Shown piece after piece: positions 1 through 64,000 of a stretch of 64,000 bases of DNA (the first letter of the stretch is position 1; every line of letters starts with the position of its first letter). The notes under the pieces are model-generated. The model was not told the DNA's origin, searched no databases, and saw only the letters and a program-made list of their open reading frames with translations. The position numbers and the translations under genes were made by a program. This DNA is from Richelia intracellularis HH01 (GTDB taxonomy: Bacteria; Cyanobacteriota; Cyanobacteriia; Cyanobacteriales; Nostocaceae), in NCBI RefSeq assembly GCF_000350105.1, contig NZ_CAIY01000044.1:248001-312000 (forward strand), given 5' to 3'.

Positions 1-1080
1 CTTATAACAAGAGAAGACTATCTAATAAACAAGCAAGATAAAATCCTAGGATTATAAGGGACAACGCTATAATAAAATGATAACGAACTCATAAACACCT
101 CCAAACAGAGTCAAGTAACTGGTGGAATATATTTAAATGGTGGCATGTAGTATGCATACTTAAGTAAGTCATTAGTTAGGCTTAAAAAAATCATTAAAAT
201 TTATAAATAATATGCTTATATAAACTTTCCCTAGCTATATATCTATAATTATTTTATTCCAAAATAATTAATTGCAGGATTCTCCCAGAGAGAAACACAG
301 ATGAGAATAGAATACAAGATAAAATAATAAAAGTTAAGCGTTTAAATTTGCAATAAGCAAATTATTTAATTGTGTTTTAAAACCTAAATTGACTATCATT
401 ACAAAAATGACATAATTGATGGGATTTTAAATAACATGCTATTTATACTTCCACATTAATCCATAATGATGACTCAATATATTGGTATATTCTTAAAATT
501 CTGTTTTCTTTATATCATCATTTTTTGTACTTAATGTTCGACTTATTTGCTTGATTTAGGTGAATTTATACTCAAATTCTAAACATTTTCTTAGTGAGGT
601 ATTAGCAACTTGGGAAATACCATCAGTCTGATCAGACTATAAATAGGAAAAACTACACCGTCACAATTTATAGAAGGTTACCTTTGCATTAATCTGATGC
701 GACCTATTTCTTTATATCAGTTTAAATATGTCTTGTATGTTTAATTAGTGATTTATAAAATCTCATTATTTAAATAATATCCCCATTATAAATTAGTGTT
801 ATGTATTGGAGGATCAGTAACCATCTATAGTATTTTTAATTAATGTTCAAATAGTCATTTATTTTGTCAAATATCCATAAATAAATAAAATTATGAAATT
901 TAGGGTTGATTAGTAATCAGCTTTAGAAAAATTGTAATTGGGTTATAACTAAATCCATAATTACTTACACCCTTGAAATTCATTAATAATATGAGACAAT
1001 TAAACTGGAAAATATTAGGGATGGGTTATCATAACCTCATAATTTATTATGTGTATGTAACTTGCTAAAATTGCAAACTT
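1..1080. other. AT-rich spacer before rimM
   Basis: No open frame of useful length and no recognisable gene remnant was seen on either strand. The sequence is very AT-rich. It would contain the rimM promoter, but no clear -35/-10 pair stood out. Confidence 0.5.
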
Positions 1081-1629
1081 ATGAGTGAATGGATAGAAAT
1101 TGGTAAGATAGTCGCTCCTTATGGGTTGCATGGGGAAATGAGGGTTTATCCAAAAACTGATTTTCCAGAACGTTTTGAAAATTCCGGAAACCACTGGTTA
1201 TTACGTCCTAAAGTTAACATACCAACTTCAGTGGAATTACTTTATGTTAGATATTTGAAAAACAAGGAATTATATATAATTAAGTTGCAAGGGGTTGAGA
1301 ATCGTGAGCAAGCAGAAGAAATAAGGGGAAGTAAATTATTAGTTTTAGCAAGTGACCGCCCAGTTTTAGAAGATGATGAGTATCATGTGCTGGATTTGAT
1401 TGGAATGCCAGTATACCTCAAATCAACAGGGGATTTGATAGGAGAAGTAGTGGATGTAATTATTGCCGGGCATAATCTACTAGAAGTTGAACCAACAAAA
1501 GGAAATAAGAGGAAGTCAACTAAAAATATTTTGATACCATTCGTGAAAGAAATTACACCTGTGGTAGATTTACCTAGCCGTCGAATTGAAATAACTCCCC
1601 CACCTGGTTTACTAGATATAAATCAGTAG
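1081..1629 (+). CDS. rimM: Ribosome maturation factor RimM
   Basis: RimM binds ribosomal protein uS19 and helps the 30S head mature in the cytoplasm. The 182-residue product opens with the family's N-terminal beta-barrel (EIGKIVAPYGLHGEMRVYP, residues 5-23). The C-terminal PRC-barrel runs from about residue 97 (DEYHVLDLIGMPVY) to the end and includes the typical ILIPFVKEI segment. Length is normal for the family. The ATG at 1081 is used because the family N-terminus begins within a few residues of it; no strong Shine-Dalgarno is visible. In many bacteria rimM sits beside trmD, but here trmD is 26 kb away, as is common in cyanobacteria. Spacers on both sides are empty, so it is probably transcribed alone. 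Confidence 0.93.
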   Translation: MSEWIEIGKIVAPYGLHGEMRVYPKTDFPERFENSGNHWLLRPKVNIPTSVELLYVRYLKNKELYIIKLQGVENREQAEEIRGSKLLVLASDRPVLEDDEYHVLDLIGMPVYLKSTGDLIGEVVDVIIAGHNLLEVEPTKGNKRKSTKNILIPFVKEITPVVDLPSRRIEITPPPGLLDINQ

Positions 1630-3097
1630 CAATTTGCATTTTGCCATTAGAATATTACCATTCAAGATAAAAACTACATATCCAAATACTACTGCAATTA
1701 TAGCTTTTTCTCTATTTACTAATACTAAAGTAGACGACAAAAATTATTCAGGGAACTTATCCTTAATAAGTTTGGATACCCTATCTTCAGATTTTTATCT
1801 GTTGTATTTGACAAACTTTTAAAAAATATTATTTCCTCACTGAATCAATAACAGATGTTGTTACTTGCTAGATAAAAAGAGCAAGTTCTAAGAGAAATAC
1901 CTCGAAAACTTCAGTATGGTAGATTTTAGATGAAGAGAGTTTACATTAATGGCTTAATAAGTAGACAGTTGGAGTACTCTATTGTTTCTAATGAGCTGTA
2001 GAGCCTTCTAAAAGAGACCTACTAATATACAGTTGCGGAAATGCTATTATTTTTTATTAGAAGTATGGCCCCACAGACTTATACCAGTTTAGTGTGAAGA
2101 ACTCAGTATCATTACAAAAGCAGAATTTCTCAAATTTCCTATGCCACTTCATTGTCTGATACAAATTTTGGTAAAACATGATAAAAATTCAATCTAAAAT
2201 CTCAATTTTATTCAACTTAGGGAAAATGAAAATAATACTAATAAATTAGCATCTAAAAAAATTATCATCGCACTGACTATTTGGTAATTCTGTAAATTTT
2301 GTTTGCACTTTAAATAATCACAATAACACCTAGTCTTTTCACTCATTATTCCTAGAGATATCTAAACTTGGCTTTATGTAGAACCCCCAAAGCAAAAATC
2401 TTAGGTCTTATGCTTGCTTGTTGGTTATAAATAATACTATACGGACAATACAGAAGGTATTAATAGAGTTTTAAACATCGTCTCAGTTTATTTGTTTATT
2501 GCTTAAATCTATTTCTCCTGGTTCAATTCTCTATAAGTGTTTAAAATTACTAAAATAAAAAAATAATTATAAAGACATAAAGTATTGCCAATTTAATTTT
2601 AAATTTTAAATAATATTCAAAACTTGATTATTTAAAGCCGTATATGGTTGAATTTAGTTATATAAATACCCATAGGTATACAAATAAATTATATATATAA
2701 TAGCAATATTTATATATGAAGATATGGCAAAAGATTTTGATTTTAATTAAATGCATATAGCATTTATATGTACAGATTAGTAAAATCTGGAAGTTTATAG
2801 CAGCTATCAAGACTACTGCTACAAATTCAAAAATAAAAATTGCAAGTATATTATTATTTATTACCTATATGTAGGGGATTATAGTAAAATAATCTCAACT
2901 GAATTTTGCCAGAATCAAATTAAGAGCTTAAGCTCTTTTATAGATATTTTAATTCCTATCTATGCATAAAGCCATATATTTGGCTTTGATTAATGAATCA
3001 AAAATAATAGAGATACTTACTTAAGAATGGCAAATATTGAGGACTAGGTATGGAAAATCAGAGAATTAGCCTACAGAAACAAACCATTTTAACTGAG
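1630..3097. other. AT-rich spacer with a weak coding-like segment
   Basis: Mostly featureless AT-rich DNA. On the + strand 1879-2096 one frame reads about 72 codons with four stops and protein-like composition (for example VYINGLISRQLEYSIVSNEL). It may be a decayed gene, but I could not name it. A 16-bp palindrome lies at 2922-2937. Confidence 0.4.
2922..2937. repeat. 16-bp palindrome
   Basis: AAGAGCTTAAGCTCTT is a perfect palindrome followed by TTTA. It lies in noncoding DNA and no gene ends nearby on the + strand. It may be a terminator remnant or chance. Confidence 0.35.
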
Positions 3098-3140
3098 AGG
3101 AAAAGGGGAAATTAATATATCCTTAATTTCCCCTTTTCCT
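3098..3140 (-). terminator. Hairpin ending the def operon
   Basis: Perfect inverted repeat with 18-bp arms (3098-3115 and 3123-3140; arm AGGAAAAGGGGAAATTAA) and a 7-nt loop. It begins 17 bases past the stop codon of the small membrane protein gene on the minus strand. Position and stem strength suggest a transcription terminator for the def operon. A clean T-run after the stem is lacking on the minus strand. Confidence 0.6.
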
Positions 3141-3157
3141 AGATTGATAACTGATAC

Positions 3158-3364
3158 TTACTTGATATTGGCCCTGGTATCTTTTACGGCAGCAATAAAA
3201 AATAATCCACTGAGGGGAATACTTAGCCCTAGAATAATGACAGTATTCTGAATACCTAGATCTGGTTGTCCAGAAGTAATTTCAAAAATTGAACCAACTG
3301 CTGCAATTGCAGTAATACAAGAAAAAGCTAAAAATAAACCACTTTTGGGAGTTATGGAATTCAT
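3158..3364 (-). CDS. Small two-helix membrane protein, unknown function
   Basis: A 68-residue protein, counted from the ATG at 3364 (MNSITPKSGLFLAF). A longer frame reaches 3415, but that would overlap the end of def and add a charged, non-family-like tail. Two hydrophobic stretches (about residues 9-26 and 38-59) predict two membrane segments, with a short charged C-terminus (KDTRANIK). I recognise the general type as a small cyanobacterial membrane protein but cannot name a function. It starts 13 bases after the def stop codon on the same strand and is followed by a strong hairpin, so it is very likely co-transcribed with def. Confidence 0.7.
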   Translation of the reverse strand: MNSITPKSGLFLAFSCITAIAAVGSIFEITSGQPDLGIQNTVIILGLSIPLSGLFFIAAVKDTRANIK

Positions 3365-3377
3365 TAGTTTAGTCTTC

Positions 3378-3941
3378 TTAAGGGATATGCTTAACTGCTT
3401 GTATGGAAAACCCATGCTCAGATAATTCTTGGGTTAAGGACAAGAAATTATTTATACGATCTACAAATACAATTCCATTCAAGTGATCCATTTCATGTTG
3501 GATACAGCGTCCTAATAGATCTCTAGCCTTTGAGGTTTTAGGACAACCATTTTCATCCTTGTAGGCAATCTCCACCTCCTCTGGACGGGTTACACTCATA
3601 TAAACACCTGGAATGCTTAAACATCCTTCCTGTGCTGAAGTCAGTTCCTTACTGACTTGTTTGATAACAGGATTAATTAAAACTAAGGGAGGATTAGTAG
3701 AGTTATCTGGTTCACAATCAATGACAATTAATTGTTTATTAATACCAACTTGGGGTGCAGCAAGACCGACCCCATCCTTACTGTACATAGTTTGCAACAT
3801 CTGACGTACAATTTGACGAATATTTTCATCTACTCTGGCTATACGTTTTGCTGTTTGACGGAGAACACGATCACCTAAGTAATGTAATTCTAATGGTGGA
3901 TTTGTTAACTTTTTCTTCTCAATGGCAATTTCTGCGGACAT
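3378..3941 (-). CDS. def: Peptide deformylase
   Basis: This cytoplasmic Fe(II)/Zn metalloenzyme removes the formyl group from the N-terminal methionine of new proteins. All three active-site motifs are present: GVGLAAPQ (57-64), EGCLS (105-109, the Cys metal ligand) and HEMDH (149-153, two His ligands and the catalytic Glu). At 187 residues it has normal length for the cyanobacterial enzyme. The first ATG (MSAEIAIEKKK) gives a short N-terminal extension typical of cyanobacterial Def. It leads a two-gene unit with the small membrane protein downstream. Confidence 0.96.
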   Translation of the reverse strand: MSAEIAIEKKKLTNPPLELHYLGDRVLRQTAKRIARVDENIRQIVRQMLQTMYSKDGVGLAAPQVGINKQLIVIDCEPDNSTNPPLVLINPVIKQVSKELTSAQEGCLSIPGVYMSVTRPEEVEIAYKDENGCPKTSKARDLLGRCIQHEMDHLNGIVFVDRINNFLSLTQELSEHGFSIQAVKHIP

Positions 3942-4826
3942 GATCCTTTAACTCTCTATTTTGGGGTAAGTTTGCATAGGCTTCTAGTTTTTTAATCCTA
4001 ACAATTCTCTCATAGCTTTTATTTAAACCACGTTCATATTCGCAAGACATGGTTTTTGGGCTGGATCGTATTCACCTAATAATGATTATTTTCTCAAGGG
4101 CAGATTATAAAATTAACATTGTAGGTATGATATTAGAAAGTAATAAATCTAAAAATAATATAAGTCTCAGTACTCAGTCTTTACAATTTTGCCGACTAAA
4201 TATTTTCCCTAAACTATAAGAAGTTGTAGTTAGTAATAATAAGGATGACGAACGAATTTCATTGACCTTTGTATTCTTAAAGTTATTATAAAATAATAAC
4301 TTCAGATCTTTTTATGCTTATATTTCTATTTCTATTATTTTGCCTTTTAGCTTAGCTATTTTAAAACTTAAATGTCTATTCATAGAGACAAATATTTTTC
4401 CGTATCTATAATATTTACTAATATATATTCCTTCTATTAAGACTCCTCTATTATGAATACTTGCTGAGTAAGGTGAATATGGGTAATATATAAATCTTAC
4501 TTAACCGATTTCTCTAAGAAATTTCACTCCTAAGTTATGGAATATGGGGGTTTTATATGTTTTGAAAATTCAAGATAAGGGCAATCTATATTTTATGTAA
4601 ATCATAAAATATACTTATAAATATAAGCTCAGGATAGTGTAAATATTTGTAATAAACTTTTCCCAGATTTACCTGGATTATTAGAAGACATACACTCCAA
4701 ATTTGATTGGTAACTACTCAACAATCGCAGATGTCTATTTTCCCTTACTGTAATCATTAATTATCTTTTATTACTGAGGAATTTAAATATCTTATTCAAA
4801 TTCATAAATAATCAACTTCCCTATCA

Positions 4827-4873
4827 TAGGTTATATTAAGTGATGTGATATAAGCATCACTTAATATAACCTA
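4827..4873. repeat. Long perfect inverted repeat
   Basis: Arms of 19 bp (4827-4845 and 4855-4873, containing AGGTTATATTAAGTGATG) around a 9-nt spacer. It is more than 400 bases from any gene end and has no T-tail. The perfect match in drifting DNA suggests recent origin or selection. Function unknown. Confidence 0.7.
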
Positions 4874-5146
4874 AAACTGGATATATAAGAAGGTACTAAG
4901 TCATCTGTCTTATAAAATAGTAAATTGGGCCTTATGTTCTTCTTTAACAAGTTTTCTAGTCTCCCCAATAGTATAGTTAGTGTATGTTATTATTGATGAA
5001 GTTTTAGTAAAAAAATCAGACCCCCTCTGTCTATTACTAACTTAGTATTTATTATCTTCTTTCATCTGAATTAATGAATTTCTAGTCTCTCTTAATTTTA
5101 CAAGCAAATTTATCTGTGCCTACTAATTTGATGATATTTTAATTTA

Positions 5147-5183
5147 AAAAGCAATCAACTTAATTATTCAGCTGATTGCTTTT
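5147..5183 (-). terminator. Rho-independent terminator of pmbA
   Basis: Stem AAAAGCAATCA (5147-5157) pairs with TGATTGCTTTT (5173-5183). Read on the minus strand the stem ends in a T-run (TGATTGCTTTTTAAATT). It lies 130 bases past the pmbA stop codon, making it a good intrinsic terminator for tldD/pmbA transcription. It is symmetrical enough to work in both directions. Confidence 0.65.
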
Positions 5184-5312
5184 CCCAAGATTCACTTGGC
5201 AAATACCTTAAAAATTACTTGGTAATTCCAAAGAAAATTTAAGATGATTTGCTCTGGCCTTTGCCATTATACAAACTGCAAATTATTTGAGCAGATAGAT
5301 AATTATTAATTT

Positions 5313-6653
5313 TTATTCCCCAGTTATGGAAAGCCCTTCAGCCCAAACTCTGGGGCATACGCCGCCAGGAGTTAACTCTTCTTCTTTTTCTATAAATATA
5401 ATAGACTTCAATAATTCCTTAAAATCACCTGCCACTGTTGCTGAATCAATACTAGTTTTGACTCCCTTATTAATAATCCAACCATCAAATGGAAGAGAGA
5501 AAGAACCCTGTAATGATTTTACCCCTGCATGTAGAGCCTGCAAATCATCAATTAAAATAATATTTTCTGCAGTTTCCAGACTTAATTCTTGTTCTGCAGC
5601 TTTACCAGCAAATACATGATAAAAATTGGGACTAACAGTAACTTTCGCTCCAATATTTGCATTACCAGTGAGTTTAGCATTCATACGTTTTGCTGTTCCA
5701 GCACTATGGAGAAAACCACTTAAAACTCCTTTTTCTATCAATGATACTTTACGAGTAGGAGTACCTTCACTATCGAATGCTTCTGCACTAATATTGGACG
5801 GATGTAATATGTTATCATTTATAGAAATGAGAGGAGAGGCTATTTGTTTTCCAATATCATCAGGAACAGACAAGCTTTGTTTATCAAGAATATTTTGAGC
5901 ATTGAATAGGTTGGAAAAAGCACCCAGCAAACTTAAGAAGGCATCTGGAGAAAAAACTACAGTATACCTTCCGGATTGAGCTTTCTTATAATTTAAATGA
6001 CTAATAGTTTTATCTACGGTTTCTTGAATACACCCATTAATATCTAGATCCTCTAGGCTTGTACTAATTCTAAACGCACCTGCACTGCGGGGCTTTTTAC
6101 CTTCTTGTTCAGTCTTGCTATACAGATAAATAGATGCCAAAGAATGAGATTCAGCCCTCATAGCACCCTTGCTATTTAAGTAGAATCTGCTGATCTTCTG
6201 TTGAGATAAGGCATTATAAGGCACACTTTTTATTGCTGGGTGGGCAGAAACTACATTCTTTTCTGCTATTAATAATCTTTTAAGTAATTCAGAAATAGGA
6301 ACTTGAGGAACTAGTTTTTCCGGTTTGCCTTCAATGGGCAATTCTGCCTCCGGGCTAAAATCAGGGATATTTTCCTTGATACCAAAAAAGCTGGCTTCAT
6401 ATGCAGTTTTCAAGGCCAATTCTAGCCCTCTAGCATCTAAATCTGTAGTGGTGGTAATGCCCATAGTATTATTCTCATTCCATACTCGTACAGTGATACC
6501 AGAAAGGTTAGAGGCTTTTACTTGTTTCTGCTTCCCTTGATCTACTTGTACGCTGCTAGAATCAGCACTAGACCCATAAATATCAAATTTTCTAATGCCT
6601 AGTTTATCGGCACTCTCCTTAGCAAAATTTCCTATATTTTTAATATTAGTCAT
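5313..6653 (-). CDS. pmbA: Metalloprotease TldE/PmbA subunit
   Basis: A 446-residue member of the TldD/PmbA family (peptidase U62). In the known TldD/TldE heterodimer this partner lacks the zinc site and forms part of the substrate tunnel. The complex cleaves unfolded peptides in the cytoplasm. Family features include the N-terminal DIYGSSADSSSVQVDQG segment, the RVWNENNTMGITTTTDLD region (about 52-70) and a C-terminal domain with DSEGTPTRKVSLIEKGVLSG. No HExxxH motif is present, as expected for PmbA. It lies downstream of tldD on the same strand across a 360-base spacer and is followed by a terminator. The close pairing supports a shared complex. Confidence 0.92.
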   Translation of the reverse strand: MTNIKNIGNFAKESADKLGIRKFDIYGSSADSSSVQVDQGKQKQVKASNLSGITVRVWNENNTMGITTTTDLDARGLELALKTAYEASFFGIKENIPDFSPEAELPIEGKPEKLVPQVPISELLKRLLIAEKNVVSAHPAIKSVPYNALSQQKISRFYLNSKGAMRAESHSLASIYLYSKTEQEGKKPRSAGAFRISTSLEDLDINGCIQETVDKTISHLNYKKAQSGRYTVVFSPDAFLSLLGAFSNLFNAQNILDKQSLSVPDDIGKQIASPLISINDNILHPSNISAEAFDSEGTPTRKVSLIEKGVLSGFLHSAGTAKRMNAKLTGNANIGAKVTVSPNFYHVFAGKAAEQELSLETAENIILIDDLQALHAGVKSLQGSFSLPFDGWIINKGVKTSIDSATVAGDFKELLKSIIFIEKEEELTPGGVCPRVWAEGLSITGE

Positions 6654-7013
6654 ACTCGATTTTGGACGTAATGATTTGATCTTTTCATTACAAGGTTATA
6701 ATAAAGTTGATTATCACAGCTATAACTTCACTAATTCCTTGTATAAAATTTTTGAGTTTTTTGGAGAGAACTACGCATTATAAGTTATTTAGTCAGAGTT
6801 TTAATTTAATAGTAGAGCTTCATAAGCTCTTTTAAAAGTAATTAAGTAAAGATATTACCTGACACTTTACCTCACAACTTGCAGATTAGAAACCCCAAGC
6901 AAAAAACATTCATTGTTGAACAATTACCTTCATATTAGCCACTACATATACTAGGAAGTAATTGTACTATGGAAATCAGCCCCTAAGGGAAACCACTTAA
7001 AACCAATAACTGT
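6654..7013. other. Spacer between tldD and pmbA
   Basis: 360 bases with no open frame. A short hairpin AGAGCTT/AAGCTCT (6814-6830) followed by TTTT on the + strand is the only structure seen. Functional protease pairs of this kind are often closer, so the spacer has probably grown by drift. Confidence 0.4.
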
Positions 7014-8486
7014 TTACCTTCCACCAACAGTTATCAAATCCACTTTAATATGAGGTTGTCCAACAGTGGTGTAAATGCTACCACTTACAGAGCCACAAAA
7101 CCCAGGTGCCAGTGATATGTCTTGAGAACACATGGAAATTTTATTCATAATTTCTTTAGCTTCGCCAATTAATATCGCACCCTTCAAAGGCTTAGTGATT
7201 TTGCCATTTTCAATTAAATAGGCCTCATCTACGCCAAAGTTAAATTCACCAGTAGCACCTACACTACCACCGCCCATTCTTTTACAATAAATACCTTTAT
7301 CAATGGAAGCAAATAAGTCATCTGTAGAGTATTGCCCTGGGGCAATATAGGTGTTCCGCATCCGACTCGCTGCTGCGAAAGAGAAACCCTGTCTTCTACC
7401 GCTGCCAGTTCTAGGATGACCAGTACGCCAAGAGCCAGCTCTGTCTGACAAAAAGTTTTTGAGAACGCCTTTTTCAATTAATAAAGTTCTTTGGGCTGGC
7501 ATTCCTTCATCATCCATGTCAATCGTACCGAAAGCATTTTCTGTTCTTCCTTCATCCCAGGCAGTTAGGTTTTCATGGGCAATTTTTTCACCTTTCTTAT
7601 CAGTGAAAGGTGAAGTATTTCGTTCAATTTGAGTTGTTTCTAAAAGGTGTCCACAAGCTTCGTGGAAAATTACTCCACCAAAGTTATTTGCCATCACAAC
7701 TGGGTAGGTGCCAGATTCAACATAATCAGCGTAAAGCATTTTACCTGTAGATTCAGCAACTGTTGCAGCAGATTCTTCATAATCCCAAGTTCCAAGAAAA
7801 TCAGGTTCACCTGTATTGCCAATACGTTCACCGATAGAACTACGACAACTACCATCAGCACAAAGGATATTGAAACCTACTGATTGAGTAAGACGGATGT
7901 CACGGGCAAAAGTACCATCACTGGCAGCAACTAAGACCTCTTGCCAATCACGAAAATATGATGCTCTTCGGGATTGTAAATGGCTAGCTTTACGCTTTAA
8001 CTGTTTAGTACTATTTAATAATATGTCACCCACTTCCGGTACTGAACTGCATAGGGGTAGCCAAGCATCTTTACCCTTTTTAGTTGCATAATCCCGCAAC
8101 AATTCCAGATTGATTTCGGGGATAAAAGCATTTGGTTCAGGCAATTGCAAGTCTAGAATTGACAAGCACTTTTCCAATGAAGTTTTCAAACCATTAAAAG
8201 ATAAATCATTGGTACTAACATAACAATCAGCCTTATCATAAAACACCCTTACTCCTGCACCAGTAGAAATACGGGGGGCAACACTGGTAACTGTATCTTC
8301 TTCAGCTAAACAACTAATATAATTAACACGTTCAAGAAAAAACTCAATGAAATCCGCACCGGCAGCACGTCCCAATCCTAATAGAATAGATAAAGGTGCT
8401 TCCCAGGTGTCATCAAATTTTTCTAAAGTAGATGAATATTGTAGATTAGGAATTTGCTGAGAAATTAGGAGAGAACTTGTAAGCAT
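7014..8486 (-). CDS. tldD: Metalloprotease TldD, catalytic subunit
   Basis: A 490-residue catalytic partner of PmbA. The zinc-binding HExxxH motif appears as HEACGH at residues 275-280, preceded by the conserved [11 protein letters not shown] stretch. The C-terminal half has the family's glycine-rich elements ([19 protein letters not shown] and [24 protein letters not shown], the latter in pieces from about 411). The reading frame is complete. The N-terminus runs slightly longer than in short TldD proteins, which is usual in cyanobacteria. Together with PmbA it degrades unfolded peptides; in other bacteria it also trims antitoxins and microcins. No such substrates are visible here. Confidence 0.94.
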
Positions 8487-10133
8487 AAATTGATCCTTCT
8501 ATGACTCTGAACGCGCTCATATATTTACTAGTTGTGACTATTCTAACAAGTCTCCGAAAATCATAGCAGCTTAAAAGGTAGTTATATGTCAATTATTCTT
8601 ATCATGATTAGTCTTATTCTATTGCTCACCAGTATTCTGGTTAATAATAAATAATTGGGATATATTGCTAAACGAAATTTTTGAATGTAGTTAGCACCCC
8701 TCAAAGCTGTTAAAACCATACATGGAAAAACTACATATGTGAAGTATATGGACGTCTTAGCACATTTTTGCATTTCACAAGATACCGATACATTCTCATA
8801 TACTCAATTTAATTTGATATCCCTATACGCTAAATATAGCAAGTACTGAATACTAATGTGCTTATATTTACATTTGTACCCAAGAAATATTGTATTGATA
8901 ATGCATCATTAAGAATTATAATTTCACTTTTAATTTCCGGTATGTAGGAGTATGAGAATTCCTGTAAAGTTGTCATGAATGTTAGTATTGAATTTTATAC
9001 CATGTAAATTTCATTTCCATCTGCCATGGGTAATAGCAAGGTTAATTTACCCCTTTTCAAGGGCAGGTTGTAAAGACTTTTGATTATTAAGTAAAAGTTT
9101 AAATAGTTTACTCACAAGCTTTTACTATTCAAATACTTTTGGCAAATAAAGCTTTCCCCTGAAGTTTAATTTTCAATCCATTATACTAACTGTATATATA
9201 AGCAATTTTAGTTTTCTAGGGCTAAAATATTAACCAAGAGTCATACAGGAGGTTGCATTTTGTCTTTAGGTCAAAATTATTAATACTACATAGTTTTCTT
9301 TATCACTTTCGGCCAAATTGTGGGTATTAAAGGAACTAAATCAGGATTAATTATTAGTTTATAGCCAAATATCAAAAGTTACAGAGAATTCATTTAGGAT
9401 TTTTCAAAAATACCTAGTTTTTTACATTTTTGGTAAACTTTTAGTGCTTGAGTAATAATCTTGATTTTCAACCAGCCTTGCAATTACACAATGAGTTCAT
9501 AGTATTAATATCAGATAATTACTCTGCAGTCTTTTATAAAGCCTAGATGAAAATTTTCAACTGATTTATCGACCTCAATAATTCATCTCTAAAAAGCTTC
9601 TCACCAAATTTAATTTGTCCAAGAGTCTGTTTAAGAATGCAAGTATTCTGTAAACAAACTATATTAAGTAAAGTTAACTATGAACACATATCAGGAAATT
9701 AAGTCGAACATTAATATGATCGAGTTTACTATGTAATTCTAGTGTGTAGACAAAATTTAAGTCTTAAACTGAAAGACTGCTAATTTTATTATTTCCTACT
9801 CCCTAAATATACAAAGTTCTACAGATAAGTATTTCTAAATACTTATCTGTAGAACTAGGACTTTCGCCCAAGTAACTATTTCAAACCCGAGTTTTTATAT
9901 AAGTATTTTTACAATTTTATAATTACTAAGGTTAGAATTCCAGATATTTAATCCTATAAGAAGGTGGAACTACTGCCAAGAAATTAACTTGGCTGGTTAC
10001 CATATTTGACTTATAGAGAAAAATATTCAAGAGAATTTATTCTAAAATTTATGCATATATTTGATATTGTTGACTAACTAAATTAATTGGGGGAATGCAA
10101 AAGTCGAATTTCAAATATTTTCCCTTCACCCTA
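8487..10133. other. Long AT-rich spacer
   Basis: No intact gene. On the minus strand around 9300-9650 scattered protein-like stretches occur between many stops (for example ITQALKVYQKCKKLGIFEKS and LIINPDLVPLIPTIWPK). This may be an old gene ruin that I cannot identify. A 20-bp-arm hairpin lies at 9815-9856. Confidence 0.4.
9815..9856. repeat. Near-perfect 42-bp palindrome
   Basis: Arms of 20 bp (AGTTCTACAGATAAGTATTT and its exact complement) separated by only 2 nt. It lies about 280 bases past the FAD oxidase stop codon, so it could be a terminator for the psbQ operon, but there is no T-run. It is the longest stem in the window. Palindromes with such short spacers usually break down unless maintained. 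Confidence 0.75.
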
Positions 10134-11246
10134 TCATCTAGCATTAAGCATCTCACGTATTTTGATTGCTGTGGCAGGTGCAAGTAGTACACCATTACGA
10201 TAATGGCCAGTAGCGAGGAAAACATTATTAAATCCTGGGAGTCTTTCTATAATTGGCCCAGGTCTACCATAAGGGCGTGGACGTGCACTATACCAATTCC
10301 TAACTATAGTAGCTTGTGCCAATTCCGGACAGAAAGCAGTTGTCTGCTGTAAAATATCTTGCAGTAATTCTGCTTGAGGGTAAACTTTCCCATTTTCACT
10401 TTGGGGGAATTCCACTGTTGAACCAATCCAATAGTTCCTATTTCCCACAGGTATTATATGTAAATCATTGCCAGTAATTACTGGTTGAAAGTCAGTATTA
10501 CCTAAGCTACATTCTACTCGTAACTGTAAGGCTTGCCCAAATACAGGACGAATATCAATAAACTTTTGTAAGTTTGCTGTTAAATGAGAAGTGCCTATTC
10601 CTGCAGTAATAACTAGATAATCCACATCAAATGAAGCATTAGCAGTATTAACACAATCACCATTGTGAGAGATACTTAGGACATTTGTACCAAACACAAA
10701 CTCAACACCATTATATCTAGCTCCATCTATCAAAGCTAAGTTTAAAGCTGTGGGGTTAATTTGTCTATCTTGGGGAGAATAAATAGCACCAGTAATATGA
10801 CTATGATTAATATGAGGACAAAGTTGTTGCAATTGAGTCTTATCCCAAATTTCCAAAGTAAAACCTTGGGTTTTGCGAATTTCCGCTAATTTTATCCATT
10901 GCTCAAAATTTTCTTCCGGAAAACACAGATTAAGAATTCCTTGACGATTATAAGGGATAGAATATCCAACAAGTTTTTCGAGCTCCGGGACTAAAGTTTC
11001 ATAGCGTCGTAAGCTAGTTTGCCGCATCTCCCAGGCCTGTCCTTTAGTTTTACGGCTAATTATACTCATCAGAACCCCTAGAGCGGCAGTAGTGGAATTC
11101 CCACAGGAAAATCTCCCTTCTTTATCACTAGGATAAGTGGGCAGTGGAAGTTGGTCAAAAACAGTAATACTTAAACTGGAAACCCAACTCAGTTCATATG
11201 CAATTGTTGCACCGACTATACCACAACCAATTATCGCTACTTTCAT
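10134..11246 (-). CDS. FAD-dependent amine/D-amino acid oxidase family protein
   Basis: A 370-residue DAO-family flavoenzyme. The N-terminal dinucleotide-binding motif GCGIVGATIAYEL (residues 7-19) binds FAD. The C-terminus has the family's GRPGPIIERLPGFNNVFLATGHYRNGVLLAP pattern (quoted in part: FLATGHYRNGVLLAP). Such enzymes oxidise glycine, D-amino acids or similar amines. In cyanobacteria a related protein, ThiO, supplies dehydroglycine for thiamine synthesis, but the substrate of this one cannot be decided from sequence. Its start codon overlaps the psbQ stop by four bases (ATGA), so translation is coupled to psbQ. An inactive enzyme is unlikely because the frame is clean. Confidence 0.8.
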   Translation of the reverse strand: MKVAIIGCGIVGATIAYELSWVSSLSITVFDQLPLPTYPSDKEGRFSCGNSTTAALGVLMSIISRKTKGQAWEMRQTSLRRYETLVPELEKLVGYSIPYNRQGILNLCFPEENFEQWIKLAEIRKTQGFTLEIWDKTQLQQLCPHINHSHITGAIYSPQDRQINPTALNLALIDGARYNGVEFVFGTNVLSISHNGDCVNTANASFDVDYLVITAGIGTSHLTANLQKFIDIRPVFGQALQLRVECSLGNTDFQPVITGNDLHIIPVGNRNYWIGSTVEFPQSENGKVYPQAELLQDILQQTTAFCPELAQATIVRNWYSARPRPYGRPGPIIERLPGFNNVFLATGHYRNGVLLAPATAIKIREMLNAR

Positions 11247-11746
11247 TGTTCCGTTTCTTCTACCTGTATTCTCCCGATCTTAGCTTCTTTAAGATACAGA
11301 TCTTTTTTAGGTAATAATCTAAGAAATCCTTCAATATCTGTATATGCAGCTTGGTAATTCCTTGCAGCTAAATTTGAGTTAGCATTCATAGCTGCTTGAT
11401 CAATTTCCACCAAATCATTGAATAATTCCCGTGCTATTTTTTTTGCAGCAGGTTGCTCCTTTGGCAGTAAATTAGGAGTAATATAATTCATTGTCAGCCT
11501 GGCTTCAGCCATAGGACCGTGAATAAAGTTACCGACCTTTACCCATTCATTATTACGAATTAATTCTTCTAATTCTTCCGAACGATCACGTACAGCTAAT
11601 AACTGCGGTAAATATTCTTGGATTTTTTCTAACTGTACAGAAGTATAAGTGGAAGGTGCTATCGTAACATTAGGGGTGCTACAGCTGATGATAAATGTGG
11701 TAAACAACACTAGAATTAAAGATAAGATAGAGCGTTGATAAAACAT
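11243..11746 (-). CDS. psbQ: Photosystem II lipoprotein PsbQ (CyanoQ)
   Basis: PsbQ is a lumenal lipoprotein that stabilises the oxygen-evolving side of photosystem II. Starting at the ATG at 11746 gives 167 residues with a standard lipoprotein signal: MFYQR, a hydrophobic helix, then FIISC with the lipidated Cys at 22. An upstream ATG at 11779 would add 11 residues that fit a signal peptide less well. The mature part is helical and has the family pattern of a four-helix bundle (VQLEKIQEYLPQLLAVRDR, then LTMNYITPNLLP and DIEGFLRLLPKK). It is the first gene of a two-gene unit with the FAD oxidase, overlapping by four bases. It is direct evidence for an oxygenic phototroph. Confidence 0.88.
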   Translation of the reverse strand: MFYQRSILSLILVLFTTFIISCSTPNVTIAPSTYTSVQLEKIQEYLPQLLAVRDRSEELEELIRNNEWVKVGNFIHGPMAEARLTMNYITPNLLPKEQPAAKKIARELFNDLVEIDQAAMNANSNLAARNYQAAYTDIEGFLRLLPKKDLYLKEAKIGRIQVEETEQ

Positions 11747-12116
11747 AAACTGGGAGTTTTGTTTGATTGACAGTATCATTCTATATTGGCATATGTAACT
11801 TAATAAATTCTAAGGAAAAAGGACTTTTAATAAATTTATGAATGCATATTTTCTACAAAACACTTGGATTTTCGTTATTCTCAATTTTTATAACTGAATG
11901 TAAATAAGAAACATTACTTAGTATTTTTATACATAACTTGTTGCAGATTTATACGTTAGCCCCTAATCATTTTCCATAAGAACTGCAAAGAGACTTTAAG
12001 CTAATGTTTGTAACAAAATATTATTCATGGATACAATAGAATATAAAACATACTTATTTCATGACCATTGTACTGACTAGGAGTAAAATGCTCCTTGCCT
12101 TGAATAATCACCAGGT

Positions 12117-12153
12117 AATTCTCAGTTATAGGGAAATCTTATAACTGAGAATT
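12117..12153. repeat. Hairpin with 14-bp arms
   Basis: AATTCTCAGTTATA pairs perfectly with TATAACTGAGAATT across a 9-nt loop. It stands about 370 bases upstream of psbQ on the other side of its promoter region. No T-tail. Function unknown. Confidence 0.6.
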
Positions 12154-12259
12154 TAACAAAATTCGCCTGTAGTGGAATAAATAACTTTTCTAATAAGGAG
12201 AGTAACTTATCTGAATATAGAATACCAAAATTAGCAGATATGATTTAGAAGAATGCTCT

Positions 12260-12523
12260 GTGAATGAATTTGCAAAGACAACAATATTGAAATTTGTTAG
12301 TAACATTGCTGCGGTAGTCAGTTTATTTAAATTTAATTTACCCTATGTAAAATCAGCTCTTGAACATTGCCATAGCAATCTAGAAAATTTGGATTTGTTA
12401 GATACCGATTCCCTTAATATTGAATTTCACTTTCCCAGAATAAGTAAATTCTGGTGTAGTCTATATTATTTTAATTCAGATACATTTATATCAATATCAC
12501 TATATAGTAAATGCAAAATATAA
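12260..12523 (+). CDS. Doubtful small ORF, no recognised family
   Basis: An 87-codon frame from ATG (MNEFAKTTILKFV) to a stop at 12523. I do not recognise it. Composition is rich in Phe, Ser, Leu and Asn, and the second half (FHFPRISKFWCSLYYF) is aromatic. There is no close Shine-Dalgarno at the ATG; an AAGGAGAG lies about 60 bases upstream. It is isolated in a long spacer. It could be a fragment of a decayed gene or a chance open frame. Confidence 0.2.
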   Translation: MNEFAKTTILKFVSNIAAVVSLFKFNLPYVKSALEHCHSNLENLDLLDTDSLNIEFHFPRISKFWCSLYYFNSDTFISISLYSKCKI

Positions 12524-13164
12524 GGTCATAAGGATAGAGTTTTTAAGGTTAAATTATTTGTGGGGATAATATCAACTTTCCACCATTAATGACTAGATTT
12601 TCATGGGTTATGCAAAACTTTCAAATGAGATCAGGGAAAAAATTGAAGTTATTCTGCAGTGGAGTTTTAGAAGTTGTTAATCAATAAATTAAATTTGAAT
12701 AACAATAAAAAATACATAAACCCAAAATCTAAAAATCAAATCCATAAATGACTTTATATTCTCACTGAAAATAATAATAGCGTAATAATTAATAGTATTT
12801 TATTTTTTAAAGGAAGTTTCATGGATTAAAAATAAATAAGAAGGTATATATCCCATTTATTTTATTAAAAAATCTCATGTTTAGAAAAAATGATAATATC
12901 AATTACTTATGAATCTGATCTGAAACTGTTAACTAATACAGGAATACAAGTTTCATAGTATATACTCATTAATTACTTACATATCAACTCAGTATATTTA
13001 TACTTTTGATGCTTTGACTGTATATGCTTTTACTATTTATTTATGGTGAATTTTGTAGGTAATTACCTCATTATAACCTTTATAATACTCTATTTTCGTA
13101 TGAGTTGAATTCCTAAGAGAAATCATAGGTGTTAAACTAAAAACATTCCCACGCTAGTTAAACA

Positions 13165-13198
13165 AATATGTTGTCATCATTAAAGATGACAACATATT
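13165..13198. repeat. Hairpin with 14-bp arms
   Basis: AATATGTTGTCATC (13165-13178) pairs perfectly with GATGACAACATATT (13185-13198) around a 6-nt loop. It is about 500 bases beyond the end of the RodZ-like pseudogene on the minus strand. Possibly the terminator of the ancestral gene. Confidence 0.6.
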
Positions 13199-13713
13199 AT
13201 ATAAAATTGTATTAGAGAATAACAATATATATATTTAATAACTTACATACATATCATTAATTTAGCTTCATAATTTCATGATGGTTATCAACTCATACTA
13301 TGTATATGTTCACAGAAATTAAAAGAAGCTTTGCTCAATTCACTTACAAGAATATTATTTATAACTTGTAGCTTAACCTGCAAATAAAGCTGTTTTTTCT
13401 AAATCAAATTTTATCCCTCAAGTTATTTTTGCTAAAAAATAATCTTTATCTATGCAGTAAATATATTATATTTACTCAGGATTAAAAAGTCTTTCCGAAA
13501 CAATAAATAAAGTTTAATATATGTAGTTATGAATGAGTTTTAGTCATTATCATTTTCTAAATTTTGTAGTAATCTCTATTGGATTTTAATGAGTGTTTAC
13601 CATAACACTACTAATATTTCTTGTCCAGATATAGTAAGACCCTATTTATTTCCTCAGGTATAATTATCTTAAAGAGATTATCTTTGTATCTGACTTTGCA
13701 AGTAATTATCACA

Positions 13714-14210
13714 CTAAACTGATATTTTTCCTTCCCTGTCAATCTGAGAAACTGAAGAAGATATTTTATTATCTTGATAAGATACATACGTTGTTTGAGT
13801 TAGAGAAATATTTTTTGCTTGTAAGGAACTATCACTTAACAATTGAGACAAACCACTAACAGTACAAAAAATCAAATCTATATATACCAAATACATATGA
13901 AAAGGATTTAAAGGATTAGCTGTTAATATTTGATTTATAGACATACTAATGGCCCGATCTACATTGGTAGAAAAATAATTCGCTAATTTTATGCCATCCA
14001 AGCCAACAGCATCTGCCTATAATTTAATTAAAGCCTGGGTGTATATTGGTTCTGGAAGCTGATTTAAATTTCCTATTTCTATTGCTTCCAATAGATCATA
14101 GTCAATATTGCTGACTCTTCTAGGGAAATACCTTTGTCTAAGTGGAATGACTTAAGTTCCAGGCCTATTGTAATTAACTGTTGATATTTTTGCTCCTGCC
14201 ATGAAATTAT
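13714..14210 (-). pseudogene. Broken RodZ-like HTH membrane protein gene
   Basis: The remnant can be read across frames. An HTH start region reads QQLITIGLELKSFHLDKG followed by ISLEESAILTMI, then comes a frameshift. The next frame gives LLEAIEIGNLNQLPEPIYTQ, ALIKL, a stop, then ADAVGLDGIKLANYFSTN. The last open part (13714-14001) ends with a membrane helix (HMYLVYIDLIFCTVSGLSQL). This matches the order in cyanobacterial RodZ-type proteins: HTH_25 domain with the LPEPVY motif, then a single membrane span. The periplasmic DUF4115 domain is gone. RodZ ties the MreB cytoskeleton to the wall machinery and affects cell shape. The gene lies directly downstream of the pseudouridine synthase. Confidence 0.8.
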
Positions 14211-14295
14211 TAGCTTAGTCGTTTAATTCTTCCTAGTCAAACCCTTGATACTTGATACTTATCATTTCTTGAATTCCTTGAAATTTAGTAAATCA

Positions 14296-15054
14296 CTAAT
14301 AGGGAAATATGGAAATTGCCTGTTTCAAAAAGCATAGTTCAAAATCCTGCAAATATCGATATTGTCCAGCTTTTAAGTATTTTTTATTGTCTGTATTTAG
14401 TGTAATCATACCAATTGCTGTGCGATGTAGGGAAATAACTGGATACCCTAATTGTTTACCTAGGCGGCGAATTTGACGATTTCTACCCTCCTTTAAAACT
14501 ATTTCTAAACGGGTTTTACCTGAAAATTGATCTATGCAACGAATTATGGCAGGTCGGGTTTTTCTCCCATCTAGTAGTATTCCCTGGCTCCACTCTTTTA
14601 GAGCTATTGCTGTGGGATTACCCTGGACTACAACATCATAAGTTTTAGGAATACTATGACTAGGGTGAGTCAAATGGTATGTTAGTTCTCCATCATTAGT
14701 TAAAATTAATGCTCCTGTAGAATTCACATCCAAACGACCTACTGGATGAATGCCCTGACTATTTTGTAGACTTTCCGGAAGCAAATCGATCACAGTTGTT
14801 CTTCCCCTAGGGTCATCACATGTAGTAACAATACCTGCCGGCTTATTAAGTAAAAGATATATCGGTTCTGGATGAACTGAAAGTGATACTAAATTATCAT
14901 CAACAGCAATTATATCTGTTTTAGGGTTGACTTTCTGACCTAAATATGCACTATTTCCATTTACACATACTCTCCCTAGCCGAATCATCTCTTCGGCTTT
15001 ACGACGTGAGGCAATACCCCACTGAGCTAAAATCTTGTGTAACCTTACCTCCAT
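14296..15054 (-). CDS. rRNA pseudouridine synthase, RsuA/RluB family
   Basis: A 252-residue enzyme that converts specific uridines in rRNA to pseudouridine. An N-terminal S4 RNA-binding domain (residues 3-50, RLHKILAQWGIASRRKAEEM) is followed by the catalytic domain with GRLDVNSTG (106-114), Asp109 being the catalytic residue. KEGRNRQIRRLGKQLGYPV near residue 200 is the third family motif. The length fits RluB (23S U2605) or RsuA (16S U516); these cannot be separated safely without alignment. The frame is complete. The downstream neighbour on the same strand is the broken RodZ-like gene, 85 bases on. Confidence 0.9.
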   Translation of the reverse strand: MEVRLHKILAQWGIASRRKAEEMIRLGRVCVNGNSAYLGQKVNPKTDIIAVDDNLVSLSVHPEPIYLLLNKPAGIVTTCDDPRGRTTVIDLLPESLQNSQGIHPVGRLDVNSTGALILTNDGELTYHLTHPSHSIPKTYDVVVQGNPTAIALKEWSQGILLDGRKTRPAIIRCIDQFSGKTRLEIVLKEGRNRQIRRLGKQLGYPVISLHRTAIGMITLNTDNKKYLKAGQYRYLQDFELCFLKQAISIFPY

Positions 15055-16254
15055 GTATAAATGACTGAGATTTAATGAAACAATAAGTTAATGAATAGTA
15101 TGGTTGTGGAGTAAAGTATAACTCAGGTCACAATTTTGTAACTCCACTTGTTTTATAAGGTTTATTTCATTCTGTCATCATAATCCTCAATTCAATTGTC
15201 TTCAGCAGAACTCACCAACCATAAATTTTGAAATCCCCTAAAGTATTTTTCCAGTCTGTACTCAATTCACTCAAATCTTGATTTAGGTGATTTTATATTG
15301 GAGCAATTAATTATCTCTGGGTCTTCTTGGAAAAGTGAGGATATTATTTCACTGTTTTTTATATCTAAGAAATCCCAAATTCATTTCAGCTTTAATCTTA
15401 ATTAGGTGTACTTAATTTTATACTTTCAGAGTCACGAAACTTTTTATCATTAACTTCTCCTGAATTTATATTTCTTAACCTTTCCAACTAGCTACTTTTA
15501 CCTATCAATTCAGGCACTTACCGGCATGTCTTTGCTTTTTGCTAGGATATGTGAATTTCTTCCCCAGATATAGAAAGCATTAAATAGAGAGTCCAAGTAT
15601 ACCTCTTTACTTAAACAGCACCAAAACTTTTAATTAATTGTCCCAGCAAATATAATGTTTTTTTGGCAAGTTAATATGGCATTGCACAAAACAGATTATA
15701 AAGGCTATTTTCATTTATACAAAAATGACCTTAAATAAAGCCTATATGAAAATCAAAATAATTTGCTGTAGGGATTATGTAAACAATTCTTATACCTTAA
15801 ACCAACATGATTTTTGTCTGTAAGATAAAAAACTTAATATAAAGACTTAAATACTTTTCTACTCAACTTAATCATTGTTAATGATAGGTGGACCTTAGTT
15901 CAATACTTATTTAGCACTTAACATTGCTCCATCTTGCTACTAAATTTTTATAGCTATTTTACTATTAAGAAACTGTCATCTTAGCTTTACATCTTGTTAG
16001 GATTTAAAGTCTATAGATAAAAACGTATTGACTTTCTCTTAAATCTTTTTATATTTCCGAAAATACTTTTGATTAAGATTCTTCAATCTTGATTAGGATG
16101 ATTGTATGAAAAATACGAAATCCTCAGATAGAAACAGCAAGGGAATCATTATATTAACTAAGTTATTGACCAAAACTCTACAGTTTTGGTTGTAACCACA
16201 GGTTTCTGATATATCTCAAATAGAAGTGAAAATACAGACTAATGACAAACAACT

Positions 16255-16280
16255 TATATCTGGGTATATACCCAGATATA
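16255..16280. repeat. 26-bp perfect palindrome
   Basis: TATATCTGGG TATATA CCCAGATATA reads identically on both strands with no spacer. It is not near any gene end. It could be a protein binding site, a cruciform or a remnant. Confidence 0.6.
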
Positions 16281-17761
16281 TGATTTCTGCGCTTAATACT
16301 ATTTACCAAGGGATTCACTTAACATATATAGAACTCACGGTAGAAAATATTCAGTTTAACAGTAGCCATATTTTTAGAGGGTCATCACTGTAATGATCAG
16401 AAGTAGTTTCCGTGTTTGGAAAGCTAGTGCTTGAAGAAGAAACTCTCAACACTTCTTATACAAAATTATAAATGAATTTCTTTATAGTATTTTCCCAGAA
16501 GATAATTCACAAGTAAGGAGAATTACTTGGCAAAATACCTCTATTGAACAGAGAAAAATAATATTAATTGCTAATTGAGAACTAGAGCTAGACTTTCAAG
16601 CCCTAGAGTTATATCTATAGTTGAGCTTGTCTAATATTAATGGTAAAAAATTAAGTATTTATCCAAATATTATACATGATAAAAGTAATAAATTTGTGGA
16701 AATTAGTGAAGGATATATGATTCATTTAGAGTCATATATGGATATTAAAGAATTTAATCTAGTACATGGAAAGTTAATATATAATGGGAGAATCAATATA
16801 AATACGTAATTTTATTTAATCGAGTGAAGGTCTCCCAACTTCTTTATTTTCATATTGATTTTAATAGTTACAATTATTAGAAATTGGAAATATGAAAAAT
16901 ACTTTAATTTTATACATCATATAATATATTCTCGGACAGAGGCAAGTTAGGAAAGACCAACTATGCCATTATTTTAGCTGCAAAATCATTTTTAAGTCCG
17001 CAATATAGGTAGAGTATTGATGCAGTCAAAACAGCTTTTAAATACTTTAGTAATAAGTCCCTTAAGATAGACAAAGCATAGATAATCAAGTATTCATTAA
17101 AAATCTGAAATTTTCCGTAGATTTTGATATTGTAGATTCTAATTAATTCTGATCAGATTTCCTGAAATAGTAAAGTCTAGATTAAACTCAGTTTCATGAT
17201 CTCTAAATTCTGATTTTTAATAAAAATTTTTGAAAAGCTATAATTAATTCAAAAATTTTACTTATTATTCCGTTGAGAATATCCTATTAGTTGATAGTAT
17301 TCAACTATAGTTAAGGAGAGAAAATCCCCATATTTTGTGCTAATTATCTATTATATAGGGTAGTTATTTATATATCATAACATCATCAAAAGTATTCCTT
17401 AAAAAGTAACTTCTTTTGAGTTATACAGAACCATTAGATTTTTAGATTTTAAAATCATATAGGTAAAAAAGTTTAATCAAAATGATTACCTATACAGATA
17501 TTATTTAGGCAATGTTATTGCTAAGACTGATTTAGTTATTTAAAATATTATTGATTATTAGAAATTTCTCTCATATTATCTACTATGAATAAATCTTATC
17601 CCAAGCCAAAATGTAACCTGTTATAAGTAATTCACTACTATATAAAACCAATATTATGTCTCACTAACACTGTATTTTTAGTATTTTGATAGTTAAAATT
17701 ACTTCAAGTTTACTCTTAATCATTTACCACTTTTATCTAAGTTAAATCCCTAAAAATACAT

Positions 17762-17799
17762 GAAACATTTAGTCAAAATGGTACTTGACTAAATGTTTC
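17762..17799 (-). terminator. Hairpin downstream of cdsA
   Basis: GAAACATTTAGTCAA (17762-17776) pairs perfectly with TTGACTAAATGTTTC (17785-17799). It lies 375 bases past the cdsA stop codon. It is a candidate terminator or mRNA-stabilising stem; no T-run on the minus strand. Confidence 0.45.
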
Positions 17800-18173
17800 T
17801 ACAAATATGTATAGATTTTATAGCAATACATAAATTTTTAAGATAAAAATTAATTTAACCTCAATACTTCCAACAAAATATATAAATATTTAATTGAATT
17901 ATTACTTGTTTTATATAACCATGTAAAGTCTAAACTTATACGACCCTAGTCTATTATGAGTAATCGGATTACTTATAAGTTCATGTTATGTATATGTTCA
18001 GGTTATTGTATGTAAACTTAATTTATACTAACTGTAAGCCTGCTGTTCATAATCTAGTAAGATTCTATATAGGAAAAGATTTTGCAATATATCTAACTCC
18101 AAAAATATTCTCTAGGGTATATTTTCTGTAAAATGTGTTAAAGACTAACATGCTATATATATGTCTCAGCGCT

Positions 18174-19064
18174 TTAGTTTTTTTCAACTAAAGGTAATAG
18201 AAGAGTAACAAAATAATAAACTAAGGGTGCAGTGAAAATATAACTATCAGTACGATCTAAAATACCCCCATGACCGGGGATTAATTGTCCTGAATCTTTT
18301 ACACCTGCATCTCGCTTGAGCATAGACTCAGTCAAATCACCTAATAATGCTGCAATACCAATCAAAGAGCCGAATATAGCACCAGTGATTAGAAAATTAG
18401 GCCAGTTTAAATAATAAGTTCCTGTGATGGCAATCATAATACTGGCAGCAATTCCAAAAATAGCACCCTCGACAGTTTTTTTGGGACTAATTCCTGATAA
18501 GGGAGTTTTACCAAAAAATTTACCAATGATATAAGCACCAATATCCGCACCCCAAATACATAAAAATGTTAGTATGGTAGCTGTTAAACCTTGAGGCAAA
18601 TTGGCAAATTTAGCTGATAGCAATATGTTCTGGTAGTCCTGGGAAAAATAACTACCTAAGGGAAAATCACTGACTGCTGTATTATCACTTGCTCGCAATC
18701 GTACCCAGTAGCTTGGTAGGTATCCAGTATAAAATAACCCCAAAATGGAAGCAGATAAATCAGCAATAGTTGCAGGTTTTGGCTGAAAAAGTAGGTAAAA
18801 ACAAATAAATGTACCTACAAGGGGCATCACTGCATCACCAAGTTTGTCATTTATAGTGCAAATGATTAATAGCAGTTGGCTAACAATCATAGTGGTTTTC
18901 ACTGTAGGAAATATGCCCGCGGCTTTTACTAAATTAAAGTATTCTTTTTGACCCAAAAATATAATTGCTGCAAACATAGCAGTAAAGTACCATCCACCCA
19001 AAAGGGTGGCTGTTAGTACAACCAAAATTGCTACAATTCCACTAATAATCCGAGACCAAAGCAT
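18174..19064 (-). CDS. cdsA: Phosphatidate cytidylyltransferase
   Basis: This integral membrane enzyme makes CDP-diacylglycerol from phosphatidic acid and CTP, feeding phosphatidylglycerol synthesis. PG is essential for photosystems. The 296-residue protein has about seven or eight hydrophobic segments. The CDP-alcohol signature lies at residues 247-273: SMLKRDAGVKDSG followed by GHGGILDRTD, with the metal-binding Asp residues in place. Length is normal. It follows cbiT on the same strand after a 180-base gap. The frame is intact. Confidence 0.94.
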   Translation of the reverse strand: MLWSRIISGIVAILVVLTATLLGGWYFTAMFAAIIFLGQKEYFNLVKAAGIFPTVKTTMIVSQLLLIICTINDKLGDAVMPLVGTFICFYLLFQPKPATIADLSASILGLFYTGYLPSYWVRLRASDNTAVSDFPLGSYFSQDYQNILLSAKFANLPQGLTATILTFLCIWGADIGAYIIGKFFGKTPLSGISPKKTVEGAIFGIAASIMIAITGTYYLNWPNFLITGAIFGSLIGIAALLGDLTESMLKRDAGVKDSGQLIPGHGGILDRTDSYIFTAPLVYYFVTLLLPLVEKN

Positions 19065-19244
19065 AGACTAACTATAATTAATTTGAGAGATAAAGGATAA
19101 GTTTGTGAAGTGCCAAGTGTAAGATTTTATTTATCCTTTGTCCTATCTTTTCGTTTGAATATAAAAAGCTAGGGAGCAATTGGCCAGGACTAGTGAAAGA
19201 ATCATTTCCATAACTTTATCATTCCTTTCCCCCTTTAATTCAAA

Positions 19245-19847
19245 TTAATTCAACTTCTCACCACTGAGAATAAACATGGGATCAACAGCTGTAAGGGTTT
19301 GGGAAAATCCCCTATTTTCTAGGCGGTTGACAGCAGACTGAACCACCTCTACATTACGAGCTTGTAATTGAGAAAGACTTTGAGAAATAGAGTAAAGAGT
19401 TTCTAAATTGATGGCTGTTGCTACAATTCGACCTGATTCTGGTAAATGGTCCCATACAGCTTGTAAGATTTTCTGAATAGGTTGTCCACCTTCGATACAA
19501 ACACGATCATATATTTGTTTAAGTTCTGATAAACAGTCTGGAGCAATACCTTTAACTACTTGCACATTTTCTATCCCAAAGCAATCACAATTTTTACGGA
19601 TTAGATTAGCAACTTCTTCATCCCTTTCTACAGCAATAATTTGCCCTTTAGGGCATAATAAGCCAACTTCTATAGGGATTGTACCTGTACCGGCTCCTAT
19701 ATCTAGGAGAACTGAATCTGGTTTGAGTCGCAATTGGGCAAGAATTAATAGGCGAATTTCTCGCTTACTTAAGGGAATGCCGGGCAAACGCTCAAATAAT
19801 TCATCTGGTATTCCTGGAGTAATATATGGCCAAAGTGGGGAAGGCAT
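19245..19847 (-). CDS. cbiT: Precorrin-6Y/cobalt-precorrin C15-methyltransferase CbiT
   Basis: A 200-residue SAM-dependent methyltransferase of corrin-ring (vitamin B12) synthesis. The SAM-binding motif DIGAGTGTIPIE (residues 49-60) and acidic loop AVERDEE are clear. The start (PSPLWPYITPGIPDELF) is the typical N-terminus of the stand-alone CbiT protein; in other bacteria this domain is fused as the C-terminal half of CobL. The second methyltransferase half (CbiE) is not adjacent. Presence suggests that B12 or pseudo-B12 synthesis is kept. No cobalamin riboswitch was seen upstream. Confidence 0.88.
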   Translation of the reverse strand: MPSPLWPYITPGIPDELFERLPGIPLSKREIRLLILAQLRLKPDSVLLDIGAGTGTIPIEVGLLCPKGQIIAVERDEEVANLIRKNCDCFGIENVQVVKGIAPDCLSELKQIYDRVCIEGGQPIQKILQAVWDHLPESGRIVATAINLETLYSISQSLSQLQARNVEVVQSAVNRLENRGFSQTLTAVDPMFILSGEKLN

Positions 19848-22662
19848 AAAATTAAATGATTGTATTTTATATATATGGGTTTTTGAAAGATTCAGGCATA
19901 TGACTCTTTTAGCAAAAGAAAGAAAGTAATGATTAGAATATTATCTTTTAGAAGTAACTTTGAATGGAATAATATAAAATCTTTTGAAGGAAAGGTTCCA
20001 ATTCTCACAGGCTTATTTCATAGATTAATTTCTCATTGTTCAGACTATTTTGAAATTAAGTACTCACAGAGTTTCTAAGGATTTGCCTTGTTACAAGCTT
20101 TTATATCTTCATTAACCCTAGAAGAATGTTCAGCTTCAGGTGAGAATTTTGCTGAGGTGTAAGTTTAAAAAATATCCACATCAATTTTGGAACTATTAAT
20201 TTATTTACATAAGCTAAACCTACCTATAATTACACAGGACATAAAACCCAGCAATATCTTATTTGTTAATCGCCCTGGTAATTACATGGGACAAATATAC
20301 CTTATTTATTTTGGCTAAGTTCAAAATATTGCTGCTAAGAAAGGAAAAATTATTATAATATTTGAAGCGTATGGATATATTCCAGCATAAAAATTTGGTA
20401 GTTTTACTATCCCCACCTCTAATTTATATAACTTGGGGATAACCTTAATTTATTTAATTACAGGATTATCCTAATGATATACGATAAAATAGTTCATAAA
20501 AAGAATTTCAGCACCTCACTAGTAATATTAGTCTAAACTTAATACTATGGTAAAAAAATTCAATCAACCAATTTTGGAAAAGCAATTTTCAAGTACAGAA
20601 AAATTATTATATGTACTATAGGTAAGACCTACAGTAGAATGTTCAAGGAAACATATTAATTATCAGCCAACTTTATAGAAGTAAAATAAAACTAAAATAA
20701 GGAGAAGATAAGTTATAAATCATCTTCTCCTCTGTGGAGTTTAATTAAAGTATTTTAGATATAGGCTTATTTAAAATTTGCTGGAATGATTTTATTATAT
20801 TTTTAGCTTTGAGTAATTTCATGTTTCCATATATATATTACATATATTTTTGCTCTTTTTCTCTAGCACACTTATTTATATTTTCTATTTTTAATACTTA
20901 ATCTAAATGCTAATCCGCATTAAATTCCTTTATAGTAGGTAATTATTGTGATTCAATCTAGGAAACCCAACATGTATAATAGCTATACAAGTAGATTAAC
21001 CTACAAAAAAACTGTTCATGAAGAGTTTTAAAAATATGCTATTATTAGCAAGTAAATTAGAATTTATTCATAACTAGAAATTTAATATTTGACTGAGAGT
21101 TAGAGTTAAAGATTGAGAATACTATTGAAGAATAATTAAGCTTTAGGCATTTATAAGCAGGAAAACTAAGAGTATTAATTATTAGTAAATAAAAAGTATT
21201 GGCGTTTTGTTCTTAATATATTAGTATCCATATTTCTGAAATTATCTCTATAAGAGTAACTGCGTTTCTGTAGAAATCTTAATTACCTAAATCTAAAATT
21301 TGAAGTTTGCTATAAACAGGATAATAGTCTTTATTAAGAATTAATAATAGTAAAACTCTGAAGTAAAAAGAAATAATGCTAAGTGTTAGGTAAGGATTTA
21401 AATAAGTATTATAAAACCAGGTAATTACCAGATAGAACATGAATATTTCTCATATATACTTTATCTGCAACCTTAATAAATTTTGGGTAAATATGTTCAC
21501 TATAGATAAATATGATTTTGCAGATGTTACCTAAAATTTGATCTAGCAATTAATCAAGGCAATCACTAGATATATATCATAATCCTCTCCAGAATTTACT
21601 TTCGGGAAATAAGGATATTACGCAAAGAAAAATATTAGACATTAGTATCATAATTAATTATGCTTTTTGTAAAGCTAGGCAGATTACAATTGCTATATTT
21701 CATATTATATTTGTCATTTTCAGTAGTCAAGAAAAATAAATCTTGACTATTTTAGTAAAAGGCAAATATATAATTGTAAGTACAAAGATACATTCTTTGT
21801 AAAGTAAAAATTTATCTTTCTTATGAAAGATTAAGCCAGGAAAAGTCTATAAGGAAAATTTTCAAAAATAATAAATAAAATGGAATTAATTATAGATATA
21901 AAAAATTATAAATAGATTTTTTATATCTATTTGGAAAAAATAGCTTATGCAGATGATATTAACTTTAAATTATCATTACTTATATTATAGAATAAATAGT
22001 GGGAATAATTTACATCCATGACATACAGAGGTAAGGAAATGGCAATTGTTCATAGACACGTAATACGGAGGTTTTGAATTGCCTATTATTAAGCTCAATA
22101 ACTCTTAAACATTATTAATAACTTTTATTTATTGTATGACTTCGGCAACATATTCTTTATAAGGGAATGTTGAGTCTATTACTATTTAGCAAAGTTGCTT
22201 ACGTAATGCGAGATAATAGGCTGATGATCCCTAAGCTTTATAATGTTTTACTCAAAATCTTTAGAACAGCTTACAAATCCGAGCTGTCTAATTCTATGGA
22301 ATGATTAGATTATATTTTATCCTAGGTTCAATATTACCCAGTATTTAATATAGACTTTTGCAAAGCTAATAACTTAATGTAGAAATGTAGAAATGAGAAG
22401 AAACTTGATTTAGAATATTTTTTGGTTTATTCAAGAAAATGTTATTGCTAGAAGATAAATATAAATAATCATAGGATAATTTTATTGATTGGGTTTTTAA
22501 TCAGGTTCAGAAGTTTATGAGTTATGAAGTTTGGCATCTCATGTAATACCTTCAACTTACATACCCAGAACACATAAAACTTAATGCTTCCAGCAAAAAA
22601 CTAAAATACACTTGCAGGGACTGCTAATAGGTTATTAGATGTTAAGCGAGGAATAGTTATGG
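19848..22662. other. 2.8-kb AT-rich spacer
   Basis: No intact gene and no remnant I can name. A 10-bp-arm hairpin sits at 20700-20731. A short + strand stretch near 20090-20160 (ALLQAFISSLTLEECSASGE) is protein-like but too short to assign. Confidence 0.45.
20700..20731. terminator. Orphan terminator-like hairpin
   Basis: AGGAGAAGAT pairs with ATCTTCTCCT across a 12-nt loop. No gene ends nearby on either strand, so it may mark the end of a vanished gene. Confidence 0.4.
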
Positions 22663-25359
22663 TTATAAAATCTTCGCCACATAAGAATGACCAACCTGAG
22701 AATCTACATTCAATATAGATTTATCGTGCTGGAGAATTTCCTCTTTTACGATACCTCTTACCTTAATTAATTCAATAGCACGGTTAACACTTTCAGGTAA
22801 TATAACTACTAAGCTTCCTTTAGGTGCTGCATCTAAAGCTCTATTAATGGCTTGAGTCTCATCCAAAATCACTTCATAGCTACAATCTGGATTAACTTTA
22901 CAGATCCCTTGAACTATCAATTCACTTGCTGTACCCCTTGGCCGGCCACGATTATCATCATCTTCTTTGATGACAACCCTGTCAAAAATTTGTGCTGATA
23001 GCTTACCAAGAGCAATAAAATTGTCATCTCTTCTGTCACCTGGTCCGCCAATCACGCCGATACGATTACCAGTAGTCCAATTACGGACAAAAGCACCTAA
23101 TGCTTCATAACCGGCCGGATTATGAGCATAGTCTACTAAAGCATGATAATCCCCCAAGTTAAATAAATTCATTCTCCCAGGAGTTTGACTTACGGAAGCT
23201 CGGAAAGTTTTTAACCCCGCACGGATTTCCTCTATCGTAACATTTTGTAAAAATGCTGCTAAAGAGGCTGCTAATGTATTGGCAATCATGAATGGAGCCT
23301 TACCACCCATGGTTAAAGGTATATTATCTACCCTCTCTATTCTGTGAGTCCAATCCCCTTTCAAAATTGATACAAATCCGTTTTCATATACCGCTGCGAC
23401 CCCACCTGTTTGTATATGATCCCTTACCAATTTCGAATCGGAGTTCATCGTAAAGTAAGCAATATTTGCCTTGGTTTTCTCAGCCATTATTGCTACCCGA
23501 TGGTCATCAGCATTCAGTACTGCGTAACCATCAGGAAATATAGATTCTGCAACAATGCTCTTTAGATGAGCCAACTGGTCGATAGTATCAATATCTCCCA
23601 AACCTAAATGATCAGCAGCTACATTTAAAATTATGCCCACATTAGCAAATGCAAATGCCAAGCCAGAACGTAGGATACCACCTCTAGCAGTTTCTAGTAC
23701 TGCCACCTCTATAGTTGGATCTTGCAAGATTAGCTGAGCACTTTGCGGTCCTGTATTATCCCCTGCTTCTACTAAGTAATTACCTATATAGGTACCGTCT
23801 GTAGTCGTATAACCAACAACTTTATTTGTATGTTTAAAAATATGTGCCAGTAAGCGAGTAGTAGTGGTTTTACCATTAGTACCTGTAATACTGATAATGG
23901 GTACTCTGAAAGGCTTATCTCGCGGGAATAGCATATCAAGCACTGCACCAGCAACATTGCGTGAAACCCCCTTACTAGGAGCTACATGCATCCGGAAACC
24001 AGGAGCTGCATTGACTTCTACAACTACCCCATCCACTTCCCTCAGAGGACGGCCAATATCAGTGGTAACAATATCTATTCCGGCAATATCCAAACCAATA
24101 ATTTTCACTATTCGTTGTGCTAACCACACATTTTCTGGGTGAATCTCATCTGTACGATCGATTGCTATCCCGCCTGTACTTAAATTAGCTGTAGCTCTTA
24201 AGTAACACACTTGCCCTTCTGGTAAAATGCTGTTGTCCTTATAGCCTTGTCGTTCTATTAATTTATAGCTAGTATGGTCAAGTTCAATTTTGGTTAGTAC
24301 ATTATCATGACCATCACCACGCTTAGGGTCTTGATTGGTTTTTTCTAACAATTCCATGATTGTAGATTTGCCATCACCTACAACATGCGCAGGAACTCTT
24401 TCTGCCACTGCCACAAATTTTCCATCTATAACCAATACCCGGTGATCTCGCCCCACATAGTATCTCTCTACAATTAAAGAGCGGGAAATTTGTCTGGCAC
24501 GATCATATGCTGCTTCTGCTTCTTCCCAGGTTCTAATATCTGTAGTGATACCTCGCCCATGATTGCCATCCAACGGCTTAATTACAATAGGATAGCTACC
24601 AACCAATTCAATAGCATCTTCCAATTCATCAAAAAAGTTAACCACCGTACCTCTTGGGACTGGAACCCCAGAATCGGCCAAAATGCGTTTGGTTGACTCT
24701 TTATCACAAGCAAGTTCTACCCCCAAAATACTAGTTTGATCTGACATTGTCGCTTGTATACGTTTTTGATGTATCCCATATCCCAATTGAATTAAAAAGC
24801 GTGTTCCCAGACAAATCCATGGAATACTTCTTTTCTCTGCCTCTTTAATAATTGCTTCTGTAGAGGGACCAAGACTAGCTTCTCGCCAGAAATCTTGCAA
24901 ATCTTGGACATCTTGTTCTAATTCTGCCTGGGGATAGCGGCCACGATCTATAATACTCTGGCATAGCCGGACTGCAGCTCTACCAGCATAGCGACCTGCT
25001 TCTTCATTTGAATACTCGAAAACTACTTGATACACCCCTGGTGTTGATGTCTCACGAGTTCGGCCAAAGCCCAACTCCATTCCTGCTAGAGACTGGAGTT
25101 CTAGGGCAATATGTTCTATGATATGACCCATCATAGTACCTTCACGTACTCGTACGAGAAAGCCACCATGGTATCCGGGCGAGCAAAAATGTCTCTCCAG
25201 AGTCGGCAATGTTTTTAACAGTCCATCATAAAATCCAGGAATTTCGTTTGATGAGATATCAGCAAGTTTCTCTAAATCGAGGCGCATAATGATCAGTTTG
25301 TGGTGTTGGATGCTCCAATAATTGGGACCGCGCAATGTCTGGATCTTGAGAATTCTCAT
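22663..25359 (-). CDS. cphA: Cyanophycin synthetase
   Basis: This enzyme polymerises aspartate and arginine into cyanophycin, the nitrogen-storage polymer of cyanobacteria, using ATP. The ATG at 25359 (MRILKIQTLRGPNYWS) is the conserved family start; an ATG ten codons upstream is less likely. The 898 residues hold an N-terminal domain, an ATP-grasp domain (about 215-475, with KPLDGNHGRG at 261-270 and EVNAAPGFRMH near 448), and a C-terminal Mur-ligase domain with P-loop GTNGKT at 493-498. Length is near that of other CphA1 enzymes, and no key element is missing. It lies 174 bases downstream of cphB on the same strand. In heterocyst formers cyanophycin forms polar plugs holding fixed nitrogen. 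Confidence 0.97.
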   Translation of the reverse strand: MRILKIQTLRGPNYWSIQHHKLIIMRLDLEKLADISSNEIPGFYDGLLKTLPTLERHFCSPGYHGGFLVRVREGTMMGHIIEHIALELQSLAGMELGFGRTRETSTPGVYQVVFEYSNEEAGRYAGRAAVRLCQSIIDRGRYPQAELEQDVQDLQDFWREASLGPSTEAIIKEAEKRSIPWICLGTRFLIQLGYGIHQKRIQATMSDQTSILGVELACDKESTKRILADSGVPVPRGTVVNFFDELEDAIELVGSYPIVIKPLDGNHGRGITTDIRTWEEAEAAYDRARQISRSLIVERYYVGRDHRVLVIDGKFVAVAERVPAHVVGDGKSTIMELLEKTNQDPKRGDGHDNVLTKIELDHTSYKLIERQGYKDNSILPEGQVCYLRATANLSTGGIAIDRTDEIHPENVWLAQRIVKIIGLDIAGIDIVTTDIGRPLREVDGVVVEVNAAPGFRMHVAPSKGVSRNVAGAVLDMLFPRDKPFRVPIISITGTNGKTTTTRLLAHIFKHTNKVVGYTTTDGTYIGNYLVEAGDNTGPQSAQLILQDPTIEVAVLETARGGILRSGLAFAFANVGIILNVAADHLGLGDIDTIDQLAHLKSIVAESIFPDGYAVLNADDHRVAIMAEKTKANIAYFTMNSDSKLVRDHIQTGGVAAVYENGFVSILKGDWTHRIERVDNIPLTMGGKAPFMIANTLAASLAAFLQNVTIEEIRAGLKTFRASVSQTPGRMNLFNLGDYHALVDYAHNPAGYEALGAFVRNWTTGNRIGVIGGPGDRRDDNFIALGKLSAQIFDRVVIKEDDDNRGRPRGTASELIVQGICKVNPDCSYEVILDETQAINRALDAAPKGSLVVILPESVNRAIELIKVRGIVKEEILQHDKSILNVDSQVGHSYVAKIL

Positions 25360-25533
25360 GGGAGTAGGTAGATGGAGATTCGGAACCAAAAGTCTAGTTT
25401 GTATCTGAGATAAATCACTTCACTGTTGGTGGTAAATAGTTTAGGGTTGCTTACATTATGTTTATTCTTAATTTCCTTAGTTTACTGTCAAAATTTGCAG
25501 TCAATCCAGTTTAACTTCAGGCATGCAATTCTA

Positions 25534-26397
25534 TCAGTTGGATAAACGGTATACAGCTGGTAGAACAGTACGTTGGTAAATATGAAAGCAATCACCATGA
25601 CCTAGAACATGTAATCTGAGGTTATGAATTGTTAGAGGATCGCTAGCTCCTACATGAGGTTCATTGGTATGAGTGACTTCTGTTGGATCGACAATTGTTA
25701 CAGAACCTTTACCAATAACTTGTAACCAACCATCTTTTTCAAATAATGCACAGGTGTCTTCATCAATACCAATACCTAACCGATCAGGATGGGAGGATAT
25801 AGCACTTATCAATCTACCCATACGGTTGCGATTGTGGAAGTGTTGGTCTACTATTATTTCCGGTATTAGACCTAAACCTGTTGCCATATCTAGTAAGGAA
25901 CGATTGGGAGATTCTCCACTACCACCTCCTGCAATCATATGATGACCCATAACAGCAGCTCCTGCACTAGTACCAGCAAGAGTTAGCTGTCCACTCCTCA
26001 CACGCTGACGGATAATTCCCATGGCGTCCGTATCAGCCAAAATACCACAAAGGCGTAATTGATCTCCTCCTGTTAAAAAGACCCCAGTACAAGATTCTAG
26101 GGATGACTGATACTCTCGATATTTACACTGTTCACGTTCCCTAATATCTAGCAATTCAACCCTATTCGCTCCCATATCTTCAAATATGCGAGTATAGCGG
26201 TTGCCAATGGCAGATGGCTCGCGGGAGGCAGATGGAATAATTGTAATATAGGCATCACTAGCACCAGCACGAGCAAAAAAAGTTTTGAGGATTTTACGTC
26301 CATGGAGTTTATCTTCTGCTCCTCCAATAACTAAAACGGCGGTTTTGGTTGCTTTAGGTGTCCTCATTTCCAGCGATTGAGTTTTTAGTCCCAGCAT
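25534..26397 (-). CDS. cphB: Cyanophycinase
   Basis: A serine-type exopeptidase (family S51) that breaks cyanophycin into beta-Asp-Arg dipeptides. The start at 26397 (MLGLKTQSLEMRTP) is chosen because AGGAG at 26405-26409 lies 7 bases upstream and the family N-terminus aligns there; a frame open to 26481 has no such signal. The 287-residue product has the nucleophile elbow GTSAGA (142-147, Ser144), the FLTGGDQLRL motif near 107 and the DQHFHNRNR segment. Gene order cphB-cphA on the minus strand is the usual cyanobacterial cphBA operon. Storage and recovery of fixed nitrogen are therefore both kept. Confidence 0.96.
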   Translation of the reverse strand: MLGLKTQSLEMRTPKATKTAVLVIGGAEDKLHGRKILKTFFARAGASDAYITIIPSASREPSAIGNRYTRIFEDMGANRVELLDIREREQCKYREYQSSLESCTGVFLTGGDQLRLCGILADTDAMGIIRQRVRSGQLTLAGTSAGAAVMGHHMIAGGGSGESPNRSLLDMATGLGLIPEIIVDQHFHNRNRMGRLISAISSHPDRLGIGIDEDTCALFEKDGWLQVIGKGSVTIVDPTEVTHTNEPHVGASDPLTIHNLRLHVLGHGDCFHIYQRTVLPAVYRLSN

Positions 26398-26404
26398 TGT
26401 GTTT

Positions 26405-26409
26405 CTCCT
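26405..26409 (-). promoter_or_regulatory. Ribosome binding site of cphB
   Basis: AGGAG on the minus strand, 7 bases before the ATG at 26397. It decides the start codon over the upstream in-frame ATG at 26481. Confidence 0.7.
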
Positions 26410-26509
26410 GTCAACAACTTCAGGAGCCATTACCTTAGAAGGGTTCCCCTGCTTATGGTAAATGGCATGTAAATGAAACAAGGGTATTTATTAGCCTAAT
26501 ATTACATCG

Positions 26510-26716
26510 TGCCTCTTGGAAGAGGACACCATCCGCAGTGTGGAACGACTCCTGAAATTATGAACGTTTTTATGCTGCCCCATCCTAATGGGAAGTTACT
26601 GTTTACCCTTGGGTTAAGGGCCCAAATCCATGTAAAGGCATTTGGAACACTATCGCTATAACGTCTTGGTTAACTGTGAATGCGCCGCTATTGTTATGTG
26701 TCTGCTCCCTTTTTTT
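26510..26716 (+). ncRNA. Candidate structured RNA, possibly 6S-like
   Basis: A noncoding block of about 45% GC in spacer DNA that is otherwise near 30%. On the + strand a -10-like TAATAT (26497-26502) precedes it, and a run of seven T ends it (26710-26716). The ends can pair: GGAAGAGGACAC (26518-26529) with GTGTCTGCTCCC (26698-26709) gives about 10 of 12 pairs including one wobble. That makes a roughly 190-nt RNA closed by a long imperfect stem, the plan and size of bacterial 6S RNA. Internal hairpins include CCCAT/ATGGG and CCCTT/AAGGG. No family match could be run. It could instead be a cphB leader on the other strand. Confidence 0.35.
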
Positions 26717-27054
26717 AGTACCAGCCGATTTGTTGTTCATCTGTCTTCTTTGTCCAAATTGACAAAAAACTTGGGAAAAAGCAGATACTCATAAGAGTCT
26801 TGCTGAAGCTGGCTCGATACATCCTGGAAGTTGTTAACCTAGCTTAGATAATTAATGTTAGATGTAGATGTGACAACATTTAAACATACAATTAAGCAAT
26901 TAGAGGAATATTTAGTTCCACCAGGGGCAAAAATTTCTCAGATACTTACATATTGAGGTTTATATGGCCTATTTTTAGTGGTACCAACATCAGTTTAGTT
27001 TATATTTGGTCAGACATTCACATTTAAGATTAGTGTTCTCCAATACGAATTACT

Positions 27055-27768
27055 GTGCGCTTTGATATAGTTACGCTGTTTCCTGACAGTTTTTCTTCTG
27101 TTTTCAATTCTGGGCTAATTGCTAGAGCATTGTCAAAGCAAATTGCTCAAGTAAATCTGGTAAATCCGAGGGAATTTACCAACGATAAGCATCATAAGGT
27201 GGATGATGAACCCTATGGTGGTGGTGTTGGTATGGTACTCAAACCTGAACCAATTTTCGCTGCTGTGGAGTCTCTTCCGATATTATCCAGGAGAGATATT
27301 ATCTTAATGAGCCCTCAAGGTTACACGATGAATCAATCTCTATTACGAGATTTAGCTGAAAACTATGATCAGTTAGTAATTGTCTGTGGTCATTATGAGG
27401 GTTTTGATGAAAGGGTATTAAATTTGGTCACTCGTGAAGTTTCTATGGGCGATTTTGTTCTCACTGGTGGAGAGATTCCTGCCATGGCTTTAGTAAATGG
27501 CATAATACGCTTGTTGCCAGGAACTGTTGGTAAAGTAGCATCTCTTCAAAATGAAAGTTTTGAGGATGGGCTGTTAGATTTTCCTCAATATACTCGTCCG
27601 GCTAATTTCCGGGGTTGGCATGTTCCCAAAATTTTGCTGTCAGGAAACCACCTCAAAATTGCCCAGTGGCGTCACGAACAACAAATCAAAAAAACTCGTG
27701 CTCGGCGCCCGGATATACTTAAAGCTTGGGTAGAAAAAATTCAAACCAGAGGATTAGAAGAACAGTAA
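27055..27768 (+). CDS. trmD: tRNA (guanine-N1-)-methyltransferase TrmD
   Basis: Methylates G37 next to the anticodon of several tRNAs, preventing frameshifts. It is a SPOUT enzyme with a deep trefoil knot. The 237-residue protein starts at GTG (read as Met), giving the family N-terminus RFDIVTLFPDSF. Conserved features are DDEPYGGGVGMVLKPEPIF (about 51-69), SPQG, the CGHYEGFDERV SAM-knot region near 111, and SMGDFVLTGGEIPAM. Length is normal. It is followed 84 bases later by ispF on the same strand, so the two may be co-transcribed. Confidence 0.95.
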   Translation: MRFDIVTLFPDSFSSVFNSGLIARALSKQIAQVNLVNPREFTNDKHHKVDDEPYGGGVGMVLKPEPIFAAVESLPILSRRDIILMSPQGYTMNQSLLRDLAENYDQLVIVCGHYEGFDERVLNLVTREVSMGDFVLTGGEIPAMALVNGIIRLLPGTVGKVASLQNESFEDGLLDFPQYTRPANFRGWHVPKILLSGNHLKIAQWRHEQQIKKTRARRPDILKAWVEKIQTRGLEEQ

Positions 27769-27852
27769 GCTAGGAGGCATAGAAGTAGATAAGAATCAAT
27801 CTACATATGTATTGATAAATAGCCTAATACATGACATAGAGGAAGTCGAAAT

Positions 27853-28332
27853 ATGAATGTTCGCATTGGAAATGGCTATGATATTCACAAATTAGTTAGT
27901 AACCGTCCCCTAATTTTAGGGGGTGCTAATATTCCTCATCATCTAGGTTTATTAGGACACAGTGATGCAGATGTACTTACCCATGCCATTATGGACGCAA
28001 TGCTAGGAGCATTATCCTTGGGGGATATTGGAGATTATTTCCCACCAAGTGATCTTCAGTGGTCTGGAGCTGATAGTCTCATTCTACTCTCGCAAGTGAA
28101 TGAATTAGTTCAAAACCAAGGATGGTGTGTCATTAACATTGATTCGGTGGTGGTAGCAGAAAAACCTAAACTTAAGCCACATATTGCCCAAATGAAGGGT
28201 AATTTGTCAAAAATCTTACAGTTGGAGTCTAATCAAGTGGGAGTGAAAGCAACTACTAACGAAAAACTTGGTCCAGTGGGACGGGAAGAGGGAATTTGTG
28301 CTTATGCTGTTGTCCTGTTGTTATCAACATAA
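27853..28332 (+). CDS. ispF: 2-C-methyl-D-erythritol 2,4-cyclodiphosphate synthase
   Basis: Forms the cyclic diphosphate intermediate of the MEP isoprenoid pathway in the cytoplasm. The 159-residue protein has the metal-binding DIH (10-12, in GNGYDIHKL) and the [15 protein letters not shown] motif near residue 36, and ends with the [16 protein letters not shown] segment. Length is standard for the trimeric enzyme. Together with ispH at 52.8 kb it shows that the MEP pathway is retained for carotenoids, phytol and quinones. It lies just downstream of trmD on the same strand. Confidence 0.96.
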
Positions 28333-28657
28333 ACTGTGATTTCACAATTTGCTAGCTTTACTTAGGAAGAAATAGTTAATGTTAATAAACCCATTATGAA
28401 AAGCTACAAGAGTTGACTAATTCAGTTCACTTTTCTTGGCATGCAATATGCAATCAGTAAATAAATTATACGATTTAGAGCAATTTCTTCTTGCTTTTTA
28501 CTTCAGTTCTTATGATTCATAGTATTTCAGTATTTTGGAAGGAACATGCTATGAATCTAAAACTAAAGACTTCCCAGATACGACCTATATGCTTATTTTA
28601 CCTCTACCTAATAGTAATCATTAGCTATATCTTTTGATTTAAATCAATCAATTATCG
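28333..28657. other. Spacer between ispF and the ABC binding protein
   Basis: 325 bases of AT-rich DNA. No open frame, terminator or clear promoter was seen. Confidence 0.4.
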
Positions 28658-30445
28658 ATGATAAAATTTTCTAGGTCACTGCATTCTACAAGACATTTTT
28701 GGTTACCCACATTCCTTGCTGGTATAGCATTACTTACTGTTATAGCCTGTCATTCTGCTGATTTTCAGTCTCAGGGTGTAAAATTTCCCCAATTAGTACA
28801 AAATATTCTTAGCGATCCCAAAACCTTTAATTATGCTTTAAGTCAGGAGTCACCGAATATTTTCAACTTGACTTTTGAAGGTTTAGTGACTGAAAACCCT
28901 ATAAATGGAAAAATTAAGCCAGCTTTAGCAGAATCCTGGCAAGTTTCCGATGACAAGTTAAAGATTATTTTTACTCTTCGACCAAACTTAAAATGGTCCG
29001 ATGGCAAACCTCTGAATGTAGATGATGTGGTATTTACTTATAATAAGATTTATTTTAATGAGGAAATTCCCACAGATGCTAGGGATATGTTACGAATTGG
29101 TCAGAGTCGTCAGTTGCCTAAAGTTAGAAAAGTTAACAATAACCAGGTAGAATTTATTACCTCAGAACCCTTTTCACCCTTGTTACGTACTGCTGGGCTT
29201 TCAATTTTACCTGCTCATGCTTTACGTAAGTCTATCAATACTAAGGATTCTGAAGGTAGACCTCAATTTCTGACAAAATGGGGTGTAGATACTCCTCCAA
29301 ATGAACTAATTACTAATGGACCGTACAAATTAGAACGTTATGATACAAGTCAAAGGGTTGTCTTCAGAAAAAATCCATACTATTGGCGCAAGGGGGAGCA
29401 AGGAGAATCTCAGCCTTACATTGAAAAAATAATTTGGCAAATTGTGGAATCTACGGATACATCTTTATTACAATTCCGCTCCGGTAATTTAGATGCCATA
29501 AATATAACCCCAGAATACTTTTCCCTTTTAAAACAAGAGGAAAAAAGGGGAAATTTTACAATCTATAATGGTGGACCTACACACACCAGATTATTTATGT
29601 TTTTTAATTTAAATAAGGGTAAGAGAAATGGAAGGCCATTAGTAAATCCTATAAAGTCACACTGGTTTAATAATACTGCTTTTAGACAGGCCGTAGCTTA
29701 CGGTATTAATCGCCAGAAAATGATTAATAATACCTATCGTGGTTTAGGTGTATTACAAAATTCTCCTATTACAGATCAAAGTCCTTACTACTTGTCTCCA
29801 CAGGAGGGACTAAAAGTATATAAATATAATCCTGCAAAAGCTAGGCAATTATTAATCAAAGCTGGATTTAACTACAATGAACAAGGCGAATTATTTGATG
29901 AATATAGTAATCAGGTTCGCTTTACCTTATTGACTAATGCCGGCAATAAAATTAGGGAGGCAATTGGTGCACAAATTAAACAGGATTTAGGTGAAATAGG
30001 TATTACAGTTGATTTTATACCTATGGCTTGGAGTGCCTACACTGACAAACTTTCTAATAGTTTAGATTGGGATGCAGGAATTATTGGCTTCGGTGCAGGA
30101 GTAGAACCTAATGATAGTGCTAACCTCTGGAATACTGATGGGGGGTTACATATTTTTAATCAAAAACCGCAGGCTGGACAAGAACCAATTCAAGGAAGAG
30201 AAATCACTAACTGGGAAAAGGAAATTGAACAACTCTATATTCAAGGTGCACAAGAATTTGATGATGCCAAGCGCAAAATAATTTATGCAAAAACCCAAAA
30301 AATAACACAGGAATATTTACCATTTATTTATCTTGTGAATCCCTATTCTATGGAGGCTATTAGAAACCGCTTCAAAGACATTCAATACTCAGCACTTGGT
30401 GGTGCCTTCTGGAATATTCATGAGGTCAAGATAGTCAAAAATTGA
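28658..30445 (+). CDS. ABC transporter substrate-binding lipoprotein, peptide type (family 5)
   Basis: A 595-residue extracytoplasmic binding protein of the DppA/OppA family (SBP_bac_5). A signal helix ends in TVIAC, with the lipidated Cys at 31. Family features follow: LAESWQVSDDKLKIIFTL, LKWSDGKPLNVDDVVFTY (quoted as typical of SBP_bac_5), and the AFRQAVAYGINRQKM segment near residue 340. It should capture oligopeptides or similar solutes at the plasma membrane. No permease or ATPase gene is next to it, so partner subunits must be encoded elsewhere. The frame is intact. The ligand cannot be predicted from sequence alone. Confidence 0.88.
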   Translation: MIKFSRSLHSTRHFWLPTFLAGIALLTVIACHSADFQSQGVKFPQLVQNILSDPKTFNYALSQESPNIFNLTFEGLVTENPINGKIKPALAESWQVSDDKLKIIFTLRPNLKWSDGKPLNVDDVVFTYNKIYFNEEIPTDARDMLRIGQSRQLPKVRKVNNNQVEFITSEPFSPLLRTAGLSILPAHALRKSINTKDSEGRPQFLTKWGVDTPPNELITNGPYKLERYDTSQRVVFRKNPYYWRKGEQGESQPYIEKIIWQIVESTDTSLLQFRSGNLDAINITPEYFSLLKQEEKRGNFTIYNGGPTHTRLFMFFNLNKGKRNGRPLVNPIKSHWFNNTAFRQAVAYGINRQKMINNTYRGLGVLQNSPITDQSPYYLSPQEGLKVYKYNPAKARQLLIKAGFNYNEQGELFDEYSNQVRFTLLTNAGNKIREAIGAQIKQDLGEIGITVDFIPMAWSAYTDKLSNSLDWDAGIIGFGAGVEPNDSANLWNTDGGLHIFNQKPQAGQEPIQGREITNWEKEIEQLYIQGAQEFDDAKRKIIYAKTQKITQEYLPFIYLVNPYSMEAIRNRFKDIQYSALGGAFWNIHEVKIVKN

Positions 30446-30987
30446 TTGGTATTTAAGTGTAAATATTTATCTGTATTTCCTTTTATTAAGTAATAAATTA
30501 TACTAATAATTTTAAGTTTGTCTTAGTCATTGAAAAGTAAATTAATTATTTGATGATGCTTATTTCACTTTAATTGTTAACAAAAATGAGAATTAAACAA
30601 AAAAATAATTAATCCCCACTTTTGATTAGTTTGATTCTTAATTTGTAAAAAATGCCACGTTAAGCTATTTAGAAAAGTGAAAAACTTTGTATAATAGGCA
30701 CTAAGTCTGGGTATTTTTATAGATACAACTATTAAGTGTAATCTCAGTAATAATTTTTCCAGATTACCTAATCAAGGTGAATCATTGCAATACCCCAAAA
30801 CATCCCTATCATTGTTTATAACCTATAATCATTTTCTACTAAGTTGAACAATATCAATATCATTGATCCCCAAATTATATTCTTAAATACAAAATCTAGG
30901 GTTATATGAATAACTATTTTATGTAACCTTAGAAACTTTAAATCCTGTAATAAATATAAAATCTGAAATACAAAACCTAAAATTCTT
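30446..30987. other. Spacer before larB
   Basis: 542 bases of AT-rich DNA with no recognisable gene. Open frames here on the minus strand only overlap the start of larB and look like chance. Confidence 0.4.
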
Positions 30988-31794
30988 ATGCCTGATGAAA
31001 AAACATTACGATTTCTTCTAGAATCGATTGCTAGTGGACAAGTTTCTACGGATGTAGGTTTAGAGCAACTCAAGAATTTAAATTATGAATCAATTGAAGA
31101 ATTCGCCAAAATAGATAACCATCGAGCCTTACGCACAGGTTTCCCAGAAGTAATTTGGGGTCATGGAAAAACGACTGAACAGATTATCAAAATTATGAAT
31201 GTTATGCGCCAGCGGACTTCAGTGGTAATGGCAACAAGAATTCAACCAAAGGTTTATATCGCCTTGAAATCAGAAGTCTCGGATTTACAATATTACGAGT
31301 CGGCAAGAATTTGTGCGATCATTCAGGGGAAAACTTCCCCTGAAGATCTCACTCCCTATACCATTGAAGAACTTTATCCTGGAGTCATTGTTGTTATATC
31401 AGCAGGTACAGCTGATTTGCCCGTAGCTGAGGAAGCAGCTATCACTGCTGAATTGTCTGGTTTTCAAGTTCAACGCCTTTGGGATGTAGGTGTTGCTGGA
31501 ATTCACCGTTTACTCGACAATCGTGACTTAATTGCATCTGCTTCTGTATTAATAGTAGTGGCTGGAATGGAAGGGGCATTACCCAGTGTTGTTGCTGGGT
31601 TAGCTAATTCTCCAGTTATTGCAGTACCCACAAGTATTGGTTATGGGGCAAGCTTTAATGGATTAGCCCCACTATTAACAATGTTAAACTCCTGCTCCGC
31701 AGGCATTGGTGTAGTGAATATTGATAATGGCTTTGGTGCAGCAATATTAGCAGGGCAAATTTTGCGCACAGTAGCTAAATTCAATCAAGGGTAA
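30988..31794 (+). CDS. larB: Pyridinium-3,5-biscarboxylate synthase LarB / CpmA homologue
   Basis: A 268-residue protein related to the AIR carboxylase (PurE) fold. In lactobacilli LarB carboxylates and hydrolyses nicotinate adenine dinucleotide as the first step to the nickel-pincer cofactor. The cyanobacterial homologue was earlier called circadian phase modifier CpmA. Family features are RTGFPEVIWGHGKT (about 48-61), the ISAGTADLPVAEEA stretch near 137 and the C-terminal VVAGMEGALPSVVAGL and PTSIGYGASFNGLAPLL. The fold matches, but LarC and LarE are not in this window. Whether it serves a cofactor or a clock role here is open. Confidence 0.87.
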   Translation: MPDEKTLRFLLESIASGQVSTDVGLEQLKNLNYESIEEFAKIDNHRALRTGFPEVIWGHGKTTEQIIKIMNVMRQRTSVVMATRIQPKVYIALKSEVSDLQYYESARICAIIQGKTSPEDLTPYTIEELYPGVIVVISAGTADLPVAEEAAITAELSGFQVQRLWDVGVAGIHRLLDNRDLIASASVLIVVAGMEGALPSVVAGLANSPVIAVPTSIGYGASFNGLAPLLTMLNSCSAGIGVVNIDNGFGAAILAGQILRTVAKFNQG

Positions 31795-32223
31795 GATAGT
31801 TTTATATTCTAAGATAATTGGAGATAAATAGACTACAATAATAAGAACAATCAAGTCAAAATAAGCCTGAATTTGGCTTATAATTAGGATGTATTTCAAA
31901 TAATACCTTTCTAGGTAGCACTGTTAATTATTCTCTTGTATGTAGAATTTTTTTTATGCAAATTGTCAAAGGACATGAGCAAAATATAAAACTATAAAAG
32001 CCCTTTAATTATTTTTTCTAATTAAGCCAAGTTCGGAAAATTTCTGATTAGAATAACAGTTTAATAAAGTAAATTAATTACATTTCTAATAAACATATAC
32101 CCAATAATTTTAATTATATTAGTTTTATGAGTGCTGATAGTTATTTCTTAACAAGATATAACTTAAAAATAGTAAAATTATTTACGTACAGAGTAATCTA
32201 AAAAACTAATATTCTAAAATCGT
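31795..32223. other. larB-argH spacer
   Basis: 429 bases. ATAAGCC/GGCTTAT (31861-31881) is a weak 7-bp hairpin that could end larB transcription. Nothing else was seen. Confidence 0.4.
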
Positions 32224-33615
32224 ATGCCTGAACAGAAAGCTTGGAGCCAGAGGTTTGAATCTGCCCTACATCCAGTAATTAATCGCTTTAATGCTAGTAT
32301 TCATTTTGACATGGAATTAATTGAGTATGACCTGACTGGTTCCATTGCTCATGCCAAAATGCTAGCACATACCGGTATTATCAAAGTATTAGAAGCAGAA
32401 CAGCTAATCAGTGGCTTGGAACAAATTCGTCAGGAATATCGCCAAGGTAATTTTAAACCAGGTATTGAGTCAGAAGATGTACACTTTGCTGTGGAATATC
32501 GCCTAGTAGAGATTGTGGGAGATGTAGGAAAACAACTACATACAGCCCGTTCTCGTAATGATCAAGTTGGTACAGATATTAGGTTGTATCTACGGGAGCA
32601 AATTCAGCAAATCCGTCAACAGTTAAGGTCTTTACAAACAGTTTTAACAAATATCGCTGAGGACAATTTGGAGACTTTAATTCCCGGTTATACCCATCTA
32701 CAACGTGCTCAGCCTCTTAGTTTAGCTCATCACTTCTTGGCCTACTTTCACATGATACAAAGAGACTGGGAAAGACTAAAGGATGTATATACAAGGACAA
32801 ATATCTCTCCTTTAGGATGTGGTGCATTAGCAGGAACTACTTTTCCTATTAATTGCCATTATTCTGCTAATTTATTAGACTTTGATGATGTTTACCAGAA
32901 CAGTTTGGATGGAGTCAGTGATCGTGATTTTGTGGTCGAATTTCTATGTGCAGCTAGCTTGATTATGGTTCACCTTAGTCGTTTATCGGAGGAAATTATT
33001 CTGTGGGCATCTGATGAATTTAAATTTGTTACTCTTAAAGACCGATGTGCTACGGGCTCTAGTATTATGCCTCAAAAGAAAAACCCTGATGTTCCAGAGC
33101 TAGTTAGAGGTAAAACCGGACGGGTATTTGGGCATCTTCAAGCTATGCTAGTTGTTATGAAGGGTTTACCTCTGGCTTACAACAAGGACTTGCAGGAAGA
33201 TAAAGAATGTCTTTTTGATGGGGTTATTACGGTCAAAAGCTGCTTGGAAGCCATGACAATTCTCCTTCAAGAAGGGTTAGAGTTTCGCCACGAACGACTC
33301 AATACGGCTGTTTTAGAAGACTTTTCTAATGCTACCGACGTTGCTGATTATTTAGCAACAAAAGGTGTTCCCTTTCGGGAAGCATATAGTTTGGTAGGTA
33401 AAGCAGTCAAAAATAGTATTGCTGCTGGCAAATTACTTAAAGATTTAACAATTGAAGAATGGAAAGAATTACACCCAGGGTTTGCAGAGGATATTTATGA
33501 AGCAATATCACCACGTCAAGTAGTTTCAGCCCGTAACAGTCATGGAGGAACAGGATTTACTCAAATCAAACAAGCAATTATTAAAATTCGCCAACAATTG
33601 GCTACTTCACCTTAA
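32224..33615 (+). CDS. argH: Argininosuccinate lyase
   Basis: Splits argininosuccinate into arginine and fumarate, the last step of arginine synthesis. The 463-residue protein has the fumarase/aspartase superfamily signature [12 protein letters not shown] at 278-289, with the catalytic Ser in its flexible loop. The N-terminal [13 protein letters not shown] motif near 107 and the [12 protein letters not shown]-like segment ([12 protein letters not shown], about 157) are also present. Length is normal. Arginine supplies cyanophycin made by CphA in this window. A strong hairpin follows 10 bases past the stop. Confidence 0.97.
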
Positions 33616-33625
33616 AAAAGAAGTA

Positions 33626-33652
33626 AGGGCATACATTTTATCTGTATGCCCT
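33626..33652 (+). terminator. Hairpin after argH
   Basis: AGGGCATACA pairs perfectly with TGTATGCCCT across a 7-nt loop, 10 bases past the argH stop. The + strand has no T-run, but the minus strand does (TTACTTCTTTTTTAAG), so it may act mainly on transcripts coming from the 54-residue gene. It probably serves both converging genes. Confidence 0.65.
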
Positions 33653-33843
33653 CAAAGTTGCTAAATAACAACAACCTGCTAATTGACTCAATATCAATAT
33701 TTTATTTTGGGATGCACGTAAATTTATTACTGCGACCCAACACCTGAATTTCAAATGAGAATATTTGGGAGTATTAAGGTTAAAGAAATTAGAGATTAAC
33801 CCAATAAATTTGGATGTCTAACATTACACCCAAGTCAAGGAGA

Positions 33844-34005
33844 TCATTCAGTCTCAGCTGCTGTTATATTTTCTTCCTCGGGTTTAGTATGTCTCTGTTG
33901 GAACCTTCTTTGAAAACGCCCTGTATTAGTCCGTTTACGAAACTTACGGGCATAAGCCTGGTTTCGTAGCGCCTTTTCTTTTTTCGGGTTGCGGCGCTTT
34001 GCCAT
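33844..34005 (-). CDS. Small basic protein, conserved type, unknown function
   Basis: A 53-residue protein starting MAKRRNPKKEKALRNQAYAR, then KFRKRTNTGRFQRRFQQRHT and an acidic tail ending EENITAAETE. A ribosome site GAGGTG sits just before the ATG at 34005. Codon use and the strongly basic first 40 residues, rich in Arg and Lys, mark a real gene. The style resembles small ribosome- or RNA-associated proteins, but I cannot name a family. It converges on argH with the shared hairpin at 33626-33652 between them. The frame is clean despite the eroded surroundings, which suggests it is needed. Confidence 0.72.
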   Translation of the reverse strand: MAKRRNPKKEKALRNQAYARKFRKRTNTGRFQRRFQQRHTKPEEENITAAETE

Positions 34006-35242
34006 ATTCACCTCATTAAATAAACAACAATATATCTAGGTTAACTTACTTATAATCTCAGCCACCGATGCTTTTTTATATTTTATATGTTCTTAGCCCA
34101 GATTATCTATCCCGGATGTGGCTTTCCAATATAAAATTATACCACATTCATCTAAAAAGCATTAATTTAATAATAGCTTCTACTAAGATAACAAATAATT
34201 ACAATCATTATTAACCATAAAATCAATTTAATAAAGGCAGAACATTAGAAATATGAATATGATTCTAATTTCTCATTAGAGGATACAACCAAATTAGCTT
34301 AAACAATATTCAGGAGATATTATCAATTTTCAGACTTTAGATTGGGTATTAAGTCTACAACCAGGTATTCGTACGATAGAGATTGCTGTTTTTTTAATAA
34401 AAAGACTCATATGATTAGTTTGCTACATACATAAATTCTGGTGGAGATATATTTGTCAACAACCATTATTTTAGTATAGAGATAGCTAGAATTGAGGAAA
34501 GGAAGAGATAATCAATTATTCATAATGGAACTTAGTTAGGATACTAGTCATTGTTTCCTATTTATAAATCTATATAGAAGGTTAGTTTCAACAAAAATTA
34601 TCAGGACTACCAGGATTGGGAGAATCAGTATTTTTTTGTATGTGTTATTTTTATTTGGAGCACCAATTATAACATTAAAAAAATGATTGTGCATTTTAAA
34701 GTTTGAATAGTTTCATGTATAATAAAAAAACTACTGGTAATTGGGGTACTGACAGCTAGTTTCATTCAATTACTTAGGATTTACTTGCTTATGATTGATA
34801 GTAACAAGGGGAACGGCAATTCAAGAATACTAGAATATAAATATGAGTAAAGGATCCATTTACGTAAGAAAACATCTGATATATGCAAAATGGCTACAGT
34901 CCCTATTAAGACTACCTGAAACAATCCCCTAATAGAAGCTTAGTTTTGATTGTGAATCATAGCAAAAGCAAGTTTTGCCTTGCAACTGTCCATATATTTC
35001 ATTCAATTATGTCCCTTATAGCTATGATAAGAGATTAGCTATACCTTCCTATGAAGTAGTTCATTATAGAGCGATTATATTTACCTTGAGATTATTAGAA
35101 AGTCAATAAGATAATAGTATAATTTTTTTATATAAAATAGCATGTGTTATCGTAAACTCTTCATAAGCAACATGTACAACTATCAACCATGAGAAATAAT
35201 AACTCCCAACAGCCTTCATTTTTTTGTGCTGGGCGTATTTAT
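34006..35242. other. AT-rich spacer
   Basis: 1.2 kb with no open frame of note, no hairpin with long arms and no recognised remnant. It contains the promoter of the 54-codon gene at its left end. Confidence 0.4.
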
Positions 35243-36037
35243 TTATGAGTTACAGTTGTTAAAGATAATTTTTTTCATACCCACAAATATTAAATTTCTG
35301 TCTATATGTAACCGTTTGGCAATTACGGGATACTGAATTTGGAGGTAATTGTATAAAAGCCTGCAGTCGCCTCCAGTTATTACTACTGAACTTTCGGGAA
35401 AATCCTCCCACCATGATTCAACAAAGTCTTTTACTCCCGAAATTAAGGTATAAATGACTCCACTTTGGATTGCTGTTTGTGTACTCAACTCGTATCTCTG
35501 AGGTAGTGATTCAGGGGGGATAACATAGGGTAATTGCCCTGTTTTCTTTCCCAAGCTAGCTAATTGCAAACCCAACCCAGGTAGAATGGCTCCCCCAACT
35601 AAAGTATGGTTAGCATCAGCACCAGTGTATGTGAGGGCTGTACCTCCATCTATTACTAATATTGGGAATCTCCACTTATTGCCTGCACCCCATAGGGCCA
35701 ATGCACGATCAATACCCAAAGTAATATATAGTCCATGCAAAGGTACTTGCTCTAAGTTCAGAATTTTAACATTAGGGTTATTTTGCCAATATAAGGTTTG
35801 ACTTGGAACTACAGAAGCAAGAAATAAGGATGTAGGCAAGCAAAAACTCTTGGGAAAACTAGAAGGCAAGATATGGGATAACAAACCCTCTAGGGTTGGT
35901 GAGTTGAGTAATTGATGAACATCCCCAGGTGAAATATAATCTGTATCCCAAATAAATTCCACGCCCTCACAACTAAGTAATCCCCAGTGTAAGCAGGAAT
36001 TACCTATTATTAATGCCAAGTTAGTTTTTAAGGCCAA
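35243..36037 (-). CDS. coaX: Type III pantothenate kinase
   Basis: Phosphorylates pantothenate, the first step of coenzyme A synthesis. The 264-residue protein belongs to the ASKHA-fold CoaX family. The N-terminal phosphate-binding loop appears in the cyanobacterial form LALIIGNSCLHWGLL (about 7-21). The catalytic-metal region VIDGGTALTYTGAD is near residue 129 and GGAILPGLGLQLASLGKKT near 147. Length is slightly over the usual 250-260. The first ATG is used. It stands alone, flanked by long spacers. Confidence 0.88.
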   Translation of the reverse strand: MALKTNLALIIGNSCLHWGLLSCEGVEFIWDTDYISPGDVHQLLNSPTLEGLLSHILPSSFPKSFCLPTSLFLASVVPSQTLYWQNNPNVKILNLEQVPLHGLYITLGIDRALALWGAGNKWRFPILVIDGGTALTYTGADANHTLVGGAILPGLGLQLASLGKKTGQLPYVIPPESLPQRYELSTQTAIQSGVIYTLISGVKDFVESWWEDFPESSVVITGGDCRLLYNYLQIQYPVIAKRLHIDRNLIFVGMKKIIFNNCNS

Positions 36038-37747
36038 TTGAATTATGAAAGTGCAAAAAAGTGAAAATTATGAGGCTATTGTATCAGTTATGCCACAAAC
36101 ATCAACCATAAATATTGGAGTTCCCTTGACACATGTACATCACTAATATAATGAAATAAGTCTCTATTCTTTAACAGTTGCAATCACCACGCTGCTAAAC
36201 CTACCATATTAGATAACATTATATAGGTAAAAATAAACAAAATATAACAGAGCTGTTTGCCAACCACTCATAGTTTAAATTTATATATTAAAACCTATTC
36301 TTTTGAGGTTTATTTCATGATTTTATCAAGTAAAACTTCCATAGCTTCCATAGTTTGTAGGCAGTAGATATTTAATAAGTTTTACTTTTATCTAATCATA
36401 ATTTCATAAATTGTGTTGAATTTACTATAACTTTTTACCTTAGTTATGATACAAAGATATTAATGTAGAAGTAATTATATTGCAAGTTATTATTTTATGG
36501 AGTCACACATAAATTATTCAAATTAATGGAATTAACAATATTGATGTAATTTTAATACATAGGAATTACATCAATATTTAATTGCTCTAAAATTCAGTGT
36601 TATAAATTATTTGAATCTTCATAAGCAATTGCAGCAATTTAAATCCAGTAATAGCTATATCGAATTGCTATCAAATTAACTATAAATCATCTAATGACTC
36701 AAAATTAAATGATTATATAGCTAAAGTTGTACTTGCCTTTTTATGATTAATTTACTCCATTATCTCAGGATTGAATAGGTTTAAGTTCTGTTGATATATA
36801 AAACTTAATTAAATTAAATCTCACCTCTATTTTTAGAGTTTGGTGATTAGTCAAAGATAATTTGATAACGATATATTCTTGTATAATTATTACTGCAAAC
36901 TATATAAATATTCTATGCTAAAATCAAGCTATAATTAGTCCCTAGATAAGAGTTTTAGCTACCATCAAAAGTATTTTAAATAGGATAATTTCCTAGTATA
37001 ATCAGAAGCTTATCTGAGAATGATATTCGCAGATAAATTGCCTTATATTTCATTATTTAAATATCACGATACTTGCACCTATAACCACATAAACCTGGAT
37101 TTGAATAAAACACAAATAAGTAATAATATAAGACTCCATACTAGCAAAAGATCTAACTAAATATCTACTCTCTACGATGTCACTTTAAATTACTCCAATA
37201 ATAGAGGAAAATGCCCAATTAAATCTGAATCTTACGACAAATTACCCTCAGTAGTTACAGCTCGATATTGAACTATATTGGCACTTTCACTAAATTATGG
37301 CTTTGCTTGAGGAAGCTTAAGTAAAAATTGGCAAGTAATTGAATTAATAAGTTACTAGTTAAAATAGAAACTTAGAATAATTTATTATTACCAAAAATTT
37401 AACCAGTAGCAATTTTGAATTGACTCAAGACTTACACAAATAGCCTCACCTGATTAAGTACCAAATATTCTGTAAATATTTATTTATATACTTCAAGCCT
37501 TAATCATATTAGATAAATCTCCTTGAAATACTAAAATTAATTCCAAATTAAAGTTATAAATAAAAATGGTAAGAACACATAGAAACATTAACTAATTTGG
37601 CAAAAAAGTATAGTACTGATTTTTATGACATGAGATCAGATAAAAATATTATGTAAATTTATAACCAGATAATATACAAATCTAATAAATTTGGAAGATT
37701 TCACTTCCCAATAGTAAATCAGAGACAATTATAAAGAGAACTGGGGA
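36038..37747. other. AT-rich spacer with hairpin and weak coding-like segment
   Basis: A 15-bp-arm hairpin lies at 36537-36578... its arms are AATATTGATGTAATT and complement. On the + strand 37189-37320 a frame with two stops reads like protein (ITPIIEENAQLNLNLTTNYP; IMALLEEA). I cannot identify it. Nothing else was seen. Confidence 0.4.
36537..36578. repeat. Hairpin with 15-bp arms
   Basis: AATATTGATGTAATT (36537-36551) pairs perfectly with AATTACATCAATATT (36564-36578) around a 12-nt loop. It is 500 bases upstream of coaX and not at a gene end. Function unknown. Confidence 0.6.
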
Positions 37748-37818
37748 AGCGGGTGAGGGGAATCGAACCCCTATCATTAGCTTGGAAGGCTAGGGTTTTA
37801 CCACTAAACTACACCCGC
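37748..37818 (-). tRNA. tRNA-Gly(UCC)
   Basis: A 71-nt cloverleaf on the minus strand. The acceptor stem GCGGGTG/CACCCGC is perfect with U as discriminator base, usual for bacterial tRNA-Gly. The D-arm is GTTTAGTGGTAAAAC, the anticodon loop CTTCCAA (anticodon UCC), and the T-arm AGGGG-TTCGATT-CCCCT. The first pair of the anticodon stem (27-43) is C-A, a mismatch. No CCA is encoded. It is isolated between two long spacers. Confidence 0.95.
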
Positions 37819-39796
37819 AAATTTACACTTCAGAAAGTATAACACAGATTTATAGTACTTGAAAAGCACTAATACTTGCCAATATAGTTATGATGATCAC
37901 TTTGATTACAATTATTGAGAATTAAATTGCTGGCTTATTTCAACTTTCTACTGTTATTGTCATATAAAAACTATACAATTATGGACCTGTCATAATAACT
38001 CTTGACTACGAAAATAGCTGTTTATAAGATTTAGAAGTTGTATACCTCCAGATAGCTCATAATTATTGAGGTGCATTTTGCAATTTTTAGTAGAGCTGTT
38101 GATTCATCAAGAGAGAATACAAGTTTAAGGGATGAGTGGGAAAGTGCTAAGCACTAAGAGGAGAAAACCCTGAATACGAAGAGGTTCATATTGATATGAA
38201 CATGATTACCCTAAATGGGGTTTAATTCCCTATTCATAATATTACATAATTACATAACTATAATGTTATTTTCTACTCTAAATTGCTTTTTGACCAAGGT
38301 ATAAAACCTATATTGATTAAACTTAACTAGTCAAATTCATATATGCATAGATTATAAGATACTTTATAATTACTTTGGATAAATTAGATTAATTTAGATT
38401 AGAATAGTACAAAATGAAGATATATTTATAAGCAATTAGTAAAATTATATGAAAGTAGTGAGGTATTATTTTGAAGCAAGACAAGCCTTGATAAAGGTAA
38501 CCGAAAAAGTCACATAACTATGAATATATAAGAGTAAACCATATAATATTCTAATTAAAGTGATTCTATAGCTAGCTAATCTAATTCTTAGAATGGTAGG
38601 TAAATAGCATCTTTATCCCAGAAAAATATTAAGTTAACTTAACAAAAAAATGATAATAATCAGGAATTTAACTCACTTATATATATTTTATAAGAATATT
38701 TCTCATAGAGTAGAAAATCGTGTTATTACTAAGACAAACCACCATGATATAATGAGGAGATTAAATGCTAATTGTGATGTCAATTATAAGTAGATTATGA
38801 GACGTTGCATTTTGTGACAGATTAAGAAAAGAAAATTAACAAACAGAGAGGCTAATAAACTATTAATTTAAAGTCTGATTTATTTTCCCATAAACCCATT
38901 GAAATTATTTAAATAGTTCCTACATCAAGTTCCACTCAATTCATAACTTAATTTCAAATCTAAGCCAGAAAGTTTATTAGGAATAATTATATGTTTTCTT
39001 CTATAGTTAAGTCCCTTTCATAAAATATTAGCTATTTCTCTTAAGATAGAATATCTAATTCCATGTTAATACTTTGGCTCTAGTTCCTAAATATAAAACC
39101 TTCCTATGATTTTTGTAATTGTCTATATATCTGAAAGTTAAAATTGCATTTTATTGATTGTATAATTATTATGGAAGAGTATTTAATTATATTCTAAGTA
39201 AATACAAAAAATAATACAAATATATGTACTACCAACTATAATTATATCTAATTTATTTATTTTATTAGCCTTAAAAGGCTATAGTTGTTAACTTGGAAAT
39301 AGTAAGCAGAATTTTATTAATATTTATTTTACTAGAGCTAGAAATATTGCTTGAAGCTAATACAGCTATGTTAGCTAAAAAACATAGTTTAAATAAATTT
39401 ATTCAAAAATAACTATATTTTAAGATTTATATGTTTTTATCATCATAGAATATTTGTTATATTTAAGCAATAATTGTTATTTTTTATGTTCGTTATAGAG
39501 TTTAAGTAAAATACTAATTAAATATACTATTAAAATTTATATAGAAGTTATGCGGTAGTTATAGAATGCTAAATTGAGAAAGTTTTTACTTATAAATTCT
39601 TCCAATTATATAGAATTAATATGATAATTACTCCCTAGATAAGTTTCTAGTAAGATTTGAATTAGTCTAAAATTTTGGTTGTTTAGTTTATGCAAAAAAT
39701 TTTGGTATTTTATGGACTTCCTTATCACACTTAGCTCTTAACTTATAAAATAGAGATAGACTTTATTAATATTTATATAGTTAAGGCTAACTAATC
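37819..39796. other. 2-kb AT-rich spacer
   Basis: No gene, recognisable remnant or long hairpin was identified. It must hold the promoters of the tRNA (right side) and of the ABC ATPase gene, but no clear boxes were seen. Confidence 0.4.
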
Positions 39797-40816
39797 ATGG
39801 CTCCTGCCATCTTCATTGAAAATTTAAGAAAATGCTACGGTTCAACTACAGCTATTAAGGATATTTCCTTTAAAGTAGAGCCGGGGGAGATATTTGGTTT
39901 ACTTGGTCCCAACGGTGCAGGTAAAACTACCACTATCCGAGCATTGTGTACTCTGATTACACCAGATGCAGGTAGGATAGAGGTTTGCGGAATTTCTGCT
40001 ATCACGAGGCCCAGAATTGCTAGAAGACGGCTTGGCTATGTGGCTCAGGAAGTAGCGTTAGATAAGATGCTTACAGGAAAAGAGCTTCTGCAACTGCAAG
40101 CGGCACTATACCATTTACCCAAAGCTGCTATCACTTCTCGTATTGCTGCAGTTTTATGTCTCCTGGATTTACAAGAATATGCTGATAAAACAACAGGAAC
40201 TTATTCTGGTGGTATCCGCAAGCGTTTAGATTTAGCTGCAGGTCTCCTCCATTCTCCAGATATATTAGTGTTAGATGAACCCACGGTAGGATTAGATATT
40301 GAGAGTCGATTTATTATTTGGGAATTTCTCAGAAAACTAAAGGAGGCTGGAACTACTGTACTGATTACCAGCCATTATTTAGAAGAGGTCGATGCACTAG
40401 CTGATCGTGTAGCAATAATTGATCATGGTATGGTAATTGCTACAGGCAGGCCATCAGAATTAAAAGATAGAGTAGGTGGTGATCGTATTACTTTACGCAT
40501 TCGGGAATTTTCTCCTCTAGAAGAAGCACAAAAGGCTCAACAACTGTTGCAAACTTTGCCATTTATCCAGGAAATTATCATTAATAATGCCCAAGGCAAT
40601 TCTTTAAATTTGGTAGTAACTCCTGAAAGTGGTATCATGAACAGTATTACAGAGACTTTAAGTGATGCTGGGTTGCCTATGTTTGGCATAGCCCAATCCC
40701 GTCCTAGTTTAGATGATGTTTACCTTGCAGCTACGGGAAGAACTCTATTAGATGCAGAGTTAGCTGGAGTTGCGGCACGTGATGCTAAAGCAGAGAAGAA
40801 ACAAAATATGAGATGA
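39797..40816 (+). CDS. ABC transporter ATPase, DrrA-type exporter
   Basis: A 339-residue ABC ATPase of the multidrug/daunorubicin-exporter class. Walker A is GPNGAGKTT (37-45), the signature is YSGGIRKRLDLA (from residue 136, a variant of LSGGQ), and Walker B is ILVLDEPTVGLD (about 155-166). The switch His follows in TSHYLEE. A C-terminal DUF4162-like tail after about residue 225 ends in DDVYLAATGR. It would power export of a lipid, drug or antibiotic-like compound across the plasma membrane. The permease gene follows 161 bases later but carries a frameshift, so the system's status is uncertain. Confidence 0.9.
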   Translation: MAPAIFIENLRKCYGSTTAIKDISFKVEPGEIFGLLGPNGAGKTTTIRALCTLITPDAGRIEVCGISAITRPRIARRRLGYVAQEVALDKMLTGKELLQLQAALYHLPKAAITSRIAAVLCLLDLQEYADKTTGTYSGGIRKRLDLAAGLLHSPDILVLDEPTVGLDIESRFIIWEFLRKLKEAGTTVLITSHYLEEVDALADRVAIIDHGMVIATGRPSELKDRVGGDRITLRIREFSPLEEAQKAQQLLQTLPFIQEIIINNAQGNSLNLVVTPESGIMNSITETLSDAGLPMFGIAQSRPSLDDVYLAATGRTLLDAELAGVAARDAKAEKKQNMR

Positions 40817-40977
40817 GGCAAATTAGAAGGAAAATTAGTAGAGAATCAAGGAGGTAGAAAAATAAAAAGGGGATTGCATGCTATTAGGGCAAAGTACATC
40901 CCCCGTGAGGGTTATAGAATAGGGAGAGACTAAGACGTATTAGTTTTATGATGTAATACCTCAAATTAAAAATTGAC

Positions 40978-41873
40978 ATGATTAGAACGACTGCACCTCC
41001 AAAATCAGATATTAACTGGCAAGAAATAGCATCGCCCCAAGGTTATGCTGATACAGCACCCAATTTCATCGCCGAGTTAATCCAAGAAACCCTAGCATTA
41101 ACGTATCGCTTGTTCATTCAATTACGACGTCGTCCCTCTACCTTACTAGCGGGAATTATTCAACCAATAATGTGGTTAGTCCTATTTGGTGCTTTATTTC
41201 AAAACGCACCCAAGGGGATTTTTGGGTCTATGATAAGTTATAATCATTTTCTCGGGGCAGGTATAATTGTTTTCACTGCATTTGCAGGGGCATTAAATGC
41301 TGGGTTGCCAGTGATGTTTGATAGAGAATTTGGCTTTTTAAATCGTTTGCTTGTAGCTCCTTTGGCATCAAGATTTTCTATTGTTTTGTCTTCTGCCATT
41401 TTTATAATTAGTCAAAGTTTACTCCAAGCTGCTGTTATTGTAAGTGCTGCAGCACTTTTAGGTGCTGGCCTACCGAATGTATCAGGTTTAGGCGTAATAG
41501 CTTTAATTATTTTCTTTTGGCTTTAGGTGTTACTTCACTCAGTTTGGGCTTGGCTTTTACTCTCCCTGGACACATCGAGTTGATTGCAGTAATTTTTGTG
41601 ACTAATTTGCCACTTTTGTTTGCCAGCACAGCCTTAGCCCCATTATCTTTTATGCCCCAGTGGTTGCAAATTATAGCTACTCTTAATCCCCTTAGTTATG
41701 CCATTGAAACTATTCGCTATCTTTATATTCATAGCAATTGGCAATTTAACAATATCGTCATGCATGCTTTTTGGGGTGATGTAACTTTTGGTGGAGCACT
41801 ACTGGTACTAGCTGGTTTTGCTTTGGTATCATTGATAGTAATTCAACCACAACTACGGCGTACTTTAGCCTGA
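40978..41873 (+). pseudogene. ABC-2 permease split by one-base frameshift
   Basis: Two adjoining frames together form one ABC-2 exporter permease of about 300 residues, the normal length. Frame one (40978-41526, 182 codons) covers the N-terminal cytoplasmic part and four membrane helices to LIIFFWL and a stop. Frame two continues from about 41517 with LALGVTSLSLGLAF and ends in LRRTLA. The join lies in TTCTTTTGG at 41513-41520; one more T would restore FFLALGV. Everything else in both halves is well conserved, so either the mutation is recent, a sequencing error is present, or the frame is bypassed. It partners the ATPase just upstream. Confidence 0.8.
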
Positions 41874-41947
41874 TCAATATAGGATAGGATTATGACTCTA
41901 CCAAACAAACTGATAATTAGTAGAATATCTTAACGAAAATTGATTAT

Positions 41948-41969
41948 AGGGGGGCAATACTGCACCCCT
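41948..41969 (+). terminator. Possible terminator of the ABC operon
   Basis: AGGGG pairs with CCCCT, extended by GC/GC with a bulge, followed by TTATTA. It lies 75 bases past the permease stop codon. Weak T-tail. Confidence 0.4.
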
Positions 41970-42094
41970 TATTACTTACATGATATGAGATAAGTTCAAA
42001 TCAAAAAATGTGTGTGGAAGTTTGAAATTCAAGTTCAGAACAACCAATTAGTCATAAAATTAATACCTAATTCCTTATATTTTATGGTTTTCAG

Positions 42095-42141
42095 TTTATT
42101 GCATACATTAGACATCAATGAGTCTAAATGTATGCAATAAA
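42095..42141. repeat. Long hairpin with one bulge
   Basis: TTTATTGCATACATTAGAC (42095-42113) pairs with GTCTAAATGTATGCAATAAA (42122-42141), complementary except for one extra A. It lies about 340 bases past the stop codon of the P-type ATPase on the minus strand. It may serve as a terminator. Confidence 0.65.
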
Positions 42142-42482
42142 ATATGAAACTCCAATAAATTTCTCTGGGATTTGAAGGTTAGAACTATACTTTAGAGATT
42201 ATTTCAAAGTTTAGGTATTTTTTTAGAGACTTTCTTGCCATATGAAAATATCTGGTAGATTTCTAAATATTCTCTTCACCTGAAGTTTAATATGTTAGTT
42301 TTCAACTTGAATTGAAATTAATGAAGTAGTTACTATTTCTAGGAATTATGATTCTCATTACTTTTTTATTTTAATAATTTATTTCTTGGAGTACCATAAA
42401 CATCCTTAATCTAAAATTAGATTGGATAACAAGATGCTCATAATACTACTTGATAATACCTTGGCTATAAAATCAGCAAATT

Positions 42483-44888
42483 CTAAGTCTTGTTAAACCT
42501 TCTCAAAAATAATGAGTTAGTTACAACACTGACTGAACTGAAAGCCATTAATCCTGCAGCACCAGTTGGACTTAGGGAAAAACCAGTAATTGGTAGTAAA
42601 ATACCTGCAGCCAGGGGAATACTTAAAATATTATAGGCAAATGCCCAAAATATATTTTGCCGTATTTTGTTAAATGTAGCTCGACTCAACTGAATTGATG
42701 ACACTACATCAGTCAAACGATCACTCATGAGAATGATTTCTGCTGTTTCCATTGCAATATCTGTTCCTGATTTTAAGGTAATACCTATATCTGCCTGTGA
42801 TAAGGCAGGAGCATCGTTAATTCCGTCTCCAATCATAGCTACAGTGTAAGACTGTTGGAGTTTTTTAATGGTGATAGCTTTTTCAATAGCAGGAACACCA
42901 GCTATTATATCTTCAACATCCAGGCCTATTTTTTTACCGATCACATTAGCTGCTTCCTGGCGATCACCTGATAGCAATACCACCCTTAATCCCATATTCT
43001 GCAATTTTGCTACGGTATGTTGAGCATCTTTTCTCAAGATATCTCTAACAGCAATAATACCTATAAAAGAATCATCCATCGCAACTCCCACAACGGTTTT
43101 CCCTGATTTTGCTAGTAATACAGCTTGTTCCTCCGCTACTTTTGGAATAGTTATTCCTCGTTCTTGCAACCACTCCCACTTGCCTAGTAACACCAGGGAA
43201 CCGTCAACAATAGCTGAGATTCCCAAACCTGGTATGGTTTTAAATTCCGTAGCACAAGGCAGGGTTAATTCTTTTTCCTTGGCTGCTGTTTGTATTGCTG
43301 TAGCTAAAGGGTGAGATGTACCTACTTCTACTGCAGCTGCTAGTTTGAGTAGAGCTGTAGGGCCCAGAGTTTCTGCTGATGTAATAGGTAAACAATCAGT
43401 AACTGTAGGTTTACCAGTAGTTAATGTACCAGTTTTATCAAAAACTACTGCACTCAGATGGTGAACTTTCTCTAACACATCACCACCTTTTATTAGTAAA
43501 CCCATTTCTGCACCCATTGCCGTACCAACTAAAATTGCTGTGGGTGTTGCAAGTCCTAAGGCACAAGGACAAGCAACAACCATTACTGCAATCGCTAGTT
43601 TTAAGCTCAGTATTAACCCAGAATATTGAGAAACAATTTTTGGACTTGATATTCCTAAGGGGTATTGGTGGTGACTAAAAGTATCAACCATTTTCATTGT
43701 TGCATTATGGGTAATATCCTGCCATACATGAGTACCAAAGAAGTACCAAAAGATGAAGGTAAGAATAGATGCTGCAATTACACCATAGGAAAAGTAGCCA
43801 GCCACCATGTCTGCTAATTTTTGTGCAGGAGCTTTGCGCATTTGGGCAGCTTCTACCAAACTAATAATATGTGCCAAGTTTGTATCTTTTCCTGTATGGG
43901 TAGCTCTAATTATGATTGTTCCTGATTGATTTATTGTTCCTCCAGTAACACTATCTCCCATTAACCTTTCAGTAGGTATAGATTCTCCAGTTAACATTGA
44001 TGCATCAACAATAGTTTGACCGGATACTACTTCACCATCAACAGGTATTTTCTCTCCTGGTAAAACTTGTAAGTATTCCCCCACCTTTACCTGAGATGCA
44101 GGAATTTCAACTGCCACAATGCCAGACTTTGATGCCTGGGGATCACCAATTAACCTGGCGTTCTGAGGTTGTAGTGCCAACAAATGCTTAAATGCATATG
44201 AAGCTTTTCCTCTAGCTTGTTGTTCTAAGGTTTTACCCAAAAGGATAAAACCCAAAATCATTACTGGTTCATCAAAGAAGCATTCCCAACCCATCTGCGG
44301 GAAAAATAATGCTACCAAGCTGGCAGTATAAGCTGTGAGAATTCCCAAACCCACTAAGCTATTCATATTGGGAGCATTGCGTCGCCAACTCAACCATCCA
44401 TCTGCCAAAATATGACGACCTGGAAATAGTAATGCAGTAGTTGCTAAACCAAAATGGAACCAAATATTATGTAAAAAGCCCGGAGGGAAAGTGGCAAAGT
44501 GACCAATACCGGATGCTAGTAATAGTATTCCTGCGATTAAAAAGTTATGCCATGCAGATTTAACATACTGGCTTTGTCCAGTTTCTCCAGTTTCTATCCA
44601 TGTTCCGTCACTAGTTCGGGGTTTACTAGGAAATCCAATTGATGTGAGCTTATTAGCCAAAACCTGAGGGTCGACCACACCTACATCTGACTCCAACACG
44701 GCAATCTCTGTAGCTAGATTTACACAAACACTTTTGACTCCTGGATATTGAGCCAATTGCTTTTCTACCGACTTTACACAACTAGCACATTTCATACCCC
44801 CAATATCCAAGACAATTTTTTCTGTAGCTTCTGTAGGTATTGTTGGCATTTGTTCTTTTGACTCATCTGTTCTACGGGCAATTTGCAT
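42483..44888 (-). CDS. Cu(I)-transporting P1B-type ATPase
   Basis: An 801-residue heavy-metal ATPase. An N-terminal HMA domain carries GMKCASC (31-37, metal-binding Cys34 and Cys37). Eight membrane helices follow, with the intramembrane CPC motif at 440-442 typical of Cu+ pumps. The phosphorylation site is DKTGTLT (from 484), the actuator loop has TGES (300-303), and the nucleotide domain has SHPLA and GDGINDAPA. Cyanobacteria have two such pumps: CtaA (copper into the cell or periplasm side) and PacS (copper into the thylakoid for plastocyanin). I cannot tell which this is; the long N-terminus before the HMA domain favours neither firmly. The frame is intact. Confidence 0.92.
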
Positions 44889-45381
44889 AGAAAATGTTGG
44901 AATTGATAATAAAATTGCAACGCTGAATAAAAAGCGTCTCTATATTTGAGGTTAGGCTAAATTCAAAAATAAGTCAGTCATACACAACTATTAATTTTAA
45001 TGAAGGATGTTAACCTATGAAATATTTATATAATTTGTTTTTCAAAGTGCCATTTTTAACCTTTTTTCCTTATATAAGCCAGATTAATCAGGTTTGTAAA
45101 CTGTATAGAGATTATTGTAATTCCCTAATTTTAGGAGGTATTGATAAGTAAATTAGATATAAAATAAACCAATTAGTACTTATAAATAATATTTAGGAGA
45201 AGGAATGAAATATAGTGATATTTAATATAAAATACAATATTTCCTGATACCTTATGAAGTAAATAATATTTAGGTAATTCACATATTTAAATATTTGGTT
45301 ATTGTCTGCTTTAATCATTGCACTTACGAGTAACTAGAGTTTACTAAATAATCAAGATTGTAACTAAATAAAAAATATTGT
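44889..45381. other. Spacer before the TM2 protein gene
   Basis: 493 bases containing the promoter side of the copper ATPase gene. No open frame or structure was seen. Confidence 0.4.
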
Positions 45382-45657
45382 TTAGAACCAACCTTGTTTA
45401 TGCATAAAATAATTATCTATAAATTCTTCATAGCTCTTACTTAGATAAATCATACCTTCAACCAAGCCAATCATCTGCATAATGAGGAAAGTAAATCCAT
45501 AAGAGAAGTAACCACCCATGATAGAAATGATGAGTGTTAATATACCTTCTGCTGTATATCCTAAAATAAATTTATGAATGCCAAAACCACCAAGAATTAT
45601 TGCTGTATATCCAGATAAAAGCTGTTTTGTTGCGTAGTTGAAGTTCAATTTTGTCAT
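45382..45657 (-). CDS. TM2-domain membrane protein
   Basis: A 91-residue protein with a TM2 domain: two membrane helices joined by a short turn. The hallmark GGFGIHKFILGYTAEGI (about 18-35) matches the GxxGxHxFYLG family pattern. Helices lie near 14-22 with 36-65. A good ribosome site (GGAGAT, 8 bases before the ATG at 45657) supports the start. The C-terminus is charged and aromatic (DNYFMHKQGWF). Function of bacterial TM2 proteins is unknown. It stands alone between spacers but has a clean frame. Confidence 0.85.
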   Translation of the reverse strand: MTKLNFNYATKQLLSGYTAIILGGFGIHKFILGYTAEGILTLIISIMGGYFSYGFTFLIMQMIGLVEGMIYLSKSYEEFIDNYFMHKQGWF

Positions 45658-46683
45658 AATAAATATCTCCTATATATAAGCTAAACTTATTTATCAATGA
45701 AAAATACGATGAGAATAAAAATTCAATACAATAGAAAAATAAACTATTACTAGCATATCTCTGGGGTAATTTCTGTTATGTATTTACACTACAAACATGT
45801 AAATGAGAACCATAACCAACAATAAAAATGTAAATAATTTAAAATTTATTGCTTAGGAATTATGAATGGAGTAATTATCTATTAAGTAAAATAATATTTT
45901 TGCAAATCATAATCGCAGTCTTTATATGGATTATAAAAACTGTTAGGTCATTATTTTTTTTGCAAATTAAATAAATAAATTACGGACGATTGAGTTGCTA
46001 ATTCATTTGATTATAGTATTACTTACCATATATTTAGTAAGAATTGAATAATGAAAATGTATTGTATGGACATAAGGTATCAAAGTTTTTTTTGTTAAAA
46101 GACTTGTACCATAGATATTTAAGTCAAAAAATAACCTGCAATACTTTCTTAATAACATTATTCTCCCTGGTATTCATGTGTAAAAAATAAAAATATTTTA
46201 TTTTTTCATAGGTGTTTTTATACGCGGCACAAAGAATTGATCAACATGGGAATAGTTATAAACTATTCATTTTAAATAATCATTAACTTGTTAAATATTG
46301 AAATCAAATATAACAAAATAAAAATTTTATCAGGAAAACATTTATATTATTTTTTGTATTCAAATTTTTCCTTAGGAAAATTCATTGATACTAGATTCTC
46401 TTCGATCCACAGGATTTATCCAGGGAGTAATGATGAAATAAAACCCTAATTTCAGGTGCTTAAAGAGGAGCTGATATAATAAAGTCAAAAATTAGTTTAA
46501 TTTCTAATTTTTTTACTAAATTTTTGCTCTTTAATTTTTCTATATTCATTAATTCAAAATTACTAATCTAATCCAATATCAATATTAACTGGGGAACTGA
46601 ATTCCAGGAATTAACCCCGCCCCCAGGCTAAACTACTAGAGTAGGGGTATTTGCACTTGAATATGGTTTCTTAGTCTCCTGTT
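45658..46683. other. AT-rich spacer with GC-rich patch at one end
   Basis: About 1 kb with no gene. Only 46589-46626, next to the CPBP gene, is structured. The remainder is very AT-rich. Confidence 0.4.
46589..46626 (-). terminator. Possible terminator of the CPBP gene
   Basis: CTGGGG pairs with CCCCAG, enclosing AATTCC/GGAATT. It lies about 60 bases past the CPBP stop codon on the minus strand. The local GC content stands out. No clear T-run. Confidence 0.45.
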
Positions 46684-48234
46684 TTACTTGCCACTACTAC
46701 CTAGAACAAATAGACTGACAAGGGTACTGCTATTCCAAATACTATGCAGTACAATTGGCGCCATAAGATTACGTGATCGTGTGTATACAAATCCTAAAAC
46801 CATGCCTAGAGCAGTAAGTGGAATGATTTCTGATAGATTCAGATGAACTATAGCAAATAGCAAACTACTAACTGTAATAGCCCCCCACATAGAAAAGTAG
46901 CGAGTAAGAGAAGGCAATAAAAAACCACGAAATAGATATTCTTCAAATAATGGAGCAGCAACTCCCGCTGTGATAAAAAAGATAAAGAGAGCTACAGTGT
47001 CCTGACTATCTAATGCTAACTGTAATAATGGATTACTACCACCTTGTCCCTGAAATAATTTTTGGTTGAGTGCCGAGACAAATACAACTATAGGTCCAGC
47101 CACGCAATAACCACAGGAACCCCATAAGAACCATTTCCCTTGAAAATGCAAATGGAACCAACCTTCATGTAGGGGTAAAAAATTTTTAATGGAGAAGTAT
47201 AAAACAGTCAGCACACCAAATGCTACCAAAAAATAGCTTGATATAACTAATAATGCTTGAGTTTGGATATTTATTGGATGGGTTAAAGGAAGTATGCTCA
47301 ATATCAAGGGCATAATAAATTGTCCAATGAAAACTTGCCCAGTTAGGAAAAAGCCAAAAATAAATACCTGTAGTGTTATTTCACCATCCCAAGGGGTTAA
47401 CCAATATAAGTCTTCATTTTGTGCCCATAGTGAATTTCTCCCCCGGATTACTCGTTGAATTATGATCACAATTAGCAAAGCGACACCAAGAATTCCTGTA
47501 ATTAAAGGTGGAATACTTACTATCCCTAATTTAAATACAGCTTCCTCTGCATTTTTTTGATTGGAAAATAGTAAGTCAGATAAGTTTTCTTCTGTTTGCT
47601 GTAGTTTGTATAGTTTAGAAAGACTGGCAAAGCGGAACCAACCTGTTAAATTGTTTTCAATCAGTTTTTGAGAACCAGGTAAGATTTTTGGGGAATCACT
47701 CCAAAGTCCTGATAAAGCCAGGGCTGTCTCCCCAATATCTGGGTCAATTTCTGAAGATTCTTTTAAGTCAGCCCATATTTGTATGGCTCTATCTATATTT
47801 GCTTGTGCTGCCTGCATTATACCTAAATGTAAATCTATTCGGTCTATTACCTTTCTTTGTTGTTGTAAAGATACTTGTAGCTGCTTCTGTCGATTTTTCC
47901 CCAGCTCCAAATTACTGACTGATATGTCAGTTTGTTTTGTCAATTGCAGTTGAATTTTTTCTAAATTACCAGCAGCTGATTTTCTTACTTTTTCATACTG
48001 TTTGATAGCAGTTTCTAAAGGTTGCTTGCTCACAAAAGCTACTTTTAATGTTTTTAGATTTTTAAAAGCATTATTTTCAGGATTCCATTCCTGTGCTTGC
48101 AGTATGATATTGGTTTGATACAATTCTAAGTTTCCATGGATCTGGGGCTTTTCCCAACTATCAAATAAAGTTTGACTATAAAAAAAAACTGCCCCCAGTG
48201 TTATCAAAATTAGCAGCAACCGTTTGAATATCAT
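46684..48234 (-). CDS. CPBP-family intramembrane glutamic protease
   Basis: A 516-residue membrane protein of the CAAX prenyl protease/bacteriocin-processing (CPBP, ABI) family. After a signal-like N-terminal helix comes a long soluble part with coiled-coil character (about 30-230, QLQLTKQTDISVSNLELGK). Eight or so membrane helices follow. The catalytic motif EEYLFRG is at 431-437, with conserved His residues in IVHLN (464) and LHSIWN (497). Such proteins cleave within the membrane; substrates in cyanobacteria are unknown. The long N-terminal region is typical of the cyanobacterial version. A DUF423 gene lies upstream on the same strand. Confidence 0.87.
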   Translation of the reverse strand: MIFKRLLLILITLGAVFFYSQTLFDSWEKPQIHGNLELYQTNIILQAQEWNPENNAFKNLKTLKVAFVSKQPLETAIKQYEKVRKSAAGNLEKIQLQLTKQTDISVSNLELGKNRQKQLQVSLQQQRKVIDRIDLHLGIMQAAQANIDRAIQIWADLKESSEIDPDIGETALALSGLWSDSPKILPGSQKLIENNLTGWFRFASLSKLYKLQQTEENLSDLLFSNQKNAEEAVFKLGIVSIPPLITGILGVALLIVIIIQRVIRGRNSLWAQNEDLYWLTPWDGEITLQVFIFGFFLTGQVFIGQFIMPLILSILPLTHPINIQTQALLVISSYFLVAFGVLTVLYFSIKNFLPLHEGWFHLHFQGKWFLWGSCGYCVAGPIVVFVSALNQKLFQGQGGSNPLLQLALDSQDTVALFIFFITAGVAAPLFEEYLFRGFLLPSLTRYFSMWGAITVSSLLFAIVHLNLSEIIPLTALGMVLGFVYTRSRNLMAPIVLHSIWNSSTLVSLFVLGSSGK

Positions 48235-48356
48235 TTCAATTACTTATTTTATTACTAGTGATTAGTTCTAGTTTCTCTAAAGGAGAAAACTTCTTGAAAC
48301 TTTTGTTGATTATTTATACTGCTAGATAGGGGTAACCACAAGGACTACCCTTGCTG

Positions 48357-48740
48357 CTAACTCTTATACCAAGTACACGCAAAAAAAGCCAGACTTGCCC
48401 AACCAAGCATTAATGCCAATGCCCCTAGGGGTGCAACCCTTCCAAAATTACTTATACTAGTGATACTAAGGATATATAAGCTACCCGAGAAAATTATTAT
48501 GCCAATAAGGAATAACCAACCACTCGTTATAAGAATGGCAGATGGGGATTCAGTAGAATGAATCAGTAGAGCTATAATCAATAAAACCAAAGCATGATAG
48601 GCTTGGTAGCGCACACCTATGGTAAAAGTTTCTAGTGAAATCTCACTAATTATGGGTCGTAAAACATGTGTTCCAAAAGCACCAAAAGCTATAGACAAGC
48701 CACCCAAAATTGCTCCTAAACCCAAGAAAATTTTTATCAT
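48357..48740 (-). CDS. DUF423 small membrane protein
   Basis: A 127-residue protein with four hydrophobic helices and the DUF423 N-terminus LGLGAILGGLSIAFGAFGTH (residues 6-25, ending in the GAFGxH pattern). YQAYHALVLL (about 46-55) is the second family mark. Function is not known. It is upstream of the CPBP protease on the same strand with a 122-base gap, so the two may form an operon. The frame is intact. Confidence 0.88.
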   Translation of the reverse strand: MIKIFLGLGAILGGLSIAFGAFGTHVLRPIISEISLETFTIGVRYQAYHALVLLIIALLIHSTESPSAILITSGWLFLIGIIIFSGSLYILSITSISNFGRVAPLGALALMLGWASLAFFACTWYKS

Positions 48741-49287
48741 GATGAGAAATCAGGTCTTACATGTCAAAGTAATACAATACAATTTCTTGTTCAATAAACC
48801 TGAAATTTTCATTCAATTCTTTAGCTTTGAGATTTAAATGCTTTCTAACTTTATTTAGATAGCTACTGGGATTCTAGGGTTTCATGTAATGAAAGAGTAT
48901 TAACTTAGATTATTTTTCATCATGATTGCAAGTAGCTTACTATTTTCTGGTTAGTAAGGTAGGTAGTCCAAAAAACTAAGCCCTGTTTAGCATTTATTAT
49001 ATCCATAAATCTGTAGAGGATCTTCACCTGGGAGTTTCCAATCATGAGCATCGACTCATGTTAATCATGGTTCGATTACTTAGTCTATTTCTACAGAAAA
49101 ATAACAACTTTCCCTTTCTTACAAACTAGCATTTTCCAAATGATTTTTCTGGTTATCACACAATGGCAAAGGCATTTAACATGCCCTTACATTAAACAGT
49201 CACTATTAATAAGCGGATAGCCAGGGTATAAATTTTATCTTCATAATTTTGTAAGTAGACTGCCCTACCTTAACTACAATTGTAACA
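48741..49287. other. chlM-DUF423 spacer
   Basis: 547 bases, AT-rich. No gene or clear regulatory element was found. Confidence 0.4.
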
Positions 49288-49974
49288 TTAGTCTTTTGTA
49301 GCCTCTAGCAAACGGGAAAAGTAAAAACGAGTGCGTATCATTGAATTCCTTTGTAGGGTGAAGCCATTTTTTTTCAAGACATCAATCATATCTATTTCCT
49401 TGTGCATATAAGCACGTGTGGTTTTACTTGGCCCCGGGAAGAGACTGCCAATTTTCTTCAAGATAGTCAAAAAAAAGGTTTTAGGTGCAAAGCTGAGGAT
49501 AATACGTGTCTGTGCTACAGAGCAAAGGTGAGAAATCATCTTCTCCATTTTTTCCTGGGAATAGTGTATAAGAACATCCAAACAAATAACTGTATGATAG
49601 CTACCAGATATCGCTTCTAATTCTTGAACCGCAAATGTAGGATTATCATTATTTCCCAAGGTATATAAGGCTCTAGCTTTGCCCTCCTCTACCATCTTCT
49701 CAGAAATATCACTGGCATGGACTTTTGCTCCTGCTGTAGCCAAGGGGATGCTTAAACTACCTACTCCACAACCAGCGTCACAAACTGATATTTGAGTCAA
49801 GTTACCATCTTCTTTAAGCCAGTCCAACACTTCATCAATTGTTTGCTGATGTCCATTACGAATATCTAATTGAACCTTATTAATATTCCCATCCCCATAA
49901 ATCCGTTTCCAGCGATCAAAACCAGTGGAGTTGAAATAATTTTTAACAATAATTTTGTCGTCAGTTACGTCCAT
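49288..49974 (-). CDS. chlM: Magnesium-protoporphyrin IX methyltransferase
   Basis: Methylates the C13 propionate of Mg-protoporphyrin IX with SAM, a committed step of chlorophyll synthesis near the membrane. The 228-residue protein begins with the family N-terminus VKNYFNSTGFDRWKRIYGD (10-28) and has the SAM site CDAGCGVGSLSIP (65-77). CLDVLIHY near 130 and SFAPKTFFLTILKKIG are further family segments. Length is normal. Upstream on the same strand is the ruined nagA gene. Its retention shows that chlorophyll synthesis is maintained. Confidence 0.95.
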   Translation of the reverse strand: MDVTDDKIIVKNYFNSTGFDRWKRIYGDGNINKVQLDIRNGHQQTIDEVLDWLKEDGNLTQISVCDAGCGVGSLSIPLATAGAKVHASDISEKMVEEGKARALYTLGNNDNPTFAVQELEAISGSYHTVICLDVLIHYSQEKMEKMISHLCSVAQTRIILSFAPKTFFLTILKKIGSLFPGPSKTTRAYMHKEIDMIDVLKKNGFTLQRNSMIRTRFYFSRLLEATKD

Positions 49975-50108
49975 ATATAGTTAAAGCTAGAGGCCTCAAG
50001 AATTTAAAATTACCATATTTACCCAAATTTTAGAGGAAATTTTAAGGGTTAAAGGTTAGGGCAATAAGGAAGTATTTTATTTCCTCTTTCATCTCTGCAT
50101 CCTTTCTT

Positions 50109-51234
50109 TTACTTCAATGATAATCTCTCCCAACTGAATTCCCTAGTATATTTACCAAAGTGCCAACGCAAAAAGCTGGATGGTTAGTTAATATTTATTT
50201 CTGGCAAATCAGTGGCTTGATATAGTGCATCTGTTACTAGTAATACTGCTTTCTCAATATTACTGACCCCCCATTTAACTAAATTCTTTACTCACATCAA
50301 TAATATTAAAGTTGCTTTTGACAAAATTCTGTCCAAGAGCCTGTACCATTTTTGACTTGGATTTCTGAACTGCCACTAGGATAAATACCATCGGATAATC
50401 TAAAGGATGCTAATGTATCACTGACTAAAAACACCCTTTTTTCATAATTACTGGCTCGTAAAAATACATCTACACACTGCTTGGCAAACATCTTCTTCAT
50501 CCGCAATTAAACTACACATAATTGTATTTTTGGTAATAGCTGCAACCAATAATCTATATTTCCCTATGATACATTTGTGCTATGTTGTTGAAGGTATGAT
50601 TGACAATAGTTGTTGCTCTCATATGAAAAGCTTAGGTCGGCTCAACTTGCTTGTAAACATCCTAAACTAACTGTGATATCTAAAGAAAGCAAATAGTAAA
50701 TAATTTCATCCGTGGTACCTAATATTATAGCGCTAGAGTGACTATTTTGATAATATAATGTGATCATCGAAGATGATTTTGGTATTTTTTTATCATTAGA
50801 GTTAATAAATATTGATTTTGCAGAATGTACTCCTGTTTTTTGAAATTCAAGTATGGTCCCTCCAAATGAACTCTAAAAATTATTGCTCCTTGATTTTGAT
50901 GTAGGTAATTGGTAATTGTAGCTAAGGAATTATATATATTCTACAAATTAGTAGTTATTTTAGTTGGTAAAAACCCATCAACTCCTAAACTCCATATAAA
51001 CTTGCAAATTTCTGTTGAAAATTGTGCATTTTCCTTGCACAGATCTAGGAATACTAAACTCAAAAACCCATTAATTGTGTAAATATATACTACCTAAGTA
51101 AGGAAAGAATTTTACCATTAATGTCCAATACTTGCAATTCAGATTGACCTTATCTACCACTTTCCCAGTTGATTGGATCTATCTTTACTATTGATTAATC
51201 TAGCATTCATAATCTTTGTAGATTTATAATTCAT
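50109..51234 (-). pseudogene. nagA: Ruined N-acetylglucosamine-6-phosphate deacetylase gene
   Basis: The whole gene can still be traced across three frames. In order on the minus strand: MNYKSTKIMNARL (from 51234), LQVLDINGKI, DLCKENAQFSTEICKFI, WSLGVDGFLPTKITT, VHLEGPYLN, LLSLDITVSLG, HTFNNIAQMYHRE (metal-binding His region), AAITKNTIMCSLIAD, LVSDTLASFRLSDGIYPS, EIQVKNGT, LVKWGVSNIEKAVLLVTDA and finally LRWHFGKYTREFSWERL near 50115. These match NagA in the right order and spacing, with at least five frameshifts and several stops. NagA recycles amino sugars from cell wall or chitin. The longest open part left is 66 codons (50306-50506). Confidence 0.92.
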
Positions 51235-51352
51235 CCCTTTGTAAATTTTCCTTTAACAAATACCCCTGAATTTTATATATGCTGGGTGGGTAGCAATAAA
51301 TTCAATTAGTTGAGATGATTACTTTTATAAACCCTAAAAAATTCACTTTATA

Positions 51353-51868
51353 ATGTCCCCCCTAATTAGCATTGTTATGGGTAGCGATTCTGACCTATCA
51401 ACAATGGGAGAAGCAGTCACAATTTGCGATGAATTTAGCATAAATTATGAAGTCACTATTATCAGTGCCCATAGAACTCCTGAGGAAATGTTAAATTATG
51501 CACAGGTCGCTCATACAAGAGGAATAAAAGTAATTATAGCTGGTGCTGGCGGTGCAGCTCATTTACCAGGAATGGTAGCATCATTAACCCCATTGCCAGT
51601 AATTGGTGTACCTGTCCCCAGTAAACATTTACAAGGTTTAGACTCATTGTACTCAATTGTACAAATGCCTACAGGCATTCCTGTCGCAACTGTAGCCATT
51701 GGCAATGCAAGAAATGCTGGACTCTTAGCAATACAGATACTTGCTACCTATCAATATGAATTACAAGAGAAAGTACAAAGTTACCGACAAAACCTTCGTA
51801 TATCCACAATGGAAAAACAAGCAAAATTAGAAAAACTTGGCTACAGAGAATATTTAAAGCAAATGTGA
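51353..51868 (+). CDS. purE: 5-(carboxyamino)imidazole ribonucleotide mutase PurE
   Basis: Rearranges N5-CAIR to CAIR in purine synthesis. The 171-residue protein has the class I PurE pattern: [13 protein letters not shown] (9-21), [13 protein letters not shown] (near 39) and the glycine-rich [14 protein letters not shown] (from about 63). Length is normal. It is divergent from the ruined nagA, with 118 bases between. LarB in this window is a distant relative of the same fold and is distinct. The frame is intact. Confidence 0.96.
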
Positions 51869-52801
51869 ATCAAAAAAGACATGTTAAATGATAATTAACT
51901 GGACAAACATGTAGCTAATGTTAATATGTTGAAATAACATTATTTTGTATTTGATACAATAATGCATTAGTGATACACTAATTTCCTAATTCTCTGACTT
52001 TAGTCAAATACTACCAGTATTAGCAAGAAAGACTATATATGTTTATTAACGTTATTATCTTTCTAGTAAAAATCCAAAAAATATTTTTAACCGACTGAAA
52101 TTGTATTGGATATCTGAAGTATTAAACTCAATTATAGAAAAGTCAATAGGATGCAGTTGGGTACTTTATAATACAAACATCATAGTCAATTACATTTTTT
52201 CTAGATTCAGATAGAATTAATTAATATAAAGTACCTAAATGTAGTGGGCTAGATAACCTTATCATCTAATATATCAGGAGTTAATCACTGGTGGTCAAAG
52301 AGTTGACTAATTGCATTGGCGACTTTGGAAATATAAAATACTCTCTAATAAGTGACTTATGGTTGATAAATATTCTTAGAAAGAATACATACCATACGAT
52401 TAGAAAAACGAAAGTATAAGTGTCAATTTATTGACCCTCTATAGATAAATATTGACTAAATTATTAAACTAGTTTTGTCTAGGTAGATGATTTAGCCAGT
52501 AGATTTCAGGGAAGTAAAATAATGATTTACTAGAAATATTGGAACGATTTTACAAGACTCAAATAGAAAATATTATTATCATGATTGATATTTGCAACCA
52601 TAAAGGCTAAAGGCTTATAGACAGTCTGAGAAGAGTTTCATACGCAGAAAATATACCAGCTTTGATTTCTATATACCATTTTTTTTCTGTTATCTTGTAT
52701 ATACTACCTCTACTTCTACTACCTCTTCCTTACTTATATTCCCAATCATGTCCAGTACACGAGAGAATACAAAAAGAAAAAACTTTTGATAAAACAATTG
52801 C
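51869..52801. other. AT-rich spacer before ispH
   Basis: 930 bases without a recognised gene. An open frame overlapping the ispH start (from 52662) is hydrophobic and pyrimidine-rich and looks like chance. Confidence 0.4.
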
Positions 52802-54025
52802 ATGGATACCAAAGCTTTTAAAAGATCCCTCAATCACTCAAATAATTATCATCGTAAGGGATTTGGGCATCAAGCAGAAATTGCAACTCAATTAGAATCA
52901 GAATATCAAAGCATTTTAATACAGCAAATTCGGGAAAATAATTATACCCTTACCTGTGGTGAGATTACTATTCGTCTAGCACAATCCTTTGGTTTTTGTT
53001 GGGGAGTGGAGCGAGCTGTTGCCATGGCTTATGAAACACGAAAGCATTTTCCCACAGAAAATATTTGGATTACCAACGAAATTATCCACAATCCTTCTGT
53101 TAATGAACGTTTACGGGAAATGGAGATAGGATTTATTAAAGTCAGAGGTCGAAATAAAGACTTTTCTATAGTGAAATCTGGAGATGTAATTATCCTTCCA
53201 GCTTTTGGCGCTAGTGTTCAAGAAATGCAACTGCTTAATGATAAAGGTTGTACTATCGTTGATACCACATGTCCATGGGTTTCAAAAGTCTGGAATACAG
53301 TCGAAAAACACAAGAAATGGAAGTATACCTCAATTATTCATGGTAAATACCAGCATGAAGAAACGATTGCTACTAGTTCTTTTGCGGGTAAATATTTGAT
53401 AGTACTCAATTTAGACGAGGCAGCATACGTTAACAACTATATTTTATATGGGGGCAACAAAGAGGAATTTCTAGCTAAATTTAGCCTATCTTGTTCTGAT
53501 GGTTTTGATCCTGATGTAGATTTAACAAGAATAGGTATTGCTAACCAAACCACCATGCTCAAAAGCGAAACAGAGCAGATTGGTAAATTATTTGAGCATA
53601 CTATGATGCAAAAGTATAGCCCAGTCAATTTAAATGAGCATTTTCAAAGTTTCAATACTATTTGCGATGCGACCCAAGAGCGACAAGATGCTATCTTTGG
53701 TCTAGTAAACCAAAAATTAGATTTAATTTTGGTTATTGGTGGATTTAATTCTTCCAATACCTCCCATTTGCAGGAAATTGCTGAGGAATATAACATCCCT
53801 TCCTACCATATTGATTGTATGGAAAGAATTAAATCAAAAACTCACATAGAGCATAGGCAACTGGATGGTAATTTAAATATCAAAGAAAATTGGCTACCTT
53901 CAGATGACGTTATTATAGGTATTACCTCAGGTGCTTCCACTCCTGATAAAGTCGTGGAAGATATTATTAAGGTTTTATTAGAATTCAAAGCTCCCGGTCT
54001 GGTATTTCAGAGTTTATCCAGTTGA
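52802..54025 (+). CDS. ispH: 4-hydroxy-3-methylbut-2-enyl diphosphate reductase
   Basis: Iron-sulfur enzyme of the last MEP-pathway step, making IPP and DMAPP. The 407-residue protein carries the three Cys that hold the [4Fe-4S] cluster: Cys66 (FGFCWGV), Cys157 (DTTCPWV) and Cys288 ([10 protein letters not shown]). The TSGASTPD motif is near the end (about 382). Length fits the longer cyanobacterial/plant-type IspH with an N-terminal extension. It converges with fraD across a 209-base gap. ispF lies 25 kb upstream. Confidence 0.96.
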
Positions 54026-54234
54026 ATTTTTTTCAGATACAGATTATTTCCTTTATCTAAAAAGTATGGCACACCTTGATTTAAAACCATATATTTGTAT
54101 TATTACACCTCAGTGATAAGCAATGAGTTTATCAAAACTTAGAATAAGGCTAAATACAATTAAAATTTACTTATTTATATCAACAAATATGCATTTTTAA
54201 TGTGAAATAGTATTGCTGGATTGTTAAATGTATC

Positions 54235-55299
54235 TTATCTTTGAGATGGTGGTGGTTCATCAAAGAAATTATTCACTCTCTCACACTCAATACCCGCAAT
54301 CTTAACGCGATTTGATGCTATTGGCTCTACTCGACAAGAACGTTTGAGATAGTACTCATATTGTTTATAAACTGCCATTCGTGGATTTTTGTATGTTTTA
54401 GAAGTAGGACCACTCCAAATGCTGAGTAAATCAAGTTTATAAGTATCAGGATTATTGGGGTTTATGTTATCCACACGTGCTTCTATCCTCCATAGGTCTT
54501 TCTCCTTGTAGTCTCCTAATTCTTTAACAATTAATTCATTACCTAATTTACTTATCTCAGAATTTCGACTCCCCGTATTTTTCAACAGTATTTCTACTTG
54601 ATACCAGGGTCTTTTATCTATTCTATCGATAATAGTTAGTGCTACTTTATTTAAAATAATAGTCCCATTGTTAGGAGCCTTATTAGGGCCTGAATTTTCA
54701 ATAGGGTATAGTTCTTTTACTAAAAAACTATTATCAATATCATCATTCAATAAACTAGGGTAATCCTTAACCCAACTATCAACTAAAAAATAAACTTGTA
54801 GCCAGCAACTGACTAATATTGAGCCAGCTATTAAAACAATAATTTTTTGACGTGCTTCTGGTTTGGGTATTTGGGTACTAACATTAGTCCCCGTACCCTG
54901 AAAAAATTCTGGTATTGCTGTAATCATTGCTGATATGGTAGGCCATAGTACAAATGATACTGGGTTAAATATATTTTGCTCATCACCAAAAGCAAATACA
55001 CTTACTAATCCTCCTGTGACTAATGCTCCTACAGGCATAACAGTTCCAGGTATCAATACTGGCTTATCAGTAGTATACCAAGAAGTACCTAATATTAAAA
55101 ATAACCAACCGCAAAGGGCAATAATGTTTTTAACAATGATTCCCTGTGCCCAATATGACATAAGTAAGGAAAATATACTCAAATAAATTAGTGTTTGCCA
55201 TGAGTAAATATCTTGTGGTAGTAGCAATTTTTGGGCACTGCCTAATACGTCACTGATAAATTTGAAGGTAGTCTTAAGAAAATCTGTAATTATTTCCAT
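54235..55299 (-). CDS. fraD: Filament integrity protein FraD
   Basis: In Anabaena FraD is a septal-junction protein needed for cell-cell molecular exchange and long filaments. The 354-residue product begins with several membrane helices (about 35-190, e.g. TLIYLSIFSLLMSYWAQGI) and ends in a long soluble, presumably periplasmic domain (from about 200). This fits FraD architecture: five spans plus a C-terminal extracytoplasmic part. It starts 9 bases after fraC, whose stop overlaps the ribosome-site region (TTAGGTATGG), so the two are translated from one mRNA. The third gene of the Anabaena operon, fraE, does not follow; ispH converges instead. Confidence 0.85.
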   Translation of the reverse strand: MEIITDFLKTTFKFISDVLGSAQKLLLPQDIYSWQTLIYLSIFSLLMSYWAQGIIVKNIIALCGWLFLILGTSWYTTDKPVLIPGTVMPVGALVTGGLVSVFAFGDEQNIFNPVSFVLWPTISAMITAIPEFFQGTGTNVSTQIPKPEARQKIIVLIAGSILVSCWLQVYFLVDSWVKDYPSLLNDDIDNSFLVKELYPIENSGPNKAPNNGTIILNKVALTIIDRIDKRPWYQVEILLKNTGSRNSEISKLGNELIVKELGDYKEKDLWRIEARVDNINPNNPDTYKLDLLSIWSGPTSKTYKNPRMAVYKQYEYYLKRSCRVEPIASNRVKIAGIECERVNNFFDEPPPSQR

Positions 55300-55308
55300 T
55301 GTCCATAC

Positions 55309-55872
55309 CTAATTTGTAAATGTTACAGACAAGCAAAGTGCTAGAACAATTGTGATTGCGCTATAACTTAACGAGTTAGCCATTAATACGCTAGTTGCAA
55401 TGCTTGTACCTTGTAATGTATTTAAGTTATATCTCCTAAGAGAACGTCTTTGAGGGATAACTGCTTCCTCTGCAGGCTTTTCCTTATCTGACTTATTCCA
55501 GATAAATAACAATAATTTTAAAGTCATAGTTTTGAATAAAAAGGTTACACAAAATATAATAAAAGCAATAAATAATATTAGGTTATATGTGCTTGATAAC
55601 TGAAAGTGATTAAAAAAAACGTAGCTAAGAAGTTCTGACTTATATTTAGGGGATAAATAGGGTTCTACAAAGAAAAAGATTAACCAGCCCGATATATTAG
55701 CAAAGATATTGATGGACGTGGCATAAAAAACGCTGCTTTTTTGGTCAAATTTTAACCGTGTTTTTAAAACACATGCTTCTATCGGTATTGCAAGTATGAG
55801 GAATAAGAAATCAAACAAAATGATTCCTAGGGGCATAATTGGGGAAATATCAAATGGGAGGAATGTTTGCAT
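55309..55872 (-). CDS. fraC: Filament integrity protein FraC
   Basis: A 187-residue membrane protein that acts with FraD at septa between cells of heterocyst-forming filaments. Helices near 12-34, 47-69 and 97-118 match the three-span layout of FraC; the C-terminal 30 residues are also hydrophobic. Start MQTFLPFDISPIMPLG. Identification rests on size, topology and its partnership with the FraD-like gene 9 bases downstream. It marks this organism as a filamentous heterocyst former. The frame is intact. Confidence 0.85.
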   Translation of the reverse strand: MQTFLPFDISPIMPLGIILFDFLFLILAIPIEACVLKTRLKFDQKSSVFYATSINIFANISGWLIFFFVEPYLSPKYKSELLSYVFFNHFQLSSTYNLILFIAFIIFCVTFLFKTMTLKLLLFIWNKSDKEKPAEEAVIPQRRSLRRYNLNTLQGTSIATSVLMANSLSYSAITIVLALCLSVTFTN

Positions 55873-56557
55873 ATGTCAATAGTGTTCATCAATATCTGGT
55901 ATGGATAAGTATAAGCGTAAATAGCTATAAGTCAGTATATTAGCGGTAAAAATCAATCTAATTTACTTGAGTTGCTTGCCACCATTTTATATTTTTACAT
56001 ATGGTTATATATAACTTAAAATCTTTAATTTTCTTTGCCCGCAGGTGAATGTTAGTTATAATTAAGACAGATAATTGATTTAGATTACGTATAAGGTGAA
56101 ATAGACTATTTTTCATCAGATTATTTCCTAATCGAACTAAGTTGTATTCTTATTTACACATCCTCAATTTTCTATAAAAGTTCTTTTAACAATGAGGAGT
56201 AATAATAAACTTCGGTATAGCTTGCGCCAAAAAAAATTCATTTGTCCAATAATTTGGAATTATTTTTATTCCTCATAAACTCCATTTATTGTTGTCTCTC
56301 AGGGTATGCAATAAATATTCATCTTGCTATTGTTGAGTAAGGTATAAGGTGTATAATTGACATTATTAAGAGCTTCTTAACTAACTGTAAGAAGATAAGC
56401 AAAGATTATTAAAACACGTTAGTTTTGGTGGATATGTAGTTAACCTGCTAGTAAATGTATTTCCCTATCTCATTGGTCAAATTGTCCTGCCGGAGAATCG
56501 GTGACAATTATGTGATGATTTTTGCTACCGTTCTGAACAAATAAGAAATAGACCCTA
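55873..56557. other. fraC-tilS divergent region
   Basis: 685 bases between diverging genes. It must contain both promoters; no convincing NtcA site (GTAN8TAC) or -10/-35 pair was found by eye. No gene or hairpin. Confidence 0.4.
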
Positions 56558-57568
56558 ATGCTATTGACAACATTGCACACTAAAATCCACCAAACTATTC
56601 GTACCCGCAATTTATTTAGTAAAAATCAAAGATTATTGATAGCTGTTTCTGGGGGACAAGATTCACTGTGTTTGGTAAAGATACTGTTAGATTTACAACC
56701 TAAATGGGCATGGGATTTAGGTATTGCCCATTGTGATCATTGTTGGCGTTCAGACTCCCAGGCTAATGCGCAACATGTGGAAAAAATAGCTAAAAGCTGG
56801 CACTTATCTTTTTATCTTGCTACTACTAAACAAGAAATAAAAACGGAAGCTAATGCACGTGATTGGCGTTACCATGAATTAACCCTAATTGCTCAAACTC
56901 ATAATTATGATTGCGTAGTTACAGGGCATACAGCTAGTGATCGCTCAGAAACTCTATTGTACAATCTTATACGTGGTAGTGGTATGGATGGGATGCAAGC
57001 TTTAGCCTGGCAAAGACCACTCAATGATACTATTTGCCTCGTACGTCCTTTATTAGGAATCTCCCGTTCAACTACAGAAAAATTTTGCCAACACTTAAAA
57101 TTACCGATTTGGGAAGATAGTACCAACCAAGACGTAAAATATGCACGTAATCGCATACGTCAAGAACTATTACCTCATTTGAAAACCAGTTTTAATCCTA
57201 ACATTGAATTTACACTCGCACAAACTGCAGAAATATTACAAGCGGAAGTCGAGTATTTACAGCAAACTAGCAAAGACTTGTATCAAAAAGTAGTATTTGT
57301 ATCAAAACTATCCCCTACTTCCTGGAAAATCTATCGTTCCCAACTGCAAAACACGCCAATGGCCTTAAAAAGACGTGTTATGCGCCACGTTCTACAGAAA
57401 GCATTACCATGTTCACCCAATTTTGAACATATAGAAAAACTCACAGCATTAATTACTGCTCCTAATCTTTCTCAGACAGATCCTTTTCCTGGAGGAGCAA
57501 TTGCTAAAGTTCAAGGTGATTGGATTTACTTGGTGAACTCACTTGGACGTCTTTCGACAATTGAGTAA
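56558..57568 (+). CDS. tilS: tRNA(Ile)-lysidine synthetase
   Basis: Attaches lysine to C34 of tRNA-Ile(CAU), so that it reads AUA and not AUG. The PP-loop motif SGGQDS is at 31-36, followed by HCDHCWRSDS (near 68), the TGHTASDRSETLLYNLIRG region (about 126-144) and a C-terminal domain. At 336 residues it is the normal cyanobacterial length. It is essential, which explains its intact frame next to the ruined operon. The organism's AT-rich codon use makes AUA common. Confidence 0.95.
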   Translation: MLLTTLHTKIHQTIRTRNLFSKNQRLLIAVSGGQDSLCLVKILLDLQPKWAWDLGIAHCDHCWRSDSQANAQHVEKIAKSWHLSFYLATTKQEIKTEANARDWRYHELTLIAQTHNYDCVVTGHTASDRSETLLYNLIRGSGMDGMQALAWQRPLNDTICLVRPLLGISRSTTEKFCQHLKLPIWEDSTNQDVKYARNRIRQELLPHLKTSFNPNIEFTLAQTAEILQAEVEYLQQTSKDLYQKVVFVSKLSPTSWKIYRSQLQNTPMALKRRVMRHVLQKALPCSPNFEHIEKLTALITAPNLSQTDPFPGGAIAKVQGDWIYLVNSLGRLSTIE

Positions 57569-58116
57569 TTATAGCCCTGAGTTATAATTTATTTCTTCAG
57601 CAAGGTTCTCAAGGATTGAGATAATCCCTCAAATCCCTGATTTTAAATGTTTAAAACTTCTTAATAAAAATTGTATATTTTGCCATCTTAATTACCATGA
57701 CGGAACTTGTTTGGTTCATAGTTGGTTCTAAAGTTTATTAGACACTCAAAAATTCAATTTTATTTATAGATTTATCCATCTTGCCTTTTATGATTGTAGA
57801 CAGAGAAAACTTTTTAGGAACTCTAAGGCATAATTATTATCGCTATAAGTTATTGAACCATAAGTTATTGAACTAATTACTTGGTCATGATACTAAAAAG
57901 TATCTTAAATATTCATCCTGTAAATAATCTTTTACAAGATGAATAGAAATATTATGAGACTGGTCAAGAAGGGAAAAATACAGGAACATATAAAGGTAAA
58001 ATTCCATATATCAGACGATTATTAAGATAATATGGCTAATGCCTGGCATAAGGATAAATGAGTATTTTTAATACATATAGTAATTTGATGTAAGTAAACC
58101 AGAATGGGTCGACAGA
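57569..58116. other. Region between tilS and the ruined operon
   Basis: No intact gene. At about 57788-57870 a + frame reads PFMIVDRENFLGTLRHN, resembling the end of a receiver domain, possibly an hmpA-like remnant. A 13-bp tandem duplication (57846-57858 and 57861-57873) and a hairpin (57911-57944) follow. Confidence 0.4.
57911..57944. terminator. Hairpin with one mismatch
   Basis: ATTCATCCTGTAAA (57911-57924) pairs with TTTACAAGATGAAT (57931-57944) with one mismatch. It lies 340 bases after tilS. Possible terminator. Confidence 0.45.
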
Positions 58117-58522
58117 TATTATTTAGGTGCAGTTTTGATTGTAGAAGATAATATTGTGCAAAGGCTAATAATTACATATTATGCGAAAGCAATTAGGTTA
58201 ATATTAACAGTAACCTACTAGTAACCTGTTTATTATAATGTATAGTTAGCTTTAGAGGTGATTCGAAGTAACATCCATGGCTTAATGAGTACTATGTATG
58301 TTTTTATCACTCATACAGATGCTTATGAAGTCTGTCCTATCGTCCCCATAAAATAATATCCGAATATCAATAATTTTCCAGTGGTTATACGTTTTTCAAT
58401 GTGATGATAATTCTGACCAATACTGGGGTGTTAAATAGAGTATAAATACTGGATTATATATAGCCAAATCATCTGAGCCAACTGAACTGCTTGGAACAAT
58501 TAAACAGATCTTGTGGGGGTAA
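58117..58522 (+). pseudogene. Ruined CheY/PilH-type response regulator (hmpB-like)
   Basis: Receiver-domain remnant read across frames: VLIVEDNIVQRLIITYYAK with the phosphate-pocket Asp pair, then ALEVIRSN, YEVCPIVPIK, FPVVIRF, YWGVK, a stop, INTGLYIAKSSEPTELLGTI and KQIL ending at the stop near 58520. These match a stand-alone single-domain regulator (about 120 residues) with the usual AYIAKPF...ELIGTIKQLL ending. The conserved Lys after AYIA is kept, but the DIVMP phosphorylation site is not recognisable. At least two frameshifts and two stops. First traceable gene of the ruined chemosensory operon. Confidence 0.8.
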
Positions 58523-58653
58523 GAATAAAATTTAAGATGACTCATAAAATAGAATTTCTGGGAAATGTTATACAAAATCAATTCCGTCATTAAGTATAAA
58601 TAGAAAATCCTAAAAGCCAGCTGCATCTGAGACTCTAAATTTATTCATATTAG

Positions 58654-59065
58654 GAGTTTGCTTTGGCAAATGGACTAAAGGAAGTTGCAGAAATAAGTAG
58701 GGATAGGACTATACATATTCCCAATGATTCTCCTTTGATTCTGGTTACTATAAACTTGCAGGGCTAAGTAGTGTGTATAGCTGATTTAGGAATCTTTCTG
58801 GGGGTAGTAATTTCATTGAATACTGATCAATATAAAATACCAGTGATTATTGTGGAAGATTAAAACGTAGTAATTGGTTGAGCTATAGATAAAATTGTTG
58901 GTACTGAATGGCTTGACATACATGTAATAGCTAGCAGCTAGTAATATACCATATACTATAGCTTCGTTTTTATGTGGAGAATGGTTATTCTTCAAAAATC
59001 AATATTTGTAATTACCCAATTCAACAGCTATTTTGCATAGTAATAGGTGGACAGAATTAAGGTAA
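58654..59065 (+). pseudogene. Ruined CheW-like coupling protein (hmpC-like)
   Basis: Reads EFALANGLKEVAEI, LILVTINLQG, a stop, VVCIADLGIFLGVV, IPVIIVED, a stop, IDKIVGT, then after a frameshift IPYTIASFLCGEWLFFKNQY and LPNSTAILHSNRWTELR. This is the order of a CheW/PilI domain: a beta-barrel with VDLxxLLG-type segment, then a C-terminal strand. It begins 130 bases after the ruined regulator and ends about 20 bases before the ruined MCP. Three or more stops and one frameshift. CheW would couple the receptor to the kinase. Confidence 0.78.
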
Positions 59066-59079
59066 GGGAATAGCAGATA

Positions 59080-61650
59080 TAATCAGGTATAAACAACTAC
59101 TATGAAAAAGCTTATGAGCAAGCATATAAGGCCTATGTACAGTTAAATTATGACGAGGCTGCGAGTCTCATAGACTAGGGTATTAGGTATAGTACCAAAA
59201 AATTCTAAAATTCACCTGTTGAGGGGCAAAACCCATTATCATTATATCTTGCAGTAGTTTGATATTGCTTAATCCAAGTACGGAAGAGTTATACAGCTCG
59301 GTAACGAACAGGAAATAATAGATTTAGCTCAAAATGGTTTATAAAGAATTAATAGGTGTCAAAGACAGTAATTAATAAACCCAAAACCATATTTGAAGTG
59401 CGAAATATCGATAGTTATTACACCTCGAGACAAATTATCTGCACATGATAACGTGATGCGGGGGTTTGCAAGTATTAATCATGATAACGAAGATTTATCT
59501 TCTATTCCATTTGATTTAAGTATTAATAATATCCTATTAGAAACATCTAGTATCTTTAAGACTTTAGAAGGTGATAATAATTCCGATGAAGAAATGGCAA
59601 GAGCTAGTAAAAATTTATCTGGTTTATTGACTCATGAAAGTGAGAATTTCTACTCAGAAACAAAGAACCTATATTTACAGGAAGTTCAGGGGGGAGATTT
59701 GTTAGGAAATCAGTGTATAGAAGATAGTCTGGAGGATGAGAATCTATTAATTGAGTTATTAGATATTAGTCAATCCTGGAAGGACTGCAGGTAAAAGACT
59801 CATGACAGGAGTGCTTTTTATTTATATGAGGAGGATAAACAGAACAAAACTAGCTTATCCCATCTTCAAGATATTAGCATGGATAGCAATGACAGTTTTG
59901 ACTTCTAAGTATTTGAATCTGCATTCGGCCCTGAGGATTCGAATAATGATGAGGATACAAGTAACCCAATCAGTTTTGGTCTGTCTCGAGGTGAAAATAT
60001 TGGGTTTCTAGACGAATTTGATGAATTTGATGATTTTAAGGACGTCTCTAGATTTTAATGTTCCTAAGAATAATTGTGAATTATCCTTGCACTCTGCTTT
60101 TCTTGGATTTTCAAGAAATTTCTACAATAGCAATTAAGGAAATGTGTTTGGTGGCCAAGAGCATAATCTTGATCATAAGTTATTCAGCATTAATGGTTTT
60201 CAATAGGGATTGCTATTATGTGTCAGTTACAGCCTACAAAAGATTGGACCAAAAAATGCCAAACAAGGGTTATTTGTAACTTTAGAGAACACCTTTTTAT
60301 ACAATAAACCACGGTTTATTGGTGGGCCAGTATGTGTTGCATCAACTATATTTGTTGCATCTGTAAGCCTTGCTGTAACATCTTTTATTTCTCTAGAGCA
60401 AAGGCAATCTGTCAAAAATACAGGTTGGGCAATGGCTTCAGCTGCAGATATTGCTGGTGCTATGATTAGTGGGATTTTTAGCAGTCTTATTTTGAGGTGA
60501 ATTCGACATACTACTCAAGATCTACAATCACATTTTTATGCTTTAAGTCATGAGAATATAGGCGTAACAGCCACTATTTATTCAGGAGATGAACTTGGGC
60601 AACTAGCTAGTAGCTGTAATAAAATTTCACCTACTACCAATGAAGCTAATCGTAAAGCCCAAAAGCAGGAAGAAGCCAAGGAAAACTTACAAAATCAGTT
60701 AATTAGACTATCAGATGATGTGGAAGTTGTGGCTAGAGGAGATTTAACTGTATAAGCAGAGGTAACAGCAGATATCTTAGGAGTTGTTACTAATGGTTTT
60801 CATTTAACTATTCAAAATTTACGTTATATTGCTATACAAGTAAAAATTAATACTTATGAACTACCTGAGGACCCGATCAGTTCTGAAACTTTGGTTAGAT
60901 CTTTATCTAGTAATGCTTTATGTCAAGTAGAGGAATTAGCAACTACTCTTAATTCTGTACAAATTATGACTAATTCAATACAAAGAGGGACATAAGCTGC
61001 TTTCCCTGATGCTTCTATGCCTCATGATGCCAACAAAATTGCTAAACAAGGTTGGAGGTAGTGGAAAAGACTATGGCAGGAATTTTAGAAATATGGGAAA
61101 TGGTAACTGAAATAATCAGGAAGGTGAAAAGATTAGCAGTATCCTCTCAGGAAATTTCTATTATTGTGGCCTTGATTTCCCAAATTGCTTCTAGAATTAA
61201 TCTATTGGCATTAAGATCATTGAGGCTACCAGAGGGAAAAGCCGTCAAAGTACTTGTATTATAATAGATGAAGTATTTCAGCTAGCTGATAAATCGGCCA
61301 ATTCTCTTAAATTAATTGAACATATCGCGATTCGTATCCAGGGTGAGACTAAATCCATAATGACTGTTATAGAAGAAGAAAAATATCAGGTGAATAAGGG
61401 TATTAAACTTGCCGAGGAGGCGCAGCAGTCACTTGATAATATTGTTGGCTACACGAATAATATTGACCAATTGGTATATTCCATTTCCTATGACACATTA
61501 AGTTAGAGAGAGACCTCCCACATAATCCAATTAATGCAATCGATGGAATTAAATGCACGAGAAATATCACATGAAGCAGAAAGGGTATCTAGGACCTTGC
61601 AAAATTTGGTGATTGTATCTCGGGATTTAATTTCTTCTATGGAAAATTAA
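59080..61650 (+). pseudogene. Ruined methyl-accepting chemotaxis protein, PilJ type (hmpD-like)
   Basis: Complete ghost of a cyanobacterial MCP. It starts with TPR-like YEKAYEQAYKAYVQLNYDEA, then VIQLGNEQEIIDLAQNG; an acidic linker stays open for 133 codons (59393-59794). A membrane helix (VCVASTIFVASVSLAVTSFI) and second helix (SAADIAGAMISGIFSSLIL) follow. HAMP-like parts come next (YSGDELGQLASS; LSDDVEVVARGDLTV). The signalling domain includes SLSSNALCQVEELATTLNSV, SSQEISIIVALISQIASRIN and ends VVSRDLISSMEN at 61650. The highly conserved hairpin tip is damaged (LALRSLRLPEGKAVK). Multiple frameshifts and stops occur throughout. In hormogonia such proteins direct type IV pilus motility. Confidence 0.88.
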
Positions 61651-61865
61651 TAACTAGGCATGTATAAAACCCAATAAAAGCTTGTAGATAATTCACATGA
61701 TTTAGATGTAAAAATCGTTGTACCTATGTTTACACATCTAGAATAAAATTTTAGAATTCAGAAGTTAACGATTGTGTCGTTAGAATCATTAGAATTCATT
61801 AATATGAGTTAGAAAACGACTATTTTAAAATTTTAAATTCATAAATCTTTCTTATGATCAAGATA

Positions 61866-63602
61866 TGATCAAAACAAAGGAATACAAGTTATTTTATTGA
61901 GTAGGCCAGAGAGTATATAAGCTATTATTGAATAAGCAATTTTGGCTCTTGAGAGTGACTTGAAGAAATTAGAACCATTGAGTAATTTATTTCAGAAAAA
62001 TTATTTCCTCAAAAAAACATGGGGGATATAAAATTTTCCTATGCAGTAAGTATTACATTGAATAATACTCATTACCTGGAAAATTATTTGTAAGTTACTA
62101 AGGAGTAAAAAGTTCAGGTAGATAAGAATCCAGAAACTTTATTAATATGGTTGATATTTTAAAAGCTTTATTACACACTCTACAAGTGCTATTTACATTA
62201 ACAAACAAAGTCGTAAATTACCTTACATCCGAAGCTGATATATATTTTAAGTATTTTTATACACATCTTGATAGTTTACCACAATAATATTGTGGTAAAC
62301 TGGTTAATAATAGGGTTAATATTTTCACTAATAATACCAACTCTAATATTTATAGATTATTTATTTTCACTATTTATAGGGGCAAATATCTGCAAAATCC
62401 GATTTTAAAGACATTAATGGAAGTATTAAAGTTATTCAAGTAATTAAGCAATATTATAAAGTAGATAATGCTTAGAAGATTATTGCTAAAAACTATCAGA
62501 ATTAGGAGAGAAGCTTGACCTGGTAAGTTGGCCTGCTTTATGCCTGGTAGCAAGGTCTACGACTACTAATTCAAAAAAAACTACTCATTATTAGATCTTA
62601 ATTATACCATAAGAGGCCCAATACTAAATACTTATGAATTAATATTTCTCCTAACTTTCATACAAACGAAAGATCTAGAATTTTTGGTACTTATGGGGTA
62701 AGTATGGATGTTATTCATAGCAAAAATAATATAATTAGAGGTTTAATTAATGTTAATTCTATTATTAGAAAATAATCCAACATAACTATTTGTTTACCAA
62801 TAAGTTAAAGTATCTATAAAGCTCTGTTATGTTTACATGAAAAAGAGCACATTACTTCTCCTGTCAATACATTATAAGAAATATTAGATTTTCGTATAAA
62901 TCAAATTCAATATAATTTAGATGGACAAATATTTCTTATATGGAATAAAAAAATAATATTTAAGCCTCTAAAAGACTTACTAATATTTAATCATCAACTA
63001 AGTTATGCTAACAAAGTTTATAGGTGTTATCTTGATAAGATCATTATGAGTTCTGCTAATAATTTCTTAGCTTTAGGAGTAGATAAAGTTGTTAATGAAC
63101 ACAATAAATTATCATTAGATAATTTGCCAGAGATTATAGATATATTTCAATAAGGACTCCGAGCAGAAATAAACTGTGTTAATAATTTTTAGGAAGGACT
63201 AAGTTATCCCTTATATAATTAGAAATTACAACTATCAAGGGGTACTCCATAATCTATTACTTATCATAGATAACTCTATTCCTATGAAGTAAGTACTATC
63301 TTTAAGTTATAGTAATATCAGCCTGAAATAAGTATACAATTATCATAATAATTGGGGTTAATAACTCTATTTTACCCCTAGATTTAAGTTTTCTATAATA
63401 TCGAAATACATATATGCAATGAATTATGTATAATGTCTAGTATCTAAAGAAGTTTAAAATTGGGAATATTGCTACCCTAACTTTCAGAGGTATATGTAAT
63501 ATTGAATGAATAGTAATTAAACTCGCTTCCAGTAGCTATTTTACCAAGCAATTTTTGTCTCTATCTACAGAATTAGTGCTAGTTTTATTTGATTGGCTAT
63601 GA
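61866..63602 (+). pseudogene. Ruined CheA hybrid kinase (hmpE/pilL-like)
   Basis: Domain order of a CheA hybrid is still readable. Hpt region: SYFIE, then AILALESDLKKLEPLSNLFQ (61900s). Middle: MVDILKALLHTLQVLFTLTN (62140s). ATPase end: YGVSMDVIHSKNNIIRGLIN (62697 on). CheW-like domain: ITICLPIS, SIYKALLCLHEKEHITSPVN, LALGVDKVVNEHNKL. Receiver: LLIIDNSIPMK (63258 on), then IATLTFRGICN and ASSSYFTKQFL near the end at 63602. The His of the Hpt (HTLKGG type) is not recognisable. The remnant is about 580 codons, shorter than intact hybrids, so internal deletions are likely. Numerous stops and frameshifts. Last gene of the operon. Confidence 0.82.
62273..62301. repeat. Perfect hairpin inside the ruined cheA
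   Basis: AGTTTACCACAAT (62273-62285) pairs perfectly with ATTGTGGTAAACT (62289-62301) around a 3-nt loop. It falls between the middle and ATPase parts of the cheA ghost, where an intact gene would not need such a stem. Confidence 0.65.
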
Positions 63603-64000
63603 TCAAGTTTGCTGTATAGTAGCGGAGCATTTATTTCAACACTCATGCTACTTAATTAGTGTTTTAAATGTAGTCTATAGAAAATATTTTAATTTCTTTG
63701 CTGATTAACTTAAATTTAATCTTACTATACTAATTAAATTTTGTGAAAGACTTAATTAAAAAGAATAATTATATTAGCCTAATCAATTAAAACTATTTAT
63801 AAATAAGTATTACAATAATCTGAATGCTATCTATGTTGAGTCAGCAGTATAAGGGAATTTTTGAGCTCTTAATAGTTTTTAAATAGCTTTTTTAAGTACT
63901 GAGTTCCTGAAGCTATAAATGTTCCAGAAAATTTGCCTTAAACTCTAGTGAACATTTATTATTCTAGTCCTAAGTATACCTGGACTCTTACTTCGGAGTT
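63603..64000. other. Spacer at window end
   Basis: 398 bases of AT-rich DNA after the ruined cheA. No open frame or clear remnant was recognised. Confidence 0.4.

Follow-up and report, generated by a model that had tools for sequence, protein, structure and literature searches.

Remnant of a decayed hmp operon in the reduced genome of the symbiont Richelia intracellularis HH01

Next to an intact tilS, the genome of Richelia intracellularis HH01 carries a chain of pseudogenes that is very probably the remnant of an hmp operon (hmpF-hmpA-hmpB-hmpC-hmpD-hmpE), non-functional and left over after selection on filament motility stopped in this lineage. HH01 is a cytoplasmic symbiont of Hemiaulus with a 3.2 Mb genome from which GOGAT is missing (PMC10299089 cites both). 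The window that we analyzed is a stretch of 64,000 bases (bases 248001-312000 of contig 47) of the draft HH01 genome, which comprises 3,240,816 bases in 90 contigs. For comparison we relied on two relatives: the sister genome from the same genus, Richelia intracellularis CBZS01, which we take to be strain RC01, from Rhizosolenia, and the close relative Calothrix rhizosoleniae SC01. In RC01, hmpD (898 aa) and hmpE (1464 aa) are uninterrupted, as are hmpF-A-B-C-D in SC01, where hmpE is spread over two contigs. The pseudogenes were located by tblastn with the proteins of the relatives and then aligned with a purpose-written frameshift-aware aligner. The locus is composed of the following parts:

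56558..57568, + strand: tilS, intact, 336 aa, with Pfam ATP_bind_3 and TilS domains; 73% amino acid identity to the SC01 orthologue
57569..57659, no strand: former hmpF/hmpA site, deleted here; relatives hold hmpF (586 aa, opposite strand) and most of hmpA
57660..57909, + strand: hmpA 3' stub, receiver domain, residues ~306-382 of 393
58123..58519, + strand: hmpB pseudogene, single response-regulator receiver, 121 aa; 41% amino acid identity; 3 stops, 3 frameshifts; tblastn E-value ~1e-9
58503..59050, + strand: hmpC pseudogene, CheW-like adaptor; 51% amino acid identity; 8 stops, 3 frameshifts
59089..61644, + strand: hmpD pseudogene, repeat-like N terminus, HAMP and MCP signalling domain; 12 stops, 5 frameshifts
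61872..62582, + strand: hmpE pseudogene, N-terminal part, from Hpt onward, residues 6-233 of RC01; 44% amino acid identity; 9 stops, 6 frameshifts
62583..62597, no strand: hmpE deletion junction, residues 234-1088 gone (855 residues, ~2.6 kb)
62598..63557, + strand: hmpE pseudogene, C-terminal part, end of HATPase_c, CheW and receiver, residues 1089-1444 of 1464; 45% amino acid identity; 9 stops, 10 frameshifts

Overall, approximately 41 in-frame stops and 27 frameshifts interrupt the sequence between 57660 and 63557, and its open reading frames are not functional. The frameshift-aware scores of hmpB, hmpC, hmpD and hmpE are 154, 391, 1875 and 445, compared to 25, 33, 41 and 44 in the reverse-strand controls. 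As originally predicted, tblastn places HmpB, HmpC, HmpD and HmpE on the plus strand in the order receiver, CheW, MCP and hybrid CheA, and no transposon was seen within the pseudogenes. Two other parts of the prediction had to be amended. Every pseudogene is interrupted many times, as described, but they are not all readable end to end: in hmpE the alignment passes from residue 233 (62582) directly to residue 1089 (62598), and the hole takes out H-kinase_dim together with the initial half of HATPase_c, according to the domains mapped on the intact relative. Similarly, the four genes from hmpB to hmpE are present, but the remnant begins further upstream, with an hmpA stub that had been missed. 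This stub scores 71 with the SC01 query, and 60 dinucleotide shuffles never exceed 57. With N. punctiforme, a more distant query, the match is not significant on its own. The gap of ~180 bp between it and hmpB matches the spacing in SC01. A search for an hmpF remnant at the locus gave a best score of 47, which is not significant when compared to shuffles scoring up to 55.

The identity of the locus is supported by gene order, domain composition and sequence similarity. N. punctiforme NIES-2108 and the inspected relatives share one arrangement, namely tilS, hmpF (opposite strand), hmpA, hmpB, hmpC, hmpD and hmpE, and tilS is a conserved neighbour of hmp in SC01 and in the other Nostocaceae inspected. 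The intact proteins of the relatives are composed of DUF4388 and receiver (HmpA), receiver (HmpB), CheW (HmpC), HAMP and MCP signal (HmpD), and Hpt, H-kinase_dim, HATPase_c, CheW and receiver (HmpE). The hmpD pseudogene shares 54.5% amino acid identity with RC01 over 846 codons and 51.5% with the HmpD of SC01. It scores 1875 against RC01, 1670 against SC01, 1376 against N. punctiforme and 1295 against genome G015, which we presume to be the Azolla cyanobiont (N. azollae), and only 129-432 against five paralogous MCPs. This more than fourfold difference, together with the linkage to tilS, settles the orthology of HmpD and bears out the original assignment of the blocks to a single hmp locus rather than to unlinked fragments. 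Chemotaxis-like systems of the pix, ptx or tax type have domain types in common with hmp, as is generally known. It is nevertheless extremely unlikely that the pseudogenes derive from one of them, given the scores of HmpD over its MCP paralogs, a gene order equal to that of NIES-2108 and a tilS linkage conserved in many Nostocaceae. In gene identities, order, tilS linkage and receiver/CheW/MCP/hybrid CheA composition, the remnant resembles the locus of N. punctiforme, whose hmpA-F genes (Risser 2014) are listed in PMC6495340. It differs in that every gene of HH01 is broken or missing and in that the divergent upstream hmpF is absent, both at the locus and in the genome. In N. punctiforme, the hmp system, itself chemotaxis-like, acts in motile hormogonia, where it places HmpF and thereby steers the type IV pili (PMC12288463; genes in PMC6495340).

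We then looked at the rest of the genome, bearing in mind that the completeness of the HH01 draft is estimated at ~89% and gene absences are thus not absolute. The only match to PF01584 (CheW) in the HH01 genome is the hmpC pseudogene, with its stops, and the only two MCP-signal matches both lie in the hmpD pseudogene. PilB, PilT, PilC, PilM, the secretin PilQ, HmpF and DUF4388/HmpA returned no match in the HH01 genome, the single weak PF00437 hit being a ClpC-like protein. The genome-wide search for other che and pil clusters therefore returned no intact CheW, MCP, HmpF, PilB, PilT, PilC, PilM or secretin. The relatives do have these pilus, HmpF and DUF4388 genes, except for PilB, PilT1 and PilC, which we did not find in RC01. 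So many unlinked absences are unlikely to be assembly gaps, though single ones could be. Further erosion is visible at the motility chaperone gene dnaK1. Cyanobacteria carry this gene upstream of pilBTC, and it connects pili with the secretion of polysaccharide (PMC12288463). In HH01, the dnaK1 adjoining the intact grpE (contig C35, 2900-5200 of the stretch examined) is a pseudogene with 18 stops and 21 frameshifts. The gene is intact in RC01 and SC01, and in SC01 it adjoins pilBTC. No pilB, pilT or pilC pseudogenes were detectable at E < 0.01 beside grpE, in a site that is partly covered as C35 begins ~2 kb from grpE, and no pilM-Q pseudogenes at the same threshold beside the cobD-like gene of contig C73.

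To measure the loss of constraint, we counted the substitutions on the HH01 branch by codon position, restricting the count to sites identical in RC01 and SC01. In the intact tilS, grpE and cobD, the values at positions 1, 2 and 3 are 0.07-0.12, 0.03-0.07 and 0.22-0.29. They rise to 0.26, 0.19 and 0.34 in hmpD, 0.27, 0.19 and 0.32 in hmpC, 0.40, 0.28 and 0.39 in hmpE, and 0.43, 0.32 and 0.37 in the dnaK1 pseudogene. The same pattern is found when base composition is held apart: at G/C sites, positions 1 and 2 show 0.07-0.16 in the intact genes, 0.31-0.36 in hmpC-hmpD, 0.50-0.51 in hmpE and 0.49-0.62 in dnaK1. Codon-position constraint has thus been lost partially in hmpC-hmpD and nearly fully in hmpE and dnaK1, whose pattern resembles that of simulated neutral decay. 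Since positions 1 and 2 of the pseudogenes diverged 2-6 times above the intact genes, the decay is real and not the result of sequencing error. The assembly is a draft in many contigs, and stops and frameshifts could in principle have been introduced by sequencing or assembly into an intact operon. However, the probability of this is practically negligible: the divergence consists mostly of base substitutions whose excess is measured against intact genes of the same assembly, the adjoining tilS carries no disruptions, and neither the 2.6 kb deletion nor the loss of hmpF can come from base calling. Short proteins with some new function might instead still be produced from parts of the locus, for example from the frames of 133 and 96 codons in hmpD, a gene that decayed less than hmpE and retains long in-frame stretches. 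We consider this highly unlikely, as frames of this length are expected while few stops have accrued and positions 1 and 2 throughout hmpD are far above those of constrained genes. Most likely, the hmp remnant now does nothing.

The comparison with RC01, where hmpD-hmpE are intact, indicates that the decay of the hmp locus came after the split from this sister. The loss had originally been described as recent and simultaneous. It can be called recent only in the sense that it followed the split from RC01, and simultaneity does not agree with our data: hmpE and dnaK1 are near-neutral and bear more stops and frameshifts per codon, hmpC-hmpD keep the mark of long constraint, and no remains of the pil genes were detectable next to their former neighbours. 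With dnaK1 as the fully neutral reference, the neutral share of the branch comes to roughly half for hmpD and about nine tenths for hmpE. These estimates are rough and rely on a single sister, a single outgroup and much diverged third positions. Some features would fit a death of the whole locus at one moment, with the differences in decay being noise. The loss of any operon gene would stop selection on all of them, and hmpC and hmpD agree at positions 1 and 2 (44/190 and 317/1396, respectively, P-value = 0.93). Against this, at the same positions hmpE and dnaK1 differ from hmpD (P-value = 2e-5 and 1e-12, respectively, Fisher tests), and hmpE also differs from hmpD in stops (P-value = 0.02) and frameshifts (P-value = 0.001, Fisher tests). 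Moreover, simulations in which the four genes had decayed neutrally for the same time recovered equal rates, and the method is therefore not the source of the difference between hmpD and hmpE. Death at one moment is thus unlikely and a single-event loss is not supported, with regional differences in mutation rate or in prior constraint as possible contributors. The stops of hmpC exceed what its codon-position pattern would suggest. An ordered dismantling that started with the pilus motor, dnaK1, HmpA and the HmpE kinase, with the HmpC-HmpD adaptor/receptor pair still selected for much of the branch, is a long shot. If true, the HmpC-HmpD receptor array would have served the diatom symbiont for something besides filament movement.

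Possible intermediate stages of such decay are seen in other Nostocaceae. In RC01 (contig 117, 1414-5578 of the stretch examined), hmpA has 3 stops and 2 frameshifts and lies ~2.9 kb from hmpF, compared to ~0.5 kb in SC01; by eye, transposase-like scraps are visible in these ~2.9 kb. RC01 and SC01 bear the closest relatives of the HH01 remnant, the former with a broken hmpA and the latter without interruptions from hmpF to hmpD. The presumed Azolla symbiont is, like HH01, an obligate symbiont with a broken hmpA (3 stops). Unlike HH01, it has open hmpB-hmpE and keeps the pil set, with pilB, pilT, pilC, pilM and pilQ present and no stops in the matched domains. The hormogonia of the Azolla cyanobiont are reported to be motile (PMC12362246). 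Since hmpA is broken in RC01 as well as in this presumed Azolla symbiont, its loss may be an early or tolerated step. In RC01, PilM, PilN, PilO and PilQ are present (contigs 735 and 787). Its grpE contig stops right at the expected pilBTC site, and on the other flank the contig has no pilC within 9 kb; the missing pilB, pilT1 and pilC may reflect real loss or an assembly gap.

At a wider scale, HmpD is found at full strength (E-value below 1e-200) in 182 of 193 Nostocaceae genomes, and its loss is therefore uncommon but not unique. The 11 genomes without it include HH01 and genomes of 3.8-4.5 Mb from genera g14 and g67, and some of those other than HH01 are small genomes of unproven endosymbiont status. 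The loss might accordingly stem from a planktonic existence without gliding instead of from living inside a host, and one of the 11, G014, keeps PilC and a secretin. We regard this explanation as unlikely, since the diatom-associated RC01 and SC01 keep an intact hmpD and the diatom associate with the smallest genome loses everything, although this is a single contrast. Inheritance through the host is the plausible circumstance that may have made motility dispensable. The original prediction had placed the loss after commitment to a host, which is likewise plausible but goes further than the comparison allows, as parts of hmpB-hmpE persist beside a broken hmpA in RC01 and the presumed fern symbiont, and full HmpD is also missing from a few other Nostocaceae.

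On the most probable account, filament motility ceased to be under selection in the HH01 lineage. The genes for the pilus motor and alignment were lost, deletion removed hmpF and the greater part of hmpA, the CheA kinase gene hmpE was deprived of its catalytic centre, and hmpB-hmpD accumulated stops and frameshifts under an AT-biased drift. The hmp pathway cannot operate now that its kinase centre, HmpF and the pilus motor are all missing. Because the hmp cluster is broken and the pilus motor genes are gone, we infer that HH01 has most likely lost filament motility and makes no motile hormogonia. Nitrogen-fixing Nostocales usually enter a new host via motile hormogonia. The dead hmp operon and the missing pilus motor thus predict strict inheritance of the cytoplasmic symbiont from diatom to diatom. 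RC01, which presumably lives between the wall and the membrane of its host, would represent a half-way stage, with hmpA broken and hmpD-hmpE intact. The genomes of HH01, RC01 and SC01 may therefore allow a gene-by-gene dating of when a symbiont can no longer leave, with an order of loss that is testable through the intermediates. In its reduced genome and lost pathways, HH01 is similar to other nitrogen-fixing cyanobacterial endosymbionts (PMC10299089). A search of the available literature on hormogonium and pilus loss in Richelia returned no direct report of hmp or pil loss in HH01. The locus is a clean, well-resolved case of a familiar process, the erosion of motility genes in a reduced endosymbiont.

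Other genes of the window are preserved. As originally noted, those for nitrogen storage (cyanophycin synthetase and cyanophycinase) and cell-cell communication (FraC and FraD) are intact, the septal junction genes fraC and fraD lying at 54026-55872. In Anabaena, fraE comes after fraC-fraD. It does not adjoin them in the window, where only 212 bp extend up to ispH. The collections of plasmids and phages contain no DNA nearly identical to the window. Frames that stay open for roughly 120 codons or longer cover only ~44% of it, and further pseudogenes probably lie in its extended AT-rich gaps, for example at 36038-39796. A drrB-like ABC permease at 40978-41873 appears to be divided between two open frames that overlap (40978-41526 and 41517-41873), suggestive of a recent frameshift.
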